A stretch of DNA of 64,000 nt from Hydrogenobacter sp. T-2. Its GTDB lineage: Bacteria > Aquificota > Aquificia > Aquificales > Aquificaceae. Positions 1-64,000 of this stretch are shown here, piece by piece. The translations under genes were made by a program, and so were the position numbers. The stretch covers positions 502,041 to 566,040 of the forward strand of contig NZ_CP117180.1 in assembly GCF_033971325.1 (NCBI RefSeq), read 5' to 3'. Numbering within the stretch: position 1 is the stretch's first letter; every line of letters starts with the position of its first letter. The notes beneath the pieces were generated by a model that saw only the letters and a list, made by a program, of their open reading frames with translations, was not told where the DNA came from and made no database searches.

Positions 1-277
1 AACCCTTTCGTATACATAATCATCGTAAAGAAATTTCTCCACTACACTTCTCATCTCTTCCCTATACTTTAATAAAATCTCCCCGTTATCGCCCTTTCTG
101 ACAGCCACAATGTTGTTTTCCAAGCCAGAATGTGCGTAAAAGTTCCTTTTAGCCCTATCATCTCTTAGTAAATCTCCTGTAAGAGTTTCTCTGAAGTTGT
201 TATTAATTAATCTTTGCTCTGTCCAACAATGCAAATTTTAAACTCCCATCAAAATTCCACTTCCTGTTTATACTATA
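1..277 (-). pseudogene. Remnant of a HEPN-domain (Csx1-like) CRISPR accessory ribonuclease, cut by the left edge and by an IS
   Basis: Read on the minus strand from about 272 to 1, the translation contains KWNFDGSLKFALLDRAKIN, then after a frame change NNFRETLTGDLL and RNFYAHSGLENN. The R-x4-H (RNFYAH) is the HEPN ribonuclease motif and the surrounding words resemble the C-terminal part of Csx1/Csm6-type proteins of type III CRISPR systems. The two frames join exactly if 4 bases of the ATTAATTA run at 202-209 are removed, so the gene carries a +4 frameshift. Its upstream side stops at the terminal inverted repeat of the IS (278). The C-terminus continues beyond the window. Family assignment rests on the motif and my recognition of the C-terminal pattern; other HEPN proteins are possible. 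Confidence 0.5.
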
Positions 278-318
278 TTAACCCGAGTTGCAAGTTATAA
301 AGAGATGTGGTAAAAAAG

Positions 319-345
319 CTCCCTATGGAGCATCCCCATAGGGAG
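319..345 (+). promoter_or_regulatory. Hairpin sequestering the transposase ribosome-binding site
   Basis: CTCCCTATGG (319-328) pairs perfectly with CCATAGGGAG (336-345) across a 7-nt loop. The 3' arm overlaps the Shine-Dalgarno sequence GGGAGG (341-346) of the transposase, whose ATG is at 354. In several IS families, transcripts entering from outside fold such a hairpin and block transposase translation; that role is inferred here from position. Confidence 0.6.
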
Positions 346-353
346 GTGCAAAA

Positions 354-1244
354 ATGACAGAAGATAGAATAATAACATACTTTGTAATTATAGACGACTT
401 GCTCAAGGAACTTAGACTTCGTGAAGAACCACAAACGGTAATATCTAACTCGGAGGTGTTAACAATGGCAGTTATAGCCCACATAGATTTTTGTGCAAAC
501 TACTCAAAGGCTCTTGATTGGCTTAAAAGTTTCTGTAGTCATCTCTTCCCTAAAGTCCCTGATAAATCTACCTTCTCAAGAAGACTTGAAAAACTGCTAT
601 CTTATATGCAAACCATCATATTAAAACTCGCATCTCTACCACAGGTGGATGAAAGATATTACCTAATTGATAGCATGCCAGTGAAAGTGTGTGAGAATGC
701 ACGCATATGGACATGCAAAACATTAAAAGGTGAGCTATACAGAGGATATACACCAGGCAAGAGAGAATACTTTTACGGGCTTAAGCTAAACGCACTTATG
801 GACTCTAAGGGTTTAATTAGAGAGGTTCATCTACTTGAGGGGAGTAGGCATGATATTGATGGTTTGGCAAACATGAGCTTTTACAGTGTAGAAAGTAAGG
901 AAATCATATGTGATAAGGCATACAAGAATTATCTGATGGAGGATATCTTGAAGGAAGAGGGCATAGTGCTTAACCCATTAAGGAGTACAAAGGAAAGCAG
1001 ATATGAGGGTGGGTGGATTGAGTATGCAAAGAGGTTATACAGGAGGCTTGCGGAGAGTGTGTTTAGTGTCCTTAAAAGGTTTATCGGTATGAGACCTTAT
1101 TCTGTTAGCCTGAATGGGCTTCTTGTGAAAATCTATACCGCTGTGGTTTCCTATAATCTGTATAGAATGTGGAAAATGAACCACCCGAGAGCAAAAAACT
1201 CTCAGGAGGTGCAAAATATAATCTGTATAGAATGTGGAAAATGA
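354..1244 (+). CDS. IS982 family transposase (DDE), C-terminus altered by repeat insertions
   Basis: A 296-residue DDE transposase. The acidic triad is probably D in LIDSMPVKVC (about residue 104), D in IICDKAYKNY (about 185) and E in RLAESVFSVLKR (about 230). The N-terminal half has the IS982-like helical region. The SD is GGGAGGTG with ATG at 354. The present C-terminus after YNLYRMWKMN is odd: it reads through a 36-nt unique spacer and ends in a second copy of the repeat. If the three spacer-repeat units are removed, the frame continues ATG AAC CTA ATA TAA and stops two codons after KMN, at the edge of the inverted repeat. I take that as the ancestral end. The catalytic core looks intact, so it may still be active. 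Confidence 0.85.
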   Translation: MTEDRIITYFVIIDDLLKELRLREEPQTVISNSEVLTMAVIAHIDFCANYSKALDWLKSFCSHLFPKVPDKSTFSRRLEKLLSYMQTIILKLASLPQVDERYYLIDSMPVKVCENARIWTCKTLKGELYRGYTPGKREYFYGLKLNALMDSKGLIREVHLLEGSRHDIDGLANMSFYSVESKEIICDKAYKNYLMEDILKEEGIVLNPLRSTKESRYEGGWIEYAKRLYRRLAESVFSVLKRFIGMRPYSVSLNGLLVKIYTAVVSYNLYRMWKMNHPRAKNSQEVQNIICIECGK

Positions 1245-1377
1245 ACCCACTTCAAAGTATCCCTTCCTGCCTGCCCTTCCTGATAATCTGTATAGAATGT
1301 GGAAAATGAACTGGTAAAGAATACAATAAGCAAGTTTTTTACTAACATATAATCTGTATAGAATGTGGAAAATGAAC
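1153..1377. CRISPR. CRISPR-like mini-array (4 repeats, 3 spacers) inside the IS, possible neo-CRISPR
   Basis: Four identical 29-nt copies start at 1153, 1218, 1283 and 1349; each begins ATAATCTGTATAG and ends GGAAAATGAAC. The three sequences between them are unique and 36, 36 and 37 nt long. The first copy is transposase coding sequence (encoding YNLYRMWKMN). Repeat length (29) and spacer length (36-37) equal those of the genuine type I-B array at 28859-29945 (29 and 36-38), although the repeat sequence differs; read on the minus strand both repeats start with GTT. This fits Cas1-Cas2 integrating spacers into a chance site and copying 29 bp each time. Alternatives are a relic of a second CRISPR type or repeats acting as transposase sites. 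Confidence 0.7.
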
Positions 1378-1403
1378 CTAATATAACTTGCAACTTGCGT
1401 TAA

Positions 1404-1545
1404 GATATATCAAGCCTTTTGTCAAGGGTGCACCACTCTCAAATAGGGGTAATTTTTCTCCAACCTCCGATAATGCAAAATTCAGTGTGCCATTGTCAAG
1501 TTTAAATCTTTGAGAGACAAGGCTTTAAAGTACTCATCATTAAAA
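1404..1545 (-). pseudogene. Decayed coding fragment right of the IS, possibly related to the HEPN gene remnant
   Basis: On the minus strand the translation SQRFKLDNGTLNFALSEVG... runs to YLNASCKLY and stops inside the IS end. A second frame upstream gives FNDEYFKALSLKDLN before a frame break. The words KLDNGTLNFAL are reminiscent of FDGSLKFAL in the remnant left of the IS, so this may be a duplicate or the upstream part of the same family. The two pieces do not join in frame if the IS is removed. Composition looks coding but no intact gene remains. Confidence 0.35.
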
Positions 1546-1559
1546 CATCAGAGCATCAA

Positions 1560-1878
1560 AGCATCTTGATGCCAAAACATCAAAGCATAAAGGCATTAAA
1601 AATAACTCAAGCAGACTATCATATCTCCACCCTACGACCTTTGGGAGAGCCTACGGATAGAAAGCATAAAGAAAAACACCTCAATGGGTGAGCTGATAGC
1701 AAAGAAGCTAATAGAGCTAGAAAACCTCAGAGAAAAGACTACCATAATGGAAGTTGACGAGGATGGACTTCTCAAGCCTCTTAAGTGAATACTACCCCCT
1801 TGCTTTCAAACAGCAAAAGCCCTATTCACCTGCCAAGATGTCAAGGGGCTATAGACCCCTAAGTTAGCCTCAAAAATA
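1560..1878 (+). other. Gene-poor stretch with direct repeats and a short ORF remnant
   Basis: The stretch holds several copies of the word CATCAAAGCAT / GAGCATC around 1545-1590 and two plus-strand reading frames that look like one frameshifted small gene: MPKHQSIKALKITQADY in one frame and PPYDLWESLRIESIK followed by MGELIAKKLIELENLRE in another, ending in TGA at 1786-1788. Size and character would fit a small antitoxin-like protein, but I do not recognise it. AGGGG/CCCCT around 1842-1858 can form a weak hairpin near the end of the nuo operon. Confidence 0.3.
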
Positions 1879-2511
1879 TTATAACAGCTGTCTTAGGTAT
1901 GGGTTGAACTTTCTTTCCTGTCCTATGGTAGTCTCCTCGTAGTGTCCGCATATTACCAATACATCGTCCTCAAGCTCTGAAAAGATTCTCCTTAGGGAGT
2001 TTCTTAGTGCATTGAGGTCTCCGCCGGGTAAGTCCCACCTGCCTACTCCACCTCTAAAGAGTAGGTCTCCTGCTATAAGGGTTTTGCTCTTTTCTTCATA
2101 AAGACAGCAAAGACCGGGGGTGTGTCCGGGTGTGTGGATTATGCGAAGGGTGGTGTCTCCCAGTTTTATTTCCATTTGGTCTTTTAGCTCTATGTCTGGC
2201 TCTGGGCAGGGTAGGTTTGCTCCTATTTGTCTTTCAAAGCCATGCCATATGGGGTCGTTTATAAGGAAGGTGTCCGCTGGGTGCATATAGAAGGGAACGT
2301 TAAACCTTTCCTTTAGGGTCTTTACTTGACCCACGTGGTCTATGTGTCCGTGTGTGGCTACTATGCCTACAAGCTCGTAGCTCTCTAACTCTCTTATTAT
2401 CTTTTGGGCGTCCGCTCCCGGGTCTACTACGAGGGCTTTTCCGTTCTCCTCGTCCACTATCAAGGAGCAGTTAACAGAGAGCAGTCCTACGGGTAAGACC
2501 TTTAGGAGCAT
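1879..2511 (-). CDS. Metallo-beta-lactamase-fold hydrolase, glyoxalase II-like
   Basis: A 210-residue single-domain protein of the glyoxalase II/YcbL type. Metal-binding motif THGHIDHVG near residue 54, second histidine in HTPGHTPG, bridging Asp in AGDLLF and final His in CGHYE, the complete set for a binuclear metal centre. It lacks the C-terminal domain of full-length hydroxyacylglutathione hydrolases, so its substrate may be another thioester or lactone. Its ATG overlaps the nuoN stop by one base (TGATG), so it is the last gene of the nuo operon and translationally coupled. No functional link to complex I is evident. Confidence 0.85.
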   Translation of the reverse strand: MLLKVLPVGLLSVNCSLIVDEENGKALVVDPGADAQKIIRELESYELVGIVATHGHIDHVGQVKTLKERFNVPFYMHPADTFLINDPIWHGFERQIGANLPCPEPDIELKDQMEIKLGDTTLRIIHTPGHTPGLCCLYEEKSKTLIAGDLLFRGGVGRWDLPGGDLNALRNSLRRIFSELEDDVLVICGHYEETTIGQERKFNPYLRQLL

Positions 2512-3893
2512 CAGAGTTTTATAAGGTCATAAAGTAGGTTGGGGAATATGCCAAGAAGCACCATAAGAAGGGAACAAAGGAGCAGTGTTAGGGCTTCGCC
2601 TCCCGAGACCTTTGCGGGTGGAAACCTTTTTTCTCCCTCTTGTAGGAATAGGGATACTACCACTCTTAGATAATAGCCTGCGGATAGGATGCTGGCAAGG
2701 ACGAGGGCTATAGCCAAAGGTAGGAGCATGTTATTAACCAATCCCATAAAGAGGGTTAGTTTGCCTACAAAGAGTGCCATGGGTGGTATGCCTATGAAGG
2801 CAAAGAGGAAGAGGGCAAAGAGGGATGCGAGGATTGGATGGTCCTTGTATAGTCCTCTGTAGTCAAGGATGTGGTGGGAAAAGCCAGACCTTTTCTCAAG
2901 CACTGACATTATGGTGAAAGTTCCAAGACTTGCAAAGGCATACAGAGAGACATAGAAAAGAAGGGCTTTTTGAAGCTGTGGGTCTGCAAGGCTTAGACCA
3001 AGTAAGAAGTAGCCTGCGTGGGCTATGGTGGAGTATGCCATAAGCCTTTTCACAGACCTTTGGGTGTATGCCACAAAGTTGGCATAAAACATGGAAAGAA
3101 TAGAAAGGATAGCTACCAGTATTAGCCACTGCTTGAGGTGGTAAAAGTAGCCAAGAAGCTCAACCAATAGGAAGTATAGGGCTACCTTTGGGACAGAGGA
3201 GAGGTATCCTGTTATGGGTGTGGGAGCACCCTCATAGGCATCCGGTGTCCAAAAGTGATAGGGAACTGCAGAAGCCTTTAGGGCAAGGGCGGAGAGCAGA
3301 AGGAACATGGAAAGCAAAAAGAGACTGTTTTCATCCCTGTATTCTTTTAGAAAGAAACTTCCCGTGCTGGCATAGTAAAAGACAGAGCCGAGAGCAAGCA
3401 TAGAAGTCCCAACAGAGCCTATCATAAGATACTTGTAGCTTGCTTCTTTGGAAAGATAATCATCCCTCAAGAGAGAGACCATAACATACATGCCTATGCT
3501 GGCAAGTTCAAGGGACACAAAGACAAGGACAAGGTTTACCGAGGATATTAAAATTGAAAGCCCAAGTGTAGAAAGGAGGGGAAGATAAGAAAGCTCTGTG
3601 TATACAGAGCCTTTTTTCTCATAGTAGTCATGCATGGAAAATATGGCAAGGCTTGTGAGTATATACAAAATGGCTTTTCCCAGCAGGTTGAGGGCGTTTA
3701 CCTCAAAAAGGTCAAAAAGGGTTCTTGCGGGATACTGCACAAAGAGAAGGCTTATAAGGGAAGCGATAGGCACGAGGGCGGAGATAACACTCAAAAGCCT
3801 GTAGTGCTTTTTGTCAGAAAAGAGGTCAAGGACAAAGACCAAAAGTATACCGAGGGCAAGCACCAGTTCGGGAATTACTGCGTTCCAGTTCAC
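2511..3893 (-). CDS. nuoN: NADH-quinone oxidoreductase subunit N (copy 1)
   Basis: A 460-residue antiporter-like membrane subunit of complex I with about 13-14 hydrophobic helices. The motif region PYHFWTPDAYEGAPTPITGY and the following SVPKVA lysine region are typical of NuoN. It is the distal gene of the nuoI-N set, 3 bp after nuoM. It is shorter and clearly diverged from the second NuoN in this window (13894-15345), unlike the two NuoL proteins, which are nearly identical. Confidence 0.95.
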   Translation of the reverse strand: MNWNAVIPELVLALGILLVFVLDLFSDKKHYRLLSVISALVPIASLISLLFVQYPARTLFDLFEVNALNLLGKAILYILTSLAIFSMHDYYEKKGSVYTELSYLPLLSTLGLSILISSVNLVLVFVSLELASIGMYVMVSLLRDDYLSKEASYKYLMIGSVGTSMLALGSVFYYASTGSFFLKEYRDENSLFLLSMFLLLSALALKASAVPYHFWTPDAYEGAPTPITGYLSSVPKVALYFLLVELLGYFYHLKQWLILVAILSILSMFYANFVAYTQRSVKRLMAYSTIAHAGYFLLGLSLADPQLQKALLFYVSLYAFASLGTFTIMSVLEKRSGFSHHILDYRGLYKDHPILASLFALFLFAFIGIPPMALFVGKLTLFMGLVNNMLLPLAIALVLASILSAGYYLRVVVSLFLQEGEKRFPPAKVSGGEALTLLLCSLLMVLLGIFPNLLYDLIKL

Positions 3894-3896
3894 CTC

Positions 3897-5372
3897 TTAA
3901 CCTCCAAGCACGTATCGGGAAGTATGCTCTATTATCTTTACAAAGGGATAGGGATAAAGACCCATGATAAAGGCGGAGGCGATTATGAGTATAAAGGAGA
4001 GCATGTGGTGAAGCTCCAAGTCTTTTAGGTGTTTCCACTTTTCTAACCTGTATTCGGAAAGGGTTTCCTCCTCAAACATGACCCTTTTATACATATAGAG
4101 GAAGTATGCTGCAGAAAGCACAATACCTACGCCTGCTATAAAAGCCCATACGGGGAAGTTTTTGTATGTGCCAAGAAAGACCAAAAACTCTGCCACAAAG
4201 CCTGCAAGACCGGGGAAGCCTATACCCGCAAGACCAGATATCATAAAAAGAACCGCCAGTTTTGGCACATACCTTGCCAGACCCCCAAGGTCATCCATAT
4301 GATAGGAGTGGACTCTGTCGTATATAAAGCCTGCGGACATAAACAGTGCGGCAGAGGAAAGACCGTGAGCTATCATCATGTATATAGCTCCGTTTAATGC
4401 GTTAAGGTCCATGGCAAAGGTTCCAAGGGTCACTACACCCATGTGGCTTATGGAAGAGTAGGCTATAAGCCTCTTTATGTGGGTTTGGGCTATTGCCATC
4501 ATGGCGGTGTAGATTATGGCTACAAGGCTCAGGAAGAATATGAGAGGAATAAAGTATTTGCTGGCATCGGGGAAGAGGGGTAATGAGTATCTTACAAAGC
4601 CGTAAGTTCCCATCTTGAGAAGCACGGCGGCGAGCACTATAGAGCCTGCGGTTGGAGCCTCCACGTGGGCATCAGGAAGCCAAGTGTGGACTGGCCACAT
4701 GGGTATCTTTACCGCAAAGCCAAGACCAAAGAGCAGAAAGCCTGCTATTTGCAGAAACATGGGATAAGAGAAAGCCATATGGAAGGTGTAGTCAAAGGAT
4801 ATGGTTCCAGTCATTATATAGCCATAGACCACTATGCTGGCAAGTCCGAGAAGAAGAAACACACTTCCAAAAAAGGTATACACAAAGAACTTGTTCGCTG
4901 CGTAAACTTTTCTGTCGTGCCCCCAAAGACCTATGATGAAATACATGGGTATGAGCATACCCTCCCAGAAAAGGTAGAAGAGGAAAAGGTCAAGGGCGGA
5001 GAAAACTCCAAGACAAGCGGTCTCAAGGGCAAGAAAGAGGGCAAAGTATAGATTTGGTCTGTCTTCTATCTTAAGGGACCACAAAAAGGCGGACACGAAG
5101 ACCAAAGAGGTCATCAATAGCAAGGAAATAGCCATACCATCCACACCCACATGGTAGGAGATGCCTAAGGAGGGTATCCAGTTTAGCTTTGTCACATACT
5201 GAAAGCCTTGAGCAGACCAGTCAAAGTTGAGGAAAAGATAAAGCATTATAAAAAACACCACAGAGGATATGCTTAGAGAGACTACTTTGGAAAACTTTTC
5301 GTTCCTAACTATTCCCACAAGGATAGCAGCGAGCAGTGGCAAGAATATGGCGATGTTTAGAAGGTTTTCCAT
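3897..5372 (-). CDS. nuoM: NADH-quinone oxidoreductase subunit M (copy 1)
   Basis: A 491-residue complex I subunit of the Mrp antiporter family. Key sequences are FWEGMLIPMYFIIG (glutamate in helix 5), PMWPVHTWLPDAHVEAPTAG and LLKMGTYGFVRY with the proton-channel lysine. It is predicted to pump protons in the membrane arm beside NuoL and NuoN. It lies 3 bp from both nuoL and nuoN. The second copy (15347-16846) aligns throughout but is well diverged. Confidence 0.96.
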   Translation of the reverse strand: MENLLNIAIFLPLLAAILVGIVRNEKFSKVVSLSISSVVFFIMLYLFLNFDWSAQGFQYVTKLNWIPSLGISYHVGVDGMAISLLLMTSLVFVSAFLWSLKIEDRPNLYFALFLALETACLGVFSALDLFLFYLFWEGMLIPMYFIIGLWGHDRKVYAANKFFVYTFFGSVFLLLGLASIVVYGYIMTGTISFDYTFHMAFSYPMFLQIAGFLLFGLGFAVKIPMWPVHTWLPDAHVEAPTAGSIVLAAVLLKMGTYGFVRYSLPLFPDASKYFIPLIFFLSLVAIIYTAMMAIAQTHIKRLIAYSSISHMGVVTLGTFAMDLNALNGAIYMMIAHGLSSAALFMSAGFIYDRVHSYHMDDLGGLARYVPKLAVLFMISGLAGIGFPGLAGFVAEFLVFLGTYKNFPVWAFIAGVGIVLSAAYFLYMYKRVMFEEETLSEYRLEKWKHLKDLELHHMLSFILIIASAFIMGLYPYPFVKIIEHTSRYVLGG

Positions 5373-5375
5373 CCT

Positions 5376-7202
5376 TTACCTCCACAAAATTGTTATGAAA
5401 AGCAAAGCCAAAAAGCCAAAAGCCATAAACAAGGCATAAAGGTTTAACTTGCCTGCTTGAAGCATTCTAAGGACACTTCCTGCACCCCTCATTGCTGGAT
5501 AGGTGGCATTTACAAGCCCGTCTATGAGCTGTCTTTCTGCGGTCATGTAAAGTATTTTAGAGTAGAAGAGGTAGCCACCTGCCAAGACTTTATGGTAAAG
5601 CCTTTCAGTAAAGAACTGCTCTTTGAAGGTAGTATGCAAAGGCTTGAGAGCCTCATATGCCTTCTGTGGGTCTATCAAACCCTTCACATACACAAGATAG
5701 GCTACACCTATACCCGCTAAACCCACAAACACAGACAGTATGGCTATCTCTATGTGCAGTTCCTTCTTTACTCCCAATACACTACCATACCACCCCTCAA
5801 AAAATCCTGCGGACACCGCCATTACTCCCAACACTACCATCGGTATCGTCATCACTCCCGGGCTTTCATGTGGTTCCTCTTTATGCTCGTGCCTGAAATG
5901 CTCCTTGCCATGAAACATGACAAAGCCTTCCCTGAATATGTAATAGGCTGTCAAAAAGCTCACTACAGACACAAGCACTCCCCAGAAAAAGCTCACCTCA
6001 TAGGCAGTTGCCACTATGAGGTCCTTGCTCCAAAAACCTGATAGTGGAAATATTCCCGCCAATGCCAATGCTCCCACAAGAAAACTGCCATAGGTTATGG
6101 GCATGTATCTTTTCAAGTTTCCTGTCTCGTATATGTCATGCACATGGTGGTGAAAGGCATGGATTATTGAACCTGCAGAGAGGAAAAGTAGGGCTTTGAA
6201 AAAGGCATGAGTGGTAAGGTGAAACATGGCGGACATCTTGTCTCCAAGACCCAAAGCCAAAAACATAAGTCCAAGCTGGCTCATGGTGGAAAAGGCGATT
6301 ATCTTTTTGATGTCTGTGTTAGAGGTTGCAGCGAGGGCTGCAAAGAGGGCAGTTATACCTCCCACAAGGGCAACAACCTTTAAACTCTGTGGTGCGTTTT
6401 CAAACATGGGATAGAGCCTTGCAACCATATAAACACCTGCTGCCACCATGGTAGCAGCGTGCAAAAGGGCAGAAACAGGAGTAGGACCAGCCATAGCATT
6501 AGGAAGCCATGTGTGAAGAGGAAGTTGACCAGACTTTCCTACCGCACCACCAAATAGCAACAAACACGCAAGACCAAGAAGTGCCTTGTCCACCTCAGAG
6601 ACCTTGCCAAAAATGTCAAGAATAGACAAAGAACCAAAAAGGTAAAAGGTAGCAATAATGCCAAAGAGGAAAAACCAGTCTCCGATACGGTTTAGAGTAA
6701 AAGCCTCAAAGGAGGCATTAGCGGACTTTTTCTGAGTGTGGAAGTATCCAATAAGCAGATAAGAGGCAAGACCAACGCCTTCCCAGCCAAAGAAGATACC
6801 AAGCAAGTTATCGGAAAGCACGATAAGAAGCATGGCAAAGAGGAAGAGGGAAAGGTATGCATAGAACTTAAAAGTCCACTGACCAAAGAGGTTAGACATG
6901 TAGCCTACAGAGTATATGAAGATGAGAGTAGCCACGAAGGTAACCACAGAGGCGGTGATAGAAGAGAGTGCGTCAAAGTAAAGACCCAGGGATAGTGTGT
7001 AGTCTCCCAGAGGCAGGAATTCGTAGAGTTTAAGGCTAAAGGGTTGAGAGAGAGCCTTTGAGGTAGCCCATAGGGAGAAGATAAAGGAGAAGAGGGAGCC
7101 AAGTATGGCTATAATTGCGGAAGCCATGTCTCCTATTCTTGAGCCAAAGAGACCTATTATCAAAAAGGCTATTAGAGGTGAGATAAGAACCAGTATCTCC
7201 AT
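5376..7202 (-). CDS. nuoL: NADH-quinone oxidoreductase subunit L (copy 1)
   Basis: A 608-residue antiporter-like subunit at the tip of the complex I membrane arm. It shows FFGWEGVGLASYLLIG, GKSGQLPLHTWLPNAM and KALLFLSAGSIIHA, and a C-terminal amphipathic segment with a final membrane helix. Residues 4 to about 536 are nearly identical to the second NuoL (16851-18764); after FFTERLYH the two proteins are unrelated at sequence level. The DNA identity is ungapped from about 5592 to 7187, pointing to recent gene conversion or duplication restricted to this gene. Confidence 0.96.
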   Translation of the reverse strand: MEILVLISPLIAFLIIGLFGSRIGDMASAIIAILGSLFSFIFSLWATSKALSQPFSLKLYEFLPLGDYTLSLGLYFDALSSITASVVTFVATLIFIYSVGYMSNLFGQWTFKFYAYLSLFLFAMLLIVLSDNLLGIFFGWEGVGLASYLLIGYFHTQKKSANASFEAFTLNRIGDWFFLFGIIATFYLFGSLSILDIFGKVSEVDKALLGLACLLLFGGAVGKSGQLPLHTWLPNAMAGPTPVSALLHAATMVAAGVYMVARLYPMFENAPQSLKVVALVGGITALFAALAATSNTDIKKIIAFSTMSQLGLMFLALGLGDKMSAMFHLTTHAFFKALLFLSAGSIIHAFHHHVHDIYETGNLKRYMPITYGSFLVGALALAGIFPLSGFWSKDLIVATAYEVSFFWGVLVSVVSFLTAYYIFREGFVMFHGKEHFRHEHKEEPHESPGVMTIPMVVLGVMAVSAGFFEGWYGSVLGVKKELHIEIAILSVFVGLAGIGVAYLVYVKGLIDPQKAYEALKPLHTTFKEQFFTERLYHKVLAGGYLFYSKILYMTAERQLIDGLVNATYPAMRGAGSVLRMLQAGKLNLYALFMAFGFLALLFITILWR

Positions 7203-7203
7203 C

Positions 7204-7512
7204 TTACCCTCTCATGTCTGTTATTTCATCGGTAGAGTCTACCTTTCTAAGCCTAAATATGGCTATTATTATACCAAGACCCACTGCAGCCTCTGCAGCA
7301 GCAAGGGCTATTATAAAAAGGGCAAAGACCTGACCGTCCACAAGGCTTAGGTGTGCGTCCGCACCCACAAAGAGCACGTTGACCGCATTTAGGGCAAGCT
7401 CCATGCTCATAAGAACGGTTACCATGTTTCTACGCACTATCATACCAAAGACGCCAAGCCCAAAGAGAATTACGCTAAGGGTCAAGTATGCCTCAAGGGG
7501 TATGGTTGTCAT
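7204..7512 (-). CDS. nuoK: NADH-quinone oxidoreductase subunit K (copy 1)
   Basis: A 102-residue protein with three hydrophobic helices, the usual NuoK size. Conserved acidic residue in MSMELALNAVN and in the AAAEAAVGLGI helix, both part of the membrane proton path. The start overlaps the end of nuoJ by 20 bp. The second copy is at 18766-19068. Confidence 0.95.
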   Translation of the reverse strand: MTTIPLEAYLTLSVILFGLGVFGMIVRRNMVTVLMSMELALNAVNVLFVGADAHLSLVDGQVFALFIIALAAAEAAVGLGIIIAIFRLRKVDSTDEITDMRG

Positions 7513-8026
7513 AGGTCTGTGCCTCCTTCCTTCCTATTATTACCGCTCCTATCATTCCAATTAGCAAAACGAGGGAAACAAGCTCAAAGGCAAGGAAATA
7601 CTTGCTAAAGAGTATACCACCTATCACCTCCACATTGCCAAACTTCTGTATAAGCTCTCTAAACTCTCCCTTTGGCGATACGCTAACTCCGATGAGAAAC
7701 ACCAAGAGCATCTCCGCATAGAGTAGGGGTATAAGGGGAAAGGAAAAGAGACCTGCAACCCTGTAGTGGGAGTCCTTTTTGAGGGCTTTCTCCCATGGGA
7801 CTGCGGTAAGCACAAAGACATAGAAGACCGTCACTGCAACCACATAGATAAGAAGCTGGAGAGCACCCACAAGCTCCGCACCTGCCACAAAGAATATACC
7901 CGCTATAGCTACAAGGGTAGACAAAAGGGAGAGTATCACATATATGGGGTTGGACAAAAGCACAACTCCAAGGGCAGAAAGCACCGCAAGAGTGGAAAAG
8001 AGGAGAAAAACCAGCCACTGTATCAC
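7493..8026 (-). CDS. nuoJ: NADH-quinone oxidoreductase subunit J (copy 1)
   Basis: A 177-residue, five-helix membrane protein of the NuoJ family. N-terminal helices are followed by AELVGALQLLIYVVAVTVFY, which matches the conserved third helix with the pi-bulge tyrosine. It overlaps nuoI by 4 bp and nuoK by 20 bp, consistent with coupled translation. Confidence 0.94.
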   Translation of the reverse strand: MIQWLVFLLFSTLAVLSALGVVLLSNPIYVILSLLSTLVAIAGIFFVAGAELVGALQLLIYVVAVTVFYVFVLTAVPWEKALKKDSHYRVAGLFSFPLIPLLYAEMLLVFLIGVSVSPKGEFRELIQKFGNVEVIGGILFSKYFLAFELVSLVLLIGMIGAVIIGRKEAQTYDNHTP

Positions 8027-8646
8027 CTTTTCACCTCCGGAAGTTTAAGGTCATTTTCATACCAAAGTCTCTGTCTTTGGTAGTCATCTATCCATATTCT
8101 GTCTGGCTCTTCTTCTCTTCTCCTTTGCCAATCTCTGCCAATCCTCTCTAACACCTCAAGGTTTAGCACCGCATCCCTTCTTGTGTAGCTTGCGGTCTCG
8201 TGGATATCGCTCTGGAAAAGGCAGTCCACAGGGCAGGCATCCACGCAAAAGCCACAGAAGGTGCAAAGCATCATGTTCATGTTAAAGACCGCAACCCTTC
8301 TTCTACCATCGGGCAGTTTTTCTCCTTCTATTTCAAAGAGTTGTGGCACAGGGCATGCTCTTTTGCAAAGCATACAGACCACGCATCGGCTTTGACCGGG
8401 CTCTACCTTTATCTTAAACCTCTCCACCCACTCGTCAAAAGCAGGTTGTGGCTCTTTTCCGTCCACCACCTTGTGTCCAAAGAAACCTCTGAACCTCTTG
8501 GGTGGCGTGAGCTTTTCGTAGGGGTAGTGGGTGGTTATGGTTTTTCTGAAGGCATTTCTTATGGTTATGGAGAGACCTCTTATAAAGTCAAGGAATAAAA
8601 TCCTTTCCAGCCAACTAAGCGGTCGCTCAAAGACCTTCTTTACCAT
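8023..8646 (-). CDS. nuoI: NADH-quinone oxidoreductase subunit I, 2x[4Fe-4S] (copy 1)
   Basis: A 207-residue ferredoxin-type subunit carrying clusters N6a and N6b. Two cysteine motifs are complete: CVVCMLCKRACP and CTFCGFCVDACP. The N-terminal part is an amphipathic membrane-surface region. Its ribosome-binding site is formed by the last codons and stop of the preceding Uma2 gene (TGG AGG TAA, then AGC ATG). The second copy at 19541-20146 keeps both cluster motifs. Confidence 0.95.
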   Translation of the reverse strand: MVKKVFERPLSWLERILFLDFIRGLSITIRNAFRKTITTHYPYEKLTPPKRFRGFFGHKVVDGKEPQPAFDEWVERFKIKVEPGQSRCVVCMLCKRACPVPQLFEIEGEKLPDGRRRVAVFNMNMMLCTFCGFCVDACPVDCLFQSDIHETASYTRRDAVLNLEVLERIGRDWQRRREEEPDRIWIDDYQRQRLWYENDLKLPEVKR

Positions 8647-8649
8647 GCT

Positions 8650-9165
8650 TTACCTCCATATTTCTTCCTCTTTTAGTTCAATAAGGCACTCTTTTATACT
8701 AAACCTTAAGTTTTCCAAGGGCACATACCCTTCAGAAGTGTTTCTATATACCTTTAAGATTTTTTCCTCTGGATAAAGGAGTATGTAGTAGGGAACACCA
8801 AGCTCTTGATATATTTCAAACTTTGTCCTTTCGTCGTGCTTTTTTGAAGTTTTCGAAACCACCTCCACAATAAGCACGGGTGTTTCTCTTATGTAGTCTT
8901 CGTTTCCTCCATCGCAAAGGACCGATATATCTGGTCTTAGGACGGTGTCTTCTGAAAGGACCCAGTCTACCTCTGAAAGAACCTCACAGGGACACTGTTT
9001 TTCCTCAAGTGTCTGGACTATAAGCCTTTGTAAGCGAAAGACAAACCTTTGGTGAAGCCTTGTGGACAAAGCCTTGGCGTAGGGAATACCTTCTATAAGC
9101 TCCCAGTCGCCTTGCCACTTTGCGTAGTCTTCGTAGGTGTAGTGGGGCAAGTGCTCCACCTTCAT
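8650..9165 (-). CDS. Uma2 family protein (DUF820, restriction endonuclease-like fold), copy 1 of 4 in the nuo operon
   Basis: I chose the ATG at 9165 (MKVEHLPHYTYEDYAKW), which matches the start of the three paralogues and overlaps the stop of the preceding paralogue (ATGA). The conserved blocks are WELIEGIPYA, VLSEDTVLRPDISVLCDG, VLIVEVVSKTSKKHDERTKF and GVPYYILLYPE, the Uma2/DUF820 pattern with the D...E-x-V residues of a PD-(D/E)XK-like fold. Biochemical function is not established for the family; no role in complex I is known. The gene ends in -IWR*, whose codons TGG AGG TAA act as the ribosome-binding site for nuoI. It is the most divergent of the four copies. Confidence 0.85.
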   Translation of the reverse strand: MKVEHLPHYTYEDYAKWQGDWELIEGIPYAKALSTRLHQRFVFRLQRLIVQTLEEKQCPCEVLSEVDWVLSEDTVLRPDISVLCDGGNEDYIRETPVLIVEVVSKTSKKHDERTKFEIYQELGVPYYILLYPEEKILKVYRNTSEGYVPLENLRFSIKECLIELKEEEIWR

Positions 9166-9680
9166 GCCAAGCTCCACAAGGTGTTTATATCAATTTCCAC
9201 TTCACAGTCCTTTAGCCTAAGCCTTAGGTTTTCTATGGCTTTAAAGCCATCTTTTGTGTTTTTGTAAGCCTTCCAGCTTTTTTGTTCTGGGTATATTAGT
9301 ATATAGTATGGGACGCCAAGCTCCTCATACTTTTCAAACTTTATGACCTCATCCTGAAGTTTTGAGCTTTCTGAAACTACCTCTAATACGAGTTCTGGTC
9401 TCTGTCTTATGTAGTCTGTGGGTTTTTCACAGAGGATTACGAGGTCTGGTCTAAGGACGGTGTCCTCTGAGACTATCCAATCAAGCTCTCCTACCACCAA
9501 GCAAGGACAGTTTGCCTTCTTTAGTGCCTCCCTTATAAGGGCGGAGAGCTCAAAGATAACCCACTGATGGGCAAACTTTGGCGAAGCCATGGCGTAGGGA
9601 ATACCTTCTATAAGCTCCCAGTCGCCTTGCCACCTTGCGTAGTCTTCGTAGGTGTAATGGGGCATATGCCTTAGTTTCAT
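9162..9680 (-). CDS. Uma2 family protein (DUF820), copy 2 of 4 in the nuo operon
   Basis: The start is taken at 9680 (MKLRHMPHYTYEDYARW), 2 nt after the nuoH stop with GGAGATGAGG just upstream. It has the family blocks WELIEGIPYAMASPKFAHQ, IVSEDTVLRPDLVILCEKP, PELVLEVVSESSKLQDEVIKF and GVPYYILIYPEQKSWKAYKN. It ends -LWSLA*, a frame variant of the -LWR* end of its paralogues, and its TGG AGC still supplies a GGAG for the next gene. The stop overlaps the next ATG (ATGA). Confidence 0.85.
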   Translation of the reverse strand: MKLRHMPHYTYEDYARWQGDWELIEGIPYAMASPKFAHQWVIFELSALIREALKKANCPCLVVGELDWIVSEDTVLRPDLVILCEKPTDYIRQRPELVLEVVSESSKLQDEVIKFEKYEELGVPYYILIYPEQKSWKAYKNTKDGFKAIENLRLRLKDCEVEIDINTLWSLA

Positions 9681-9682
9681 CC

Positions 9683-10732
9683 TCATCTCCATATGAGGGG
9701 TGCTATAACCGCAGTAAGCACCAAGTTTACAAAGGTAAGGGGTAGCATCACCTTCCAGGCAGTGGCGGTTATCTGGTCAATCCTATATCTTGGCAGTGTC
9801 CAATGAAGCCATAGCACAAAAAGGAATAGAAGGCTTACCTTGAGGATAAACCAGACAAAGGGAGATAAGGGTCCAAGGAAAAAGAGGGGGTCCACAAAGC
9901 CAAGGAAGGGTATGTTTATGGGAGACCAACCACCCAAGAAGAGAACCACCGCAATGGCAGACAAAGATAGCACTTCCACATACCACTCTACAAGTGGGAA
10001 AAGACCAAACTTCATGCCACCGTATTCCACAGTAAAGCCTGTGACCAGCTCCGCCTCTGCCTCTTGTATGTCAAAGGGCACTCTTCCAGTTTCCGCAAGC
10101 ATGGCAAACATGTAGACCACGAAAGCCACAGGTTGTAGCCATATATACCAAAGGTTTTGCTCTATTTGTTTTTGGACTATGTTGTAGGTGGAGAGAGTTC
10201 CTGCCAGTATTATGGGACCCATGACCGCAAAGGTTATAACCACCTCGTAGGAGACCACTATGCCTGCCTTTCTCATAGAGCCTATAAGGGCATACTTGGA
10301 ATTGGAAGCCCATCCTGCCAAGGCTATGGAAAAGACCGCCATAGAACCAAGGGCAAAGACAAGCAGTAGACCAATGTTTACATCGGTAAGAATGGGCTTT
10401 ATCTTGTATCCAAAAAGCTCAAACTCGGGACCAAAGGGAACTACCGCAAAGACCAAAACCGCAGGCACAAGAGCCATCACAAGGGCAAGGTTATACAGAA
10501 ACTTGTTTCCATATCTTGGAAAGATGTCTTCCTTTGTGAGGAGCTTAAGACCGTCCGCAAGGGGTTGCAAAAGTCCGTGCCAACCCACCACCATGGGACC
10601 TGGTCTTCTTTGTATGTGCGCTGCTACCTTTCTCTCCACCAAGGTCAGATACGCACCCACACCAAGGACTATACCCAATATGACCAGTATCTTTATAAGA
10701 GTTATTATGAGCCAAGCGACCACGCTTTCCAT
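9683..10732 (-). CDS. nuoH: NADH-quinone oxidoreductase subunit H
   Basis: A complex I membrane subunit of about 349 residues that forms much of the quinone chamber. Sequence hallmarks are ERKVAAHIQRRPGPM, LADGLKLLTKED, AFVVYMFAMLAETGRVPFD and the EAEAELVTGFTVEYGGM loop. I prefer the ATG at 10732 (MESVVAWLI) to the TTG at 10744, because TGGAGGTAAAC from the end of the upstream Uma2 gene gives an ideal ribosome-binding site. It is the only nuoH in the window, flanked on both sides by Uma2 genes. Confidence 0.95.
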   Translation of the reverse strand: MESVVAWLIITLIKILVILGIVLGVGAYLTLVERKVAAHIQRRPGPMVVGWHGLLQPLADGLKLLTKEDIFPRYGNKFLYNLALVMALVPAVLVFAVVPFGPEFELFGYKIKPILTDVNIGLLLVFALGSMAVFSIALAGWASNSKYALIGSMRKAGIVVSYEVVITFAVMGPIILAGTLSTYNIVQKQIEQNLWYIWLQPVAFVVYMFAMLAETGRVPFDIQEAEAELVTGFTVEYGGMKFGLFPLVEWYVEVLSLSAIAVVLFLGGWSPINIPFLGFVDPLFFLGPLSPFVWFILKVSLLFLFVLWLHWTLPRYRIDQITATAWKVMLPLTFVNLVLTAVIAPLIWR

Positions 10733-10734
10733 GT

Positions 10735-11241
10735 TTACCTCCAAAGCCTTTCTGCGTCTATTTCAAAAGGGCAGTCTTTTACACTAAAGGAGAGCCTTTC
10801 CATAGGCACAAAACCCTCTGAAGTCCATCTGTAGGCTTTCCAGCTTTTGCTTTCTGGATACAGTAGCACATAGTAGGGCACTGCCTCCTGCTCGTAGAGC
10901 TTAAACTTTACAAACTCATCCATCTCCCTTGAGTTCTCTGAAACTATCTCAAAAACCACCTCCGGTCTTTTTCTTATGTAGTCCTGAGGTTCCTCACACA
11001 AAACTACAAGGTCTGGTCTCACAACCGTATCCTCCGATATGACCCAGTCAAGCTCTCCTACCACAAAACAGTTGCATTCTTCAAGCATGTCTTCCAAAAG
11101 CCTTGCCAACACAAACATAAGACGCTGATGGGGGAATTTGGGCGAAGCCATAGCATAGGGAATGCCTTCTATAAGCTCCCAGTCTCCTTGCCACCTTACA
11201 TAGTCCTCATAGGTGTAATGTGGCACATGCCTTAGTTTCAT
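10735..11241 (-). CDS. Uma2 family protein (DUF820), copy 3 of 4 in the nuo operon
   Basis: A 168-residue Uma2 protein starting MKLRHVPHYTYEDYVRW. From NCFVVGELDWVISEDT to the end it is almost identical to copy 4, at DNA as well as protein level (10741-11060 against 11288-11607), so the two arose by a recent tandem duplication; the N-terminal 70 residues differ more. It ends -ERLWR*, with codons TGG AGG TAA directly forming the ribosome-binding site for nuoH. Confidence 0.87.
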   Translation of the reverse strand: MKLRHVPHYTYEDYVRWQGDWELIEGIPYAMASPKFPHQRLMFVLARLLEDMLEECNCFVVGELDWVISEDTVVRPDLVVLCEEPQDYIRKRPEVVFEIVSENSREMDEFVKFKLYEQEAVPYYVLLYPESKSWKAYRWTSEGFVPMERLSFSVKDCPFEIDAERLWR

Positions 11242-11281
11242 CGCTTTATCTCTCCTGCTATAGGGCTTATCATGAACATGT
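11242..11281 (-). pseudogene. Duplicated fossil of a nuoD 3' end between two Uma2 genes
   Basis: After the stop of Uma2 copy 4, the minus strand reads ACATG then ATG-encoded MFMISPIAGEIKR followed by TGA, overlapping the ATG of Uma2 copy 3 (ATGA). This parallels the NuoCD end SIDPVVGEIDR, whose TGA overlaps the ATG of Uma2 copy 4 in the same way. I read it as the tail of a nuoD copy duplicated together with the Uma2 gene. As a 13-codon frame with a good SD it may still be translated, serving only to hand ribosomes on. Confidence 0.5.
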
Positions 11282-11794
11282 TTACCTCCAAAGCCTTTCT
11301 GCGTCTATTTCAAAAGGGCAGTCTTTTACGCTAAAGGAGAGCCTTTCCATAGGCACAAAACCCTCTGAAGTCCATCTGTAGGCTTTCCAGCTTTTGCTTT
11401 CTGGATGCAGTAGCACATAGTAGGGCACTGCCTCCTGCTCGTAGAGCTTAAACTTTACAAACTCATCCATCTCCCTTGAGTTCTCCGAAACTATCTCAAA
11501 GACTACCTCCGGTCTTTTTCTTATGTAGTCCTGAGGTTCTTCACACAAAACTACAAGGTCTGGTCTCACAACCGTATCCTCCGATATGACCCAGTCAAGC
11601 TCTCCTACCACAAAACAGTTGCACTCTTGCTTTTCAAAAAGACTTCTTATTAACCATATAAGAGTTGAGGCTAAGAGCTGATGTTTGAACCTTGGCGAAG
11701 CCATAGCATAGGGAATGCCTTCTATAAGCTCCCAGTCTCCTTGCCACTTTGCGTAGTCCTCATAGGTGTAATGGGGCACATGCCTTAGTTTCAT
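11282..11794 (-). CDS. Uma2 family protein (DUF820), copy 4 of 4 in the nuo operon
   Basis: The frame is open up to 11887 but the true start is the ATG at 11794 (MKLRHVPHYTYEDYAKW), which matches the paralogues and overlaps the nuoCD stop (ATGA). It has WELIEGIPYAMASPRFKHQ, VVGELDWVISEDTVVRPD, VVFEIVSENSREMDEF and AVPYYVLLHPESKSWKAYRW. It ends -ERLWR* like copy 3. It lies directly after nuoCD, where nuoE or nuoH is usually found. Confidence 0.87.
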   Translation of the reverse strand: MKLRHVPHYTYEDYAKWQGDWELIEGIPYAMASPRFKHQLLASTLIWLIRSLFEKQECNCFVVGELDWVISEDTVVRPDLVVLCEEPQDYIRKRPEVVFEIVSENSREMDEFVKFKLYEQEAVPYYVLLHPESKSWKAYRWTSEGFVPMERLSFSVKDCPFEIDAERLWR

Positions 11795-13506
11795 CGGTCT
11801 ATCTCTCCTACCACTGGGTCTATGCTTGCCAAGATGGTAACCGCATCCGCTATTACACGGTCTTTCATGAGCTTGGGATACACGCAAAGGTTATACATAG
11901 AGCCTGGTCTTATCTTTACCCTGTAGGGCTTTGTGCCACCAGTGGAGTATATGTAAAAACCCAGCTCTCCTCTTGGGTTTTCTCCAGAGGAGTATATCTC
12001 TCCCTCTGGTGCTTTTAGACCTATGCCGTCAAGGGGTAGCTTGAGCTTTTTGGGGTCTGGAGATTCCGCAAAGAAGGGTGCATTTTTGAGTTTTTCAAGC
12101 ACCGCCACACACTGTTCTATTATCCTCAGGCTCTGCCTTATCTCCTCAAGCCTTACCAAATAGCGGTCATATACATCGCCATTTTCTCCCACGGGAATGT
12201 CAAACTCCACCCATGGATAGGCATCGTAGGGTTCAAACTTTCTTATATCGTAAGGCACGCCAGAGCCTCTGGCTACTGGACCTGTTAGCCCATAGAAGTA
12301 AACATCCTCCTTGCTTATAACTCCCACTCCCACGTTTCTTCTTAGCCATATCCTGTTCCTACTGAGTATGGTCTCCCACTCCTTTAGCTCCTTTGGAAAT
12401 CTCTTTATAAATGCTTTTATTACCTCCAGAGCACCTTCTGGTAAGTCCATACGCACACCACCGACCCTCGTGTAGGAGATGGTGAGCCTTGCACCAGTTA
12501 TACCCTCTATAATGTCCATAAGTTTTTCTCTCTCCTTAAAGGCATACAGGAATATGGTCAAAGCCCCAAGGTCAAGGGCGTATGTGCCAAGCCACAAAAG
12601 GTGAGAGTTTATCCTCTGAAGTTCTGACATCATAGTGCGGATATACTTTGCCTTTTCTGGAACAAGGTCTTCTATGCCAAGAAGTCTTTCCACTGCCACA
12701 ACCCAAGCCTGATTGGAGCATAGGGCGGAAAGGTAGTCCATACGGTCTGTGTAGACCAGAAACTGGTTATACATCTCGTTTTCTGCTAACTTTTCCACAC
12801 CCCTATGGAGCTGACCCAGTATCACATCGCACTGATAGACCCTTTCCCCCTCAAGGTCAAAGAGAAACCACATAGTCCCGTGCGTTCCCGGATGTAGTGG
12901 TCCCCAGTTTAGCACTATCTGAGCCTTCTTCTTAAGCCTTCTCTTTTCGGTTATCTCAAGGTCTTCCAGAGTTGGCACAGGTGTGTGCATCTTATCGTAG
13001 TTCATAAGACCGTTGAGGTTTTCACCCCATAGGACCTCGTTCAAGGAAGGTAAGTATTCTGTGGCGTAGCCCTCAAGAGGAAAGTCCTTTCTAAGAGGAT
13101 AGTGCTGGTAGGTTTCCCACATAAAGGCACGCACTAAGTTTTCGTGCCCCTCATACCTTATGCCAAACATATCGTAGCATTCTCTTTCTGCCCATTTGCC
13201 CGCAAACCAGAGCTTTTCTATAGAAGGAAGCTCTCCATCCGTCCACGTTTTTACCACTACCCTCTTTTTTTCATCCACGTTGTAGAGGATATAGAAGGCT
13301 TGAAAGCGAGGCTTTTTGTCAGGAAAGTCCACCACTGAGTGGTCAATAAAGAGCTTATAACCCCTTTCTTCCTTTAAGACCTTAAGAAGGTCAATGAGCC
13401 TTTCCTTTTGGATATGAAGAGAGGTAATGGTAGGCTTTTCTTCAATTTCAAGCCCCTCAAACCTGCTCCTTAGGTCAATAAAGTCCTGTCCCTTTGCCCA
13501 AGGCAT
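11791..13506 (-). CDS. nuoCD: NADH-quinone oxidoreductase fused subunit C/D
   Basis: A 571-residue fusion. Residues 1 to about 185 are the NuoC (30-kDa) domain, with ERECYDMFGIRYEGHENLVRA near 110; residues from about 190 are the NuoD (49-kDa) domain with LNWGPLHPGTHGTM, QLHRGVEKLAE, and the C-terminal KIRPGSMYNL and ASIDPVVGEIDR. NuoD lines the quinone site next to NuoB. Upstream the gap to nuoA is only 11 bp, so nuoB, which normally sits between nuoA and nuoC, is missing here. SD AAGGAG precedes the ATG. Confidence 0.95.
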   Translation of the reverse strand: MPWAKGQDFIDLRSRFEGLEIEEKPTITSLHIQKERLIDLLKVLKEERGYKLFIDHSVVDFPDKKPRFQAFYILYNVDEKKRVVVKTWTDGELPSIEKLWFAGKWAERECYDMFGIRYEGHENLVRAFMWETYQHYPLRKDFPLEGYATEYLPSLNEVLWGENLNGLMNYDKMHTPVPTLEDLEITEKRRLKKKAQIVLNWGPLHPGTHGTMWFLFDLEGERVYQCDVILGQLHRGVEKLAENEMYNQFLVYTDRMDYLSALCSNQAWVVAVERLLGIEDLVPEKAKYIRTMMSELQRINSHLLWLGTYALDLGALTIFLYAFKEREKLMDIIEGITGARLTISYTRVGGVRMDLPEGALEVIKAFIKRFPKELKEWETILSRNRIWLRRNVGVGVISKEDVYFYGLTGPVARGSGVPYDIRKFEPYDAYPWVEFDIPVGENGDVYDRYLVRLEEIRQSLRIIEQCVAVLEKLKNAPFFAESPDPKKLKLPLDGIGLKAPEGEIYSSGENPRGELGFYIYSTGGTKPYRVKIRPGSMYNLCVYPKLMKDRVIADAVTILASIDPVVGEIDR

Positions 13507-13517
13507 CTCACACTCCT

Positions 13518-13889
13518 TTAGAGGCTTTCTTCTTCAAACTGCCAATCAAGGGCTCCCTTTCTCCAAGCATAAAGAAGCCCATAAGTTAATATAAGTATAA
13601 AGAGGAACATCTCCACAAAGCCAAAAACCCCCAGATACCTGTAAACTACCGTCCAAGGAAAAAGAAAGGCAGCCTCTATGTCAAAGAGCAAAAGCAGTAG
13701 ACCAAGCAGGTAATAACCTTGATGGAAGGTAGACTGAGCGGATTTATCGTAAAGAGGCACTCCACACTCATAAGGATAGTCTTGCATAGCATCTGAGCTT
13801 TTTGGACCCAGTAGCTTGTTTACAAAGACAAAGACCAAGGCTAAGCCTAACATAATGCCTAAGAATATGAGCAGTGCTATATACTCCAT
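13518..13889 (-). CDS. nuoA: NADH-quinone oxidoreductase subunit A
   Basis: A 123-residue protein with three hydrophobic helices. Characteristic sequences are YPYECGVPLYDKSAQSTFH in the loop after helix 1 (the quinone-site loop with its cysteine) and LFDIEAAFLFPW in helix 2. It is 4 bp downstream of nuoN2 and directly followed by nuoCD without nuoB. Confidence 0.95.
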   Translation of the reverse strand: MEYIALLIFLGIMLGLALVFVFVNKLLGPKSSDAMQDYPYECGVPLYDKSAQSTFHQGYYLLGLLLLLFDIEAAFLFPWTVVYRYLGVFGFVEMFLFILILTYGLLYAWRKGALDWQFEEESL

Positions 13890-13893
13890 GCTT

Positions 13894-15345
13894 TCACCTC
13901 ATAAATAGGTTTTCCGCAGAAGGACTTACAAAGCTCCATAATATTATAGGCACTGCACCAAGAAGGACAAGGGCAAGACTAAAAAGCAATATAAGAAACT
14001 TCTCCACCTGAGACACAGAAAGGTTTAGGCTGTTGGTCTGCTCTTTCATAAACATAAGCACCGTTATTCTTAGGTAATAGCCTGTGGATATACCCGTTGC
14101 GATTATCATCACCAGAGCAAGCCACCAGAGCCTCTCAAAGGAAAGGGACATAAAGACCAGAGCCTTTCCCACAAAACCTACAGTGGGAGGGATACCCAAG
14201 AGGGCAAGGAGCATTACCATAAAGGAGAAGGCAAGCCAAGGTGCGGAGAACCTCATACCTGAAAACTGCTCTAATTTGTTTTCCCATCCTGGCACTCTCT
14301 CTAAAAGGGCAAGCACCATGAAGCTACCAAAACCCATAAGGGAGTAGGCAAGAAGAAAGTATATGACCGCCTTTAGACCTATAACCTCTGCCACGGAGAT
14401 ACCTGCCAATATGTAGCCAGAGTGTGCTATAGAGGAGTAAGCCAAAAGCCTTTTTACGTCCTTTTGCACCAAGGCGGTGAGGTTTCCATACAGCATAGTC
14501 AAGGCAGAGATGATAGCCACTGTGGTTATCCATGCATAGGCAAAATGCTCCTGAACCAAGGGCATGAGCCTAACCACTGGAGCAAAAAAGGCGAGCTTTC
14601 CAAAGGATGCCATATAGGCGGTTATGGGCGTGGGAGCACCCTGATAGGCATCTGGAAGCCAAAAATGAAAGGGCACCGCACCTATCTTTATGGCAAAACC
14701 TATCAAAAATAGCACGAGACCAAGCACCAAAAAGTATTGGTTTTCACCCACATGTGTAAGGATATATCTAAGGTCAAGAGAGCCTGAATACAGATACATA
14801 AAGCCTGCACCGTAGGAAGCCAAGGCTATAGAAAGACCTCCAAGGATTAGATACTTAAAGGCACCCTCTTTTGAATTAAAGTCCGACCTGAGAAGAGCGG
14901 TAAGTATGTAGAAGGCTATGGAGACCGCCTCAAGGGCAACATACAGAACTATAAGGTTGTAGGAGGAGACTAAAAACATCCCACCTATTAGGGCAAAGCT
15001 AAGAATGTAGTAGAACTCTCCGTAAAGAGACTTTTTGCTTTTGTAATAGAGGTAATTAAAGCCTAAAAGAGACATGGTAAGCAAAAGCATAAAGGCTTGC
15101 ATAAGGCTTGAAAAGCTGTCTCTCTTGTAAAGCCCATAAAAGGTCTCTCCCTCCATACCCCAGTTAAAAACTAAAAGAAGCAAAGCCAAAAGATAACCCA
15201 CAAGGCTTACGCTTATGGCAAGGGCATGGTTTATCCTTTTGTATATAAGGTCAAGGCTAAAGAGGACAAAGCCAGTAAGCAAGACCACAAGCTCTGGAAG
15301 GACAAGGGACAGACGAGGCAATTCTATGCTTATTAGCTGTTCCAT
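13894..15345 (-). CDS. nuoN: NADH-quinone oxidoreductase subunit N (copy 2)
   Basis: A 483-residue NuoN with about 14 helices, FLIGFAIKIGAVPFHFWLPD and AYQGAPTPITAYMASFGKLA. It is last in the nuoI2-N2 set and immediately precedes nuoA. It is longer than copy 1 by 23 residues and well diverged from it. Confidence 0.95.
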   Translation of the reverse strand: MEQLISIELPRLSLVLPELVVLLTGFVLFSLDLIYKRINHALAISVSLVGYLLALLLLVFNWGMEGETFYGLYKRDSFSSLMQAFMLLLTMSLLGFNYLYYKSKKSLYGEFYYILSFALIGGMFLVSSYNLIVLYVALEAVSIAFYILTALLRSDFNSKEGAFKYLILGGLSIALASYGAGFMYLYSGSLDLRYILTHVGENQYFLVLGLVLFLIGFAIKIGAVPFHFWLPDAYQGAPTPITAYMASFGKLAFFAPVVRLMPLVQEHFAYAWITTVAIISALTMLYGNLTALVQKDVKRLLAYSSIAHSGYILAGISVAEVIGLKAVIYFLLAYSLMGFGSFMVLALLERVPGWENKLEQFSGMRFSAPWLAFSFMVMLLALLGIPPTVGFVGKALVFMSLSFERLWWLALVMIIATGISTGYYLRITVLMFMKEQTNSLNLSVSQVEKFLILLFSLALVLLGAVPIILWSFVSPSAENLFMR

Positions 15346-15346
15346 C

Positions 15347-16846
15347 TTAACCTCCCATTACCCTTAAGACTAAGTATTCCAAAAGGCTGTCTATGTAAGG
15401 GTCATAGAAAGCGAAGAATAGGAAGGGTAGAAAGCCTACCATAAGCATGGGAATAACCACAAGCAAGAAGGCACTTAGCTTAAAGCCTCTTAGGTCTGTA
15501 AAGTGAACGAGCCTGCTTTCCTCCTTTGTGTCAAGGTATAGAGTCTTTAGGAGGTATAGCACATAGACCGCACTAAAGAAGGCACCCACAACCACTAAGA
15601 AGGCAAGAAGTAGTGTGTATTCCCTTGCTCCCACGATAGTGAGAAACTTACCCCAGAAGGAAGAACCACCGGGAAGCCCCATAGAGGAAAAACCGGTTAT
15701 GGCAACAAGAACCGCAAAAAGGGGCATAAACTTTATACTTCCCCTAAGTGCTTGCATATTAAAGCTGTGTAGCCTGTTGTAGATAAAACCCGCCATCATA
15801 AACAAGGCGGAGGAGGTAAGACCGTGGGCAAACATCTCTGTAATGCTGGCTCTTAGACCCTCTGCGTTAAGGAGAAACATACCCCCTACCACAAAACCCA
15901 TATGGCTCACAGAAGAGTAGGCTACAAACCTCTTTACATTGCTCTGGCTTATGGTAAACCAAGAGGCAAAAACTATGGTAAGTATGCCCCAAAGCACCAT
16001 TATGGGCATAAGGTATACAGAAGCTATTGGAAAGAGACCTATGTTGAACCTAAGCAGGGCATAAGTCCCCATTTTAAGAAGCACCGCAGCAAGCACCACA
16101 GAACCTGCAGTTGGTGCCTCTCCGTGAGCGTCTGGAAGCCATGTATGGAAGGGCACTATAGGCGTTTTTACCGCAAAGGCTATTAGAAAGAGAAGGAACA
16201 TAAAAAGCTCAAAGGTAAAGTCATACTGATTGTTTATAAGGTCAAAGTAGTTAAAGGAAAACTTGCCAAACTGTCTATAGTGCTGGACCGCAAGGCTCAC
16301 AATACCAAGCAGAAGGAACAAAGAGGAAACAAAGATGTATATGAAAAACTTATAGGCGGAATATAGCCTTAGCTTGTAGCCCCATATGCCTATGACAAAG
16401 AACATGGGAACAAGGGTAAGCTCATAAAAGACATAAAAGACCATAAGGTCAAGGCTGGCAAAAACACCTACAAGAAAAGTCTCTGTGAGCAAAAACCATG
16501 CGTAATATTCCTTAAGACGGTGGCTTATTTGATGGTCTCTTGTAGACCAAAGGATGGCAACCAAAGAGACCAAGGTGGTGAGTATATACATAAGGTAAGA
16601 AAGCCCATCAAAGCCTAAGTGCAGGCTAAGGTTTAGCTCAGGTATGAGGGCATACTTTTCCTCAAACTGCACCCTGTCCGCCCTTGAAAAGTCAAAGGAG
16701 AAGAGAGATACCAAAGATATGCCAAACACAAGCCCGCTGAAGAAGACCGCTATCCACTTAGAAAGCTCCTCTTTTGCCAGGAGTATCACAAAAACTCCCA
16801 ACAGAGGCAATATCATGCTCACCGATATTAGTGGAAACCCTTCCAT
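15347..16846 (-). CDS. nuoM: NADH-quinone oxidoreductase subunit M (copy 2)
   Basis: A 499-residue antiporter-like subunit with YVFYELTLVPMFFVIGIWGY, PIVPFHTWLPDAHGEAPTAG and LLKMGTYALLRFN. Charge positions of the proton channel are kept. It is 1 bp from nuoN2 and 4 bp from nuoL2. It aligns along its length with copy 1 but with many substitutions, so the two nuoI-N sets are old duplicates. Confidence 0.96.
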   Translation of the reverse strand: MEGFPLISVSMILPLLGVFVILLAKEELSKWIAVFFSGLVFGISLVSLFSFDFSRADRVQFEEKYALIPELNLSLHLGFDGLSYLMYILTTLVSLVAILWSTRDHQISHRLKEYYAWFLLTETFLVGVFASLDLMVFYVFYELTLVPMFFVIGIWGYKLRLYSAYKFFIYIFVSSLFLLLGIVSLAVQHYRQFGKFSFNYFDLINNQYDFTFELFMFLLFLIAFAVKTPIVPFHTWLPDAHGEAPTAGSVVLAAVLLKMGTYALLRFNIGLFPIASVYLMPIMVLWGILTIVFASWFTISQSNVKRFVAYSSVSHMGFVVGGMFLLNAEGLRASITEMFAHGLTSSALFMMAGFIYNRLHSFNMQALRGSIKFMPLFAVLVAITGFSSMGLPGGSSFWGKFLTIVGAREYTLLLAFLVVVGAFFSAVYVLYLLKTLYLDTKEESRLVHFTDLRGFKLSAFLLVVIPMLMVGFLPFLFFAFYDPYIDSLLEYLVLRVMGG

Positions 16847-16850
16847 CCTT

Positions 16851-18764
16851 TCACCTCATGCTGTATAGTATGACACCCAGTATAAAGACCACACCAAGTA
16901 GTAGAAAGCTCACATAGTTGTTAAGAAGACCTGTCTGTATGTTCCTTACCTTTTTACCCATCCAGTAGGACAGCTTTGCCACGCCGTTGACAAAAAGGTC
17001 CACAAGCATTATATCCAACTTCATCCAGAGGAACTTCACCACCTTAAAGTAGAGGAAGTTAAGGAGGTTTATAAAGCCATCTATCAAAACCCTATCACCA
17101 ACAAGGAAAAGGCCCTTAGAAAGACCCATATAACCCCTTGCTATGCCCCTATGGTAAAGCCTTTCAGTAAAGAACTGCTCCTTGAAGGTAGTATGCAAAG
17201 GCTTGAGAGCCTCATATGCCTTCTGTGGGTCTATCAAACCCTTCACATACACAAGATAGGCTACACCTATACCCGCTAAACCCACAAACACAGACAGTAT
17301 GGCTATTTCTATATGTAGCTCCTTCTTTACTCCCAATACACTGCCATACCACCCCTCAAAAAATCCTGCCACTACCGCCATTACTCCTAACACTACCATC
17401 GGTATCGTCATCACTCCCGGGCTTTCATGTGGTTCCTCTTTATGCTCGTGCCTGAAATGCTCCTTGCCATGAAACATGACAAAGCCTTCCCTGAATATGT
17501 AATAGGCTGTCAAAAAGCTCACTACAGACACAAGCACTCCCCAGAAAAAGCTCACCTCATAGGCAGTTGCCACTATGAGGTCCTTGCTCCAAAAACCTGA
17601 TAGTGGAAATATTCCCGCCAATGCCAATGCTCCCACAAGAAAACTGCCATAGGTTATGGGCATGTATCTTTTCAAGTTTCCTGTCTCGTATATGTCATGC
17701 ACATGGTGGTGAAAGGCATGGATTATTGAACCTGCAGAGAGGAAAAGTAGGGCTTTGAAAAAGGCATGAGTGGTAAGGTGAAACATGGCGGACATCTTGT
17801 CTCCAAGACCCAAAGCCAAAAACATAAGTCCAAGCTGGCTCATGGTGGAAAAGGCGATTATCTTTTTGATGTCTGTGTTAGAGGTTGCAGCGAGGGCTGC
17901 AAAGAGGGCAGTTATACCTCCCACAAGGGCAACAACCTTTAAACTCTGTGGTGCGTTTTCAAACATGGGATAGAGCCTTGCAACCATATAAACACCTGCT
18001 GCCACCATGGTAGCAGCGTGCAAAAGGGCAGAAACAGGAGTAGGACCAGCCATAGCATTAGGAAGCCATGTGTGAAGAGGAAGTTGACCAGACTTTCCTA
18101 CCGCACCACCAAATAGCAACAAACACGCAAGACCAAGAAGTGCCTTGTCCACCTCAGAGACCCTGCCAAAAATGTCAAGAAGAGACAAAGAACCAAAAAG
18201 GTAAAAGGTGGCGATAATGCCAAAGAGGAAAAACCAGTCTCCGATACGGTTTAGGGTAAAAGCCTCAAAGGAGGCATTAGAAGCCTTTTTCTGAGTGTGG
18301 AAGTATCCAATAAGCAGATAAGAGGCAAGACCCACACCTTCCCAGCCAAAGAAGATACCAAGAAGGTTATCAGAAAGCACAATAAGGAGCATGGCAAAGA
18401 GGAAAAGAGAAAGATAGGCATAGAACTTAAAAGTCCACTGACCGAAGAGGTTATGCATATAGCCTACAGAGTATATGAAGATAAGAGTAGCCACGAAGGT
18501 AACCACAGAGGCAGTGATAGAAGAGAGTGCGTCAAAGTAAAGACCAAGCGATAGTGTGTAGTCTCCCAGAGGCAGGAATTCGTAGAGTTTTATGCTAAAG
18601 GGTTGAGAGAGAGCCTTTGAGGTAGTCCATAGGGAGAAGATAAAGGAGAAGAGGGAGCCAAGTATGGCTATAATTGCGGAAGCCATGTCTCCTATTCTTG
18701 AGCCAAAGAGACCTATTATCAAAAAGGCTATAAGAGGTGAAAGAAGAACCACCAAGCCTTCCAT
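16851..18764 (-). CDS. nuoL: NADH-quinone oxidoreductase subunit L (copy 2)
   Basis: A 637-residue NuoL. Residues 5 to about 537 are nearly identical to copy 1, with an ungapped 1.6-kb DNA match (about 17151-18746) at a constant offset of 11559. The C-terminal 100 residues are unrelated to copy 1 and extend with a long hydrophobic/amphipathic tail ending in a final membrane helix. That a variable end has been kept while the core was homogenised suggests the C-terminal part is tuned to the partner NuoM/N of its own set. Confidence 0.95.
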   Translation of the reverse strand: MEGLVVLLSPLIAFLIIGLFGSRIGDMASAIIAILGSLFSFIFSLWTTSKALSQPFSIKLYEFLPLGDYTLSLGLYFDALSSITASVVTFVATLIFIYSVGYMHNLFGQWTFKFYAYLSLFLFAMLLIVLSDNLLGIFFGWEGVGLASYLLIGYFHTQKKASNASFEAFTLNRIGDWFFLFGIIATFYLFGSLSLLDIFGRVSEVDKALLGLACLLLFGGAVGKSGQLPLHTWLPNAMAGPTPVSALLHAATMVAAGVYMVARLYPMFENAPQSLKVVALVGGITALFAALAATSNTDIKKIIAFSTMSQLGLMFLALGLGDKMSAMFHLTTHAFFKALLFLSAGSIIHAFHHHVHDIYETGNLKRYMPITYGSFLVGALALAGIFPLSGFWSKDLIVATAYEVSFFWGVLVSVVSFLTAYYIFREGFVMFHGKEHFRHEHKEEPHESPGVMTIPMVVLGVMAVVAGFFEGWYGSVLGVKKELHIEIAILSVFVGLAGIGVAYLVYVKGLIDPQKAYEALKPLHTTFKEQFFTERLYHRGIARGYMGLSKGLFLVGDRVLIDGFINLLNFLYFKVVKFLWMKLDIMLVDLFVNGVAKLSYWMGKKVRNIQTGLLNNYVSFLLLGVVFILGVILYSMR

Positions 18765-18765
18765 C

Positions 18766-19068
18766 TTATTCCCTCAAATGCGTTATCTCAGAAGAGCCTT
18801 CGTAGCCCTTCAGCCTAAATAGAGCAACTATAAGACCAAGACCTACCGCAACCTCCGAGGCGGCAACCGCAAGTATGAAGAGTGCAAAAACCTGCCCTTC
18901 TATACCACCTACGAGCCTGTCCACACTAACTAAGGCAAGGTTCACTCCGTTCAGCATGAGCTCCGTGCTTATAAGCAATGTTATAAGGTTTTTTCTTATG
19001 ATAACACCAAGCAGACCAGAAAGGAACAAAAAGATGCTTATAAGAAGATAAGCCTTCTCTATAGTCAC
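18766..19068 (-). CDS. nuoK: NADH-quinone oxidoreductase subunit K (copy 2)
   Basis: A 100-residue, three-helix NuoK with the acidic residues in LISTELMLNGVNLAL and VAASEVAVGLGLIVAL. It overlaps nuoJ2 by 4 bp. It is clearly diverged from copy 1. Confidence 0.94.
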   Translation of the reverse strand: MTIEKAYLLISIFLFLSGLLGVIIRKNLITLLISTELMLNGVNLALVSVDRLVGGIEGQVFALFILAVAASEVAVGLGLIVALFRLKGYEGSSEITHLRE

Positions 19069-19553
19069 TCCTCTTTCCTCCCAAGAAGAATGGCTCCTAT
19101 CATGGCGGTCAATAGTATAACAGAAGCCACTTCAAGAGGAAAGAGGTAAGTGGTGAAAAGACTTTTACCTACCTCCTTTACATTGTCCTTGACCGCAAGA
19201 CCTGTGCTGGCAAAGTTTCCATTGAGTATGGCGTAGGCAAAGAGTGCAAAACTTCCCAGCAAAAGAGGAAAGCCAAAGAAAAACTCCCTTTTGTAGAAGC
19301 CTTCAAACTTCTTTACCTTCTCCCAAGGTATGGTGGTAATAACAAGCACGTAAAAGACCACTATGGCAACTGCGTATATTATCAACTGCAAACCTGCAAG
19401 AAGCTCCGCCCTAAGGTGAAGGAACATGCCAGCCATGGCAAGGATTAGGCTTATAAAGGAGAGTATGGCGTGGACTGGGTTTTTGAGAAAGAGCACGCCC
19501 AGGGTGGAAATTACAGCCCAAGTGGACAAAAGAGCAAAAATTAGCCATTCCAT
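19065..19553 (-). CDS. nuoJ: NADH-quinone oxidoreductase subunit J (copy 2)
   Basis: A 162-residue membrane protein with five helices; the third helix region is ELLAGLQLIIYAVAIVVFY as in NuoJ. It overlaps nuoI2 by 13 bp. Confidence 0.92.
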   Translation of the reverse strand: MEWLIFALLSTWAVISTLGVLFLKNPVHAILSFISLILAMAGMFLHLRAELLAGLQLIIYAVAIVVFYVLVITTIPWEKVKKFEGFYKREFFFGFPLLLGSFALFAYAILNGNFASTGLAVKDNVKEVGKSLFTTYLFPLEVASVILLTAMIGAILLGRKEE

Positions 19554-20146
19554 TCTATCTTCCCCCAGAGCTTTTCTCTTTGCTGGTCATCTATCCAAAT
19601 ACGGTCTGGCTCAGAGCCTCTTCTCTTTTTCCAATCTATGGCGTTTTCCTCAAGTCTATCCATCCTAAGGACCGCAGACCTCCTTGTGTATCCCGCCAGT
19701 TCATAAAGGTCTGTCATGGTAAGACAGCCTACAGGACAGGCATCCACACAAAGACCACAAAAGAGACAGTTAAGCAGGTTCATATCAAAACGCACCACCT
19801 TTTTTGAGCCGTCAGGCATCTGCACCGCCTCGATTCTAAAAAGGGTAGGCATAGGACAGGCGGTCTGGCACATATAACAGGCAACGCATCTGCTTTTACC
19901 CTTTTCGTAGCTCATGAACTTCTCTATAGCCTTTAGAGAATCTGGCTCTGTGCCATCCCACACAAAGTGTCCGTGAGCTCCTCTGTATCGCTTAGGTGGA
20001 GTAAGTTTTTCTATAGGGTAGTTGGTGGTTATAGGTCTTCTGAAAAGGTTTATGAGGGTCACAGAAAGACCCTTTATGAAATCTACAAAAAACACCGTCT
20101 CCAACAGGTTGAGAAAAGCTTTTCTGTTTACCTTCTTTATACCCAT
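19541..20146 (-). CDS. nuoI: NADH-quinone oxidoreductase subunit I, 2x[4Fe-4S] (copy 2), first gene of the operon
   Basis: A 201-residue iron-sulfur subunit with CVACYMCQTACP and CLFCGLCVDACP. It begins MGIKKVNRKAF. No Shine-Dalgarno is visible before the ATG, and the predicted transcript start is only about 5 nt upstream, so it may be translated from a leaderless mRNA. It heads the whole nuo operon; no nuoA, B, C, D or H precedes it. Confidence 0.94.
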   Translation of the reverse strand: MGIKKVNRKAFLNLLETVFFVDFIKGLSVTLINLFRRPITTNYPIEKLTPPKRYRGAHGHFVWDGTEPDSLKAIEKFMSYEKGKSRCVACYMCQTACPMPTLFRIEAVQMPDGSKKVVRFDMNLLNCLFCGLCVDACPVGCLTMTDLYELAGYTRRSAVLRMDRLEENAIDWKKRRGSEPDRIWIDDQQREKLWGKIEWNG

Positions 20147-20157
20147 AGTGGGCTACT

Positions 20158-20186
20158 ATTTTAAGCCAAGTAGAGCTTTCGTGCAA
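20158..20186 (-). promoter_or_regulatory. Sigma-70-type promoter of the nuo operon
   Basis: On the minus strand TTGCAC (20186-20181), 17 bp, then TAAAAT (20163-20158). It lies in the 56-bp gap between rimO and nuoI2 and is the only good promoter I see ahead of the 18-kb nuo unit. Confidence 0.6.
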
Positions 20187-20202
20187 AAGTTTATGACCTA
20201 TT

Positions 20203-21474
20203 TCATTCTTCAAGCTCCACAGCCCCAAGGTCATACCCTCCCACTTGAGTTATCTTCACCCTTAGCATATCCCCCTGCTTTAGCTCTCTACCAGACTCCA
20301 CATAAGTTATCCCATCCACCTCTGGAGCTTGTGCGTAAATTCTACCCACTGGCACGTAGCCAAACTCCTCGTCAAAGCCATCCACCAAAAGCTCCAACTC
20401 CTTCCCAATAAGCTCTTGGTTTTTCCCAAGGGTTATCCCTTCCTGAATTCTTAGGAGCTCTTCTTTCCTTCTTTCCTTTTCCTTTTCTGAGAGTGGGTCT
20501 CCTAAGGAGAAGGCATGAGTGCCTTCCTCTTGATAGTAGGTAAAGACGCCAACCCAGTGGAAGTGCCCCTCCGAAACAAAGTCCAAGAGCCTTTGAAAAC
20601 CCTCTTCTTCCTCTGTGGGATAGCCCACTATAAAGGTTGTCCTTAGGACAGCCTGTGGCAGTTTTGTGCGAACCTTTTCTATAAGACCTCTTACAAAGCC
20701 CTCCTCATAGCCCCTTCTCATGCTCCTTAAAACCTTAGAGCTTATATGTTGCAGTGGCATATCAAAGTAAGGTAGGACCTTTTCTGAGCTTTGCATATAG
20801 TCAAGCAGGTCATCCTCTATCTCTGTGGGATAGAGGTATAGAAGTCTTATCCACCTAATGCCTTCTACCCTTTCAAGCTCGCTGAGTAGTCTTATAAGAT
20901 AGCCCTTTCCGTATAGGTCTCTTCCGTAGTAGGTGGTGTCTTGTGAGACTATGCAAAGCTCTTTTACGCCCTGACTTGCAAGGTATCTGGCTTCCTCTAA
21001 TATTTCCTCAATAGGTCTGGAGCGGTGCTTTCCTCTTATCAAGGGTATGGCACAAAAGGAGCAAAGCCTATTGCACCCTTCTGCAATCTTTAGGTATGCG
21101 TAAGACTTGGGTGTGGTAAGCACCCTCTGAGTTTTCTCCTTCTTCTCCAATCCCAGAAACTCTACCACACTGTCCCAGCTTTCTGTCCCAAAGTAGGCAA
21201 GCACCTCTGGAACTTCCTTTTGGAGCTCTTCCTTATACCTTTGCACAAGACAACCCATCACTATAACCTTTTTGTCTTCCGCAAACTCTAAGATGGTTTC
21301 TATGGCTTCTCTCTTTGCAGGCTCAATAAAACCGCAGGTGTTTATAACTATCACATCCGCCTTCCTTGGGTCGCTAAGGAGCCTTGCACCACCCTCCTTT
21401 AACTTTCCAAGAAGCACCTCCGTGTCCACAAGGTTTTTGGCACAACCTAAACTTATCACACCTACCTTCATCAT
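20203..21474 (-). CDS. rimO: Ribosomal protein S12 methylthiotransferase RimO
   Basis: A 423-residue radical-SAM methylthiotransferase. The N-terminal UPF0004 domain starts VGVISLGCAKNLVDTEVLLG with cysteines at CAKN, NTCGF and MGCL for the auxiliary cluster; the radical-SAM motif is CNRLCSFCAIP; a C-terminal TRAM domain ends the protein. VISLGCAKNLVDTE favours RimO over MiaB. It methylthiolates an aspartate of ribosomal protein S12. The start lies at the end of the upstream gene with GGAGG nearby; either of two adjacent ATGs could be used. Confidence 0.93.
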   Translation of the reverse strand: MMKVGVISLGCAKNLVDTEVLLGKLKEGGARLLSDPRKADVIVINTCGFIEPAKREAIETILEFAEDKKVIVMGCLVQRYKEELQKEVPEVLAYFGTESWDSVVEFLGLEKKEKTQRVLTTPKSYAYLKIAEGCNRLCSFCAIPLIRGKHRSRPIEEILEEARYLASQGVKELCIVSQDTTYYGRDLYGKGYLIRLLSELERVEGIRWIRLLYLYPTEIEDDLLDYMQSSEKVLPYFDMPLQHISSKVLRSMRRGYEEGFVRGLIEKVRTKLPQAVLRTTFIVGYPTEEEEGFQRLLDFVSEGHFHWVGVFTYYQEEGTHAFSLGDPLSEKEKERRKEELLRIQEGITLGKNQELIGKELELLVDGFDEEFGYVPVGRIYAQAPEVDGITYVESGRELKQGDMLRVKITQVGGYDLGAVELEE

Positions 21475-22388
21475 TCCTCCATGTCAAGCTCAGCATCTAC
21501 CCTAAAGACGTTAGCGTTGTGAAAGGCATCATACATGACATATTTTCTGTAAGGGTTGTCCTTTAAGGCTTCTCTTATTTCGTCTATGCTCTTGCCTTGC
21601 TCTTTGGCTTTCCTTATGTTCTCTCTGAGAAACTGCACATATCCGAGAGTAAAATCCACAGCGGACATGTCCATAGGCTCGTTGTGTCCACCAAGAATCA
21701 CCTTTGCATCCATCTTCTTAATCTTATGCAGGGCTTCCACAAGACCCTTTGAGCTTGCTCCCCTATCCCCCATAAAGGGTATGCGGTTATAGAGGACAAG
21801 GTCTCCTGTAAAGAGTACCTTTTCCGAAGGCATGTATACCACAAGGTCGTTGTCTGTGTGAGCTGGTCCCATGTATATGACTTCAAAGGTCTTTCCACCC
21901 ACCTTGAGGGTGTATTTGTCCTCTACCACTATGTCTGGCGGGACAAGGACTACGCTTTTGAAAAGGTCGCCAAACCTCTGCTTTGCGTTCTCAAGGGCAA
22001 GCTGTGCCTCTCCTGACTGGTAGAAGTCCATGAGCTTTTTGTGAGCTACTATTTTTGCTCCAAGCTCTTTGTAAGTTTTTGCTCCATACCAATGGTCAGG
22101 GTGGTAGTGGGTGATTATGGCGTATTTTATGGGGGCTTTCCTTACTCTCATAAGGTTGTCCACAAATTCCTTTGAGAGCTCTGGAGTGGACAGGGCATCT
22201 ATCACAACCCAACCATCCTCTGTTAGCACCGCAAAGGCATTGGACATAAAGCCTCTATTTTCCATAGAGGGCAGGGCATCCACACCCCTAACCATATAAA
22301 TATCCTTTTGCACCCTCCTTAGCTTCATCTCGGGCGTAATAGCGTAGGCAAGAAAAACAAGCACAAAAAGGAGCTTCATATATCTCAT
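21471..22388 (-). CDS. Exported metallo-beta-lactamase-fold hydrolase
   Basis: A 305-residue protein with an N-terminal signal-type helix (LLFVLVFLAYA) and a metallo-beta-lactamase domain: HYHPDHWYGA, AHTDND, FTGDLVL and LGGHNEP supply the metal ligands. Proteins of this kind in sulfur oxidisers (SoxH-like and quinoprotein-relay hydrolases) are periplasmic and of uncertain substrate. SD AGGAGG lies 8 nt before the ATG at 22388. It overlaps rimO by 4 bp and follows ackA closely, but I see no functional tie to either. Confidence 0.82.
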   Translation of the reverse strand: MRYMKLLFVLVFLAYAITPEMKLRRVQKDIYMVRGVDALPSMENRGFMSNAFAVLTEDGWVVIDALSTPELSKEFVDNLMRVRKAPIKYAIITHYHPDHWYGAKTYKELGAKIVAHKKLMDFYQSGEAQLALENAKQRFGDLFKSVVLVPPDIVVEDKYTLKVGGKTFEVIYMGPAHTDNDLVVYMPSEKVLFTGDLVLYNRIPFMGDRGASSKGLVEALHKIKKMDAKVILGGHNEPMDMSAVDFTLGYVQFLRENIRKAKEQGKSIDEIREALKDNPYRKYVMYDAFHNANVFRVDAELDMEE

Positions 22389-22402
22389 CTTTTTACCTCC
22401 TG

Positions 22403-23482
22403 CTATATGATTTTATTACTTTCCACGAATATGTTAACCATTTCCAACTCTTCTTGCGTTTGTATCACCAAGACCTTTACACTACTACCCTTTGAACTTA
22501 TGACCTCTTGGTTTTTTCTGTTTGCCTCTTGGTCAAGCTCAACTCCAAGAAAGGCAAGCCTTTTGCAAAGCTCTTCTCTTACCTCTGGACTGTTTTCTCC
22601 TATACCACCAGAAAAAACAAGGGCGTCCACCTTTCCCTCTAAGAAAAACCAATAGGCACCCACATACTTCAAAAGCCTATGCAGGAAAGCCTCAAAGGCA
22701 AGGATTGCCCTCCTGTTGCCGTTCCTTTTCAAAGTGAGAAGCTCCTCAAAGTCAGAGACCCCCGCTATAGCCCTTATACCGCTCTCTCTGTATAGCCTTC
22801 TTTCCAATTCTTCCACAGACAAGCCAGACCTTAGCATATGGAGTATAACCCCAGCGTCCACATCGCCAGGTCTTGCCACCATAAGGAGACCCTCAAGAGG
22901 TGTAAAGCCCATGGAAGTATCTATAGAAACCCCCTCCTTTACCGCACATACACTACAGCCTTGTCCCAAGTGCATCATTATGAGGTTTGGCTTTGTTTTC
23001 TCAAGAACCTGCTTAGACCGTCTCAAAAGGTAGGAGTAGGAAATGCCATGAAAGCCATACCTCTTTATACCCCTTTGATAAAGCTCATAGTCCAGTCCAT
23101 ATATTCTTGCACTTTCTGGTATGTTTGAATGGAAGTCTGTGTCAAAGATGGCGTAGTGCTTGCTCTTACCAAAAAGCTCAAGGCTCTGCTCTATGCCTTC
23201 CAAGGCTATGGAGTTGTGGAGAGGATTTATGCGTGCGAGCTCTCGCAGTATCTCAAGACTTTGACCTTCTATAGGCATAGGGCTTTTGTGTTCCATACCG
23301 TGCACCACCCTGTGCAGGACTACCTCTGGGCTAATTGGAAGTTCCTTTGCAAGCTCCCTTAGTGCTTGGGATAAGCCTTCTCCTCTGAAGACCCTTTTGT
23401 GCCTTAGGATTTGCTTTTGACCCTCAAAGAGGGCATGCTTAAGAGAGGAGCTTCCGTAGTTTAGGCACAAGAAAATTCTCAT
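22403..23482 (-). CDS. ackA: Acetate kinase
   Basis: A 359-residue acetate kinase, about 40 residues shorter than most. It has NYGSSSLKHALF at the N-terminus, HRVVHG, KRYGFHGISY, MMHLGQGCSV, DTSMGFTPLEGL, RPGDVD and FSGGIGENSPEVRE. It makes ATP and acetate from acetyl phosphate. It overlaps the upstream phosphoketolase gene by 44 bp; both reading frames are supported because the overlap covers the conserved first residues of AckA. The pairing gives a complete short pathway from sugar phosphate to acetate plus ATP. Confidence 0.93.
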   Translation of the reverse strand: MRIFLCLNYGSSSLKHALFEGQKQILRHKRVFRGEGLSQALRELAKELPISPEVVLHRVVHGMEHKSPMPIEGQSLEILRELARINPLHNSIALEGIEQSLELFGKSKHYAIFDTDFHSNIPESARIYGLDYELYQRGIKRYGFHGISYSYLLRRSKQVLEKTKPNLIMMHLGQGCSVCAVKEGVSIDTSMGFTPLEGLLMVARPGDVDAGVILHMLRSGLSVEELERRLYRESGIRAIAGVSDFEELLTLKRNGNRRAILAFEAFLHRLLKYVGAYWFFLEGKVDALVFSGGIGENSPEVREELCKRLAFLGVELDQEANRKNQEVISSKGSSVKVLVIQTQEELEMVNIFVESNKII

Positions 23483-25817
23483 CGGAAAACTCCGGTGCGT
23501 CTACGCCTTCTTCGTAGGCATGCCTTAGGGCTTTTATCTGCATATCCTTTAAAAGGTCTATATATCTGCCTCCCACCGACTGTAGGGCTGGTGTTCTTTG
23601 GATAGCGTCTATGGCAATGCTAAAGCGGTCTGTTTGGTTTAGTATGGCAAGCTGGAGGGGTGTGGTAATGCCACCTCTTCCCTTAAGGAAAGGTTGAAGT
23701 TGTGTGGCATCTATGCCTATTTTTCTGTTTTCTCTGTAGCCTCTCACATGCAGGTTCTTGTGGTTCTTTCTTCTGTAGGTGAGCCTGTGTATAAGCCACG
23801 GATAGCCGTGGAAGTTAAAGATTATGGGCTTGTCTGTGGTAAAGTAGGCGTCAAAGTCCCTGTCTGGAAGACCGTCAGGATGCTCGCTGTCTGGAGTAAG
23901 CCTGAAGAGGTTTACCACGTTCACAAACCTTATGGCTAAGTCTGGAAAGAATTCTCTCAAGAGCAGTGACGCACCTATAGCCTCCTTTGTGGGTATATCA
24001 CCACAGCTCGCAAGGACTAAGTCAGGTTCTTTGTCTGTGTGTGTGCTTGCAAAGTCAAAGATACCTATGCCCTTTATTGCATGGGAGTAAGCACTTTGAT
24101 AATCTAAATACTGAGGATGTGCCTGCTTGTCAACTACGATGATGTTTACTCTGTTTGTGGACTTAAGGCATAGCTCCGCAGTTATAAGGAGTGTGTTGGC
24201 ATCGCATGGGAAATAAAGCCTTACCACATTGGGCCACTTGTCCACTATGCTGTTTATAAAGCCAGGGTCTTGATGGGTAAAGCCATTATGGTCTTGTCTC
24301 CAAACTACAGAGGTAAGCAAAAGGTTAAGGGAGCTTATGGGTGCTCTCCAAGGCACATCCTGAGAGATATCCAGCCACTTTCCAAACTGGTTTACCATTG
24401 AGGTTATTATGGGAGCAAAGCCTTCGTAGGTGCTTAAAATGCCATACCTTCCCGTAAGGAGATAACCCTCAAGCCAGCCTTCCACTGTGTGTTCAGAAAG
24501 CATCTCCATCACTTTGCCTGTAGGGCTCAAATAGCCTTCGTCCTCGTCCACAGGAAGTCTCTCTAACATCCATACTTTGCCAGATTCAAAGGTGGGGTGT
24601 AGTCTGTTTGAGGCGGTCTCGTCTGGTCCAAAAACTCTAAAGTTGTGGGGATTTCTCCTTAAAACTTCTCTAAGGTAGTATCCAAGAGGCAAGGTGTTGT
24701 TATGGAGAGTAAACCTCTCTACGCTATGGTCTTCCATTTTTGGCAGGTCAAGAGGCTTTCTCAAAAGCCCACCGTTGGCAAAGGGAGTATCTCCAAGCCT
24801 TCTGCCCTCTTCTGGAAATAGCTCGCTAAGGTTTATGAGAGGTCTACCCTCTTGGTCAAAGAGCTCTTCTGGTTTATAGCTCTGCAGCCACTCCTCAAGG
24901 AGCTTTAGGCTATCTGGATTTTCATGAACATCAGAAAGAGGAACTTGGTGAGACCTCCAATAACCCTCTATGTATTTTCCTCTAAACTCCTTTGGTGCTG
25001 TCCAGCCCTTGGGTGTTTTTAGCACTATGGCAGGAAGCACAGGTCTTTTCTCCTTTCCACGCAGGTCCATAAGCCTTTCAAAGGCGGACTCCATAGCGGT
25101 TTTCATCTGACCAGACACTTCTTCTGGCTCTTCTCCCTCCACCCAAAGTGGCTCATAGCCATAGCCCTTCAGAAGACTTATGAGTTCTTCCTTTGGAATT
25201 CTCGCAAGCAGTGTGGGGTTGTTTATCTTGTAGCCATTAAGAGAAAGCACAGGGAGAACAAGACCATCCCTTTTTGGGTTTAAAAACTTATTAGAGTGCC
25301 ACGCAGTAGCCAAAGGTCCAGTTTCTGCCTCACCATCGCCCACTATGGCAACCGCCACAAGGTCGGGATTGTCAAAGACCGCACCAAAGGCATGAGAAAG
25401 GCTGTATCCAAGCTCACCACCTTCTTGTATAGACCCGGGAAGCTCTGGAGTGCAATGACTTCCGAGCCCTCCCGGAAAGGAAAAAGCCTTAAAGAGCCTT
25501 TTCATACCCTCCTTGTCTTGAGAAAACTCAGGATAGAACTTGCTAAGAGTCCCCTCAAGATATAGGGGTGCTATGTAGCCAGGTGCACCATGCCCAGGAC
25601 CCACCAAAAGTAAAGCGTTAAGTGGATACTTACGAAGCATATAGCTGGTAAACAGGTAAACAAAGCTAATGTTAGGACTTGCCCCCCAGTGTCCCAGAAG
25701 CCTTTTCTTAAGATGCTCCCTCCTTAGAGGTTCCCTTAGAAGAGGATTGTCCTTGAGGGATATCATCCCCACCGCTAAGTAGTTGCATGCTTTGAAAGCC
25801 TTTAATAGCTCTTTCAT
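23439..25817 (-). CDS. xfp: Phosphoketolase (xylulose-5-phosphate/fructose-6-phosphate)
   Basis: A 792-residue thiamine diphosphate enzyme, the normal family length. It begins with the conserved ACNYLAVGMISLKDNPLL and RLLGHWGASPNISF; the ThDP motif GDGEAETGPLATAWHSNKFL is near residue 180; SRTR-type and GYLSPTGKVMEMLSEH regions follow. It splits ketose phosphate to acetyl phosphate and an aldose phosphate; AckA next to it uses the acetyl phosphate. SD GGAGGTGGGTC fits the ATG at 25817. The first 110 bp lie inside the trmD frame. Confidence 0.93.
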   Translation of the reverse strand: MKELLKAFKACNYLAVGMISLKDNPLLREPLRREHLKKRLLGHWGASPNISFVYLFTSYMLRKYPLNALLLVGPGHGAPGYIAPLYLEGTLSKFYPEFSQDKEGMKRLFKAFSFPGGLGSHCTPELPGSIQEGGELGYSLSHAFGAVFDNPDLVAVAIVGDGEAETGPLATAWHSNKFLNPKRDGLVLPVLSLNGYKINNPTLLARIPKEELISLLKGYGYEPLWVEGEEPEEVSGQMKTAMESAFERLMDLRGKEKRPVLPAIVLKTPKGWTAPKEFRGKYIEGYWRSHQVPLSDVHENPDSLKLLEEWLQSYKPEELFDQEGRPLINLSELFPEEGRRLGDTPFANGGLLRKPLDLPKMEDHSVERFTLHNNTLPLGYYLREVLRRNPHNFRVFGPDETASNRLHPTFESGKVWMLERLPVDEDEGYLSPTGKVMEMLSEHTVEGWLEGYLLTGRYGILSTYEGFAPIITSMVNQFGKWLDISQDVPWRAPISSLNLLLTSVVWRQDHNGFTHQDPGFINSIVDKWPNVVRLYFPCDANTLLITAELCLKSTNRVNIIVVDKQAHPQYLDYQSAYSHAIKGIGIFDFASTHTDKEPDLVLASCGDIPTKEAIGASLLLREFFPDLAIRFVNVVNLFRLTPDSEHPDGLPDRDFDAYFTTDKPIIFNFHGYPWLIHRLTYRRKNHKNLHVRGYRENRKIGIDATQLQPFLKGRGGITTPLQLAILNQTDRFSIAIDAIQRTPALQSVGGRYIDLLKDMQIKALRHAYEEGVDAPEFSDENFLVPKLRKLLS

Positions 25818-26562
25818 GACCCACCTCCTCCAGCCAATTTTTAAAGTTCTTACCCTTTATTATAGCAGAGAGCATAGACTCTTCCAGAGGATAAAGCCTT
25901 TTAGGGACAAGTTCTGGTCTAAGCTTTAGAGTTCTCTCTATAGAGTGCCAGAGCTCCCAGAGTCTTATAAGCTCATGATTGCCAGATAGGAGCACCTCTG
26001 GGACTTTCATCCCCCTAAAGTCCGCTGGTCTCGTATAGACTGGAGCACCAAGCCACCTTCTAAAGGAGTCCCTTTTTAGACTTTCAGGCTCGCTCAAAAC
26101 CCCCGGCAAAAGCCTCGCAATGCCTTCTAAAAGCACAAGGGCAAAAAGCTCACCGCCTGCCAAAACAAAGTCTCCAAGAGAAAGCTCCTCGTCCGCCAGA
26201 GTGCTAACCCTTTCGTCCAAACCCTCGTATCTGCCACATATAACCGCCAAGCGGTCAAAAACAGACAACCTGTCAAGGTCTTCTTGAGTAATCCTTTTGC
26301 CCCAAGGTTGAGGGATAATGGTATAGGGCTTTCCAAAATTCTCCACCACATACTCATAAGCCTTAAAAACAGGCTCAGGCTTTATAACCATCCCCGGATG
26401 CCCACCATAGGCGGTATCATCCACCTGTCTTTTATGAGCAAAGTCTCTTATGTCTACAGTATGGAGCTCAAGCGTGCCTTTCTTTATCGCCTGCTTTACT
26501 ATTCCATACTCCGCATAGCACTGAATTGTCTGGGGGAAAAGGGTAATAGCAAAAAATCTCAT
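25708..26562 (-). CDS. trmD: tRNA (guanine-37-N1)-methyltransferase
   Basis: A 284-residue SPOUT methyltransferase with MRFFAITLFPQ, DDTAYGGHPGMV, GRYEGLDERV (the SAM knot region is ICGRYEG) and LSLGDFVLAGGE. The last roughly 36 residues, ending in a Ser/Gly-rich tail, are longer than usual and overlap the start of the phosphoketolase gene by 110 bp. The core is complete without this tail, so the tail is probably a consequence of the lost stop codon. It overlaps the recombinase gene by 4 bp (ATGA). Confidence 0.93.
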   Translation of the reverse strand: MRFFAITLFPQTIQCYAEYGIVKQAIKKGTLELHTVDIRDFAHKRQVDDTAYGGHPGMVIKPEPVFKAYEYVVENFGKPYTIIPQPWGKRITQEDLDRLSVFDRLAVICGRYEGLDERVSTLADEELSLGDFVLAGGELFALVLLEGIARLLPGVLSEPESLKRDSFRRWLGAPVYTRPADFRGMKVPEVLLSGNHELIRLWELWHSIERTLKLRPELVPKRLYPLEESMLSAIIKGKNFKNWLEEVGHERAIKGFQSMQLLSGGDDIPQGQSSSKGTSKEGAS

Positions 26563-27422
26563 CTAAGAAAGTTCTCCACCAAGCTCTTTGCCCTTTCTTG
26601 GCTGAAGCGGTAGTATATGTCTATGGTGGTCTTCACATTGGAGTGTCCCGCAAACTCCTTTACCACCTCTGCAGGAAAGCCAGAGTTTACAAGGTTTGTT
26701 ATATAGGTATGCCTAAAGCTATGCACGGAAAAGGAAATACCGAGCCTTTGAGAAAGCCTATTGGTATAAACCTGCAAAGACCCCGCCTTTACCCTTATGT
26801 AGGCATCGTAATCCTCAAGCCATTCATCAAGTTTTTCGTTTATTTTCATAGTTTCCTCTTTAGAGGGACCAATTATTGGGACCAATCTTTCTTTTCCTCT
26901 CTTTGTTATCTCCGCAGGAAGTCTTAGCCAATATATACCGCTCTTGTCTCTGTAGAAAAAATCCCTCCTAAGCTGGACGTACTCAGAAAGCCTAACACCG
27001 CTATAGAGGAGAAGACTATAAACACGTTCGTATTTTGTATCTCTTACCGTCTGGAAAATCCTATCAAGCTCCTCCCTGCTGAGAGCCTTCGGGCTTTTTT
27101 GAGGCTTTGAGCTAGAAAGCTCATCCCTTATCTCTTCCAAAACCGCTTCTAATTCCGAGTAGTGTTCCTTACTTAACCATCCTCTTCTAAAGGCAAACTT
27201 ATAAAAGTGCTTTATAGCAGACAGGTGAGTAAGGAGAGAAGAAGTAGAGAGGTTAGAGGAGTCAACATAAGAAAACAGCTCTGTGGGTTCAATCTCAAGA
27301 AGACTTGATTTCTTGCCTAAGTACTTTTGAAGAGACCCAAGACACATGGTGTATGTGATTACAGTCCTTTGGCTTTTTGTCCTGCTAAGGCTTTTAACCC
27401 ATAGGTCCAAAAGCCTATCCAT
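26559..27422 (-). CDS. Tyrosine recombinase, Xer-like
   Basis: A 287-residue integrase of the XerC/D/XerA type. Residues 1-80 form a SAM-like core-binding domain; the catalytic residues are R in YSGVRLSEY, K in EITKRGKERL, HxxR in HSFRHTYITN, H in FAGHSNVKTT and the nucleophile Y in IDIYYRFSQ. It may resolve chromosome dimers or act on a mobile element. It sits 13 bp after an HTH/coiled-coil gene under a common, operator-rich promoter, which looks more like an accessory module than a housekeeping xer gene. I see no att site. Confidence 0.88.
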   Translation of the reverse strand: MDRLLDLWVKSLSRTKSQRTVITYTMCLGSLQKYLGKKSSLLEIEPTELFSYVDSSNLSTSSLLTHLSAIKHFYKFAFRRGWLSKEHYSELEAVLEEIRDELSSSKPQKSPKALSREELDRIFQTVRDTKYERVYSLLLYSGVRLSEYVQLRRDFFYRDKSGIYWLRLPAEITKRGKERLVPIIGPSKEETMKINEKLDEWLEDYDAYIRVKAGSLQVYTNRLSQRLGISFSVHSFRHTYITNLVNSGFPAEVVKEFAGHSNVKTTIDIYYRFSQERAKSLVENFLR

Positions 27423-27435
27423 AGTTCTATTAATT

Positions 27436-28068
27436 TTATTCCTTCTTTTTCTTCTTCTCCAGTTCCATACGAAGAGTGGACAGCTCCATCTCTTTGTTTA
27501 ATATCTCCCTGTCCTTGTCTAGCACAACCCTCTGGATTTCCAGCTCCTTCTGGCTCAGAAGATGTTCCTTTTCTCTAAGTTCCTCTTGAAGTTTCTCTAT
27601 CGTATTGTCCTTCTCTTGGATTATCTCCTTTAACCTTTGGTTCTCAGATTCCTTTTCCATGCATCTTTCTTTAACCCTTTCCAGTTCCCTTGTGAGAAAC
27701 TCCATCTCCTTCTCCCTTATGGCAAGGAGCGTATATAGGCTTGATAGCTCATGTAGAAGCTGTTCCTTTTGTTGTTCCTTTTGCATAAGGGCGGACATAT
27801 AGGTGGCTATAAGGCTACCTTCAAGGCTTGACTTTAAACCCTCAAGGTTAGACTGAAGGCTTTTGTTCTTTTCCTCTTGAGCTTCCTTGAAGCCTCTTAT
27901 GTGTTCTAATTCCTCCTGCGTGAGGTAAACATACCATATACCATCCTCCTCTTTGCTACCCTTTAGAACACCAGCTCTTATACGGTTCTTTACCGTGTTC
28001 AGCGAAAGGTCTGTTAAAAGCGCATATTCTGACGCTTTTATCTTGACAACATCTTTGTCATCTATCAT
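27436..28068 (-). CDS. HTH DNA-binding protein with long coiled coil (KfrA-like layout)
   Basis: 210 residues. The first 60 (KASEYALLTDLSLNTVKNRI) form a helix-turn-helix of the MerR/excisionase type, and from about 65 to the end the protein is a continuous Glu/Lys/Leu-rich coiled coil with heptads. This layout recalls KfrA and related plasmid or phage structural regulators. It shares a promoter with the recombinase gene downstream. Five TGTCA/TGACA words around its promoter and start codon suggest autoregulation. I do not recognise a precise family. Confidence 0.7.
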   Translation of the reverse strand: MIDDKDVVKIKASEYALLTDLSLNTVKNRIRAGVLKGSKEEDGIWYVYLTQEELEHIRGFKEAQEEKNKSLQSNLEGLKSSLEGSLIATYMSALMQKEQQKEQLLHELSSLYTLLAIREKEMEFLTRELERVKERCMEKESENQRLKEIIQEKDNTIEKLQEELREKEHLLSQKELEIQRVVLDKDREILNKEMELSTLRMELEKKKKKE

Positions 28069-28136
28069 GACAGCCTCCTTTCAATAATATGACAGCATTT
28101 TATACGCTTTGATGTCAGATGTCAATACTTGTCAGA
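28068..28136 (-). promoter_or_regulatory. Promoter with repeated TGACA operators upstream of the HTH/coiled-coil gene
   Basis: Minus strand: TTGACA (28125-28120), 17 bp, TAAAAT (28102-28097), then AGGAGG before the ATG at 28068. The word TCTGACA occurs at 28136-28130 and 28119-28113, 17 bp apart and flanking the -35 box, and CTGTCA occurs at 28095-28090 and at the start codon. The arrangement would let a DNA-binding protein, most simply the gene product itself, cover the promoter. Confidence 0.6.
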
Positions 28137-28186
28137 TAGGAAGCAGAACTTAGAGCTGTTAATATAATTGCTATTATGTTAACAAC

Positions 28187-28819
28187 TCACACAGCCTTGG
28201 GAAGCCTCCACTTGAAGACGATAGCAAGGGTGCGTATTGTAAGCGTAGTAAGGAAACATACTATGGAAGAAAAGGTCAGGTCTCCACTAACCTTTACGCT
28301 AACATAAAAGGCTACAGCCCCAATAATACTGCAAGTAGCGTAAAAATCCTCCCTTAGCACCCATGGAACTTTTCTAAGAAGCACATCCCTTATAACGCCT
28401 CCACCAACCCCTGTTATAGTAGCAAGAAGGACAACACCATAAAAGGAAACTCCAGTTTTGTAAGCTAATATTGCTCCTGTGGTTGTAAAGGCGGAAAGCC
28501 CTATGGCATCAAGCATTAGGAAGGTGTATTTACTTTCAATCTGCTTTTTGGTTTTTCTGTATAGCAAAAGGGATATCATCACACCAATAAGAGCAACCGT
28601 CATATCGTAGGGTGAAGTCAAGGCATTGGGAACTTTTCCTACAATAATATCCCTAAGAATACCCCCGCCGAGTGAAGTTATCACGCCCAATGTGGCGATA
28701 CCCAAAAGGTCAAGACCCTCCCTTATACCCCTTAGAGAACCTGCCACAGAAAAGGTGGCTATACCCAGCAGGTTTATAAGTTGGAAGAGTAAGTCTATTT
28801 CAAAAAGGAGAGAAAACAT
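28187..28819 (-). CDS. TRIC/UPF0126 family membrane protein
   Basis: A 210-residue protein with seven predicted membrane helices and the internal duplication of this family: ITSLGGGILRDIIVGKVPNAL in the first half and ITGVGGGVIRDVLLRKVPWVL in the second. Members are trimeric cation channels (TRIC) or are annotated as UPF0126/YicG putative glycine transporters. It has its own reading context between the recombinase module and the CRISPR array. Transported substrate unknown. Confidence 0.85.
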   Translation of the reverse strand: MFSLLFEIDLLFQLINLLGIATFSVAGSLRGIREGLDLLGIATLGVITSLGGGILRDIIVGKVPNALTSPYDMTVALIGVMISLLLYRKTKKQIESKYTFLMLDAIGLSAFTTTGAILAYKTGVSFYGVVLLATITGVGGGVIRDVLLRKVPWVLREDFYATCSIIGAVAFYVSVKVSGDLTFSSIVCFLTTLTIRTLAIVFKWRLPKAV

Positions 28820-28858
28820 TCCAATTTACCTAAGAGTATAAATTCTAAGCCATAATTA

Positions 28859-29945
28859 CTTTCAATCCCACAATTGGCAGCTAAAACCTTTTATTTTTCC
28901 TGTTCTTATGTCTCCCAGTGTTATCCTTTCAATCCCACAATTGGCAGCTAAAACAAAGAGGGACAGATAGATAACATGCAAAAGCTATACCACTTTCAAT
29001 CCCACAATTGGCAGCTAAAACACTTCAAGTAGAGACATCACAAAAGATTACATATGGGCCTTTCAATCCCACAATTGGCAGCTAAAACCTGCAACACGAG
29101 GAACAGGTTATAGTGCTTGTTAACCTTTCAATCCCACAATTGGCAGCTAAAACAAAAGATATACAGCAGCGTGGTACAGGAGACAATTCTCTTTCAATCC
29201 CACAATTGGCAGCTAAAACACCTCCTTTATGAAAAGTTTTTTGCAAACGCAGGTCTCTTTCAATCCCACAATTGGCAGCTAAAACGACACATTTATGTCA
29301 TCAAAGCTATAGCCTGCAAGAGCTTTCAATCCCACAATTGGCAGCTAAAACCATAGGATAGCATAACACTATAGCTTGCCTCATTACTTTCAATCCCACA
29401 ATTGGCAGCTAAAACGTCTACTGTGTAGGTGTCTCCTTTCCTCTTAACTTTCTCTTTCAATCCCACAATTGGCAGCTAAAACAAACTTTACCTTTGCAGG
29501 TCTTACAGGAAAACTTTACTTTCAATCCCACAATTGGCAGCTAAAACATGTCAACCCAGCTCTGTGTTTGCATGTCATACTTCTCTTTCAATCCCACAAT
29601 TGGCAGCTAAAACGCTCTCGTCCTTTATCTTGTTAAAAAGATACTTGAACTCTTTCAATCCCACAATTGGCAGCTAAAACTTTCAAATCGGAAGGCTCAG
29701 AATAAATAATAATGTACTCTTTCAATCCCACAATTGGCAGCTAAAACCCTTATCCTGGCTGTCCCATCTCCTGCTACTTCGATCTTTCAATCCCACAATT
29801 GGCAGCTAAAACCATACGGAGGACTGACGCACTTATTCCTTGATAGCTCTTTCAATCCCACAATTGGCAGCTAAAACAAACTTAGCTCCACTACGGCTTT
29901 GACTTCCTGTTCCTCTCTTTCAATCCCACAATTGGCAGCTAAAAC
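28859..29945 (-). CRISPR. Type I-B CRISPR array, 17 repeats and 16 spacers
   Basis: Seventeen copies of a 29-nt repeat start at 28859, 28926, 28993, 29060, 29125, 29191, 29257, 29323, 29387, 29454, 29519, 29585, 29652, 29719, 29784, 29849 and 29917. Spacers are about 35-38 nt. On the minus strand the repeat begins GTTTTAGCTGCCAATTG and ends GGGATTGAAAG, the usual 3' end that gives an 8-nt crRNA handle. I saw no base differences between copies, including the distal one at 28859. Transcription should run from the cas2 side toward lower coordinates. No spacer matched the rest of the window by eye. Confidence 0.98.
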
Positions 29946-30049
29946 CCGTCACCTTGCCTCTTGGCAAATGCCCTACATACAAGGCTTATTATAATACAGG
30001 GTATAGCTCAAAAGCAAGCAAATTTTCTCCATGTGGCGGTAGTGCATTT
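29946..30049 (-). promoter_or_regulatory. CRISPR leader with promoter
   Basis: The AT-rich stretch between cas2 and the first repeat. On the minus strand TTGCTT (30017-30012), 18 bp, TATAAT (29993-29988), placing the transcript start near 29981, about 35 nt before the first repeat at 29945. This orientation agrees with the repeat's 3' ATTGAAAG end and with the direction of the cas genes. Confidence 0.65.
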
Positions 30050-30331
30050 TTAGAGAATGTTGTCCGTCGGGTCAAAGTCTATTCCTATGTTTTCTCTAAC
30101 AAGGCTATTCTTATTTTCCAACTTATATATAACAACATAGTCCTTGTTATGGTCTATAATCTTTCCAATAGCTACCTTTAATTCCATAAGCCTTCCATAG
30201 GAAATTTCACCTTCAAAGACAGATTTTTGTGTGTGATGTAGATATTGCCTACATTTTTTCATAACCCTTATAAGCCTTCTTTGTCCCTCTTTTGTGTCTG
30301 TGGCTATATCATAAACCAGTATCACATACAT
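30050..30331 (-). CDS. cas2: CRISPR-associated endonuclease Cas2
   Basis: A 93-residue ferredoxin-fold protein beginning MYVILVYDIATDTKEGQRR with the conserved Asp of beta-1, followed by YLHHTQKSVFEGEI. With Cas1 it forms the integrase that inserts new spacers. It is the last cas gene, 3 bp after cas1 and about 100 bp from the first repeat. Confidence 0.97.
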   Translation of the reverse strand: MYVILVYDIATDTKEGQRRLIRVMKKCRQYLHHTQKSVFEGEISYGRLMELKVAIGKIIDHNKDYVVIYKLENKNSLVRENIGIDFDPTDNIL

Positions 30332-30334
30332 CCC

Positions 30335-31318
30335 CTACCACCATATTCGAAAGGATTTATAGACTTCCTCGCCAAGCAAATGTTTTATTAACTTATACAA
30401 TTCAAGCCTTATAATTCTTTCATAGCTAACATTCCTTTTGAGTTTTTTGTGTTTAATAGTGGTATTTAACTTCTCCTCAAAGGCTTTAACCACAATCTTT
30501 CTACCTGTTTCTTTTAGATAGCAATAATTCAAATCCTTATCGAAATGATCTTCGGTTATGCTTCTGTTATTCAGCAAATCAAATATAGTTCTGTCTCCAT
30601 ATATAGGTTTGAATATTTCTGCAACATCAAGTGCAAGCGAAAACCTCCTATAAGAAGGTTCATGTAGATAACTTATAGTTGGATTTAACTGAGTCCTATA
30701 TATCTCCTTCAAAACTGCCGTATATACTAAACTATTTACGAAAGATATCAAAGCATTCATAATATTATTGGGCGGTCTTTTTACTCTTTTATCAAATTCT
30801 ATATCTTGCCTTATGATATTTGGAAACATATCGTAATATAGGTCTCTCGCATTACCTTCAATGCCCATCAAGGATGGTATATCTTCCTGCTCATTTACCA
30901 AGTTTAGGTAATTATCCAACTGTTGAAATATTTCTTTTCCTATATCCTTATGCTTGTATCTTTTGAGATTATACACAAAGCCATGTATTGCCCCCTTGAC
31001 AAACTCTCTCGCTATTTCAATTCTTTTATTCCTATCCAAATAATGCTCTGCTTGTCTTATTACAACCTCGCCAGCAAGGAGCTCTTCTCTTGGATACAAA
31101 CTTCCAGTCCACCATCCATAATAATTGAAAATATGAACCACTATACCCTTTTGTGCAAGAAAGTTCAAAGCTTTCGTATTTATGTCCACTTCACCAAATA
31201 TGTATAGACTATCTATGTCATTCACAGGTATTGATTTAAATTCTTCTTGTGTTTCAAACATTATAGAGTTATCTTTTCTACTAAGCCTACCACTTTTGAA
31301 TATATAATAATTTCTCAT
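30335..31318 (-). CDS. cas1: CRISPR-associated endonuclease Cas1
   Basis: About 327 residues. I use the ATG at 31318 (MRNYYIFKSGRLSRKDNSI), the usual type I-B start, not the TTG at 31336, which lies inside the cas4 end. Catalytic residues: E in MGIEGNARDLYYD, H in YLHEPSYRRFSLALD and the D/E in ALDVAEIFKPI. It performs the two strand-transfer steps of spacer integration. Confidence 0.96.
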   Translation of the reverse strand: MRNYYIFKSGRLSRKDNSIMFETQEEFKSIPVNDIDSLYIFGEVDINTKALNFLAQKGIVVHIFNYYGWWTGSLYPREELLAGEVVIRQAEHYLDRNKRIEIAREFVKGAIHGFVYNLKRYKHKDIGKEIFQQLDNYLNLVNEQEDIPSLMGIEGNARDLYYDMFPNIIRQDIEFDKRVKRPPNNIMNALISFVNSLVYTAVLKEIYRTQLNPTISYLHEPSYRRFSLALDVAEIFKPIYGDRTIFDLLNNRSITEDHFDKDLNYCYLKETGRKIVVKAFEEKLNTTIKHKKLKRNVSYERIIRLELYKLIKHLLGEEVYKSFRIWW

Positions 31319-31323
31319 GGCAT

Positions 31324-31821
31324 TCAGCAATAACAAAACTCATAATAACTACACTTTTTGCAATAAGACTTATTTATAACAGGAGGAGGCTTTACGGAGT
31401 TTATGATTTCATGAATATCATCTATCACCTCTTTTATTGTAGTTCTATCTTCATCACTTAGTTCTACTTTTATAGCCCTCTTCTGTTTAGGGTAGTTTAT
31501 TAAACCCTTGAAACCCATTATACCTTTCTTTTCAAGCACATAAAGATAGTATTTTACCTGCCATATATGTAGTTCTTCAAGTTTATTTGACTTCTTAATT
31601 TCATGAACCACTTTTCTATTTTTATCTATAAAATCCATAACTATAGCATCCTCGTCATCTACGATTTGTATTTCATGCCTTCTTCTATCAAAGCTATAAG
31701 CTGATATGAGTTTCCCAATAAAAACATCCTCGGAATTATGTTCCATTCTTATATTTCTTGCAAAAAGCCATAGGTGTCTTTTACAATGAAAATAGTAATT
31801 TATGTAAACACCATTAACCAT
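31324..31821 (-). CDS. cas4: CRISPR-associated exonuclease Cas4
   Basis: A 165-residue Cas4 with N-terminal cysteine in YFHCKRHLW and three C-terminal cysteines in SYCKKCSYYEFCYC for the [4Fe-4S] cluster, plus the RecB-type nuclease motif VHEIKKSNK (E-x-K). Cas4 trims prespacers and selects those with the right PAM and orientation. It is placed between cas3 and cas1 as in type I-B loci. Confidence 0.95.
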   Translation of the reverse strand: MVNGVYINYYFHCKRHLWLFARNIRMEHNSEDVFIGKLISAYSFDRRRHEIQIVDDEDAIVMDFIDKNRKVVHEIKKSNKLEELHIWQVKYYLYVLEKKGIMGFKGLINYPKQKRAIKVELSDEDRTTIKEVIDDIHEIINSVKPPPVINKSYCKKCSYYEFCYC

Positions 31822-31832
31822 ATTATACCTTC

Positions 31833-34439
31833 CTATTCAATATATTTATTTTCATCTTTTGTGTAAATCACAAAGATATCACCACACCATTCCTTCAACT
31901 TTTCAAACCATTTTCTGTTTATATCTTTCACATTCCTCTCCATATCAGCTTCAACTTCCCTTATCCATTCAGATAGTGGTTTATAGCCCTTCAGTTCATA
32001 GTAGGGTATTTGAACTACAAACCCCGCAATGATTTTGTCTTTGAATGCAGTATAACTAAGTTTATCATTTACCAATTCCTTTAGTTTCTCTTTGAACTCT
32101 TTTTCCCTCTTTCCATCCACTACAGATACATTTGCTATTCTCCTAAAAATATCCTGTGCCTCTTCCCTTCTATCTGACATATATCCAGCATCCAATATAG
32201 AAAGAGTCTTAATAAACTCTTGTAGATACTCTCCATCTTCAGAAAGGCTTTCATAAAATTTACTAACGAGAGTGTATTTATCAAGTTCAGAAAGAGGTTG
32301 CCCTTCAAGGTTTTCTAGCAACTTTTCTATATCCTCTTCGCTCTTTTTTTGCTTTTTTCCTTTTACTTTGTTTTTATTGCCATCATCTTCCTGTTCATTT
32401 TCCTTCAAGCTTTTCACTTTGTCGTCTAAATACCCCTCATATGTTTTCCCATGCTGACCTTTCAAGTATTCAGCATGAAAACTAAGCATTTTTAGAGATT
32501 TTTCTATAAGCTCTCTATTATACACCTTGCCTTTTCCAGACTCATAGTCCTTCTCAAGGACAAAAATATGAATATTAGCGTCGTCGCCTCGGTATAAGTA
32601 ATTCTCTTTATACCTTCTTAAGACTCTACCCATTCTTTGAACCAAGGCATCAAGAGGACATATCTCCGTATATAGAATGTCCGCATCAATATCTATTGAC
32701 GCTTCCACCACCTGCGTTGCCACGAGTATCTTCCCTTCCTCATAGGAGTTTTCCTTAGGATTTTTAAACAGATTTTCTATCTTGTGTTTTATACTTTGCT
32801 TCTCATTATAGGTAAACCTTGAGTGGAAAAGAATTATGTTATCTTCTCTGATATTGTAGCCGCCTTTACGCATCCTTTCTCTTATACTCTCGTAAACCTT
32901 CTCAGCCTGCCTTACTGTGTTTAGTATCACAAGCACCCTATTACCACTATCAGCTTTCTCAAGGATTTCCTCTATATACTCATGCGGTATAGAATTGGAC
33001 TCTTCTATCAATCTCATTTTAATTTTGTGCTTCTTAAGGTTTTCATATTTCTCCCCATTTTCATAATAAAGGTCTATCTTCTCAATGTCTATGTTCATAT
33101 TTTCCTTTATATTATTTATCCTATCCTCGACATGCTTAGGAAGAGTTGCAGTCATCAATAAGAATCTGCCACCCAATCTGACTACATCCTCTATAAACTT
33201 GACAACTATGGCACAGGCTACTGGGTCGTATGCTTGGACTTCGTCTATAACAAGTCTTGAATAGGAAAGGGTAGCATAAACCCTCTCATACAAAGGAGGT
33301 CTTAGAGCGTATGGGAAAAATTGGTCACCAGTGGCAACTATGACAGGGTATGAAAGATTCTTAGATAGTTGGTATATTTTCATTTTTTCTATATCTTCGT
33401 TCTTTTCCTTAATTTCCCTAAGTATATAAACATCCGCATCACCGTGTAGAATGCCCACCCGTTCTTCTCCAAAAACATCCCTTGCCCTTCCAAATATCTG
33501 CTCTACCGCTGACCTTATCGGAAGCGTGTATATCAACTTACCGCCATTACTCCATAAAAAGGCAAACTCTGTTTTTCCACTTCCTGTAGGTGCTACCAAG
33601 ATAAGGTTTTTGTCTTTACCTTTTTCTACAACCTCTTCTTGCCATATAGAGTCCAACCTCCCTCCTTTCTCCTTGTCCTTTTTGTTTATTTCCTCTTTCA
33701 CATTTGAGAGTATACTTTCATAACCTAAATTTTCAATTTCCACCTTTTCTAAACACTCCTCCAAACCTTCTTCTTCTGCCTTTTCACAAAAAGAAGCATA
33801 ATGGTCACATCTCTGTAAGAAGCCACTTATTAGTATCCAGCTTCTTAGCCTATCTTCATCTATATTGACCCTTTTGGGAAGGAAATCAAGCCTATAGGGT
33901 GGAATTACGTAGTCCGCAAAACAAAGACCATTTGCTAACCCTTTCCCAATAGCCTCATTAAAATCTATAATTCCCTCCTCTAAGAGTCCTTTCAAGTTAT
34001 TTCTAAGATTTTCAATTAATTTATCCTTCTCCGCATATTCAAATAATCTCTTAAACTTTTCCTTACCATAAAGCATATCTTCTTCAAGAGAACTCTTCCA
34101 ATGATGATAAGCAACAGCGGACAGCACAAGACCAACCCTATCTTTTCCTATGCCTTCAATTTTCTCTAATTCCTCTTTATTGATAAAAAGCACAGAGGCA
34201 AGAGAATGGTATATATTCATCTGCCTGTCTATGTTAAAGGGCTTATAGTCTTCGTTTTCAAGACTTACTATCTGAAAGTAAGGCAAAACTTTACCAAGGT
34301 CATGCAACAGTATAGCATACTTTACCGCTTCCCTCAAATCTTTTGGAATCCTATCCTTTATTTTCTCAAACGTTTTTAGCAAGTGTTGAATATGCTCGCT
34401 TAAACTTGTTTTATTTCCTTTTGCCCATATACAACTCAT
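31833..34439 (-). CDS. cas3: CRISPR-associated nuclease/helicase Cas3 (HD + DEAD-box)
   Basis: About 868 residues. I start at the ATG at 34439 (MSCIWAKGNKTSLSEH), which has GGAGAG 8 nt upstream; the frame is open to 34475. N-terminal HD nuclease: SEHIQHLLKTF, LLHDLGKVLPYF, NIYHSLASV and AYHHWKS. Helicase: Walker A APTGSGKTEFAF, DEVQAYDP, LLMTATLPKH, and motif VI region LVQRMGRVLRR. It degrades target DNA after recruitment by Cascade. A Lys/Glu-rich insert (about 640-680) lies before the C-terminal domain. Confidence 0.96.
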   Translation of the reverse strand: MSCIWAKGNKTSLSEHIQHLLKTFEKIKDRIPKDLREAVKYAILLHDLGKVLPYFQIVSLENEDYKPFNIDRQMNIYHSLASVLFINKEELEKIEGIGKDRVGLVLSAVAYHHWKSSLEEDMLYGKEKFKRLFEYAEKDKLIENLRNNLKGLLEEGIIDFNEAIGKGLANGLCFADYVIPPYRLDFLPKRVNIDEDRLRSWILISGFLQRCDHYASFCEKAEEEGLEECLEKVEIENLGYESILSNVKEEINKKDKEKGGRLDSIWQEEVVEKGKDKNLILVAPTGSGKTEFAFLWSNGGKLIYTLPIRSAVEQIFGRARDVFGEERVGILHGDADVYILREIKEKNEDIEKMKIYQLSKNLSYPVIVATGDQFFPYALRPPLYERVYATLSYSRLVIDEVQAYDPVACAIVVKFIEDVVRLGGRFLLMTATLPKHVEDRINNIKENMNIDIEKIDLYYENGEKYENLKKHKIKMRLIEESNSIPHEYIEEILEKADSGNRVLVILNTVRQAEKVYESIRERMRKGGYNIREDNIILFHSRFTYNEKQSIKHKIENLFKNPKENSYEEGKILVATQVVEASIDIDADILYTEICPLDALVQRMGRVLRRYKENYLYRGDDANIHIFVLEKDYESGKGKVYNRELIEKSLKMLSFHAEYLKGQHGKTYEGYLDDKVKSLKENEQEDDGNKNKVKGKKQKKSEEDIEKLLENLEGQPLSELDKYTLVSKFYESLSEDGEYLQEFIKTLSILDAGYMSDRREEAQDIFRRIANVSVVDGKREKEFKEKLKELVNDKLSYTAFKDKIIAGFVVQIPYYELKGYKPLSEWIREVEADMERNVKDINRKWFEKLKEWCGDIFVIYTKDENKYIE

Positions 34440-34455
34440 GAAAGCTCTCCAAGAA

Positions 34456-35301
34456 CTATTTCTTATCCTTATCAATTAACTCTCCAAGAAATATAGGAAT
34501 ATTCTTTTCCTTATCAATTAATGTTGAAATGTTCTTTATTTTTCCATCACTTAATTTCACTTTTATTTTATCGTATGTCTTCTTTACCGCATGATTGCGA
34601 TGAGATTCATAACCTTCTATCTTTGAAAGAGTTGTAAGGAAATATATATTTCCTTCAATTTCTCTCCAGTCTACTTTTACGCTATTTTTTAAATCTTCAG
34701 GATTTTTTAAATCTTCAGGAACCAATAAGAGCCTGTCTTCAGGAATCCAAAAGAAGTAGTCGTAATTTCCATCCACACGGCCTATATCCAATTCTTCATC
34801 TTTTAAAACCTTTAAATCTCTTATAACTAACAAATCTTCCGCCCTTCCAAGATGTAAAGGTTGAAGTCTTTCAACTGGATTTTCCAATTTTTGTTTTATC
34901 ATTTCTATATGCTCTTCATTTTTATGATATAAATGAATTACAAGTTCCACGTTTTCAAGCACATCAATCTTTACAGGAATTTGACCACCAACATGACCAA
35001 CCTGCCCATTTTTATACCTAACTGTTTCTGAAATGTAATAGGTATTATGTGCGTTTCTTGACAAGTTTCTAAACCATATATTCTCAGTCGTTTTACTATC
35101 AAACCTGCCAGCTATTGATATTTTTAGCTCTCTTATTATACTATAAACCTCACTTTTTTGGTCATCCACACCACAAATATTACACAAAAAGCCTATTACA
35201 GTGGAGTAAGGTGGTATAGGATAAGTAAGTCTCCTATTTATACTGTAAGGAATCCTGTAGTGAGCATGAGGCTGGTATATTTCAAGACAAAGCAGAGGCA
35301 T
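34456..35301 (-). CDS. cas5: CRISPR-associated protein Cas5 (type I-B)
   Basis: About 281 residues from the ATG at 35301 (MPLLCLEIYQPHAHYRIPYS), which has GAGGAAG just upstream; the frame extends to a GTG at 35313. The N-terminal RAMP fold with RLTYPIPPYSTVIGFLCNI is the Cas5 signature. It binds the crRNA 5' handle in Cascade. The start lies inside the cas7 end (20-bp overlap). Confidence 0.92.
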   Translation of the reverse strand: MPLLCLEIYQPHAHYRIPYSINRRLTYPIPPYSTVIGFLCNICGVDDQKSEVYSIIRELKISIAGRFDSKTTENIWFRNLSRNAHNTYYISETVRYKNGQVGHVGGQIPVKIDVLENVELVIHLYHKNEEHIEMIKQKLENPVERLQPLHLGRAEDLLVIRDLKVLKDEELDIGRVDGNYDYFFWIPEDRLLLVPEDLKNPEDLKNSVKVDWREIEGNIYFLTTLSKIEGYESHRNHAVKKTYDKIKVKLSDGKIKNISTLIDKEKNIPIFLGELIDKDKK

Positions 35302-36382
35302 TTTCTTCCTCACTTTCCTTCTTTAAAAATCCACATCCTATAAGAAAGTCCTCCCAGCTTGCATAAACTCTCTCTTTGTAGGGTTCTAAGTAAGCCTTAA
35401 ATCTTTCAGAGATATAGACATAAACCTTATCTTCGAGCCAAGAGTTTCTAAAGCAATCACTTAAACCAATAACCTTTGGCTTGTCTTCACCTAATTCCAA
35501 ATGTATGTAAGGATGAAAGACTGGACTTGGAACTTTCACAGGTGCTGCTATCAAAAATAGAGGAATTATCGTATTATCTTCTCCACCTGAGTGAGCCACC
35601 AATCCATCTTTGATTGTCTCAAGGATCTGACGGATACGCTCCCTTTTAATTTGTTTGTCCAGAGTCATAACCATTCTATACTTTTCGCCCACAGGATAGA
35701 AAGATACACGTCCTAATTCTAATTTTGCTGTTCCCTGAATCTTGTAAATAATAAATTCATCCTTTCCTACCTTTTCCGCATATTCAAAGGACTTCTCCAG
35801 ACCTTTAATAGTTAGAGACTGACCTGAGTAATCGTATCCTTCTACAACCCATACATCTTGTCCCAAAAACTTTGCATCAATAGTAAAACTAACCTTAAAG
35901 AAGCTCATATTTTCCTCTCTTTGGTTCGGATCGGGCGTGGCATTTATACCTTGCACTAACGCCCTCTTTACTAAATCATGATTGGCATTAAACTGCATAT
36001 CATTGTTATAAGGTATAAGGGAGACTGCTTTAGTTATACCAACAGGGGCTTTTCTTGTGATTGAGCTTCCTCCGCTTATGGTATACATATAACCAAAGGC
36101 ATCGAGCTCCGCACTGGTAAAAATATCATCTTTTATAACGTCCAACTGGACTACCTTTTTATCTCCACTTCCTTGTAGAACCACTCCTGCCTCTTTCCAG
36201 CTATCAGGATATGCTTTTAAGAGCGTATTAAAGAGGTAGTGCCTCATGGCAGGTCTGCTTATGTATGATAATTCTTTACTTAAATATGTAAGTTTTTTAA
36301 TTGACAATATATTTCCTGCTATCTTTTCGTCTCTGTTAAGGGCATGCCCCTCAAATATAACTGTTAGCGTTATGCTTTTCAT
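35282..36382 (-). CDS. cas7: CRISPR-associated protein Cas7 (Cst2/DevR family)
   Basis: A 366-residue backbone RAMP protein of the type I-B complex: starts MKSITLTVIFEGHALNRDEK, then ISRPAMRHYLFNTL, FGYMYTISGGSSITRKAPVG and ITKAVSLIPYNNDMQFNAN. Several copies coat the crRNA spacer. SD AAGGAGGG precedes the ATG. Confidence 0.95.
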   Translation of the reverse strand: MKSITLTVIFEGHALNRDEKIAGNILSIKKLTYLSKELSYISRPAMRHYLFNTLLKAYPDSWKEAGVVLQGSGDKKVVQLDVIKDDIFTSAELDAFGYMYTISGGSSITRKAPVGITKAVSLIPYNNDMQFNANHDLVKRALVQGINATPDPNQREENMSFFKVSFTIDAKFLGQDVWVVEGYDYSGQSLTIKGLEKSFEYAEKVGKDEFIIYKIQGTAKLELGRVSFYPVGEKYRMVMTLDKQIKRERIRQILETIKDGLVAHSGGEDNTIIPLFLIAAPVKVPSPVFHPYIHLELGEDKPKVIGLSDCFRNSWLEDKVYVYISERFKAYLEPYKERVYASWEDFLIGCGFLKKESEEENASALS

Positions 36383-36384
36383 GA

Positions 36385-36879
36385 TTAACCCTCCTTCTCT
36401 TTTGGTTTTATGATAGAGCCTATAAAGGCATACATAAAGGCTTTAAAGGTATCTTCATCATAATAGGGCTTAAAGGCTTCTATAAGTTTATCGGGTATCG
36501 TTTCACCGTTAGTTATAAATATCCTTACTACACTGTATTCCACATCACTTCGCCTTCCAGCTCTTATTTGTTCAAGGATCTTAAATCCCATCGTGGCAAA
36601 ACTCTCACCAAGCCTGTCTCTATATTTTTTGCCCAAGTCTGCAAGATCCTGCAATAAGGAGGATACGGTTTCCATCTTGAGTTTTTCATATACTTCTTGT
36701 GAAGTTTTATCCGCCCTTTCAGTATCAATTTTATATTCCAGAAGAGAAACAATAGCATTATCAAGTCTCTTTTTTGATTCATATAAACTTTTAACGTCTT
36801 TTACACTATGAGGTTCTTTTTCAATCTTCCAAGCGATCTCCTTTAGTAATTCTTCCGGAGTTTTTTCACTATTCTCCAT
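36385..36879 (-). CDS. Small helical protein between cas8 and cas7, probable stand-alone Cascade small subunit (Cas11-like)
   Basis: A 164-residue, mostly alpha-helical, highly charged protein (ELLKEIAWKIEKEP, LLQDLADLGKKYRDRLGE, KAFMYAFIGSIIKPKEK). No family match that I can name. In many I-B systems the small subunit Cas11 is made from the C-terminal end of cas8 by internal translation. Here the Cas8 is only 365 residues, and this gene supplies the missing size (365+164 = 529). Its ATG (36879) lies within the cas8 end in another frame, preceded by a strong SD AGGAGG. So it looks like a separately encoded Cas11. The inference rests on position, length and helicity only. Confidence 0.6.
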   Translation of the reverse strand: MENSEKTPEELLKEIAWKIEKEPHSVKDVKSLYESKKRLDNAIVSLLEYKIDTERADKTSQEVYEKLKMETVSSLLQDLADLGKKYRDRLGESFATMGFKILEQIRAGRRSDVEYSVVRIFITNGETIPDKLIEAFKPYYDEDTFKAFMYAFIGSIIKPKEKEG

Positions 36880-37966
36880 ATTTGACCCTCCTGTCTGTTA
36901 TTTTAGCATATAAATCCAAGACCCGCCTCAGAACTATATGCGGGTTCTGCCTGTTCTTATTTTTTGTGAAATATGTATTAAGTTTTTCGTTTTTAATATA
37001 GGCTCTTAGGGATTCGTGTGCAACCTTTAGAAGTTCATCATGTCTACCCTCCAAAACAATCCTAAGTATGTGGTATTCGCCTATTTGTGAAAGAATAGAA
37101 GCTATTTCTCTATCAGTTAAAAGAGTCTGTATGTTTGATGGAAGATTGTAAAAATCTACCGATGTTTCGTCCTTGATTACAATTTCAATATTCATCGCCG
37201 TCCATCTATTTAAAACTGTATTTATTTTTGTAGTATATTCAATTAAGCTCATCCCTAATATATCAAGTGGGCTTTTGTCTTCTGAGTCTTTAACAACAGA
37301 AATCTCTCTAAACAATCTATTAAGCCAATACATAGTTTCAAAGGATGGAGTATTTATAAATACCTCCGTTCCGTCTGAAAGTTTAGTAAAAGCAAGATGA
37401 TGATGTAAAATTAAAAACGTGCACATGTGACATATCTTAAGGCTATTATCTAAATTCCACGCGGAGTTAGGAAATTCTCCAACAGATGGACCAAGTAGTT
37501 TATTATTATGTAGACCAAAGTTTTCAATTTTTTCTCTGAATTTTCCAAGTGATTCTTTATCTTTGATATTTTGATCGCCAAGTTTTACATATATTGGATT
37601 ATCACATAAATCGCAGTTTCCTTTACTTATTTGTAAATTTTGATTTCCAAGTTCTCTTATCAAAAGCTCAAAAGCCTCCTTTTGTTTCCCTTTAGTATCT
37701 ATAAAGTTAGGATAGTATGGATTCTTACCTTTTAGGTTAACAACCTTATTCTTGTCAAGATAGTAGTTAACGCGTATACAACTAAAAACTCTCGGATTTA
37801 CTTTGACTATTTCCTTCTCAAATTCATATTTTTTATGTTCTTTAGAACACCATATCAAGTAGCCCTTAAGGTTTTTCTCTTCCTTGTCTAAACATCTAAG
37901 AAATCCTATTACCCCCGCATTATATAACCAACTTGATGGATACAATTCTATCCATCCATTACTCAT
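36869..37966 (-). CDS. cas8: CRISPR-associated protein Cas8 (Cst1/CXXC-CXXC type), short form
   Basis: 365 residues. The N-terminus WIELYPSSWLYNAGVIGFLRCL is typical of Cst1/Cas8a1 proteins, and two zinc-finger halves, CDLC (118-121) and CHMC (179-182), give the CXXC...CXXC signature. It is the large subunit that reads the PAM. It is short for the family and lacks a clear C-terminal helical bundle, which the next gene may provide. It overlaps cas6 by 8 bp and the next gene by 11 bp. Confidence 0.88.
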   Translation of the reverse strand: MSNGWIELYPSSWLYNAGVIGFLRCLDKEEKNLKGYLIWCSKEHKKYEFEKEIVKVNPRVFSCIRVNYYLDKNKVVNLKGKNPYYPNFIDTKGKQKEAFELLIRELGNQNLQISKGNCDLCDNPIYVKLGDQNIKDKESLGKFREKIENFGLHNNKLLGPSVGEFPNSAWNLDNSLKICHMCTFLILHHHLAFTKLSDGTEVFINTPSFETMYWLNRLFREISVVKDSEDKSPLDILGMSLIEYTTKINTVLNRWTAMNIEIVIKDETSVDFYNLPSNIQTLLTDREIASILSQIGEYHILRIVLEGRHDELLKVAHESLRAYIKNEKLNTYFTKNKNRQNPHIVLRRVLDLYAKITDRRVKYGE

Positions 37967-38732
37967 TTATCACCTCCAGCATACCAAAGCCCTCACTTCT
38001 TCTTGCTCCTATGCCAAGGTCATATATGTGTTTTAAAACATCACCTCTTGCCTGAATTTTTAAGTATGCACTTATACCCGGATACGTAACCTTAAAGCCA
38101 CTGCTTTTTGAGCTACACAAAACTGGAACTATCCTTTGCACCCTTAGCTCCAAGAGCTTCACCTCTTTACCAGTTATCCTCACGAGGTTTTCTCTCACTC
38201 TTTGGGTAAATTCTTCCATATCTACCGCTTTCCAATATTTGAATTTTTGAAATTCTACGTCTATATCTCCCTCTGCCAGCATTGGGTATATGTAAAAATC
38301 CCCATCTTTGGGATCCCTCAGCAGAAAGGGAGATATTGTCTTGAAGTCTACAACTTCGCCTGAAAACTTTCTCTCGGGTAGTATACTGCAAGATTTCACC
38401 TTTACAGGATAACCATGGAAATAAAACCCATGTTTATTTATCTCCAAAAGCCCATTATAAACCTTAGCAAGGAATTCAGTATTATTAGTGGAAAATATTA
38501 ACTTGAAATAGTCTCCATTAAGCAAGGACACACCTTTGTTAAAATTCAAAGGAACGAATATGGAAAAAGTGAAAGGCTTTTGTCTGTTAGAGGAATACCA
38601 TTTTCTGTAGAAAAGTTCACCATCCTCCGAACCTATCTTTATGGACCCCTTGATGAGAGAAAGAACCCACTGTCTAAAGTTGGGCGGTATTTCCACACCC
38701 CTTTTTAGCTCTATACTGCAACAAAGCCTCAT
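37959..38732 (-). CDS. cas6: CRISPR-associated endoribonuclease Cas6
   Basis: A 257-residue RAMP endonuclease that cuts the repeat transcript. The C-terminal Gly-rich loop GIGARRSEGFGMLEVI is the Cas6 signature; a His near YFHGYPVK and others could be catalytic. It is the first gene of the cas operon, about 12 nt from the predicted transcript start, with SD AAGGAGGGG. Confidence 0.93.
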   Translation of the reverse strand: MRLCCSIELKRGVEIPPNFRQWVLSLIKGSIKIGSEDGELFYRKWYSSNRQKPFTFSIFVPLNFNKGVSLLNGDYFKLIFSTNNTEFLAKVYNGLLEINKHGFYFHGYPVKVKSCSILPERKFSGEVVDFKTISPFLLRDPKDGDFYIYPMLAEGDIDVEFQKFKYWKAVDMEEFTQRVRENLVRITGKEVKLLELRVQRIVPVLCSSKSSGFKVTYPGISAYLKIQARGDVLKHIYDLGIGARRSEGFGMLEVINE

Positions 38733-38750
38733 AACCCCTCCTTAGAATTA

Positions 38751-38780
38751 ATTATAAAACATATGGAAATGCGGAGTCAA
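38751..38780 (-). promoter_or_regulatory. Promoter of the cas operon
   Basis: Minus strand TTGACT (38780-38775), 18 bp, TATAAT (38756-38751). The -35 box overlaps the stop codon of the spoVG-like gene. It is a near-consensus promoter, so the cas genes are probably expressed constitutively. Confidence 0.7.
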
Positions 38781-39046
38781 CTCACAGAAATTAAACTCTT
38801 GTAATAGTCCACCACTACCCTTCTCACCTTCTCAAGAAGCTCTTTATCTTCAAGCTCCACTATGGCTCTTTTCCTTTCTGGATTGTATTCTGGCATAGAG
38901 ATAAAATAGCCTCCGTTTTTTGACTCGTAGAGCCTTATTCCTCTTATGAGGATTTTCCCGTCAATTCTTACATCCGCATAGGCGAGAAGTCGTGGTCTTC
39001 TTGTGGAGACTTCAAAGGGGTAAAAGTCAACAAGCTCTACATTCAT
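38777..39046 (-). CDS. SpoVG-family protein
   Basis: 89 residues. ADVRIDGKILIRGIRLYES and NGGYFISMPEYNPERKRAIVEL match the SpoVG pattern (VRIIEGNNGLFIAMPS..). In other bacteria SpoVG binds nucleic acid, including RNA. It overlaps the def stop (ATGA), so it is coupled to deformylase. Confidence 0.75.
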   Translation of the reverse strand: MNVELVDFYPFEVSTRRPRLLAYADVRIDGKILIRGIRLYESKNGGYFISMPEYNPERKRAIVELEDKELLEKVRRVVVDYYKSLISVS

Positions 39047-39552
39047 GCCTTTTGCTTTTGCAGTTTTGAATACTTTTCCAATGCCAGCCTTCTCTTTAGT
39101 CCGTTCACTCTGTCTATAAAGGTTATTCCCATAAGGTGGTCCATTTCGTGCTGAAAAACTATGGCTGGAAAGCCTTCAAGCTCATATTCTTTTTCTTCGC
39201 CATTCAAGTCCGATGCTCTTACCTTTACTTTATTGTGTCTTTCTACTTCTACCATAAGACCGGGAAAAGAAAGGCAACCCTCTTTGTATTTTATGCTTCC
39301 TTCCGCAGAGATAACCTCGGGGTTTATCAAGACCAGCTTAACAGGTGGGCTTTCCTTTTTTGGTGTGGTGTCTATAACCATAACCCTTAGGCTCACACCT
39401 ATTTGGTTTGCTGCAAGTCCTACACCTTCCGCATGATACATGGTCTCAAACATGTCTTTAACAAGCTCTTTTATTTCCTTATCTATAACATCTACCTTCT
39501 GGGTGGGTGTCTTCAATACAGGGTTAGGAAATCTAACTATTTCTCTTACCAT
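39043..39552 (-). CDS. def: Peptide deformylase
   Basis: A 169-residue metallo-enzyme removing N-formyl groups from new proteins. The three motifs are complete: GVGLAANQIG, KEGCLSFPG and FQHEMDHLMG. No clear SD is seen before the ATG at 39552; a TTGAAA box about 40 nt upstream suggests a short or leaderless transcript. Confidence 0.95.
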   Translation of the reverse strand: MVREIVRFPNPVLKTPTQKVDVIDKEIKELVKDMFETMYHAEGVGLAANQIGVSLRVMVIDTTPKKESPPVKLVLINPEVISAEGSIKYKEGCLSFPGLMVEVERHNKVKVRASDLNGEEKEYELEGFPAIVFQHEMDHLMGITFIDRVNGLKRRLALEKYSKLQKQKA

Positions 39553-39592
39553 AAAGATAAAAGTTTATGCCTCTTTTGTGTAGTTTCAAGCC

Positions 39593-39628
39593 TTGCACGG
39601 CGTTGCATCAGTGTTGCAACACGCAACA
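39593..39628 (+). promoter_or_regulatory. Probable upstream activator site for the sigma-54 promoter
   Basis: A cluster of TTGCAC, GTTGCAT, the perfect 12-bp palindrome GTGTTGCAACAC (39611-39622) and GCAACA, centred about 80 bp upstream of the sigma-54 promoter. This is the usual distance for binding of an enhancer-binding protein, and one is encoded at 41020-42585. Confidence 0.55.
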
Positions 39629-39689
39629 TATGATATAAAGCACTAATTCATAAAAGCATTGATAATTCTAAATCTTATGCTTATGATTT

Positions 39690-39706
39690 TTGGCAAGTTA
39701 TTTGCA
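39690..39706 (+). promoter_or_regulatory. Sigma-54 (-24/-12) promoter
   Basis: TTGGCAAGTTATTTGCA has GG and GC separated by exactly 10 bp, matching TGGCAC-N5-TTGC. The predicted start near 39715 leaves about 30 nt to the ATG at 39744, room for the strong SD AAAGGAGG. It drives the DUF2173 pair. Confidence 0.78.
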
Positions 39707-39743
39707 TAGAATGAAAGTGAAAACCTTTAAAGGAGGTAGAACC

Positions 39744-40085
39744 ATGGCAACACTTAGCAAGCTCAAAGAGCTCATGTCACTGCCTGGTGCAGTGGCAGCA
39801 GGAGAGTTTTCAGATGACGGTAGGCTTCTTGCCTACTACGGTAACATTGATGAGAAGTCCGCAGAGATCGCTGCTATGATGTGTGCTGCAAACAAGCTCA
39901 TGGGCAATATGCAGGCAAAGGGTTGGAGTGCCTACACTGGACAGGATGGCTTTTATCCTGTTGTGGGTTTTGCAGTTGCTGGTGGCAAACACGTTGCATG
40001 CATAATGGGTAATGTGGGTGTGTTCTTGGAGCTTGACAAGGCAGACTTTGACAAGACCTTTGAAACCCTTTCCAGGTATATCTAA
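39744..40085 (+). CDS. DUF2173 family protein, copy 1
   Basis: About 113 residues from the ATG at 39744 (MATLSKLKELMSLPGAV), preceded by AAAGGAGG; an in-frame ATG at 39690 lies on the promoter and is not used. Conserved words are AAGEFSDDGRLLAYYGNI, AAMMCAANKLMGNMQAKGW and IMGNVGVFLELDKADF. The alternating pattern recalls small roadblock/LC7-like proteins, but the function is unknown. A near copy follows directly, and both are under a sigma-54 promoter. Confidence 0.83.
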   Translation: MATLSKLKELMSLPGAVAAGEFSDDGRLLAYYGNIDEKSAEIAAMMCAANKLMGNMQAKGWSAYTGQDGFYPVVGFAVAGGKHVACIMGNVGVFLELDKADFDKTFETLSRYI

Positions 40086-40101
40086 AAAGGAGGTGTAAAC
40101 C

Positions 40102-40437
40102 ATGGCAAACCTTGACAGACTCATGCAAGTTAAAGGTGTTTGGGCGGCAGGTGAGTTTACCGATGATGGTAAACTTGTCGCTTACAAAGGCAATATTTCA
40201 GAAGAGCAAGCGGCTATGGCTGCAGAGATGTGCGGGGCAAACAATGCTATGGCTAAGATGCAGTGCGATGGATATACTGCCTTCTCTGGTCAAGAGTGGA
40301 CGCCTCTTATGGGCTGGGCTCTTACTGGTCCAAAGTATTCTGTATGCGTAATGGGTAATGTGGGGGTATTCGTTAACAACGACGAGGTGTCCTTTAACGA
40401 GGTCTTCAAGGCACTCAGAGAAGTAGCGGGCAAATGA
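40102..40437 (+). CDS. DUF2173 family protein, copy 2
   Basis: 111 residues, starting MANLDRLMQVKGVWAAGEFTDDGK, with strong SD AAGGAGGTG. It shares CGANNAMAKMQ, SVCVMGNVGVFV and the overall plan with copy 1, differing at many surface positions, so the two probably form a hetero-pair or have separate roles. A terminator follows within 15 bp. Confidence 0.83.
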   Translation: MANLDRLMQVKGVWAAGEFTDDGKLVAYKGNISEEQAAMAAEMCGANNAMAKMQCDGYTAFSGQEWTPLMGWALTGPKYSVCVMGNVGVFVNNDEVSFNEVFKALREVAGK

Positions 40438-40447
40438 CCGCCACCTG

Positions 40448-40475
40448 GGGGAGGCTCTAAGCCTTCCCTTTTTTT
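40448..40475 (+). terminator. Rho-independent terminator after the DUF2173 pair
   Basis: GGGGAGGCT, loop CTA, AGCCTTCCC (9-bp stem with one G-U pair), followed by seven T (40469-40475). Confidence 0.85.
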
Positions 40476-40485
40476 ATTTTTGGCG

Positions 40486-40614
40486 TTGGACTATCTTACA
40501 GAAAAAACCCTCAAGGGTGGTGCAGGTGTTTGGGGTAGTATTCCTATGCTACCTCAAAAGGTCAAAGAAGCAGAAGCCAGACAGATAGTCAAATGGATAC
40601 TTTCTCTTGAATAG
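40486..40614 (+). pseudogene. C-terminal fragment of a class I cytochrome c
   Basis: The plus-strand frame reads LDYLTEKTLKGGAGVWGSIP then MLPQ..., ending WILSLE and TAG at 40612-40614. This is the methionine-ligand and C-terminal helix region of cytochrome c-551/552-type proteins (GGSGVWGPVPMPP...WILSL). The haem-binding CXXCH half is missing; the fragment starts just after the terminator, so it is a deletion remnant. Its end overlaps the region ahead of the next gene. Confidence 0.65.
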
Positions 40615-40624
40615 GGGGTTTGAA

Positions 40625-41011
40625 ATGTATAAGTTTTTGTCAGAGGACTGGATAAAAGCCTACATGGAGGAATGGAACAAGAACGAAAAGCTAAAGTCTG
40701 ATCTGAGAGACTTTTCTGCGAGTATAAAGTATTACATAGAGGGCAAGGAAGGAGAGGCGGTGGAGCTTGTAGTGGAAAATGGAACTGCAAAATTCGCTGG
40801 AAAGGCTAACGCTCATAAATATGACTTTGAGCTATGGGCAAGCCCAGATAATTGGAAAAGGTTAGCAACGGGTGAAATGGGACCTCGTTCTGCAATGCTA
40901 ACAAAGAGGCTCAAGTTCAAAGGTTCTATGATAACCGCCATGAGGTATATGTCCGCCTTTGAAGAGAGTCTAAGGATGATGTCAAGGATACCAACAAGCT
41001 GGGAGCTATAA
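40625..41011 (+). CDS. SCP2-like sterol-carrier domain protein
   Basis: About 128 residues from the ATG at 40625 (MYKFLSEDWIKAYMEEWNKN), with AGGGGG 6 nt upstream; the TTG at 40607 lies in the cytochrome fragment. NWKRLATGEMGPRSAMLTKRLKFKGSM matches the SCP2 lipid-binding fold (W..L..GE..P..A...G.LK.KG). Ligand unknown. It is 8 bp ahead of the sigma-54 activator and may be in the same unit. Confidence 0.72.
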   Translation: MYKFLSEDWIKAYMEEWNKNEKLKSDLRDFSASIKYYIEGKEGEAVELVVENGTAKFAGKANAHKYDFELWASPDNWKRLATGEMGPRSAMLTKRLKFKGSMITAMRYMSAFEESLRMMSRIPTSWEL

Positions 41012-41019
41012 TTTTGCCT

Positions 41020-42585
41020 ATGGATTTTTCTTCCTTTGACAGTCTTTTTGATGCAGTTCTTGTGATAGATGAAAATTTCAAGGTAATTTATGCCAACAGG
41101 TCAGCCAAGGCTCTTTTACAGCGTGAGGATATAGAAGGTAAAAACTGCAAGGGACTTTTCTCCATATGTAATTCCTGTCCCTTTGGGTATGTAAGGGAGG
41201 AGGGGGAAGGAGTTCAGGTTTACGATGTGGAGACCATAAATTCAAGGCACGCCTGTTGGAGCATGTCGCCCTTGTATAAAGAGGGAAGGTTTGTGGGCGC
41301 CCTTGAGGTCTTTAGAGATGTTAGCAATGTGGTTCACTGCATAGTGGAGGCGGAGCGTCAAAGGACTTACAAGGAGACCATACTAAACTCCATAGTGGAA
41401 GCTATACTTGTCCTTGACCCACAAGGTAATGTAATAGAACACAACAGAGTTGCAAGCAGGATGTTATGTAGGGAAGAGGAAGGTATCTTAATAGGCAAGA
41501 ACATAAAAGAGCTTATAAACCTGTCCCTTGAAGAGCTACCTCCAGAAGGTGAAAGGTCTGATATATTCGTGGAAACACCCTGCGGAAGACAGAAGGCATC
41601 TCTTCTTGTTTCTCCCATGTCCTCTGGCTTTGGTTATGTGGTCTCCTTGTATGTGTTAAACGAGGTATCTGTGTGTGAGCTGGGAGAAGAGGAAACAATA
41701 ATAACAAAAAGCCCGGTCTTTCAGAAGGTGCTGGATACGGTAAAAACCATAGCGGATTACGATGTGAACGTCCTTATTGAGGGAGAAACGGGAACAGGTA
41801 AAAGCCTACTTGCTAAATACATACATTACCTTTCTCCTAGAAGAAACGGTCCCTTTGTAAAGGTAAACTGTGCTGCTATTCCAGAGAGTCTCTTAGAAGC
41901 TGAGCTTTTCGGATACATAAAGGGAGCTTTTACTGGAGCGGTTAAAGATAAGCCGGGTAAGGTAGAGCTTGCCGACGGTGGAACCCTGTTTTTAGACGAG
42001 ATAGGTGATATGCCACTTCACCTGCAGGCAAAGATACTCCACTTGGTGCAAGACAAAGAGTTTGAAAGGCTTGGAGATACAAGGACAAGAAGGGTAAATG
42101 TTCGCATAATAGCTTCCACAAACAAAAACCTAAGAGAGCTTATAAAACGCGGTGAATTCAGAGAAGACCTCTACTACAGGCTCAGCGTTGTGAGGCTATA
42201 CCTTCCTCCCCTCAGGGAAAGAAAGGAAGATATACCAGCACTTCTTAAGCACTTCTTGGAAAAGTATGCGAGGAAATACTCAAGGAGAATAAAGGGCTTT
42301 TCCTCCGAGGCAATAAGGCTTTTGCTTTCTTATCATTTCCCCGGCAATGTGCGTGAGCTTGAAAACATAGTAGAGCGTACGGTTATCACTTGCAGAGGAA
42401 GTCTGATAAACCTTGAGGATATTCAAATTGAGGTAGAAAACTCTCAAAGGGAACAAGAAGAGGAGAAGGAAAAGATAAGAAGAGTCCTTGAACAGGTGGG
42501 TGGGAACAAAAGCCTTGCGGCAAGAATGTTGGGCATGCACAGAACCACCCTCTGGAGGAAGCTAAAAGAGTTAGGCATAGGTTAA
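41020..42585 (+). CDS. Sigma-54-dependent transcriptional activator with two PAS domains
   Basis: About 521 residues. Two N-terminal PAS domains (about 5-115 and 125-225), the first with cysteines in LFSICNSCPFGYV and SRHACW that could bind metal or sense redox; AAA+ domain with Walker A EGETGTGKS, sigma-54 contact loop GAFTGAV, Walker B GGTLFLDEIGD and arginine finger region; a Fis-type HTH (NKSLAARMLGMHRTTLWRKL) at the end. There is no receiver domain, so it is controlled through the PAS part. A sigma-54 promoter and palindromic site lie 1.3 kb upstream at the DUF2173 pair, its most likely target. Confidence 0.9.
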   Translation: MDFSSFDSLFDAVLVIDENFKVIYANRSAKALLQREDIEGKNCKGLFSICNSCPFGYVREEGEGVQVYDVETINSRHACWSMSPLYKEGRFVGALEVFRDVSNVVHCIVEAERQRTYKETILNSIVEAILVLDPQGNVIEHNRVASRMLCREEEGILIGKNIKELINLSLEELPPEGERSDIFVETPCGRQKASLLVSPMSSGFGYVVSLYVLNEVSVCELGEEETIITKSPVFQKVLDTVKTIADYDVNVLIEGETGTGKSLLAKYIHYLSPRRNGPFVKVNCAAIPESLLEAELFGYIKGAFTGAVKDKPGKVELADGGTLFLDEIGDMPLHLQAKILHLVQDKEFERLGDTRTRRVNVRIIASTNKNLRELIKRGEFREDLYYRLSVVRLYLPPLRERKEDIPALLKHFLEKYARKYSRRIKGFSSEAIRLLLSYHFPGNVRELENIVERTVITCRGSLINLEDIQIEVENSQREQEEEKEKIRRVLEQVGGNKSLAARMLGMHRTTLWRKLKELGIG

Positions 42586-42594
42586 AATATACCT

Positions 42595-42876
42595 ATGAAG
42601 TTGGTGGCAAGAAGTGTAAGCATTGAGGTGTTGGGTGAGATAGAAAGGTGCCATGATGGTGAAAACTCTAAGTTTTATTGCTTGCCTGTGAAGATTCACT
42701 TTGACAACGGTGAGGTAAAAGAATACATGCTCAGAGCCCATGGAGAGCCAAAAACCCTCAAGGACTTTTTGGAAAACAAAAAGGGTCTTAGAGACAAGAT
42801 GGAAAAAGCCTTTGGTCTAACTGAGGATGGCAATATCATATACGTAGGATATTTAGAAGAGTCCTCTGACTCTTGA
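42595..42876 (+). CDS. Conserved-looking hypothetical protein
   Basis: 93 residues, not recognised. It is a beta-rich start (VARSVSIEVLGEIERCHD, LPVKIHFDNGEVKEYMLRA) followed by a helical part. A TAAAAT box 7 nt before the ATG and no SD suggest a leaderless start. The last 24 bp overlap the convergent ribF end. Confidence 0.6.
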   Translation: MKLVARSVSIEVLGEIERCHDGENSKFYCLPVKIHFDNGEVKEYMLRAHGEPKTLKDFLENKKGLRDKMEKAFGLTEDGNIIYVGYLEESSDS

Positions 42877-43794
42877 GATATCTTCCTCTATCTGCCTTTT
42901 AAGCTCCTCTGGATTGGAGAACTTTCTCTCTTCTCTAAGAAACTTGAGAAACTCCACCCTTATTTCCTTATCCCTTAAGTTTCCCTCGAAGTCAAGTATA
43001 TGGACCTCCAAGACCCTTTTCTTACCTCCGAAGGTGGGTCTTATCCCATAGTTAGCAACGCCCATAAAGTGGTCTTCGACCTTCACCGCATACACACCTT
43101 CCCTTAGACAAAGGTTTTCCGTATTTTGCAAGTTTGCGGTTGGGAAACCAAGAGTAAAGCCTCTTCCCTCTCCAGATATTACTTTTCTTTTAAGGGTATA
43201 GTTTCTTCCAAGGTAGAGGCTGGCTTCCTCAAGTCTTCCCATATGAAGCAGTCTCCTTATAAGTGTACTACTCACCACATGCCCGTTTACCCTAAAAGGT
43301 TCAGTCTCTTCCACTTCAAAGCCTATTTCTCTGCCAAGCTCCTTTGCAAGCTCTATTTCACCCTCACGCTTATAGCCGAATCTCCAATCGTAGCCAACCA
43401 CAAGATGCCTGCACTTTAACCTACTCCAAAGAACTTCTCTTATAAAATCCTCCGCAGGAAGCCTTGAAAACCTTCTATCAAACCTTATAAATACCACTTG
43501 GTCTACATCATGCTTGAGGATAAGCTCTGACCTCTCCCTTATATCCGTAAGCTCGCAGGGTGCTTGCGTAGGGCTCAAAACCCTTAGTGGATGTGGATAA
43601 AAGGAAAGCACTAAGCTCTTTAGACCCTTCTCCCTTGCTCTTGAAGTTAGTCTTTCTAAGAGATGCTGATGTCCCCTGTGGATACCGTCAAAGTTCCCAA
43701 CGGTTACAGCATAGGGTTCTGTAAGTTCCTCTACACACTCCAACCCTTTAATAGACCCACTCTGACTTGTCCTAAGACACACTACCCTTTCCAT
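42853..43794 (-). CDS. ribF: Bifunctional riboflavin kinase/FAD synthetase
   Basis: About 313 residues from the ATG at 43794. The N-terminal nucleotidyltransferase domain has GNFDGIHRGHQHLL and VGYDWRFGYKREG; the C-terminal flavokinase domain has GEGRGFTLGFPTANL and GVYAVKV. It makes FMN then FAD, needed for the many flavoproteins here. It overlaps the upstream NYN gene by 13 bp. Confidence 0.93.
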   Translation of the reverse strand: MERVVCLRTSQSGSIKGLECVEELTEPYAVTVGNFDGIHRGHQHLLERLTSRAREKGLKSLVLSFYPHPLRVLSPTQAPCELTDIRERSELILKHDVDQVVFIRFDRRFSRLPAEDFIREVLWSRLKCRHLVVGYDWRFGYKREGEIELAKELGREIGFEVEETEPFRVNGHVVSSTLIRRLLHMGRLEEASLYLGRNYTLKRKVISGEGRGFTLGFPTANLQNTENLCLREGVYAVKVEDHFMGVANYGIRPTFGGKKRVLEVHILDFEGNLRDKEIRVEFLKFLREERKFSNPEELKRQIEEDISRVRGLF

Positions 43795-44378
43795 AGCTTT
43801 TTTATCCTTTCCCAAAAGCTCAGCTCTTGAGATACCTCTATCTTTTCTTGCACCACAAACCTATCCAGGTAGTCATCCAAGAGCAAAAACCTGTCGCAAA
43901 CCTTACGAAGTTGGTAGGAGCTTGTCCTCTTGAAGGAGGCGTTTTCTACCCTTTTGCCGATCCTTTGCACCTCCTCCACCGTGTAGGAAAAATCGCTGTC
44001 TCCACTTACAAGCACTGCAGTGTCGTAGGTATTCATGTGAGCCATGCTGAGCATGTCCGTTGCAAGCATTATATCCACCTCTTTCTCCACGTATTCGCCA
44101 GAAGGTAGCTTTCTCAGCTTTGCCAATTTTACCTTTATGCCCTGTAGAGAAAGCTCTTCAAGAAACCTCCTCTGCCTTATATAGCTCTCCCATTCTGGAC
44201 TGTTTTTCTTTATGTCCTTCTCCTGAGGTATGGCACCATAAAAATACGCCCTTATGAGCTTTCTATCTTCCCTTAAAAAGTCCACCAACCTCTGGTAGTC
44301 TATCTTTATGGTCATATACCTTATGGCATGAAAAAGGTTAGAGCCATCTATGAATATTACCACCCTTTCATAGTTCAT
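43782..44378 (-). CDS. NYN domain (PIN-like) ribonuclease, LabA/DUF88 type
   Basis: 198 residues. Acidic active-site residues: FIDGSNLFHAI at the N-terminus, KEVDIMLATDML near 100 and VLVSGDSDFSYTV near 125, the NYN/PIN pattern. Likely a metal-dependent RNase. Its ATG overlaps the stop of the eRF1-like gene (ATGA), linking the two proteins in stoichiometry. Confidence 0.85.
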   Translation of the reverse strand: MNYERVVIFIDGSNLFHAIRYMTIKIDYQRLVDFLREDRKLIRAYFYGAIPQEKDIKKNSPEWESYIRQRRFLEELSLQGIKVKLAKLRKLPSGEYVEKEVDIMLATDMLSMAHMNTYDTAVLVSGDSDFSYTVEEVQRIGKRVENASFKRTSSYQLRKVCDRFLLLDDYLDRFVVQEKIEVSQELSFWERIKKLWKG

Positions 44379-45592
44379 AGAGCAAACCGCATAAAGCAGG
44401 CAAGCCCGTCTATCCTTCTCTTGAGCTCTTCTGAAGATACAACCTTTATCCTTGCCCTTTCCTCAAGAGCAAATTCAATGACCTCATCCACCACATCTGG
44501 GACAGGATAGACCCTGTCCTCCAAGGGGCATTCTGGTGTAAGAAGAGGCAGGTGGGACTTTTCGCACACATATCCCGGTTTTTGGAAATCATCAGGAAGT
44601 AGCAGAAGTCTTACGTTTCCGTTGTATAACTGCTCCAAAACCTTTGAAGTGCCGTTGACCGCAAGACCCCTACCTTCTAACTCCTGCAGTTCCTCTATCA
44701 GGCTCTTCTCTTTTTCCCTACTTTTGCTCATAAGGAGCTGGTAGACCTTTTCCCTAAGTTCCACATCCTCCACGTAGGATGGGTTCATATTTATATATCC
44801 TACGAGCCTCTCCAAAAGGTATGGGTGCAGGTGGTTTTCTATCTGCCTTATATCCTCTCTGTCGGAACCTATGATCAGTTTGTCAAACTTGTTCTCTTTC
44901 CAAGCCTCCATAAGAGCATCGCTCGCAATCTTGAAGAGCCTATGCTTTTCTTCCTTTATCCTCATGTTAAACCTGTATTCACCAAAAGAGTGCTGGACCA
45001 TGTTTGGACCACCTATTCTGGAGGGCATGGAAAACCTCATAGTTCCCTCCGCCCCCTTGAGCATACTACCTCCAGAGTGGAATTTATGTGCTCTTGTGGC
45101 AAGAGGCTCCATAAAGTCCAAAACCTCCGTCATCCCCTCAAGGTCCATAAGGAAAAACCGCACATGCTTTCTGTCTATGATTAGCACTCCTATCCTGCCA
45201 AGCTCTTCGTCAATTACCGCTATTTCTCTTATAAGAGGGTCATGGTCAATCATGAGCCTGTTTTTGTAGGTGTATGGTAGTTCAACAACTTCAAAAAGCC
45301 CTCTAAGGGAAGAGGAGAAGATAGCTATTCCTCTGCATCCCTTGAGGTTTTCTGGTTCTGAAAGAAAGTCTTCCATTCTCCTAAAGTCCTCTTCCAAAGA
45401 CTTAAGAACATCATTCTCTAATTCTCGCTCCTTTAGAAGTTCCTTCTGAGCTTTAACCAAATCCTTAAAGGTCCTTAGATACTTTCTGTCTGTCCTTTCT
45501 TCCACGCCGAGCTTAAGGTATAGGTTGGCAACCATGTAGTTGTTTGGTTTGAAGCTCAAAAGCCTTTCAATGACCTCTTTCAAACTGTTCAT
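44375..45592 (-). CDS. Bacterial eRF1-like (baeRF/Vms1-type) protein
   Basis: About 405 residues from the ATG at 45592, which follows GGAGGTAATTG. An N-terminal helical part (1-85) precedes a region like eRF1 domains 2 and 3: IGVLIIDRKHVRFFLMDLEG, the basic AHKFHSGGSM loop, KHRLFKIASDAL and FDKLIIGSDREDIRQIENHL, then CEKSHLPLLTPECPLEDRV. Bacterial members are predicted peptidyl-tRNA hydrolases acting on stalled ribosomes. A catalytic GGQ is not seen; the GGSM segment lies where it would be. Confidence 0.75.
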   Translation of the reverse strand: MNSLKEVIERLLSFKPNNYMVANLYLKLGVEERTDRKYLRTFKDLVKAQKELLKERELENDVLKSLEEDFRRMEDFLSEPENLKGCRGIAIFSSSLRGLFEVVELPYTYKNRLMIDHDPLIREIAVIDEELGRIGVLIIDRKHVRFFLMDLEGMTEVLDFMEPLATRAHKFHSGGSMLKGAEGTMRFSMPSRIGGPNMVQHSFGEYRFNMRIKEEKHRLFKIASDALMEAWKENKFDKLIIGSDREDIRQIENHLHPYLLERLVGYINMNPSYVEDVELREKVYQLLMSKSREKEKSLIEELQELEGRGLAVNGTSKVLEQLYNGNVRLLLLPDDFQKPGYVCEKSHLPLLTPECPLEDRVYPVPDVVDEVIEFALEERARIKVVSSEELKRRIDGLACFMRFAL

Positions 45593-45617
45593 CAATTACC
45601 TCCTTTCTTGATTACCT

Positions 45618-46823
45618 TTAATCTCTATATTTTATCAGAAGCTCCTTGGTATATCTGTCCTTGCTTTTATCGTCCTCACCCCAAAGCATACCAAGAACTT
45701 TCCATCTTTTTGTTTCGCCAAAGGTGAAGTATATCCTTCCACCCATAGGCTTGAGTTTAAACACATTTTTGTAGCCCTTCATTACCTCAAACCTTTCTTC
45801 CCTGTCCTTCATGTTGAGAAGCATAAGCTCCCTAAGAAACTCCCTCTTTGTTTCCCTGTCAAGCTCTAAAAACTCCCTTATGGCTCTGTCTTCAAACTCT
45901 ATGTTTTCAAAGAGAGTTGAAAGTAGGTCTTCGTACATTTGTCTTTTGCTCTCCACCTGCTTGAGGAGGCTTTCCACCTGTAACTGGAGTTTTTCCCTTT
46001 CCCTTTTTTCCTCCTCAAACCTTTGCAAGAGCTCCTCGTACTTTTGGCTTATCTCCATATTCTCCTTTGAAAGCTCCTCTAAAAGCTCCTGCAGAGATAT
46101 AAGCTCTTTTGATAGTCTTTTTCTTTCTTGTCTTAGTCTTGATAATTCCTCCTTGCCTCCCTTTGGTTCTGTGTCCTGCATGGCTTCAAGCATCTGGAAA
46201 AGCTCCCTGTTTATTCTTGTAAGCCTTTCAAGCCTTTCTGTGTATTCCATGAGCTTTTTCTGGTTTTCCTGTAGCTTTTTCAACAGAACTTGCCTTTCCC
46301 TTTCCAGTTCCTCCTTCTCTGGAAGCTCTTCCTCCCTGAGTTTTACAAGCTCTCTCTCTATAAGCTCTTTCTCCTTAGAAAGCCTTTCTGTTAGGTCTTT
46401 TGAGAGGTTTATCTGCTCAAGGAGCCTCGTTAGCTCTGTCTGGTTCCTGCTTAGCTCTTCTTCCAGCCTTCTTCTTTCCTCCTCCAGCTTCTTTGTCCTT
46501 TTTTCCACAGGAGACTCAAATAGCCAGATAAGGGACACAGTAAGCAAGAGGGAAGGAAGAAACTGGGTTATTACCTCATGGTCTTCTCTCACAATAGAAA
46601 GCCCTATTATCTGGAATAGGGAAACATAGGCAAGCCATATGACGGTCTTTTCTCTGTATCCAAAGAGCCATGCAAGGTAAAGGGCGGAAATGAAAGATGC
46701 AACCATAAGGATACCCTCTAAATGAAGAGGAAATAGAGCAATAGGTAGCAGAGTAGACAGGTAGTGCAGTATAAAGTTATAAGAGACTATGAGAAAGAGC
46801 AGTTTTAGAGCTTCTCTAACCAT
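45618..46823 (-). CDS. Membrane-anchored coiled-coil protein with a RelE-like C-terminal domain (tentative)
   Basis: 401 residues. About four membrane helices fill residues 1-105; a very long coiled coil (about 110-310) is dense in Glu, Lys and Leu; the last 65 residues form a small domain, FKLKPMGGRIYFTFGETKRW and KVLGMLWGEDDKSKDRY, whose pattern looks like the RelE/HigB mRNA-interferase fold. It lies 25 bp upstream of the eRF1-like gene in the same direction. The RelE-like reading is from pattern only. Its first codon is 17 bp from the divergent mazG. Confidence 0.6.
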   Translation of the reverse strand: MVREALKLLFLIVSYNFILHYLSTLLPIALFPLHLEGILMVASFISALYLAWLFGYREKTVIWLAYVSLFQIIGLSIVREDHEVITQFLPSLLLTVSLIWLFESPVEKRTKKLEEERRRLEEELSRNQTELTRLLEQINLSKDLTERLSKEKELIERELVKLREEELPEKEELERERQVLLKKLQENQKKLMEYTERLERLTRINRELFQMLEAMQDTEPKGGKEELSRLRQERKRLSKELISLQELLEELSKENMEISQKYEELLQRFEEEKREREKLQLQVESLLKQVESKRQMYEDLLSTLFENIEFEDRAIREFLELDRETKREFLRELMLLNMKDREERFEVMKGYKNVFKLKPMGGRIYFTFGETKRWKVLGMLWGEDDKSKDRYTKELLIKYRD

Positions 46824-46827
46824 TGGG

Positions 46828-46833
46828 TATAAT
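46828..46833 (+). promoter_or_regulatory. -10 box of a leaderless mazG transcript
   Basis: TATAAT at 46828-46833 ends 7 nt before the mazG ATG (46841), so the transcript should begin at or beside the start codon; no SD is present. The -35 region (TTAGAG) is weak. Confidence 0.5.
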
Positions 46834-46840
46834 ATAGCCC

Positions 46841-47599
46841 ATGGAAGCCTTTAATGAGCTTTTGAGGATTATGGAGGAGCTTCGCTCCAAATGTCCCTGG
46901 GATAGGTCTCAGACCCACCAAAGCCTCAAAAAGTATCTTATAGAGGAGGCTTATGAGCTTCTTGATGCTATAGATATTGGAGATGATGAAAAGCTAAAGG
47001 AAGAGCTTGGAGACCTTTTGATTCAGGTGGTTTTCCACTCTCAGATAGCAAAGGAGAGGTCTGCTTTTGATATAGAGGAGGTAATCCAAAGGCTTAATAA
47101 AAAGCTCATAGAGCGTCATCCCCATGTCTTTGGCTGTGAAACTCCAGAGGAGGTGCTTAAAAACTGGGAGGAGAGAAAGCTAAAAGATAGAGAAAGCATC
47201 CTTGATGGTGTTCCCAAGAGCCTTCCTGCACTTATGAGGTCTCAAAAACTTCAAGATAGGGCAAGTCTTGTGGGTTTTGACTTTGAAAGACCAGAGCAGG
47301 TAATAGAGAAAATAATGGAGGAGCTTCAAGAACTAAGAGAAGCCATGACCTCTGGAGATAGCAGAGAGCTTGAACATGAGCTGGGAGACCTTCTCACTGC
47401 GGTGGTAGAGCTTGGAAGACTTCTCAAACTTGATGCGGAGCTATGCCTTCAAAAGGCAAACGATAGGTTTGAAAAGAGGTTTAGATATATGGAAAGGAGG
47501 GCAAAGGAGATGGGTAAAGACATAAGGCAGATGACCCTTGAGGAAATGGACGCTTTGTGGCTTGAGGCTAAGAGGTTTGACTACACAGAAAACTTCTAA
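46841..47599 (+). CDS. mazG: Nucleoside triphosphate pyrophosphohydrolase MazG
   Basis: 252 residues with two tandem MazG domains: CPWDRSQTHQSLKKYLIEEA, EELGDLLIQVVFHSQIA and, in the second, ELEHELGDLLTAVVELGRLL with the ExxE...ExxD metal ligands. It hydrolyses (d)NTPs to NMPs, clearing damaged nucleotides. It appears to start leaderless and converges on queH, overlapping it by 32 bp. Confidence 0.93.
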   Translation: MEAFNELLRIMEELRSKCPWDRSQTHQSLKKYLIEEAYELLDAIDIGDDEKLKEELGDLLIQVVFHSQIAKERSAFDIEEVIQRLNKKLIERHPHVFGCETPEEVLKNWEERKLKDRESILDGVPKSLPALMRSQKLQDRASLVGFDFERPEQVIEKIMEELQELREAMTSGDSRELEHELGDLLTAVVELGRLLKLDAELCLQKANDRFEKRFRYMERRAKEMGKDIRQMTLEEMDALWLEAKRFDYTENF

Positions 47600-48812
47600 C
47601 CTTTTTACCAGTTCTCTCTTCAAAGTATCTCACTCCGGGGTTTCCGAGAGTGCTTGCACCAACCAAGAGGTAGGCTTTTCTTCCCAAGGCTATGTCCCTT
47701 TGCTCTTTTCTTAGAAACTCCCTTAAACCTTCCAGACTTATCCCTGTGCCATCCTGCAGGGTGTCCGCAGGCAGGTAAGCTATGTCCTTTGCATCCAAAC
47801 TACCTATAAGCAAAATAAGAGACTTATCTGGGTTTATCTCTGTTTGAAGCTCCGCAGAGACTCTGTTTCCTAAGAGTATTTCCTCATATTCCTTTGGAAC
47901 AAGAAAGGTAGGACTGCAGAGATTATCAAAAAACTCAAGAGGTTCGTCTCTCAAGCCTTCTGTCAAAATTACCCTTAGCCCACCCTTGTTGTAGTATATG
48001 ACCCTTCCTACCTTTTCCACTGGGTCTGCCTTTAAGAGACCTCTTATGGAGGGGGAGTAGGGTCTTACAAGGGATGGAATTGTCTGACCCTTGACTTCAA
48101 GTTTTCCTTGCAAAACCTTCCAATTGAGAAAGCCAAATTCCCACTCCTTGCAAGAAAGCCCAAGCTCCTGTTCCGCAAAGAGCCTTGCTCCTTTTATAAA
48201 GCTCAGCTCCTCCTTGCTTCCCGGTCTTCTGCCGCCAAAGGAGACCAAATCCCACTGCACTGGACCCTTCTTCTGCTTAAAAAGTCCATATATACATCCG
48301 CAGTAGTCCTGATGGTATAGCTCCAACTCCCTTGAAAGCCTGAACATCTCCTGAGTGCCACCACCCTTGCGATAGTCCAAAGCCAAGAACTCAATGCCTG
48401 AGCCTTTGCACACCTTTTGCCCGCTCTCTTTTAGCATAAGAAACTCCTTCTTTGGACTCATAAGCAAGGTAGTTGTCAAATGCGTGGCACCCACCTCCTT
48501 GGCAAACTGGAGACTTCTGAGGAGCCGGTAATCAAAACATATGGCACATCTTTCGCCCCTCTCTGGTTCATCCTCATAGCCTTTTACCGCAGAAAGCCAA
48601 CTCTCCAAGTCGTATTCGCCCTCATATAGCTCAATACCAAGCTCCTTACATATCCTTTCGGTCTCCAAAAACCTAAGCCTATACTCTTCATAGGGGTGTA
48701 TATTCGGATCGTAGAAAAAGCCCACTATCTCAGACTGCGGATAGTCTTCTCTCAGCCTTTTTAGAAAGTAAACCGCATCAGGTGCACAGCATATATGGAC
48801 TAAAATTTTCAT
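47568..48812 (-). CDS. queH: Epoxyqueuosine reductase QueH with a C-terminal extension
   Basis: 414 residues. Residues 1 to about 200 are the QueH/DUF208 domain: HICCAPDA, GFFYDPNIHPYEEYRLR, GERCAICFDYRL and HQDYCGCIYG, with the cysteines for metal and [4Fe-4S] binding. Residues from about 210 are an extra domain of unknown function (FGGRRPGSKEELSFIKGARL...), about doubling the usual size. It performs the last step of queuosine synthesis in tRNA. The ATG overlaps the nifS stop (ATGA). Confidence 0.88.
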   Translation of the reverse strand: MKILVHICCAPDAVYFLKRLREDYPQSEIVGFFYDPNIHPYEEYRLRFLETERICKELGIELYEGEYDLESWLSAVKGYEDEPERGERCAICFDYRLLRSLQFAKEVGATHLTTTLLMSPKKEFLMLKESGQKVCKGSGIEFLALDYRKGGGTQEMFRLSRELELYHQDYCGCIYGLFKQKKGPVQWDLVSFGGRRPGSKEELSFIKGARLFAEQELGLSCKEWEFGFLNWKVLQGKLEVKGQTIPSLVRPYSPSIRGLLKADPVEKVGRVIYYNKGGLRVILTEGLRDEPLEFFDNLCSPTFLVPKEYEEILLGNRVSAELQTEINPDKSLILLIGSLDAKDIAYLPADTLQDGTGISLEGLREFLRKEQRDIALGRKAYLLVGASTLGNPGVRYFEERTGKKVRSFLCSQTS

Positions 48813-50029
48813 TTCTTGCCCTTCACATACTGCTCCCAGTTTTCTGGGTTAAAGGGTGATAGCTCTCTGAGAAGTTTTACCGTCTTTGGAAACTCCTCTA
48901 TCACATAGTCCACATCCTCATCCGTGTTATCCCTTCCAAAGCTAAAGACTATAGAGCCGTTGGCTACTTCCTTGGGAACACCCACCGCAAAAAGCACATG
49001 AGACTGCTTTAGAGCCAAAGACACGCAGGCAGAACCAGAGGCTGTCTCTATACCCATAAGGTCAAGCCTAAGGAGCATGGCTTCTCCTTCTATTAAGTGG
49101 ACAATCAAAGAAAGATGATGCGGTAGCCTTTGCGTGGGATGCCCCGTAAACTCTATCATATCAAGCCTTTCTTCAAGACCCCTCTTTAGCCTGTCTCTGT
49201 ATAAGGAGAGCCTTTCCATTCTGTCTGGCAGTTCCTTCATGGCAAGCTCGCAGGCAGCACCAAAGCCCACTATACCCGGCACGTTTTCCGTTCCAGCCCT
49301 TACACCCCTTTCTTGAGTTCCACCCTCTATTAGTGGTCTTATCTTTACGCCCTTTCTTGTCCACAAGGCACCCACACCCTTAGGTCCATACATGAGGTGT
49401 GCGGTAAAGGAGGCGGCATCTACACCCCAATCCTTTAGGTCTACAGGATAATGTCCCAGGGTGGGACATGCGTCCGTGTGGAAGATAACCTTTGGGTTTT
49501 TCTCCTTTACTGCTCTTACGAGCTCTTTTATGTTTTGTATAGTCCCTATCTCCCTGTTAGAATGCCCTATGCTTACAAGAACCGTATCTGGTCTGACCGC
49601 ATCCGCCAATTGCTGAGGGTCTATAAGTCCGTATTTGTCTGGCTTTAGGTAGGTTACCTCCCAGCCCCTCTTCTCAAGGCTTTTTAGAGGGTGCAATATG
49701 GAATGATGTTCTATCTCCGTGGTAATTATATGCCTTCCCTTCTTTTCATAGGCTTCCGCTATACCCTTTATAGCTAAGTTGTTGGCTTCTATACCACCAG
49801 AGGTGAAGATAAACTCCTCAGGACTGTTGGCGTTTGTAAGGGCTGACAGTTTTCCCCTTGCTTCGTTTATAGCCTTTTTTGCCACCTGTCCAAAGCTATG
49901 CAGAGATGTAGGGTTTCCAAAGTGTTCTCTAAAGTAGGGAAGCATAGCCTGTAGGACTTCTTCCGCTACTGGCGTTGTTGCAATGTGGTCTAAGTAAACT
50001 ACCCTTTTACCCGCTTTTTTAACAAACAT
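48809..50029 (-). CDS. Cysteine desulfurase-like protein lacking the PLP lysine
   Basis: 406 residues, NifS/IscS family throughout: LDHIATTPV, FTSGGIEANNLAIKG, EIEHHSILHPL, FHTDACPTLGHYPVDL, GGTQERGVRAGTENVPGIVG and the mobile-loop ETASGSACVS (Cys 335). In the family the cofactor lysine follows the His of SAHK; here the sequence is TAHLMYGPKG, Leu at position 212 (codon CTC). So Schiff-base formation with PLP should not be possible at the usual site. Lys loss is known for the IscS of Archaeoglobus fulgidus. It may still act as a sulfur-carrying scaffold. Next to apbC and queH. Confidence 0.85.
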   Translation of the reverse strand: MFVKKAGKRVVYLDHIATTPVAEEVLQAMLPYFREHFGNPTSLHSFGQVAKKAINEARGKLSALTNANSPEEFIFTSGGIEANNLAIKGIAEAYEKKGRHIITTEIEHHSILHPLKSLEKRGWEVTYLKPDKYGLIDPQQLADAVRPDTVLVSIGHSNREIGTIQNIKELVRAVKEKNPKVIFHTDACPTLGHYPVDLKDWGVDAASFTAHLMYGPKGVGALWTRKGVKIRPLIEGGTQERGVRAGTENVPGIVGFGAACELAMKELPDRMERLSLYRDRLKRGLEERLDMIEFTGHPTQRLPHHLSLIVHLIEGEAMLLRLDLMGIETASGSACVSLALKQSHVLFAVGVPKEVANGSIVFSFGRDNTDEDVDYVIEEFPKTVKLLRELSPFNPENWEQYVKGKK

Positions 50030-50032
50030 CTT

Positions 50033-51067
50033 TTACCTCCTTTCTGTTATGTCGCTAATTAGCTTTGCTATGCTTATAAAAGCCCTTGCGGTGTCTGAGT
50101 CTGGGTGGCTTTCCACCACCGGCACTCCCAGGTCAGAAGTCTCCGCAAGCTCTGGGTCAATGGGTATTGAACCAAGTATCTTAAGCCCGTAGGTGGTGGC
50201 AAACTCTGCCACCCTACCCTTTCCAAAGATGTAATATTTCTTGCCGCTATCGGGGCATACAAAGTAAGCCATATTTTCTATGACGCCCAGAATGGGTATC
50301 TGAACCTCTTTGAACATGGCTACCGCCTTTTTCACATCTGCCAAAGCCACATCCTGAGGAGTGGTCACCACCACCGCACCACCCATATGCACGTTTTGAG
50401 CAAGGGTAAGCTGAACATCTCCTGTTCCAGGTGGGAGGTCAAGGATAAGGTAGTCAAGTTCACCCCAATTTACGTCAAAGAGAAACTGCGTGAGTGCCTT
50501 CATAAGCATGGGACCACGCCATATAACTGGCGTGTCCTCGGAGGGGAGCAAAAAACCTATAGAAAGCAGTTTTATTCCATACTTTTCTATGGGTATTATC
50601 CTATTGCTTTCGTCCACATGCACCCTTTCGCCCTTTACACCCATTATAGTAGGAATACTGGGTCCGTATATGTCCGCATCCAAAAGACCAACCCTATATC
50701 CGAGCTTTGAAAGAGCAAGGGCAAGGTTTGCTGAAACGGTAGACTTACCCACACCACCCTTTCCACTACCAACTGCGATAAGGTGTTTTATGCCTGGTAC
50801 CCTTCTTCTGGTAAAGGCAGGTGCACCCATAACAGGCTGTGCGGGAATGTCCTCCACAAACCTGACCTTTACATCCTCCACATCTGGCACCCTCTCAAGG
50901 GCATTTCTTGTCTTTTCTACGATATCCTCTTCAAGCCCCCTTTGAGGTAGCCTGTATACTATCTCAAGTGTTCTTCCTATGAGTTTTATATCTTTAACTA
51001 ACTCGGAGAGCCGTGAGTTGTTAACCATTTCGTCCCTTAGGGCTTCCATAATATCCTTTACCGCCAT
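50033..51067 (-). CDS. apbC: Iron-sulfur cluster carrier ATPase Mrp/ApbC
   Basis: 344 residues. An N-terminal MIP18/DUF59 domain (1-90) precedes a P-loop ATPase with the deviant Walker A GSGKGGVGKSTVSANLALA, LLDADIYGPSIP and LDLPPGTGDVQLTLAQN. The C-terminal CPDSGKKYYIFGKG region holds one of the two usual cluster cysteines (the CxxC second Cys appears replaced). It carries [4Fe-4S] clusters to apoproteins and lies 3 bp before the desulfurase-like gene. Confidence 0.92.
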   Translation of the reverse strand: MAVKDIMEALRDEMVNNSRLSELVKDIKLIGRTLEIVYRLPQRGLEEDIVEKTRNALERVPDVEDVKVRFVEDIPAQPVMGAPAFTRRRVPGIKHLIAVGSGKGGVGKSTVSANLALALSKLGYRVGLLDADIYGPSIPTIMGVKGERVHVDESNRIIPIEKYGIKLLSIGFLLPSEDTPVIWRGPMLMKALTQFLFDVNWGELDYLILDLPPGTGDVQLTLAQNVHMGGAVVVTTPQDVALADVKKAVAMFKEVQIPILGVIENMAYFVCPDSGKKYYIFGKGRVAEFATTYGLKILGSIPIDPELAETSDLGVPVVESHPDSDTARAFISIAKLISDITERR

Positions 51068-51148
51068 TTTTTTCCTCCTGACCTTTTGAGCATAATATAA
51101 TTTTTAGTTTGAGTGGTGTTATGAGAATTATCAACAAGGAGAAAAAAG

Positions 51149-51991
51149 ATGAATTACCTACCGCACATAGTTAGCTATCTGAGTGCCAACGAAGATATAA
51201 CAGAGATATACCTCGTGCCAAAGGCTTTTATAATGGAAAGGAAAGGTCAAAAGCTCATAAAGGTATCTGATGCTCTTCTTACTCCAGAGGATATAAGGGA
51301 TACCTTGGTAGCCCTTAGAAGCCACACAACCTTCGCTCTTGGACCCCTCGGGAAAGAGGGAATGTTTTCCTTTGGTCTTCAAAACGTGGGAAGGTTCAGA
51401 GTTAAATACATTACGCAGAGGGGTAGCTACGTGGTTCACATCCTAAAAACTCCTTACAATATACCGTCTCTTGATAAACTCTGTCCAAACAAAAACGACC
51501 TAAGCAGACTGGAAGAAATAATAAGGATTTATAGCTCTGGCTTCTTTGTTTTTCAGGGGAGAAACCATCTTTTAGTGAACACGTTTATATACTCCTTTTT
51601 GCAGAAGGTTTGTGATAGCTACGGTAAGGTCATATTCATCTTAGAATCCCCTCTTACTTTTCTCCTTAGACACGGGCAGTCCCTTGTAGTGCAGAGAGAG
51701 GTGGGTGTTGATGTGGATACATTTGAAGAGGGTTTGAAGGACGCTTTTTACATGAATCCTAACATACTCTTTGTGGGGTATAGAGAGATAATACAGCCTA
51801 AGGAGCTAGAATATATGCTTATGCTTGCGGAGAATACCTTACTTATACTCAATTTGCCTGCGGTTGACAAGGCTTTTATTGAGCTTTCCAGCTCCTTGCT
51901 AAGGGCGTGGGTGCATGTGGAAAGCGGTATGGAAGGAACAGTATGCTTAAGCTTCAAAGGCACAGAACCTCAGGCTCAGGAAAACCGTTAA
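51149..51991 (+). CDS. Degenerate PilT-like protein without Walker A
   Basis: 280 residues with the layout of a PilT/PilU ATPase: LSANEDITEIYLVP at the start (D..DIHL..), FRVKYITQRGSYVVHILK, and VVQREVGVDVDTFEEGLKDAFYM + NPNILFVGYREII..., which mirrors PilT NQREVG...L..AL...PDVILVGEMRD. But the P-loop position reads FQGRNHLLVNTF (135-146) in place of GPTGSGKST, and the Walker B and HT-box residues are also changed. It cannot bind ATP in the normal way; perhaps a regulatory partner of a true PilT. SD AAGGAG. Its end overlaps the convergent decarboxylase gene. Confidence 0.7.
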   Translation: MNYLPHIVSYLSANEDITEIYLVPKAFIMERKGQKLIKVSDALLTPEDIRDTLVALRSHTTFALGPLGKEGMFSFGLQNVGRFRVKYITQRGSYVVHILKTPYNIPSLDKLCPNKNDLSRLEEIIRIYSSGFFVFQGRNHLLVNTFIYSFLQKVCDSYGKVIFILESPLTFLLRHGQSLVVQREVGVDVDTFEEGLKDAFYMNPNILFVGYREIIQPKELEYMLMLAENTLLILNLPAVDKAFIELSSSLLRAWVHVESGMEGTVCLSFKGTEPQAQENR

Positions 51992-53126
51992 AGTCTGCAG
52001 CATATACGGTGGTGTAAGCTCCTGCAGAGAGAATGTAAAGGTAATCACCCACTTCTGGCTCAGGCAGTGGCACCATGCGTGCAACCACATCCATGCTATC
52101 GCAAGAAACACCACCTATGGTCCACTCCTTTAGTTCTCCACCCCTCTCAAGGTAGAATGGATACCTTATGCCCCCGAGGGCTTCCGCAAGACCGTTAAAG
52201 ACTCCCGTGTCTACGTAAAGCCAGTTTTCCTCACCTCTTTTTGCCTTTCCTATAACCCTGCAGACCATTATGCCTTGGTCTCCCACTATACCTCTTCCTG
52301 GCTCAATTTGAAGCTCATGGGGAAGTGAAGGCATAAACTTCTGCAAAAGACCCTTCACATAGTAAGCTATGTCCTCTATCCTAAGGGCTTCGTAGGTGTA
52401 TTTTACGGGCAGACCACCACCCATATTGAGCATCTGAAGTCTTAGACCTCTGAGTTTTGCCTTCTGCCAAAGCTCACTGGCTTTCTTTATACCTATAAGC
52501 CAGTTTCTAAAGTTGTTGCACTGAGACCCCACATGGAAGGTAATACCGTAAGGAATAAGACCTTTGCTCTGGGCATATTCCAATATGTCAAGGGCTGTGT
52601 CCACATCAACACCAAACTTCTTTGATAGAGGCCAGTCGCTTCCCTCATTTGGAACCACAAGCCTTGCGTATACCCTTGACCTTGGAGCTGTCTTTGTCAA
52701 TTTGTCTACTTCTGTGAAAGAGTCCACTACGAACCTATTTATTCCCTTCTCGTAGGCATAGGCTATAAAGTCCGTAGGCTTTACGGGGTTGCTGGAGATT
52801 ATCCTTTCTGGCTTTACTCCAAGCTCTAAGACTTTTTTTAGCTCCTCTGAGGAAGCCACCTCAAAACCAGAGCCAAGCTCTGCAAGGGTCTTAAGAATAT
52901 CCACATGGTCGTTAGCCTTCACCGCATAGTAAACCTTAAACTGAGAAAAGTGATACTTTACCTCAATGTATCTACTTTTTATGCCCTGAAGGTCTATAAG
53001 TAGCAGAGGGGTTTTCTGGGGCTTTAGGTAAGGAAGCAGATGCTCTCTTTGGGAGAGGAATTCCGTAAAATACCTGCGGGCATTTTCGTATTGCAAAGAC
53101 AAGGGGTCTATAGTTTCTTTTAGCAT
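51954..53126 (-). CDS. PLP-dependent decarboxylase, ornithine/lysine decarboxylase type (alanine-racemase fold)
   Basis: 390 residues, fold-type III PLP enzyme: VYYAVKANDHVDIL has the PLP lysine, GITFHVGSQCNNF, NMGGGLPVKYT, IEPGRGIVGDQG and GVSCDSMDVVA with the catalytic Cys-Asp pair of the neighbouring subunit. The sequence fits the ODC/lysine decarboxylase branch that leads to polyamines, which thermophiles need in quantity; diaminopimelate decarboxylase or carboxynorspermidine decarboxylase are less likely. Exact substrate cannot be set from sequence alone. Confidence 0.85.
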   Translation of the reverse strand: MLKETIDPLSLQYENARRYFTEFLSQREHLLPYLKPQKTPLLLIDLQGIKSRYIEVKYHFSQFKVYYAVKANDHVDILKTLAELGSGFEVASSEELKKVLELGVKPERIISSNPVKPTDFIAYAYEKGINRFVVDSFTEVDKLTKTAPRSRVYARLVVPNEGSDWPLSKKFGVDVDTALDILEYAQSKGLIPYGITFHVGSQCNNFRNWLIGIKKASELWQKAKLRGLRLQMLNMGGGLPVKYTYEALRIEDIAYYVKGLLQKFMPSLPHELQIEPGRGIVGDQGIMVCRVIGKAKRGEENWLYVDTGVFNGLAEALGGIRYPFYLERGGELKEWTIGGVSCDSMDVVARMVPLPEPEVGDYLYILSAGAYTTVYAADFNGFPEPEVLCL

Positions 53127-53149
53127 TATGGCATATAATATATACCAAA

Positions 53150-53223
53150 CGGCCCGTAGCTCAACTGGATAGAGCGTGGGACTACGGATCCCAAGGTTGC
53201 GGGTTCGACTCCCGCCGGGCTGG
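53150..53223 (+). tRNA. tRNA-Arg (anticodon ACG)
   Basis: Full cloverleaf: acceptor CGGCCCG/CGGGCTG (one G-U), D arm GCTC..GAGC, anticodon stem TGGGA/TCCCA with loop CTACGGA (anticodon ACG), T arm GCGGG-TTCGACT-CCCGC, discriminator G. CCA is not encoded. A TATAAT box lies at 53134-53139, about 11 nt upstream. Confidence 0.95.
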
Positions 53224-53229
53224 CTTTCA

Positions 53230-53258
53230 TTGACTTTTCATGAAAACCTCCTTAAAAT
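53230..53258 (+). promoter_or_regulatory. Promoter of the PCuAC gene with a palindrome in its spacer
   Basis: TTGACT (53230-53235), 17 bp, TAAAAT (53253-53258). Between the boxes lies the perfect palindrome TTTTCATGAAAA (53235-53246), a possible repressor site. It is 7 nt after the tRNA gene. Confidence 0.6.
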
Positions 53259-53288
53259 TATCTTTAAATTCACTTAGGAGGTAAAGCC

Positions 53289-53723
53289 ATGAAAAAAGTT
53301 CTTCTTGGAAGCCTTTTCTTGGCAGGACTTAGCCTTGCTCAGCCAAAGATTGAAGTGAAAGACGCATGGGTTAGGGAAGTTCCTCCCACCTCTAAGATGT
53401 CCGCTGCCTATATGGTTATCGAGAACAAAGGGAGAGAAGCGGACAAGCTCGTAGATGCGTCCAACAACGTTTCTGAGATAACCGAACTCCACGAAACCGT
53501 GGAAGGTAGAATGAGGAGAGTTAAAGCCATAGAGATTCCTGCAGGTGGAAAGGTAGAGTTAAAGCCCGGTGGTCTTCATGTTATGCTTATAAACCTCAAA
53601 AAGCCTCTCAAAGAAGGCGATACGGTTGAGCTCACTCTCAAGTTTGAAAAGTCTGGAGAGGTTAAAGTCCAGGCACCTGTAAGAAAAGGCATGGGTGGGC
53701 ATATGCACAGGCATGGACATTGA
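53289..53723 (+). CDS. Periplasmic copper chaperone PCu(A)C
   Basis: 144 residues: signal peptide 1-17 (VLLGSLFLAGLSLA), then the PCuAC fold with copper ligands H and M in ELHETVEGRMRRV and H, M in GGLHVMLI. A His/Met-rich tail (MGGHMHRHGH) adds further copper binding. It delivers Cu(I) to the CuA centre of cytochrome oxidase. SD AGGAGG at 53277-53282. Confidence 0.92.
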   Translation: MKKVLLGSLFLAGLSLAQPKIEVKDAWVREVPPTSKMSAAYMVIENKGREADKLVDASNNVSEITELHETVEGRMRRVKAIEIPAGGKVELKPGGLHVMLINLKKPLKEGDTVELTLKFEKSGEVKVQAPVRKGMGGHMHRHGH

Positions 53724-53790
53724 GCTTTCTCATAGAAAAGGAGTTTATGAGGGCATTATAATAGGTTAAAACTCACTAAGGAGGTGAACT

Positions 53791-54426
53791 ATGCCAGTGC
53801 ATAAGTTAGAGCCAAAGAACCATCTTAAGCCTGCAAACCTCAATGGCATTTCTAACGAGCAGATTGAACCCCACTTTGAAGCCCACTATAAGGGCTATGT
53901 GACTAAATACAACGAGATTCAGGAAAAGCTCGCAGACCTTAACTTCTCTGACAGAAGCAAAGCAAACCAAAACTACTCTGAGTTCAGAGAGCTAAAGGTG
54001 GAGGAGACTTTCAATTACATGGGTGTTGTTCTTCATGAGCTTTATTTTGGTCATCTTGGTGCAAAGGGGCAGCCTTCAGAAGCCCTCAAAAAGAAAGTAG
54101 AAGAAGACTTTGGCTCTTGGGATGCCTGTATTCAGGAGATAAAGGCAGCAGGTATAGCCTTTAGAGGTTGGGCTATTCTTGGACTTGATATATTCTCTGG
54201 CAGGCTTGTGGTAAACGGTCTTGACGCTCACAATGTTTACAACTACACAGGGCTTATTCCTCTCATAATCCTTGATACCTACGAACACGCCTACTATGTT
54301 GACCAAAAGAACAAGAGACCTCCATACATTGACGCCTTCCTCCAGAACCTAAACTGGGAAGTTATAAACGAAAGGTTTGATAAGGCTATGAAGGCTTATG
54401 AAACCCTCAAGGATTTTGTGAAATAA
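53791..54426 (+). CDS. sod: Superoxide dismutase, Fe/Mn family
   Basis: 211 residues. Metal ligands: H in EPHFEAHYKGYV, H in VVLHELYFGHL, D and H in ILDTYEHAYYVDQKNKRP. The usual DVWEHAYY is DTYEHAYY here, with Trp replaced, so cofactor choice (Fe or Mn) is hard to predict. SD AGGAGGTG. TATAAT at 53757-53762 is a candidate promoter. It converges with the next gene and overlaps it by 20 bp. Confidence 0.93.
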   Translation: MPVHKLEPKNHLKPANLNGISNEQIEPHFEAHYKGYVTKYNEIQEKLADLNFSDRSKANQNYSEFRELKVEETFNYMGVVLHELYFGHLGAKGQPSEALKKKVEEDFGSWDACIQEIKAAGIAFRGWAILGLDIFSGRLVVNGLDAHNVYNYTGLIPLIILDTYEHAYYVDQKNKRPPYIDAFLQNLNWEVINERFDKAMKAYETLKDFVK

Positions 54427-54961
54427 CTCTCTGGGGGCTTTGCCCCCATTCTATCCATCCTTCCTCTTTGTTTATACAAACCCTTCTTACACCATCATAG
54501 TTTATTTCCCTTGATATTCTATAAAGCTGTGGTTTTTTTATAAAGGCTTCCATATGCTCTCTTGTGTCAAAGTAGAGAAGGCTTTTGCTATCCATAAGCA
54601 CGCAATAGTTTCCCTTTGGGTCTATAAAGCTACCGCACACTGGACAACGAGTGAAGGGCTTAGGAGGTGGAGGAAACTTCTCTTTTAGTTTTTTTACCTT
54701 GTAGGCTTTCAAAAATATGACAATGCTTAGGACGATAATTACAGCGTCCGCAATAAGCACCTCTGGCAATGAAAAGAGCCTTGTTAGCACGCCTGTCAAT
54801 ATGGCAAAAAAACCTACAAGGTTTATGGCAAAAACGAGAAAGGTGTATCCAATAGGGAACTCTTTTATAAGCATAAGTATGGCAAAGAAAAAGCCAAAAA
54901 CCTGAACAAACCTCGCCACTATTACAAGCAGGTTAACAAAATCCCACTGCTCTTGAGTCAT
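54407..54961 (-). CDS. Membrane protein with C-terminal zinc-ribbon/TRASH-like domain
   Basis: 184 residues. Three or four membrane helices (about 8-95) are followed by a cytosolic part with CPVCGSFIDPKGNYCVLMDS and SLLYFDTREHMEAFIKKP, which looks like a metal-binding TRASH/YHS-type fold (Cys pair, later Cys, and the F...EH..AF pattern). Function not recognised; metal handling would fit the copper chaperone and SOD next door. Confidence 0.55.
   Translation of the reverse strand: MTQEQWDFVNLLVIVARFVQVFGFFFAILMLIKEFPIGYTFLVFAINLVGFFAILTGVLTRLFSLPEVLIADAVIIVLSIVIFLKAYKVKKLKEKFPPPPKPFTRCPVCGSFIDPKGNYCVLMDSKSLLYFDTREHMEAFIKKPQLYRISREINYDGVRRVCINKEEGWIEWGQSPQRVISQNP
54433..54447. terminator. GC hairpin between convergent sod and membrane-protein genes
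   Basis: GGGGGC TTT GCCCCC just after the sod stop and inside the end of the opposite gene. There is no U-run, so termination is possible but not certain. Confidence 0.4.
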
Positions 54962-55051
54962 GTCTTTGAGACTTTATTTCTGAACCCTCCTACATACAAT
55001 GACAAAGCTCATCCAGTCTAAAGGCTATGCCTGTTAAAATATCTCAAGCCC

Positions 55052-55255
55052 ATGAAGGAAACGCGCATAGTAAAATACATAAAAAGCATAATAAGAAACC
55101 ACAGATACACTACCACAGAGGATATAATGCTCCTACTTGAGAGGTATTACGGACTTCCCATAAAAGTCCCATCTGTATACTACAAATACAAGGCTATAAT
55201 AAAGCAATGCAGGCAGGCGGTTTACAAGGAAAGGAGGAAGAAAAAAGATGTATGA
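55052..55255 (+). CDS. Small basic hypothetical protein upstream of lpd
   Basis: 67 residues, very basic (IIRNHRYTTTEDIMLLLERYYGL, AVYKERRKKKD). The middle could form a helix-turn-helix, but no family is recognised. It overlaps the lpd start by 8 bp and supplies GGAGG for it, so it is likely real. TAAAAT about 13 nt before its ATG and no SD suggest a leaderless transcript. Confidence 0.55.
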   Translation: MKETRIVKYIKSIIRNHRYTTTEDIMLLLERYYGLPIKVPSVYYKYKAIIKQCRQAVYKERRKKKDV

Positions 55256-56639
55256 CCTTGTCATTGTGGGTGCGGGTAGTGGTGGCTACGAGGGTGCACT
55301 ATACGCACACAGAAGAGGTATGAAGGTTGCCCTTGTGGAGCTAAGTCCAGAAACGGTGGGAGGGAACTGTTTAAATAGAGGGTGTATACCTTCCAAGTAT
55401 ATGAGGCACGGTGCTTATATGTTGGATAAATTTCAAAAACTCCCAGAGTATGGAATATTTCTCAAGGGCTATGACCTAAACATGCAAAGGCTCAAAAAGG
55501 GAAGGGAGAAGGTTGTGCTTACCATAAGGGAAAACTTTAAAAAGTTTGCGGAGCATCTGAAGATTCCCATATTCTATGGCAAAGGTGTTCTCAAGGATGC
55601 TAACACTGTAGTGGTTGGACCCGAAGGAATTGAGCTAAAGGCAAAGTATATCCTTTTGGCTACTGGGTCATCTACTGCATCTGTTGGCGACCTTGTGCCT
55701 GACGGAAGGTATATCTTTGACACAGACCAAATATGGTCTTTGGAGGATTTTCCAAAAAGAATTCTTATATTAGGCGGTGGTGCGGTTGGCGTGGAGTTCG
55801 CCTACATATTTAGGATGTATGGCTCTGAGGTGGTCTTGGTGGAGCTAAAAGACAGACTTTTGCCCTCTGCGGACATACCAGAGGAGTCCTCCCGCTATCT
55901 TGCCAGAAAGCTGAAGAAGATAGGTGTAGATATAAGGCTCAAAACCACGCTCAAAGGCTGGGAAGTAGCAGGCTCGCAGGTGAAGGCTTTTCTTTCCGAT
56001 GACTCTGAAGTTCAAGCAGACCTTATCTTGCTTGGCGTAGGAAGAAAACCCAACACAGAAGGCATAGGTCTTGAACAATTAGGTATTGAAAAGGATTCAA
56101 AAGGCTTTGTGAAGGTAAACCAGTTTTGTCAAACAAACATACCTAACATATACGCCTGTGGAGATATAACCTCTCCTCTGATGCTCGCTCACAAGTCCAT
56201 GTATGAGGCGAAAGTTGCCATAAGCCATATACTCGGAGATAAAGACACGGTTAGGAATGAAAGACTTGTTCCTAAGATAATTTACTCCGCCTATGAAATC
56301 GCCAGTGTGGGTCTTACAGAAGACCAAGCGGAGGAAGAAGGCTATGAGGTAAAGGTAGGCGTGGTATCCTTTGTTCCTAATCCAAAGGCTATGGATGACG
56401 GAGAAAATGAAGGTTTTGTAAGGCTTGTGGCAAGTGAGGATGGAAAGATATTGGGTTGTCATATACTTGGTCCACATGCGGGAGAGCTTCTCCACCAAGT
56501 ATTACACCTTATGAAGGCAGACCTTGGAGTGGACTTCCTTTCAAAAGCCATGTATTCTCATCCCTCTCTCTCGGAGTCTATAGTTCAAGCAGGCATGGAA
56601 GTGCACTTTGGACCCATAACCTGGGCAAAGAGGCATTAG
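55248..56639 (+). CDS. lpd: Dihydrolipoamide dehydrogenase
   Basis: 463 residues: FAD-binding VGAGSGGYEGAL, redox disulfide GGNCLNRGCIPSK, NAD-binding LILGGGAVGVEFA, ACGDITSP and the C-terminal YSHPSLSE with the catalytic His (the usual HxxxxE pair). It reoxidises lipoyl groups, either of a 2-oxoacid complex, the glycine system or lipoate-binding proteins of sulfur oxidation; no E2 gene is in the window to decide. Confidence 0.88.
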   Translation: MYDLVIVGAGSGGYEGALYAHRRGMKVALVELSPETVGGNCLNRGCIPSKYMRHGAYMLDKFQKLPEYGIFLKGYDLNMQRLKKGREKVVLTIRENFKKFAEHLKIPIFYGKGVLKDANTVVVGPEGIELKAKYILLATGSSTASVGDLVPDGRYIFDTDQIWSLEDFPKRILILGGGAVGVEFAYIFRMYGSEVVLVELKDRLLPSADIPEESSRYLARKLKKIGVDIRLKTTLKGWEVAGSQVKAFLSDDSEVQADLILLGVGRKPNTEGIGLEQLGIEKDSKGFVKVNQFCQTNIPNIYACGDITSPLMLAHKSMYEAKVAISHILGDKDTVRNERLVPKIIYSAYEIASVGLTEDQAEEEGYEVKVGVVSFVPNPKAMDDGENEGFVRLVASEDGKILGCHILGPHAGELLHQVLHLMKADLGVDFLSKAMYSHPSLSESIVQAGMEVHFGPITWAKRH

Positions 56640-57163
56640 AGTTCTGCCAAGATATCGCTTACTATTAACCTTCCTTCCTCTAACTTTACCTCCTTAACCA
56701 ATGCAGACACAAAGGGTATGTAGAGCCTCCCTTCGTCTATCTCCAAAAGGTCATAGGGCTTTTGTTCTACAACTCCTGAAACTTTTCCCATATACCTTCC
56801 ACTTTCTGTAAAAACCTCTAAGCCTTCAAGCTCAAAGTAATAGTATTCTCCCCTTCTTCTCTTGGGAAGCTCTCCCTTAGGTAGAAAAATCTTTGCTCCG
56901 CTAAAGGACTCTACTTCCTCAAGCCTTCTAAAACCCTCAAACTTTAAGATTAAATAGTCCTTTCCATGTGGTTTTGAGTATTCCACAACAAAAGGCACGT
57001 AATCCCCACCTTTACGCTTTAGAAAGAGCCTTTTTATCTTTGACCAATGCTTCTTGTCTAAATATGTCTGCACCTTTAGCTCGCCTCTAAGCCCGTATGT
57101 GTCAAGCACCTTACCTATTACCACATAATGATTTTCCTCATTTACGAACTCTTCCCTGTGCAT
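56636..57163 (-). CDS. rimM: Ribosome maturation factor RimM
   Basis: 175 residues. An N-terminal beta-barrel (VIGKVLDTYGLRGELKVQTY) and a PRC-barrel (YYYFELEGLEVFTESGRYMG, EIDEGRLYIPFVSALVKEV) match RimM, which assists 30S assembly with protein S19. It is separated from trmD, its usual neighbour. Confidence 0.92.
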   Translation of the reverse strand: MHREEFVNEENHYVVIGKVLDTYGLRGELKVQTYLDKKHWSKIKRLFLKRKGGDYVPFVVEYSKPHGKDYLILKFEGFRRLEEVESFSGAKIFLPKGELPKRRRGEYYYFELEGLEVFTESGRYMGKVSGVVEQKPYDLLEIDEGRLYIPFVSALVKEVKLEEGRLIVSDILAEL

Positions 57164-57200
57164 AACTTTTTAGTTTAAAACTTTTCAAAGGAGGATAAAA

Positions 57201-57464
57201 ATGGCAATGCCCACTTGGGAAGAGGTAGAAGCAGTCCTTGATGAAATAAGACCAGCCCTTAGATTTGATGGTGGAGATGTTGAGCTTGTAGACATAAAAG
57301 ATGATGGCACTGTGCTTGTTAGAATGGTGGGAGCTTGCTCAGGCTGTGGCATGTCTGTGCTTACCCTAAAGGCAGGCATAGAGAGAGCCCTCAAGAACAA
57401 GTTCCCAGAAATAAAAGAGGTCAAGGATGTAAACATGGATATTCCTATGACCTTTGGATTTTGA
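57201..57464 (+). CDS. nfu: NifU C-terminal-like iron-sulfur scaffold (Nfu)
   Basis: 87 residues: a single Nfu domain, IRPALRFDGGDVELVDI and MVGACSGCGMSVLTLKAGIE with the CxxC that binds a cluster between two subunits. SD AAAGGAGG. It may transfer clusters to the many Fe-S proteins here. Confidence 0.92.
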   Translation: MAMPTWEEVEAVLDEIRPALRFDGGDVELVDIKDDGTVLVRMVGACSGCGMSVLTLKAGIERALKNKFPEIKEVKDVNMDIPMTFGF

Positions 57465-57465
57465 A

Positions 57466-57975
57466 CTACTGAACCTTTATGTAGGCAAACCGCTCAACAG
57501 CCTGAAGATGTCCTATTATCCCAACACCAGAGGGAACTATCTTTGTAAATTCGTGCAGTTTATTAGCATCAAGCCTCAACCTTTGGAGAGTTATATTACA
57601 TATAAGATAGTCAACACCGTATGTGGAGAGAGACTTCTCTTCCTCGTATAGTTCTTGGACTCTTATGTTTTCCTTTTCCCAAGGCGTGCCTGATAGGTCT
57701 TTCATGAAAAACTTTGCTCCAGAACCGTGAGCTACCACCACAATCTTTATTTTCATAGGATTGAAGTCGTAAACAGAAAGATGATTCCCTATATTTCTAA
57801 GCATGGTTCTAAACCTATCCTCCTGAGGAAAATCACAGTGATAAACAACACCTATCTCTGCATCTTTTTTGACCTGTGACATATCAAGTTTTTGTGGCGA
57901 TGCTTGTGCAAATTTGTTTATCAAAGGCACAGAAGCAAACAAAGAAATCCACTTAAAAAAACCTCTTCTGTCCAT
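57466..57975 (-). CDS. Exported DsrE/DsrF-like protein
   Basis: 169 residues. The start MDRRGFFKWISLFASVPL is a Tat-type signal (twin Arg). The mature part has the DsrE fold: IGVVYHCDFPQEDRFRTMLRN, KIKIVVVAHGSGAKFF and a cysteine in DYLICNITLQR at the place of the DsrE active Cys. Exported DsrE-like proteins are thought to take part in periplasmic sulfur handling; no partner is encoded next to it. Confidence 0.72.
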   Translation of the reverse strand: MDRRGFFKWISLFASVPLINKFAQASPQKLDMSQVKKDAEIGVVYHCDFPQEDRFRTMLRNIGNHLSVYDFNPMKIKIVVVAHGSGAKFFMKDLSGTPWEKENIRVQELYEEEKSLSTYGVDYLICNITLQRLRLDANKLHEFTKIVPSGVGIIGHLQAVERFAYIKVQ

Positions 57976-58184
57976 ATAACCACCTCCTTATGCAAGGAAA
58001 ATAGTCCATATAACAGAAAAGGCTATAAAACTCTGGTCTTAGATGTATAAGACATATTTATGTTAATATATTGTTTAACTCTTATGATTACCCCTGTTTT
58101 CAAACCTTCTTGGTTAAGGAGGAAGCGTGTTTTTGAGTTTTGAGCCTAACCTGTCTATTGAGTTATTATATTTAGCAAGGCAAA
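57976..58184 (+). other. AT-rich intergenic region before the restriction gene
   Basis: Divergent region without an ORF. TATATTTAG lies about 14 nt before the restriction gene ATG and could be its -10 box; I see no other clear signal. Confidence 0.4.
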
Positions 58185-59024
58185 ATGCGAGACACCAGTT
58201 TGAGCAAAGCTATTATAGGTTCATCCACTGCAAAGGGAGGCTTTGCTAACGAAAGAACTATAGCTGAGAAATTCAATAATTACAAATGGGATACTGATGC
58301 ACAATTATGGCTAAGGTATATGGGATATGACCCAAGATTTATCAAAGAACTGAATGCAGAGGTGGTTCCTGTTAGAATATCATTAAAAGATGTAGTTAAA
58401 TTCGGACTTGATAAAGATAAAATCCTTGAAGGGCTTAAATATAAGAAAAGTGATGTTCAAGTTAGAATAGAAATGTTATATAAAAATGTCTACTTTATTG
58501 AAAACATTTCTGTTAAGAAAGCCAACAGCGACGCTGATTATAATCAAGTAGATAAAAGAAAAGTTGATGAATATAGAAATATGTGGAACTTTGATGAACA
58601 GATAGCTACGTGGTTAAAGTATTTTACAGGAGAATTGGAACCACCTAAGAGTCTAAACAAAAGAGACAAGAGAAGGCTATTTCTTGACGAAATGCCAGAG
58701 GAAATCAGAAGTAAAATAGTTAAATTTTTTAGAGATAATAAGGTTCTTGTCGTATGTGATGTTATAAAAGGGAGAGGCTCACTATCTGCAGGATGGTTCA
58801 TGGTTGCTAAGTATGACAAACTCAAAAATGAAACAAGTTTTGCAATAACAAACATAAATTTAGCGATAAATATATTTGGTAGTGGTGAAGTAGAAATCTC
58901 GCCAAAAGGAAGTCTATATATAGGCAAGGTAGTTATGCAAAGAAAAGGAGGCACACCTGATCCGACAAAACTACAGTTTAAGATAAAACCGTGCGAAATT
59001 TCCCGTGTAGGAGCATTAACATGA
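58185..59024 (+). CDS. Type II restriction endonuclease
   Basis: 279 residues of a type II restriction enzyme family with conserved GGFANERTIAEKFNNYK at the start, DVQVRIEM...YFIENISVKK as probable nuclease core (D ... V-K), NQVDKRKVDEYRNMW, DKRRLFLDEMPEE and the C-terminal KVVMQRKGGTPDP with LQFKIKP. Recognition sequence not predicted. It overlaps the methyltransferase by ATGA. The low GC content relative to neighbours agrees with acquisition by transfer. Confidence 0.78.
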   Translation: MRDTSLSKAIIGSSTAKGGFANERTIAEKFNNYKWDTDAQLWLRYMGYDPRFIKELNAEVVPVRISLKDVVKFGLDKDKILEGLKYKKSDVQVRIEMLYKNVYFIENISVKKANSDADYNQVDKRKVDEYRNMWNFDEQIATWLKYFTGELEPPKSLNKRDKRRLFLDEMPEEIRSKIVKFFRDNKVLVVCDVIKGRGSLSAGWFMVAKYDKLKNETSFAITNINLAINIFGSGEVEISPKGSLYIGKVVMQRKGGTPDPTKLQFKIKPCEISRVGALT

Positions 59025-59824
59025 AGATAGAATTAGATAAGGTTTATCATGGAGACTGCATAGAAATAATGAAACAGCTTCCTGACGAATGCGTAGACCT
59101 TATATTTGCAGATCCACCCTTCAATATAGGTGTAAGATACGATAAATGGAAAGATAACCTTAAATATGAAGAATACCTTCAATGGTCTGAAAGTTGGTTA
59201 AAAGAAGCCTACAGACTTTTAAAGAAAAACGGCTCTATATACGTGGCTATAGGAGATGAATTTGCCGCAGAATTGGCTATTATACTGAAAAGGCTTGGGC
59301 TTTATATGAGAAATTGGATAATATGGTATTATACCTTCGGTCAACACCAAAAGAAAAAATTTACTCGCTCTCATACGCATATACTATACTATACTAAACA
59401 TAAGTCCCACTTTACTTTTAACGCTGATGCAATAAGAGTGCCATCCGCAAGGCAGACTGTATACAAGGATAGGAGAGCAAATCCAAAGGGTAGAATTCCT
59501 GACGATGTTTGGACATTTCCAAGAGTATGTGGGACTTTTAAAGAGAGAGTTGGTAATCATCCGTGCCAGATGCCTACAGCTTTGCTGGAAAGGATTATAT
59601 TAGCCAGTTCAAATCCAGGAGACATAGTGCTTGATCCCTTTGGAGGCACAGGAACTACCGCAGTAGTTGCTAAAAGGTTAGGTAGACATTTCATAACTAT
59701 TGAGTTATCTGAGCAATATTATAGCACCATAATTGAACGGTTAAATATGGAAGATGCCAAAAAATTTATAAAAAAAGACATAAAGGGGTTATTTGATAGT
59801 TTGTATGAATTCAGTAATACTTGA
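59021..59824 (+). CDS. Type II DNA methyltransferase (beta class, N6-adenine or N4-cytosine)
   Basis: About 267 residues from the ATG at 59021 (MKIELDKVYHGDCIEIMKQ), which overlaps the endonuclease stop. Catalytic motif IV DPPFNIG comes before the SAM-binding motif I DPFGGTGTTAVVA, the beta-class order. It protects the host from the preceding endonuclease. The order REase then MTase in one transcript is less common and needs control of timing. Confidence 0.88.
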   Translation: MKIELDKVYHGDCIEIMKQLPDECVDLIFADPPFNIGVRYDKWKDNLKYEEYLQWSESWLKEAYRLLKKNGSIYVAIGDEFAAELAIILKRLGLYMRNWIIWYYTFGQHQKKKFTRSHTHILYYTKHKSHFTFNADAIRVPSARQTVYKDRRANPKGRIPDDVWTFPRVCGTFKERVGNHPCQMPTALLERIILASSNPGDIVLDPFGGTGTTAVVAKRLGRHFITIELSEQYYSTIIERLNMEDAKKFIKKDIKGLFDSLYEFSNT

Positions 59825-59860
59825 CAATATTAGCCCCTTCCACAACAAGAATATAAAACT

Positions 59861-61771
59861 TTAGAGATGCTCCTTTACATTCTTAACCCTTATACCAAGT
59901 TCCTCCACAGACTCCAAAAATTCTCTAAACTTGTATATTCTCTTATCGCACAAAACTATAGTTCCGCTGTCCTCCTTACTTCTCATTAACCTACCTATGC
60001 CCTGTCTAAACTTTATGAGAGCCTTTCTTTTTTGATACTCAAAAGGGTCAAGTCCCACAGACTTTAGAAACCTTATTCTATGAAAAGTTATAGGTTCCTC
60101 TGGACTTTCAAAGGGTAGCTTTGCCATAAGTATGCCCTTTTCACCCTTCACATCAACACCAAACCAAAGGCTATCGAGCCCCACAAGAGCCTTTATCCTT
60201 CCAGACCTTAGCTTTTCAAGAAGCCCAGACAAAGGCTCATCTCCCTGAAAGGCTATATCTTTTTCCTTTTCAAAAAGTTTTATATGCTCTTTGTTAGTTA
60301 AAAGCACCAGAAGTTTATCGTATAGGCTTCTAAGATACTTATAGGCATCCTTTAAGCACTGCTCCCACTCTTCCCTTCTTCTTGGGTCTACCAAGTATAC
60401 GAGAAAATTAACCTTCTCGTAAGGAAAGGAATGCTCAAGGTCGTAGTATTCACCCTTTATACCCAAGGTTTGATTTAGGTCTTCTGGGTCAACGGTTGCT
60501 GAGGTAACTATGATAGCCTTGTAGCCTGTCCAATCCACATGACCTGCAGGAAAAACGGGAAAAGCTTCAAGCCAGTAGTTAAAGGTCTGAAGCCTTCTGC
60601 TAAAGCGTCTACCTACGAGATATCCTATTCCAGGTGGGTCTTCCTTCATGATTTTGTAGAAATCTCTAATCTTGTTTAGCCTCCTTGTTAAAAGCTCGTA
60701 GTTTCTTATTTTCTTTATCCATTTTTCCTCTTCCTCGCTGGGTGCGTCGTAGTTAGCCTTTAATTCCAAATACCTTTCCCAATCAAGAATACCGCTTTTA
60801 AGCATATACTCCTTTAAGGTTATGCTTACAAACATTTTCTCTGTGACAAAGTTTGTCAGCTGTGATATGAGGTTTTCTCTTATGGTTTTGTGAAAATAGA
60901 GAAGTGGTCTAAGGATATGGGTTTCAAAATCTTCCGCATAGGGTTTTAGACTTTCAAGGGCAAGCTCTTCCTTTTGCTCTTTGAAAAGTCCTTCAAAGTG
61001 TTTTATGAAGAAGTCCTCTAATTCAACCTTTGCCTCTTTGAGAAAGTCAAGGATCTTCCCCATTATATCAACTCTTAAAGTGTAGAGAGATATTCCCCAT
61101 GTAAGACTGCTGGTTATATACTTGTCAAGCTCATGGGCTTCATCAAGGACAAGCACCCTTTCCTCTGGGTTTTCAAAATCCTTTAGGGTCAAAAGGGCGT
61201 GGTTTACCACAATTATGTCCGCCTGCCTTTCAAGCCTTTTTAGCCTTCCCCAGTAGAAGCAATCATGCCTATACTTGCAGGTTTGTCTGTAATGAAAGGT
61301 GCAATAGTCATCATCCACGCAGAGCATTTCTCTAAGTTCTGGCTCAAGGTTTACAAACTCAAAATCACCATCCCAACCACTCTCCAACAGAGATTCAATC
61401 TCCACAGGTCTTCTTTCCAATGATAGGTCATAGAACCTATCCAAGCACAGATAGTTGCTTTTGCCCTTCAAAATAACGTAGCTAATATCCTCTCCATATA
61501 TATACGAGTAATAAGACCTAAGATTTTCAATATCTCTCCTTAGTTGTTCCTGAAGTAGCTTTGTCCCAGTGGAGATTATTGCCTTCTGCTCCCTTTCCAT
61601 AAGAGGTATAAGGTAGCCGTAGGTCTTTCCAGTCCCTGTAGGCGCCTGTATTATCTTTATGCAGTTATTCCCTTCTTCTATAGCGGACAAGACTATGCTG
61701 AAAAACTTCTCTTGAGCCCTTCTTCTCTCAAGACCCTTCTTAAGAAGAAGTTCATACACTTCAAGAGCCAT
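59861..61771 (-). CDS. DinG/XPD-like ATP-dependent helicase
   Basis: 636 residues of superfamily 2. Walker A IIQAPTGTGKTYG, DEAH box VLDEAHELDK, C-terminal GIGRLMRSKEDSGTIVLCDKR. Between them lie cysteines in KSNYLCLDRF, MLCVDDDYC, TCKYRHDCFYW that fit an XPD-type [4Fe-4S] cluster. Probable 5'-3' DNA helicase for repair or R-loop removal. Confidence 0.88.
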   Translation of the reverse strand: MALEVYELLLKKGLERRRAQEKFFSIVLSAIEEGNNCIKIIQAPTGTGKTYGYLIPLMEREQKAIISTGTKLLQEQLRRDIENLRSYYSYIYGEDISYVILKGKSNYLCLDRFYDLSLERRPVEIESLLESGWDGDFEFVNLEPELREMLCVDDDYCTFHYRQTCKYRHDCFYWGRLKRLERQADIIVVNHALLTLKDFENPEERVLVLDEAHELDKYITSSLTWGISLYTLRVDIMGKILDFLKEAKVELEDFFIKHFEGLFKEQKEELALESLKPYAEDFETHILRPLLYFHKTIRENLISQLTNFVTEKMFVSITLKEYMLKSGILDWERYLELKANYDAPSEEEEKWIKKIRNYELLTRRLNKIRDFYKIMKEDPPGIGYLVGRRFSRRLQTFNYWLEAFPVFPAGHVDWTGYKAIIVTSATVDPEDLNQTLGIKGEYYDLEHSFPYEKVNFLVYLVDPRRREEWEQCLKDAYKYLRSLYDKLLVLLTNKEHIKLFEKEKDIAFQGDEPLSGLLEKLRSGRIKALVGLDSLWFGVDVKGEKGILMAKLPFESPEEPITFHRIRFLKSVGLDPFEYQKRKALIKFRQGIGRLMRSKEDSGTIVLCDKRIYKFREFLESVEELGIRVKNVKEHL

Positions 61772-61787
61772 GCTAAAATTCTAAGCT

Positions 61788-62756
61788 ATGAAGAACTTTT
61801 TAATAACGGGATGTGCGGGCTTTATAGGTTGGAAAACTTCGGAAAAGCTATTGCAAAAAGGCTACAGCGTGGTAGGTCTGGACAACATGAACGACTACTA
61901 TGACACAAGGCTAAAGGAGTATAGGCTATCACTTCTCAAAGGGTATGAGAATTTCACCTTCTACCCCGTAGATATAGAAGACAAGGAGTCCCTAAAAGAG
62001 GTTTTCAAAAAACACTCCTTTGACTGTGTAATAAACGAGGCGGCGAGAGCTGGAGTGCGTTATTCCATAGAAAACCCTTATGTTTACTTTACCACGAACA
62101 CCATAGGCACTTTGAACCTGCTTGAGCTATGCAAAGACTTTGGTATTAAGAAGTTCGTATTGGCTTCTACATCTTCTCTCTATGCGGGACAGGAGATGCC
62201 CTTTAGAGAAGACCTGCCTGTTAACACACCCATATCTCCCTACGCTGCTTCAAAGAAGTCCGCAGAAGTGCTCTGCTACACTTACCACTACCTTTATGGC
62301 ATAGATATGTCAATTGTTCGCTACTTTACCGTTTACGGTCCTGCAGGCAGACCAGATATGAGCATATTTAGGTTCATAAAATGGGTGCTTGAGGGCAAGC
62401 CTCTTGAAGTCTTTGGTGATGGTTCTCAAAGCAGGGACTTTACCTACATAGACGATATAGCGGAAGGGACTATTTTGGCTACAAAGCCTCTCGGGTATGA
62501 GGTTATAAACCTTGGGAATAACAAACCACACACACTTTCGGAGGTTATATCTCTAATTGAAAAATACACAGGAAAAAAGGCTGTGCTTGAGTTAAAGGAC
62601 TTTCACAAGGCGGACATGAAAGCCACATGGGCGGACATACAAAAGGCTCAAAGCCTTCTTGGCTGGAAGCCACAGGTAGACCTTGAGGAGGGAATAAGAA
62701 GAACCGTGGAGTGGACTTTGGAAAACTGGGAGTGGGTAAGGGAAGTGAAGATATAA
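61788..62756 (+). CDS. NAD-dependent epimerase, probably UDP-glucuronate 4-epimerase type
   Basis: 322 residues, extended short-chain dehydrogenase: LITGCAGFIGWKTSEKL (NAD motif; usual FIGSH is FIGWK), VGLDNMNDYYDTRLKEYRL typical of the UDP-glucuronate epimerase branch, ASTSSLYAG and SPYAASKK with the Tyr-x3-Lys pair, FGDGSQSRDFTYIDDI. It makes sugar nucleotides for surface polysaccharide. TAAAAT about 13 nt before the ATG suggests a leaderless mRNA. Confidence 0.85.
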   Translation: MKNFLITGCAGFIGWKTSEKLLQKGYSVVGLDNMNDYYDTRLKEYRLSLLKGYENFTFYPVDIEDKESLKEVFKKHSFDCVINEAARAGVRYSIENPYVYFTTNTIGTLNLLELCKDFGIKKFVLASTSSLYAGQEMPFREDLPVNTPISPYAASKKSAEVLCYTYHYLYGIDMSIVRYFTVYGPAGRPDMSIFRFIKWVLEGKPLEVFGDGSQSRDFTYIDDIAEGTILATKPLGYEVINLGNNKPHTLSEVISLIEKYTGKKAVLELKDFHKADMKATWADIQKAQSLLGWKPQVDLEEGIRRTVEWTLENWEWVREVKI

Positions 62757-62875
62757 AAGGCTATTCACTATAAGCCAGCTTTATAGAGTTAATAAGTGAG
62801 GCTTATAATGATATAAAAACTCTGAAAGGTATTAAAGCTGTCGTGCGTATATCTTTTTACTAAAGGAGGTCTATC

Positions 62876-64000
62876 ATGGAGATAGGCGGTAGCTTTTACG
62901 ACAGGAAAGCCTACAGCACTTGCTATATGTGTGCCTGCAGATGCGGTATAGAGGTCTATGTGAGAAACAACAAGGTGACATACATAAAGGGTAATGACAC
63001 CCATCCAACTAATAAGGGTGTTCTATGTGCCAAGGGTTCATCTGGAATAATGAAAGAATATAGCCCCGCAAGGCTCAGGAAACCTCTTCTGAGAGTGGGT
63101 CCAAGAGGCTCTGGCCAGTTCAAGGAAATAGAGTGGGAAGAAGCACTTGAGATAGCTACCCAGTGGCTGGAAGAGGCAAGAAGGAAGGGACCCTATAAGA
63201 TTGCCTTCTTTACAGGAAGAGACCAGATGCAACAGATAAACAGCTGGTTTTCCAGCCAGCTCGGGACGGTCAACTGGGCGGCGCACGGAGGTTTTTGTTC
63301 TGTAAATATCGCTGCCTCTGGTCTGTATTCCATTGGTGGCTCTTTCTGGGAGTTTGGAGAGGCGGACTTTGAAAACACAAAATACTTTATGCTCATAGGC
63401 GTGGCGGAAGACCACTCTTCTAATCCCTTCAAGCTGGGTATTCAAGAAATGAAGCGCAAAGGTGGAAAGTTTGTGGTGGTAAACCCAGTGAGATGGGGCT
63501 ATGGTGCGGTAGCGGACGAGTGGGTGCCTATAAAGCCCGGCACGGACGGTGCTTTCTTTATGGGTATAATGCACGTTCTTTTTAAATACAACCTTGTTAA
63601 CTGGGAGTTTCTAAAAGAATACACCAATGCAAGCTGGCTTGTAATTCAAGCACCGGGCACCTCAAAGGACGGTCTCTTCTACAGAAACGCAGAAGGTAAG
63701 CCTATGGTCTATGATAAAAGGTCTCAGTCCTTTAAGCCTGCGGACAGGATAGTGCCAGACAACCTTGACCCTGCCTTTATAGGAGAGTTCACCACGCCAG
63801 AAGGCTACAAGGTGAGACCTGCCTTTGACATATTCGCAGAAAGGCTCGTAAAGGACTATAGCCCAGAGAAGGTGGAAAAGATAACGGGCATACCTGCAAG
63901 GGATATAGAAAGAATAGCCAAGGAAATGGGAACTATAGCCCTGTATCATCCAATAGAACTACCCATAGAGTGGACGGATGTATGGGGAAGAAGGCACAAG
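62876..64000 (+). CDS. Molybdopterin oxidoreductase (DMSO reductase family), N-terminal 375 residues, SoeA-like
   Basis: The frame is open from the ATG at 62876 (SD AAAGGAGG) to the window edge. It starts with a [4Fe-4S] motif, CYMCACRCGIEVYV (C-x2-C-x3-C) with the fourth Cys in KGVLCAKGSS. Then KEYSPARLRKPLLR, EIEWEEALEIA and AHGGFCSVNIAASG, where the Cys is probably the molybdenum ligand, followed by VVVNPVRWG and VPIKPGTDGAFFMG. There is no Tat signal, which fits a cytoplasmic enzyme such as sulfite dehydrogenase SoeA; polysulfide/thiosulfate reductase-like enzymes are alternatives. A TATAAT at 62804-62809 is a candidate promoter. Confidence 0.85.
   Translation, partial: MEIGGSFYDRKAYSTCYMCACRCGIEVYVRNNKVTYIKGNDTHPTNKGVLCAKGSSGIMKEYSPARLRKPLLRVGPRGSGQFKEIEWEEALEIATQWLEEARRKGPYKIAFFTGRDQMQQINSWFSSQLGTVNWAAHGGFCSVNIAASGLYSIGGSFWEFGEADFENTKYFMLIGVAEDHSSNPFKLGIQEMKRKGGKFVVVNPVRWGYGAVADEWVPIKPGTDGAFFMGIMHVLFKYNLVNWEFLKEYTNASWLVIQAPGTSKDGLFYRNAEGKPMVYDKRSQSFKPADRIVPDNLDPAFIGEFTTPEGYKVRPAFDIFAERLVKDYSPEKVEKITGIPARDIERIAKEMGTIALYHPIELPIEWTDVWGRRHK

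Follow-up and report, generated by a model that had tools for sequence, protein, structure and literature searches.

Uma2 genes at fixed boundaries of the complex I operon in Hydrogenobacter sp. T-2, with a variable first helix among tandem copies

Uma2 genes around nuoH and their ribosome-binding sites

The complex I operon of the heat-loving bacterium Hydrogenobacter sp. T-2 contains four Uma2 genes (PF05685), here named umaA to umaD, on either side of nuoH. They lie in the window, the stretch of 64,000 nucleotides that was analysed (Table 1). In profile searches the four ORFs score 71.7-85 bits, against a curated Pfam cut-off of 27. The Pfam matches and a reading of the minus strand bear out the initial annotation, which had placed four Uma2 genes around nuoH, with starts that overlap the previous stop (ATGA) or lie close by; the gaps are 2-3 nt. 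Three copies (umaA, umaC and umaD) do end in TGG AGG TAA, as had been read. Two details were corrected: the GGAG of umaB is not in a shifted frame but has the same codon phase (TGG AGC), and the mini-frame between umaD and umaC has its ATG at 11279, not at 11281. The nuoCD tail VVGEIDR-stop encodes GGAGAGATAGACCGATGA, which holds a Shine-Dalgarno (SD) site and the overlapping umaD start, and this tail is also present in relatives without Uma2. The best start for nuoH is the ATG at 10732. An alternative ATG for umaB was detected upstream, at 9692.

Table 1. Features of the nuo locus in order of transcription, with Pfam E-values and the junction to the following frame
Feature	Positions	Strand	Evidence	Junction to the following frame
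nuoCD (NuoC/NuoD fusion)	11791..13506	-	Pfam Complex1_49kDa 6e-97, Complex1_30kDa 2e-34	stop 11793-11791 overlaps umaD ATG 11794 (ATGA)
umaD (Uma2, 170 aa, end RLWR-stop)	11282..11794	-	Pfam Uma2 2e-21; structure model	TGG AGG TAA ends 11282, 2 nt, mini-frame ATG 11279
umaD variable segment (~residues 34-57, core helix 1)	11623..11695	-	replaced relative to umaC	
mini-frame MFMISPIAGEIKR-stop	11238..11279	-	sequence; in-register match to the nuoCD tail at 22/34 nt	TGA overlaps umaC ATG 11241
umaC (Uma2, 168 aa, end RLWR-stop)	10735..11241	-	Pfam Uma2 7e-20	TGG AGG TAA ends 10735, 2 nt, nuoH ATG 10732
nuoH (end LIWR-stop)	9683..10732	-	Pfam NADHdh 1e-110	TGG AGA TGA ends 9683, 2 nt, umaB ATG 9680
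umaB (Uma2, nuoH-nuoI gap, end LWSLA-stop)	9162..9680	-	Pfam Uma2 3e-23	TGG AGC TTG GCA TGA ends 9162, overlaps umaA ATG 9165
umaA (Uma2, nuoH-nuoI gap, end EIWR-stop)	8650..9165	-	Pfam Uma2 5e-24	TGG AGG TAA ends 8650, 3 nt, nuoI ATG 8646
nuoI	8023..8646	-	Pfam Fer4 families; start 3 nt past umaA	

Because the genome carries the 16S-type 3' end GGATCACCTCCTTT, which is complementary to GGAGGT, TGGAGGTAA is a proper SD site. Across the window and eight loci of the same genome, the upstream ORF wholly contained the SD in 19 of 21 tight pairs in which it was a Uma2 gene and in 30 of 63 non-Uma2 pairs, a set that contains some wrong ORF calls; for pairs with Uma2 upstream this placement is above chance. 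The combination of a WR-stop ending with an SD site, proposed as a general property of Uma2 genes, did not hold up. In at least 16 relatives without Uma2 between nuoH and nuoI, nuoH ends TGG AGG TAA or TGA, nuoL of the T-2 nuo operon ends ILWR-stop (also TGGAGGTAA), and further nuo genes at the own-genome loci have MR-stop or GG-stop endings with GAGGT. Uma2 copies at other junctions have different endings (FGGL-stop, IEP-stop, LEVV-stop). WR-stop was thus rejected as a Uma2 signature on the endings of Uma2-free nuoH and of other nuo genes, and since SD endings exist in Uma2-free operons they are not a Uma2 trait. The ribosome-binding sites at the ends of the Uma2 frames appear to predate Uma2 in the operon.

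Occupied and empty junctions among the relatives

In the nuo operons of relatives, both the presence and the position of Uma2 vary. An intact Uma2 gene was found at the nuoCD-nuoH junction in 8 of 28 nuo1 operons and 8 of 19 nuo2 operons, while 18 of the nuo1 junctions are empty and a few other nuoCD-nuoH junctions hold deletion remnants. The remnant in genome G005 clearly results from an internal deletion that keeps the frame, and those in G008 and G009 still have an open reading frame; so few in-frame remnants do not suffice to prove that the frame is under selection. A search of the long gaps that separate nuoH from nuoI in G001 and G010 found no Uma2 remnants. The tight coupling of starts and stops with the host genes persists in the operons that are filled. 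Over the family, 21 of 61 Aquificaceae genomes are without any Uma2. Among 80 nuoH loci, the sole Uma2 matches were three Aquificaceae records, and in the positional comparison of the f3 genomes no Uma2 adjoined nuoH, which rules out Uma2 beside nuoH outside Aquificaceae in these two sets.

The majority of relatives lack Uma2 at the sites around nuoH. This uneven presence suggests that Uma2 is dispensable and speaks against a factor that complex I requires. An assembly or regulatory role in complex I, the former also raised in the initial annotation, would fit the repeated nuoCD-nuoH placement in two paralogous operons and the purifying selection on Uma2. However, the conservation with the operon that would mark an accessory factor was not found, as the empty nuo1 junctions and the Uma2-free genomes show, and Uma2 is found just as readily in psr and por operons and in unrelated ones. 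Furthermore, aq_1194, a single Uma2 gene in the PFOR gene cluster of Aquifex aeolicus at the same type of junction as the por-linked copies, has a product that is absent from the PFOR enzyme band and not part of the enzyme (PMC10052474). We regard such a role as very unlikely.

In a tree calculated with the hypervariable helix removed, the Uma2 clades are locked to the junctions nuoCD-nuoH, psrA-psrB and por/CODH, and the rows from psr (22), por (16) and nuo2 (10) each fall to one side of a branch. The psrA-psrB junction holds 1-5 Uma2 copies in 11 genomes, and por holds 1-4 copies in 7 genomes. umaC is the orthologue of the single nuoCD-nuoH copy in G007, with an identical variable segment, and umaA clusters with the nuoH-nuoI copy of G007 and a nuoCD-nuoH copy of G011. 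Most junctions thus have a Uma2 clade of their own. The Uma2 lineages keep to particular gene boundaries in the operons of energy-conserving enzymes and are not freely mobile. The site locking shows that present-day mobility is low, which weakens the strong selfish-element reading. Of the earlier proposal of a mobile or selfish gene, the part that stands is the variation in position and copy number, consistent with a dispensable gene that proliferates locally.

Fold, family and apparent exchange of helix 1

An alignment-based model of umaD (pLDDT 93.9) matched the Uma2 crystal structures 6okh, 9y1l, 3ot2 and 1wdj in Foldseek (query TM 0.64-0.84). Residues D79, P95, E100 and K114 are invariant in 84 Uma2 copies; D79, E100 and K114 are in register for the PD-(D/E)XK superfamily, so that the predicted catalytic residues are kept. 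In our reading Uma2 is probably a nuclease of a selfish or toxin-like kind. Passages of the 2005 survey by Feder and Bujnicki treat COG4636/Uma2 proteins as putative PD-(D/E)XK nucleases with the pattern H-PD-EXX-K, occurring in multi-copy genomes, with rare tandem copies and no recurrent neighbours, and already propose selfish behaviour and homing-like spread (PMC551604). The Aquificaceae copies share this family, catalytic pattern, occurrence in multi-copy genomes and proposed spread, but they are junction-locked and often form tandem arrays; those passages say nothing of variation in helix 1.

Tandem Uma2 paralogues are near-identical save for core helix 1 (residues ~36-57; residues 36-55 in the umaD model). 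In pairs with flanks at least 85% identical, helix identity is either at least 90%, mostly in orthologues, or 10-50%, with none between. umaC and umaD differ at 37 of 66 aligned nucleotides inside the variable segment and at 10 of 438 outside, the proteins being ~97% alike outside the helix. This pair looks like a recent tandem duplicate, and the mini-frame is likely a scar of the duplication that carries a copy of the nuoCD tail. Judging from these comparisons, helix 1 resembles an exchanged specificity cassette set between homogenised flanks. No donor for the umaD helix DNA was found across 14 genomes of the genus. A diversity-generating retroelement was ruled out, as the profile search detected no RVT_1, and hence no reverse transcriptase, in the genome.

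The same pattern could arise passively, if conversion homogenised the flanks and could not cross a divergent, weakly constrained helix without special function. Array flanks are about as close as those of orthologues between species (pS ~0.2 in both), so gene conversion is active, and helix pS is saturated between paralogues, in keeping with this origin. However, the helix of orthologues is strongly constrained (pN 0-0.05) and is therefore not free to drift. In addition, umaC and umaD seem recent from their shared flanks (pS ~0.08) and the duplicated nuoCD tail, yet they differ completely in the helix, and an actual replacement event is therefore needed. We find a passive origin somewhat unlikely. 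The flank of umaC gives pN 0.041 and pS 0.25 against its G007 orthologue, and these values indicate purifying selection between Uma2 orthologues.

Freestanding homing endonuclease genes are site-locked, dispensable, decaying nuclease insertions between conserved genes, and Uma2 resembles them in each of these traits, including site-specific presence and absence. Under homing, Uma2 would cut the uninterrupted nuoCD-nuoH (or psrA-psrB) junction, repair would copy the gene in and decay would follow. The clades confined to one junction, the empty and filled alleles, the decaying remnants and the conserved catalytic residues are in line with this, as is the spread proposed in the passages of the 2005 survey (PMC551604). 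However, homing would not be expected to give arrays of 2-5 tandem copies whose helices differ within one site, and the same nuoCD-nuoH boundary holds two distant clades, in nuo1 and nuo2. Homing seems to us distinctly unlikely.

Defence or toxin-like modules are also conceivable, in which the helix of each copy would sense or restrain a different thing and activity would be tied to expression of the respiratory operon. Helix versions that differ between neighbours and are constrained within a lineage agree with such modules. Passages of Makarova et al. (2009) interpret Uma2 paralogue cassettes as solo toxins (PMC2701414); these are likewise tandem paralogues without antitoxin, although operon-junction locking and helix exchange do not appear in those passages. 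In the Synechocystis hox hydrogenase operon, the DUF820 gene Sll1222 lies by a toxin-antitoxin pair (PMC4963859), and it too is a Uma2 gene within a redox-complex operon, but as a single copy, in another operon and another phylum. By contrast, no antitoxin, known defence gene or immunity partner was identified next to the nuo copies. Their neighbours are only nuo and Uma2 genes, and no type II antitoxin was found by them or among the other Uma2 neighbours scanned. Modules of this kind are, in our judgement, unlikely.

Proposed long residence in redox-complex operons

Our best explanation, to which we give about an even chance, is that long-resident Uma2 genes hitchhike in redox-complex operons, multiply locally and diversify one helix, with a biochemical role that we infer. 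Uma2 would enter only rarely, where the gene upstream of a boundary already supplies a start site, such as the NuoD tail GE(I/T)DR-stop, which encodes GGAGA...ATGA. It would end on, or recombine through, the GGAGGT of the operon itself, and would then spread via tandem duplication and gene conversion. Placement in the operon would secure Uma2 expression and make removal costly. Helix 1 would be an exchangeable element that sets specificity, most likely that of protein-protein pairing (self against sister paralogue, or an enzyme-restraining partner), since hydrophobic residues are frequent at its variable positions and invariably present at positions 45 and 49. More tentatively, and with some doubt, the arrays may be multi-specificity tandem nucleases, with one shared scaffold that gene conversion keeps uniform and an exchangeable pairing or recognition helix, wired into translation of the respiratory operon. 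From the open-licence literature we are aware of no bacterial system in which tandem nucleases have a shared scaffold and an exchangeable helix, and we found no account there of Uma2 junction locking or helix cassettes.

Uma2 is a large and widespread bacterial family with solved structures, whose function is not established. At least in Aquificaceae, its recurrent, clade-specific placement at redox-operon junctions contrasts with an earlier report of random insertion. The bimodal helix is a concrete functional clue, since it marks out the residues in which sister paralogues such as umaC and umaD diverge. In two recent duplicate pairs of G003 the helices stay identical.

Uma2 genes and reading-frame coupling in nuo1

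The complete 1.69 Mb genome of strain T-2 (G000), whose window has its nearest named relatives in the Aquificaceae, carries four Uma2 genes in the complex I operon nuo1, all matching the family profile (71-85 bits, cut-off 27). Each start along this stretch overlaps the previous stop or lies 2-3 nt past it, and three of the four copies end in TGG AGG TAA, in agreement with the tight coupling described in the initial annotation. A 16S-type 3' end fitting GGAGGT (GGATCACCTCCTTT) is present in the genome. The Trp-Arg-stop ending with its Shine-Dalgarno (SD) sequence is not, as had been asked, general to Uma2 genes. Copies at other junctions end in FGGL, IEP or LEVV, and nuoH ends in TGG AGG TAA or TGA, with no Uma2, in at least 16 relatives having nuoI directly after it. 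SD sequences also lie in the last codons of nuoL (ILWR, TGGAGGTAA), nuoM (VLGG) and nuoN2 (LFMR) in the window. Uma2-free operons (genomes G002 and G004) have their own GAGGTAAG or GGAGGTAA before nuoH, immediately past the nuoCD stop, and the conserved NuoD C-terminus GE(I/T)DR encodes GGAGA...ATGA, a ready-made start. Since Uma2-free operons have such endings and Uma2 genes end differently elsewhere, the end of the inserted frame falls on a ribosome-binding site of a pre-existing kind. On these sequence comparisons, the ending is a property of the operon rather than of Uma2. GGAGGT repeats may have served as microhomology in Uma2 integration.

Between umaD and umaC, the mini-frame is similar to the C-terminal tail of NuoCD, DPVVGEIDR (22/34 nt identical in register), and is best read as a scar from the tandem duplication that would have produced both genes. 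Because nuo1 lacks nuoB between nuoA and nuoCD and the paralogous operon nuo2 has a nuoB-type gene, the two operons may share it. The two nuoL copies of nuo1 are 100% identical in DNA over about 600 nt and 92-99% across most remaining sequence, diverging sharply in the final ~300 nt; the near-identical part is likely a gene-conversion tract.

Features of the nuo operons (positions within G000:C1:502041-566040, or within locus record L192)
Feature	Position	Strand	Remark
nuo1 operon		minus	nuoL2-M2-N2-A-CD-umaD-umaC-H-umaB-umaA-I-J-K-L-M-N
Mini-frame	11279-11238	minus	product MFMISPIAGEIKR, then stop
nuoA/nuoCD without nuoB	11791-13889		nuo1
nuoL, one copy	5376-7202		nuo1
nuoL, other copy	16851-18764		nuo1
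nuoB-type gene	L192:3790-4326		nuo2; Oxidored_q6
Charged, helical protein	L192:8168-8791		207 aa, directly after nuoH2; no Pfam match

Occupancy of operon junctions

Comparison of the operons among relatives, as proposed earlier, showed that Uma2 varies in presence and position. At the nuo1 nuoCD-nuoH junction, 8 of 28 operons have intact Uma2 (G000, G001, G007, G010, G011, G013, G021, G028; also named record L028), two a remnant (G008, G009) and 18 are empty. The nuo2 junction is occupied in 8/19 (G000, G003, G004, G007, G011, G013, G021, G028; also L029, L030); G005 has a clear remnant there and G008 a candidate one. Between nuoH and nuoI, Uma2 occurs only in G000 (two copies) and G007 (one). 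In G005 an internal deletion has preserved the frame: against the G004 copy, the first 18 residues are 72% and the final 11 residues 82% identical. A single open frame of lower similarity also makes up the G008 nuo1 remnant, and G009 keeps a 95-residue piece in frame. With only three such cases, selection on the frame is not proven. Uma2 was not found in 21 of the 61 family genomes searched; in f3, a family outside Aquificaceae, copies are scattered, with none beside nuoH in the genomes compared.

Several loci show other irregularities. In G009 nuo2 (L162) the nuoCD-nuoH gap, which holds Uma2 in relatives, contains another small ORF, whose repeat (NKRFKDINKRFEDMNRRIDDINRRL) resembles a coiled coil. 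At the nuoCD-nuoH junction of G003 nuo2 (L194), an intact Uma2 is accompanied by a broken one containing undetermined bases and by a third copy, which may reflect a faulty assembly or a rearrangement of recent date. The nuoH gene of G016 nuo1 (L151) is split over two frames that overlap, which points to a frameshift or to an error in sequencing.

G000 harbors 26 Uma2 copies (27 matches; one gene is apparently split over the contig ends). That gene, L026 plus L027, seemingly spans both ends of the one contig, consistent with a circular chromosome. Besides the nuo1 copies, five lie at psrA-psrB, three around a CODH-epsilon gene upstream of porA, five next to redoxin and two in nuo2, with others beside argG, AICAR transformylase, ALAD and an inositol phosphatase/Usp pair (psr and por named from Pfam domains). 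Copy number is 1-5 at psrA-psrB (11 genomes) and 1-4 at por (7 genomes), and Uma2 would thus multiply locally inside operons. In a tree computed without the variable helix described below, psr (22/22, support 97), por (16/16, 99) and nuo2 copies (10/10, 84) each fall on one side of a branch; the 14 nuo1 copies form one group with 5 others, and redoxin-linked copies sort less cleanly. The nuo1 copies are distant from those of nuo2, so two lineages probably settled at the nuoCD-nuoH boundary independently of each other. These site-specific clades and tandem arrays contrast with the 2005 COG4636 survey (PMC551604), in which, for the genomes of that time, tandem copies were rare and neighbours did not recur. 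Elsewhere, a DUF820 gene is located in a hox operon (PMC4963859), and the Aquifex PFOR cluster includes Uma2, the protein being absent from the enzyme (PMC10052474).

Uma2 genes look functional by selection, because the predicted catalytic residues are invariant and umaC differs little in protein from its G007 orthologue (flanks, pN 0.041, pS 0.25), yet they look dispensable to complex I, given the 18 empty junctions and the genomes that lack them, which speaks against the assembly factor once proposed. We favour a selfish or toxin-like putative nuclease resident in operons; selfish spread is put forward in PMC551604. A homing endonuclease seems improbable, and a solo toxin, the reading of Uma2 paralogue cassettes in PMC2701414, unlikely.

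A variable helix

Between umaC and umaD, 37/66 aligned nt differ over residues 34-56 and 10/438 elsewhere (p 7e-29). Tandem pairs across arrays show the same contrast: of 61, 59 have a helix 5-53% identical and flanks 61-97%, and the other two, both from G003, have helices that are identical. Helix identity is below every other window of the protein in 39 pairs. When all pairs are restricted to those whose flanks share at least 85% identity, helix identity is 0.1-0.5 (27 pairs) or 0.9-1.0 (20 pairs), with none between. The high class is mostly orthologues from different species with pN near 0-0.05, so that a helix version, once in place, is under constraint. In the psr arrays of G000 and G007, orthologues are recognisable by helix version, and flanks are about as similar within an array as between species, a mark of gene conversion. 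Passive gene conversion as the source of the whole helix pattern is rather doubtful. No reverse transcriptase was found in the genome, nor donor DNA for the umaD segment in 14 genomes of the genus, and the open-licence literature yielded no paper describing a variable helix or locking to junctions in Uma2. In the favoured reading, Uma2 diversifies this helix, which would keep sister proteins or their partners separate.

The segment corresponds to core helix 36-55 in the predicted umaD model and begins shortly before conserved H38. All non-redundant versions have hydrophobic residues at positions 45 and 49; the remaining positions vary and are often hydrophobic, a pattern that would be more in keeping with a protein-protein surface than with binding to DNA.

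Follow-up and report, generated by a model that had tools for sequence, protein, structure and literature searches.

The window analysed here, a stretch of 64,000 nucleotides from the heat-loving bacterium Hydrogenobacter sp. T-2, holds a complete CRISPR-Cas locus of type I-B in split form, with cas8 and cas11 as separate genes. The operon lies on the minus strand in the order cas6-cas8-164-aa ORF-cas7-cas5-cas3-cas4-cas1-cas2 and is followed by a 17-repeat array (Table 1). The assignment to type I-B rests on Cas7 of the Cst2/DevR kind, Cas5b, Cas3 with its HD domain, Cas1b and Cas4, which all exceed the curated cut-offs, and on the presence of the array. In a search of the organism's own 1.69-Mb genome, this operon is the single cas1-bearing locus, and Cas11b is matched just once. 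Elsewhere in the window, as read from the sequence, a tandem pair of adjoining ORFs at 39690-40437 (131 and 111 aa) codes for two small proteins that look related to each other. The pair is upstream of an ORF that resembles a PAS-sigma54 regulator (41014-42585).

Table 1. Features of the split type I-B locus, in positions of the window.
Feature	Coordinates	Strand	Evidence and remarks
cas6, 257 aa	37959..38732	-	TIGR01877 7.7e-28; 8-nt overlap with cas8
cas8b1/Cst1 short form, 365 aa, ATG start	36869..37966	-	TIGR01908 6.5e-6; PDLC01204 1.2e-92; alignment of relatives
cas11 Shine-Dalgarno (SD) AGGAGG	36887..36892	-	sequence; within cas8 3' end, 7 nt 5' of cas11 ATG
cas11b, 164 aa, ATG start	36385..36879	-	PDLC01193 8.7e-40, PDLC01190 7.5e-28; 41 of 49 loci; helical model, pLDDT 89
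cas7 (Cst2/DevR), 366 aa	35282..36382	-	TIGR02585 3.4e-37
cas5b, 285 aa	34456..35313	-	TIGR01895 2.9e-32
cas3 (HD nuclease-helicase), up to 880 aa	31833..34475	-	TIGR01587 1.4e-75, TIGR01596 2.4e-19
cas4, 165 aa	31324..31821	-	TIGR00372 1.3e-27
cas1b, 333 aa	30335..31336	-	TIGR03641 1e-139; sole cas1 in genome
cas2-like ORF, 93 aa	30050..30331	-	putative, by position, size and sequence reading
CRISPR array, 17 x 29-nt repeat, CTTTCAATCCCACAATTGGCAGCTAAAAC on +	28859..29945		repeat search; spacers ~35-39 nt

The Cas8 is of the Cas8b1/Cst1 type by both profiles, with 25.8 bits against a cut-off of 19.4 for TIGR01908 and 1.2e-92 for PDLC01204. A preliminary description gave it 365 residues with a CXXC-CXXC finger, and this holds, as the two pairs C118/C121 and C179/C182 are invariant or at least 90% conserved when 24 relatives are aligned. 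The same description denied it a C-terminal helical domain. This stands as far as the Cas11-like tail of long Cas8b proteins is concerned, since those ~100-130 residues are missing, but helices are still predicted at the very end (298-305, 310-324 and 342-364).

The protein matches positions 163-383 of the long Cas8b model PDLC02050. A global hhalign comparison of the alignment of Cas8 proteins with fused Cas8b yields E=2.7e-54, to which we give little weight as the printed alignment range is degenerate. A Foldseek search of its model against the PDB returned no significant match.

The next ORF starts 11 nt inside the cas8 end (36869-36879) in a different frame. Thus the gene begins as described earlier, inside cas8 and in another frame with its own AGGAGG, and the 164 residues were rightly called helical, the AlphaFold2 model being all-helical with pLDDT 89. 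By its sequence, the 164-aa protein is Cas11b, the separately encoded small subunit, as the preliminary description had thought probable. It matches the PADLOC Cas11b profile PDLC01193 (8.7e-40) over residues 5-163 of 164, and PDLC01190, labelled 'Small subunit of some of I-B systems', at 7.5e-28. Both profiles are matched by all 25 sampled relatives.

The comparison proposed earlier with the C-terminal domain of long Cas8b shows homology. As a single protein, the window Cas11b matches positions 369-491 of PDLC02050 at a modest 5e-6. A profile of 25 separate Cas11 proteins matches one of 20 fused Aquificota Cas8b proteins with an hhalign E of 5e-12, at the last ~80 residues of Cas8b and over residues 89-164 only of the 164-aa protein. 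The separate Cas11b and the tail of Cas8b are therefore homologues.

Structure prediction of the protein alone, also proposed earlier, adds its helical nature and no significant fold match. Among Foldseek hits of the model in the PDB none is significant and the best Cas-related one is 6ifn_C of a type III-A Csm complex (E=3.1), and sequence searches of the PDB found no Cas11 match. Hence the Cas11b identification is carried by the sequence evidence. NCBIfam holds no model that meaningfully matches the window Cas11b or its relatives, so Cas11b is likely annotated as hypothetical in many genomes.

How common the split arrangement is was examined by way of Cas7, because a scan of a genome-contig collection of 84,980 species with the single window Cas11 protein gave no match. 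Scanning the same collection with a Cas7 alignment yielded 49 loci spread over many phyla, chiefly in thermophiles and in groups without cultured members. This sampling does not in itself select for split or fused forms, its seed sequences being from split operons and the mini locus described below.

A split cas8 with separate cas11 is present in 41 of the 49 loci and a fused gene in five (L052, L063, L084, L086 and L087); the other three (L047, L066 and L072) lie on cut contigs and are counted as neither. The sampled split loci keep the gene order cas6-cas8-cas11-cas7-cas5-cas3, and the 41 pairs mostly overlap by 4-29 nt in different frames with a strong SD. The split form is thus real and widespread and dominates its own lineage. 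A protein of this family occupies the corresponding place in the operon at 41 of the 49 independently sampled loci, and the ORF matches PDLC01193 over its full length, so it is no chance open frame.

The sampled loci also vary in the lengths of their proteins. Cas7 is ~450-530 aa instead of ~360 in about ten split loci (L035:4685-6250, L069:5492-7084, L073, L076-L079, L083 and others), the extra length in L035 being a large mid-protein insertion. The separate Cas11 is only ~100 aa at L070:421-717, L073:5148-5459 and L074:5205-5504. This is the size of the internal product of fused genes, and the ~60-residue N-terminal helical part of the window Cas11 is missing there.

Within the window's phylum, Aquificota, Cas11b is matched in 44 of 136 genomes. 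A separate cas11 stands beside a full cas8 in four of them (G000, G038, G045 and G063), and in nearly all other matching genomes Cas11b is the Cas8b tail. G045 and G063 each have one split and one fused operon.

G038, from the window's genus, carries a further I-B operon and, belonging to it, an array of 12 repeats (L092:8698-9480). In this operon a single 186-aa mini Cas8-Cas11 takes the place between cas6 and cas7-cas5-cas3 (L092:13735-14295, minus strand, equal to G038:C1:1229737-1230294). The mini protein joins the first ~70 residues of Cas8b (PDLC01204 3.7e-11) to Cas11b (PDLC01193 3.9e-10), without CxxC fingers or the Cas8 core. Its gene overlaps tightly with the neighbour genes, so it does not look decaying. 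It is the sole case among the 136 Aquificota genomes, and a search of plasmids and viral contigs found none. N-terminal matches in G028 and G043 were rejected as mini forms, since they lie close to contig ends and are read as truncated cas8 genes.

Two other readings of the 164-aa ORF were weighed against Cas11b. It could be an unrelated accessory protein, such as a regulator, an anti-CRISPR or an adaptation factor, with a Cascade that works without a small subunit. All-helical small proteins are readily mislabelled, and the searches above gave neither a significant fold match nor a meaningful NCBIfam model. This reading is nevertheless very improbable in view of the specific full-length match to a Cas11b profile and the homology to the fused Cas8b tail; where a system lacks the gene, this sequence is present as a tail of Cas8.

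Less credible still is that a frameshift or sequencing error at this spot has broken up an ordinary fused cas8b, as might be suspected from two frames that share only 11 nt. Its chance is negligible, and the distribution of split pairs refutes it, with the split recurring in 41 of 49 related loci and a strong SD preceding the second ATG in most. The window Cas11 is moreover ~60 residues longer at the N-terminus than the internal products and has its own start region.

The ribosome sites accord with separate translation of Cas11b. In the window, the predicted SD duplexes with the anti-SD are about equal for cas11 (-10.8 kcal/mol) and cas8 (-10.6 kcal/mol). Over the split loci, the cas11 SD is predicted to be the stronger in 31 of 40 (Wilcoxon p=8e-4), as would be expected were more Cas11 than Cas8 required.

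A corresponding site is found in the fused genes. In 25 of 26 fused Aquificota cas8b genes, an SD and an in-frame ATG lie 99-115 codons before the stop, a site being counted when 5 or more of the 6 SD bases accompany the ATG. There are 25 such sites in the 572 codons of this zone, compared with 1 in the other 13,330 codons of these genes, a contrast that stays very large even with a smaller effective number, some of the 26 genes being near-copies and the zone having been chosen after the sites were seen. The reading frame through the internal SD differs between genes, so that it encodes Gly-Gly in some of them and Gln-Glu-Val/Leu elsewhere. This suggests that selection acts on the ribosome site rather than on the amino acids.

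Such a site in fused cas8b is what the internal-start model predicts (PMC11096372, PMC11899642). The Cas11 of the window does not come from an in-frame start inside cas8, as internally translated Cas11 of types I-B, I-C and I-D does, but has an ORF of its own in a different frame. The earlier view of the separate gene as the explicit form of the internal-start arrangement is borne out by the fused Aquificota genes, in which an SD and an ATG occur at the equivalent point.

On the Cas7 tree, the split and fused forms are related by a minimum of four changes, and a tree that keeps all fused rows together on a single side is rejected (AU p=0.0005). Two fused loci, L063 and L052, are nested among split rows, both as metagenome assemblies in which single-base junction errors are possible. 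L063 has the SD aaggag and an ATG exactly where its split relatives L070 and L074 start Cas11, with start sequences of MNEKFINIM against MTEKHIDTL and MSEKHIDTL. L052 keeps gggaggg and an ATG inside the fusion, for a predicted product of 134 aa. The nesting of both loci, with the ribosome site and start kept at the junction, indicates that the two forms interconvert. It appears that a separate gene can become an internal start by small junction changes, the ribosome site staying. At L088:1567-3603, cas8 and cas11 share a frame and only 12 nt separate them, so that a single lost stop codon could join the two.

As to origin and not identity, the separate gene may be ancestral and every fused Cas8b-Cas11 of the lineage a product of later fusion, a history that we regard as possible and somewhat doubtful. 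It is in line with the separate cas11 of types I-A and I-E (PMC11899642), with the nesting of L063 and L052 among split rows and with the rejection of one fused side at the same AU p of 0.0005. However, the fused form is seen in the sole outgroup used and in the early-branching rows of Desulfofundulus and Thermotogales; a single early fission followed by re-fusions thus fits equally well. Support at the deep forks is also weak (52/55 and 54/75), and a very long branch leads to the outgroup.

The best explanation of the window, held with high confidence, is a split I-B system whose tail-less Cas8b1/Cst1 would work with a Cas11b from its own overlapping gene as the belly of Cascade. A belly role of holding the strand belongs to internally translated Cas11b in other I-B systems and to separately encoded Cas11 in types I-A and I-E. 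In the window, cas8 would give the short product without a Cas11 tail, and Cas11b would be translated by re-initiation or independent initiation at the AGGAGG inside the cas8 end. By analogy, we infer that several Cas11b copies assemble into Cascade, line its inner face next to Cas8 and retain the DNA strand that is displaced as the R-loop forms. As the Cas8 lacks the tail, the belly cannot include a covalent copy from the Cas8 C-terminus, and separate Cas11b would form it entirely.

A known I-B Cascade has the composition Cas8b1-Cas7b7-Cas5b1-Cas6b1-Cas11b3, where the belly supporting the non-target strand consists of the Cas8b C-terminal domain and three Cas11b (PMC11096372). The Thermotoga Cas8b1 fails to co-purify with the complex without Cas11 (PMC13199841).

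A broader proposal is that the split pair is a distinct, widespread I-B variant with a belly of free Cas11 only, and that it turns repeatedly into the fused form with an internal start through small junction changes that keep the ribosome site. The case for it is evenly poised. If it is true, the origin of internal translation in Cascade becomes testable by sister systems, even within G045 or G063. Sister systems with both solutions also allow testing what the covalent Cas8-Cas11 copy contributes.

A separate Cas11b with a short Cas8b is not a first, being already in the PADLOC profile library, and reviews seldom mention this I-B arrangement. A standalone cas11 is said to be absent from Haloferax (PMC11899642) and from type I-B generally (PMC13199841), Cas11 coming from inside cas8 in both accounts. 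As papers of 2025-2026 still deny a standalone I-B cas11, the split case is useful, and the window with 41 related loci makes a common exception to that rule. In E. coli, translation from an internal Cas11 start can fail (PMC13199841). For heterologous thermophilic I-B Cascades, systems with separately encoded Cas11 would be a practical choice.

Among known systems, the PADLOC profiles PDLC01193 and PDLC01190 (Cas11b) and PDLC01204 (short Cas8b) describe the same proteins at full length. The split pair there shows no essential difference from ours, and the library gives no mechanism or distribution. Types I-A (Csa5/Cas11a) and I-E (Cse2) have, like the window, a separate cas11 adjoining cas8. 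They differ from it by their Cas8, Cas7 and Cas5 profiles, and profile searches gave no detectable sequence match between the window Cas11 and their Cas11 families.

Internally translated Cas11b is known in type I-B from Synechocystis 6714 (PMC11096372), Haloferax volcanii (PMC11899642) and Thermotoga maritima Cas8b1 (PMC13199841). Internal Cas11 translation was first reported by McBride et al. 2020 (Mol Cell), according to the mentions of that work in PMC11899642 and PMC13199841. The homology of the window Cas11b was shown with fused Cas8b tails of Aquificota and Thermotogales. The window Cas11 has 164 aa and a separate gene, whereas the internal product of fused Aquificota genes has ~100-115 aa. 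The window and the internal-translation I-B systems share the subtype by their Cas7, Cas5 and Cas8 profiles, and in both Cas11 is translated on its own.
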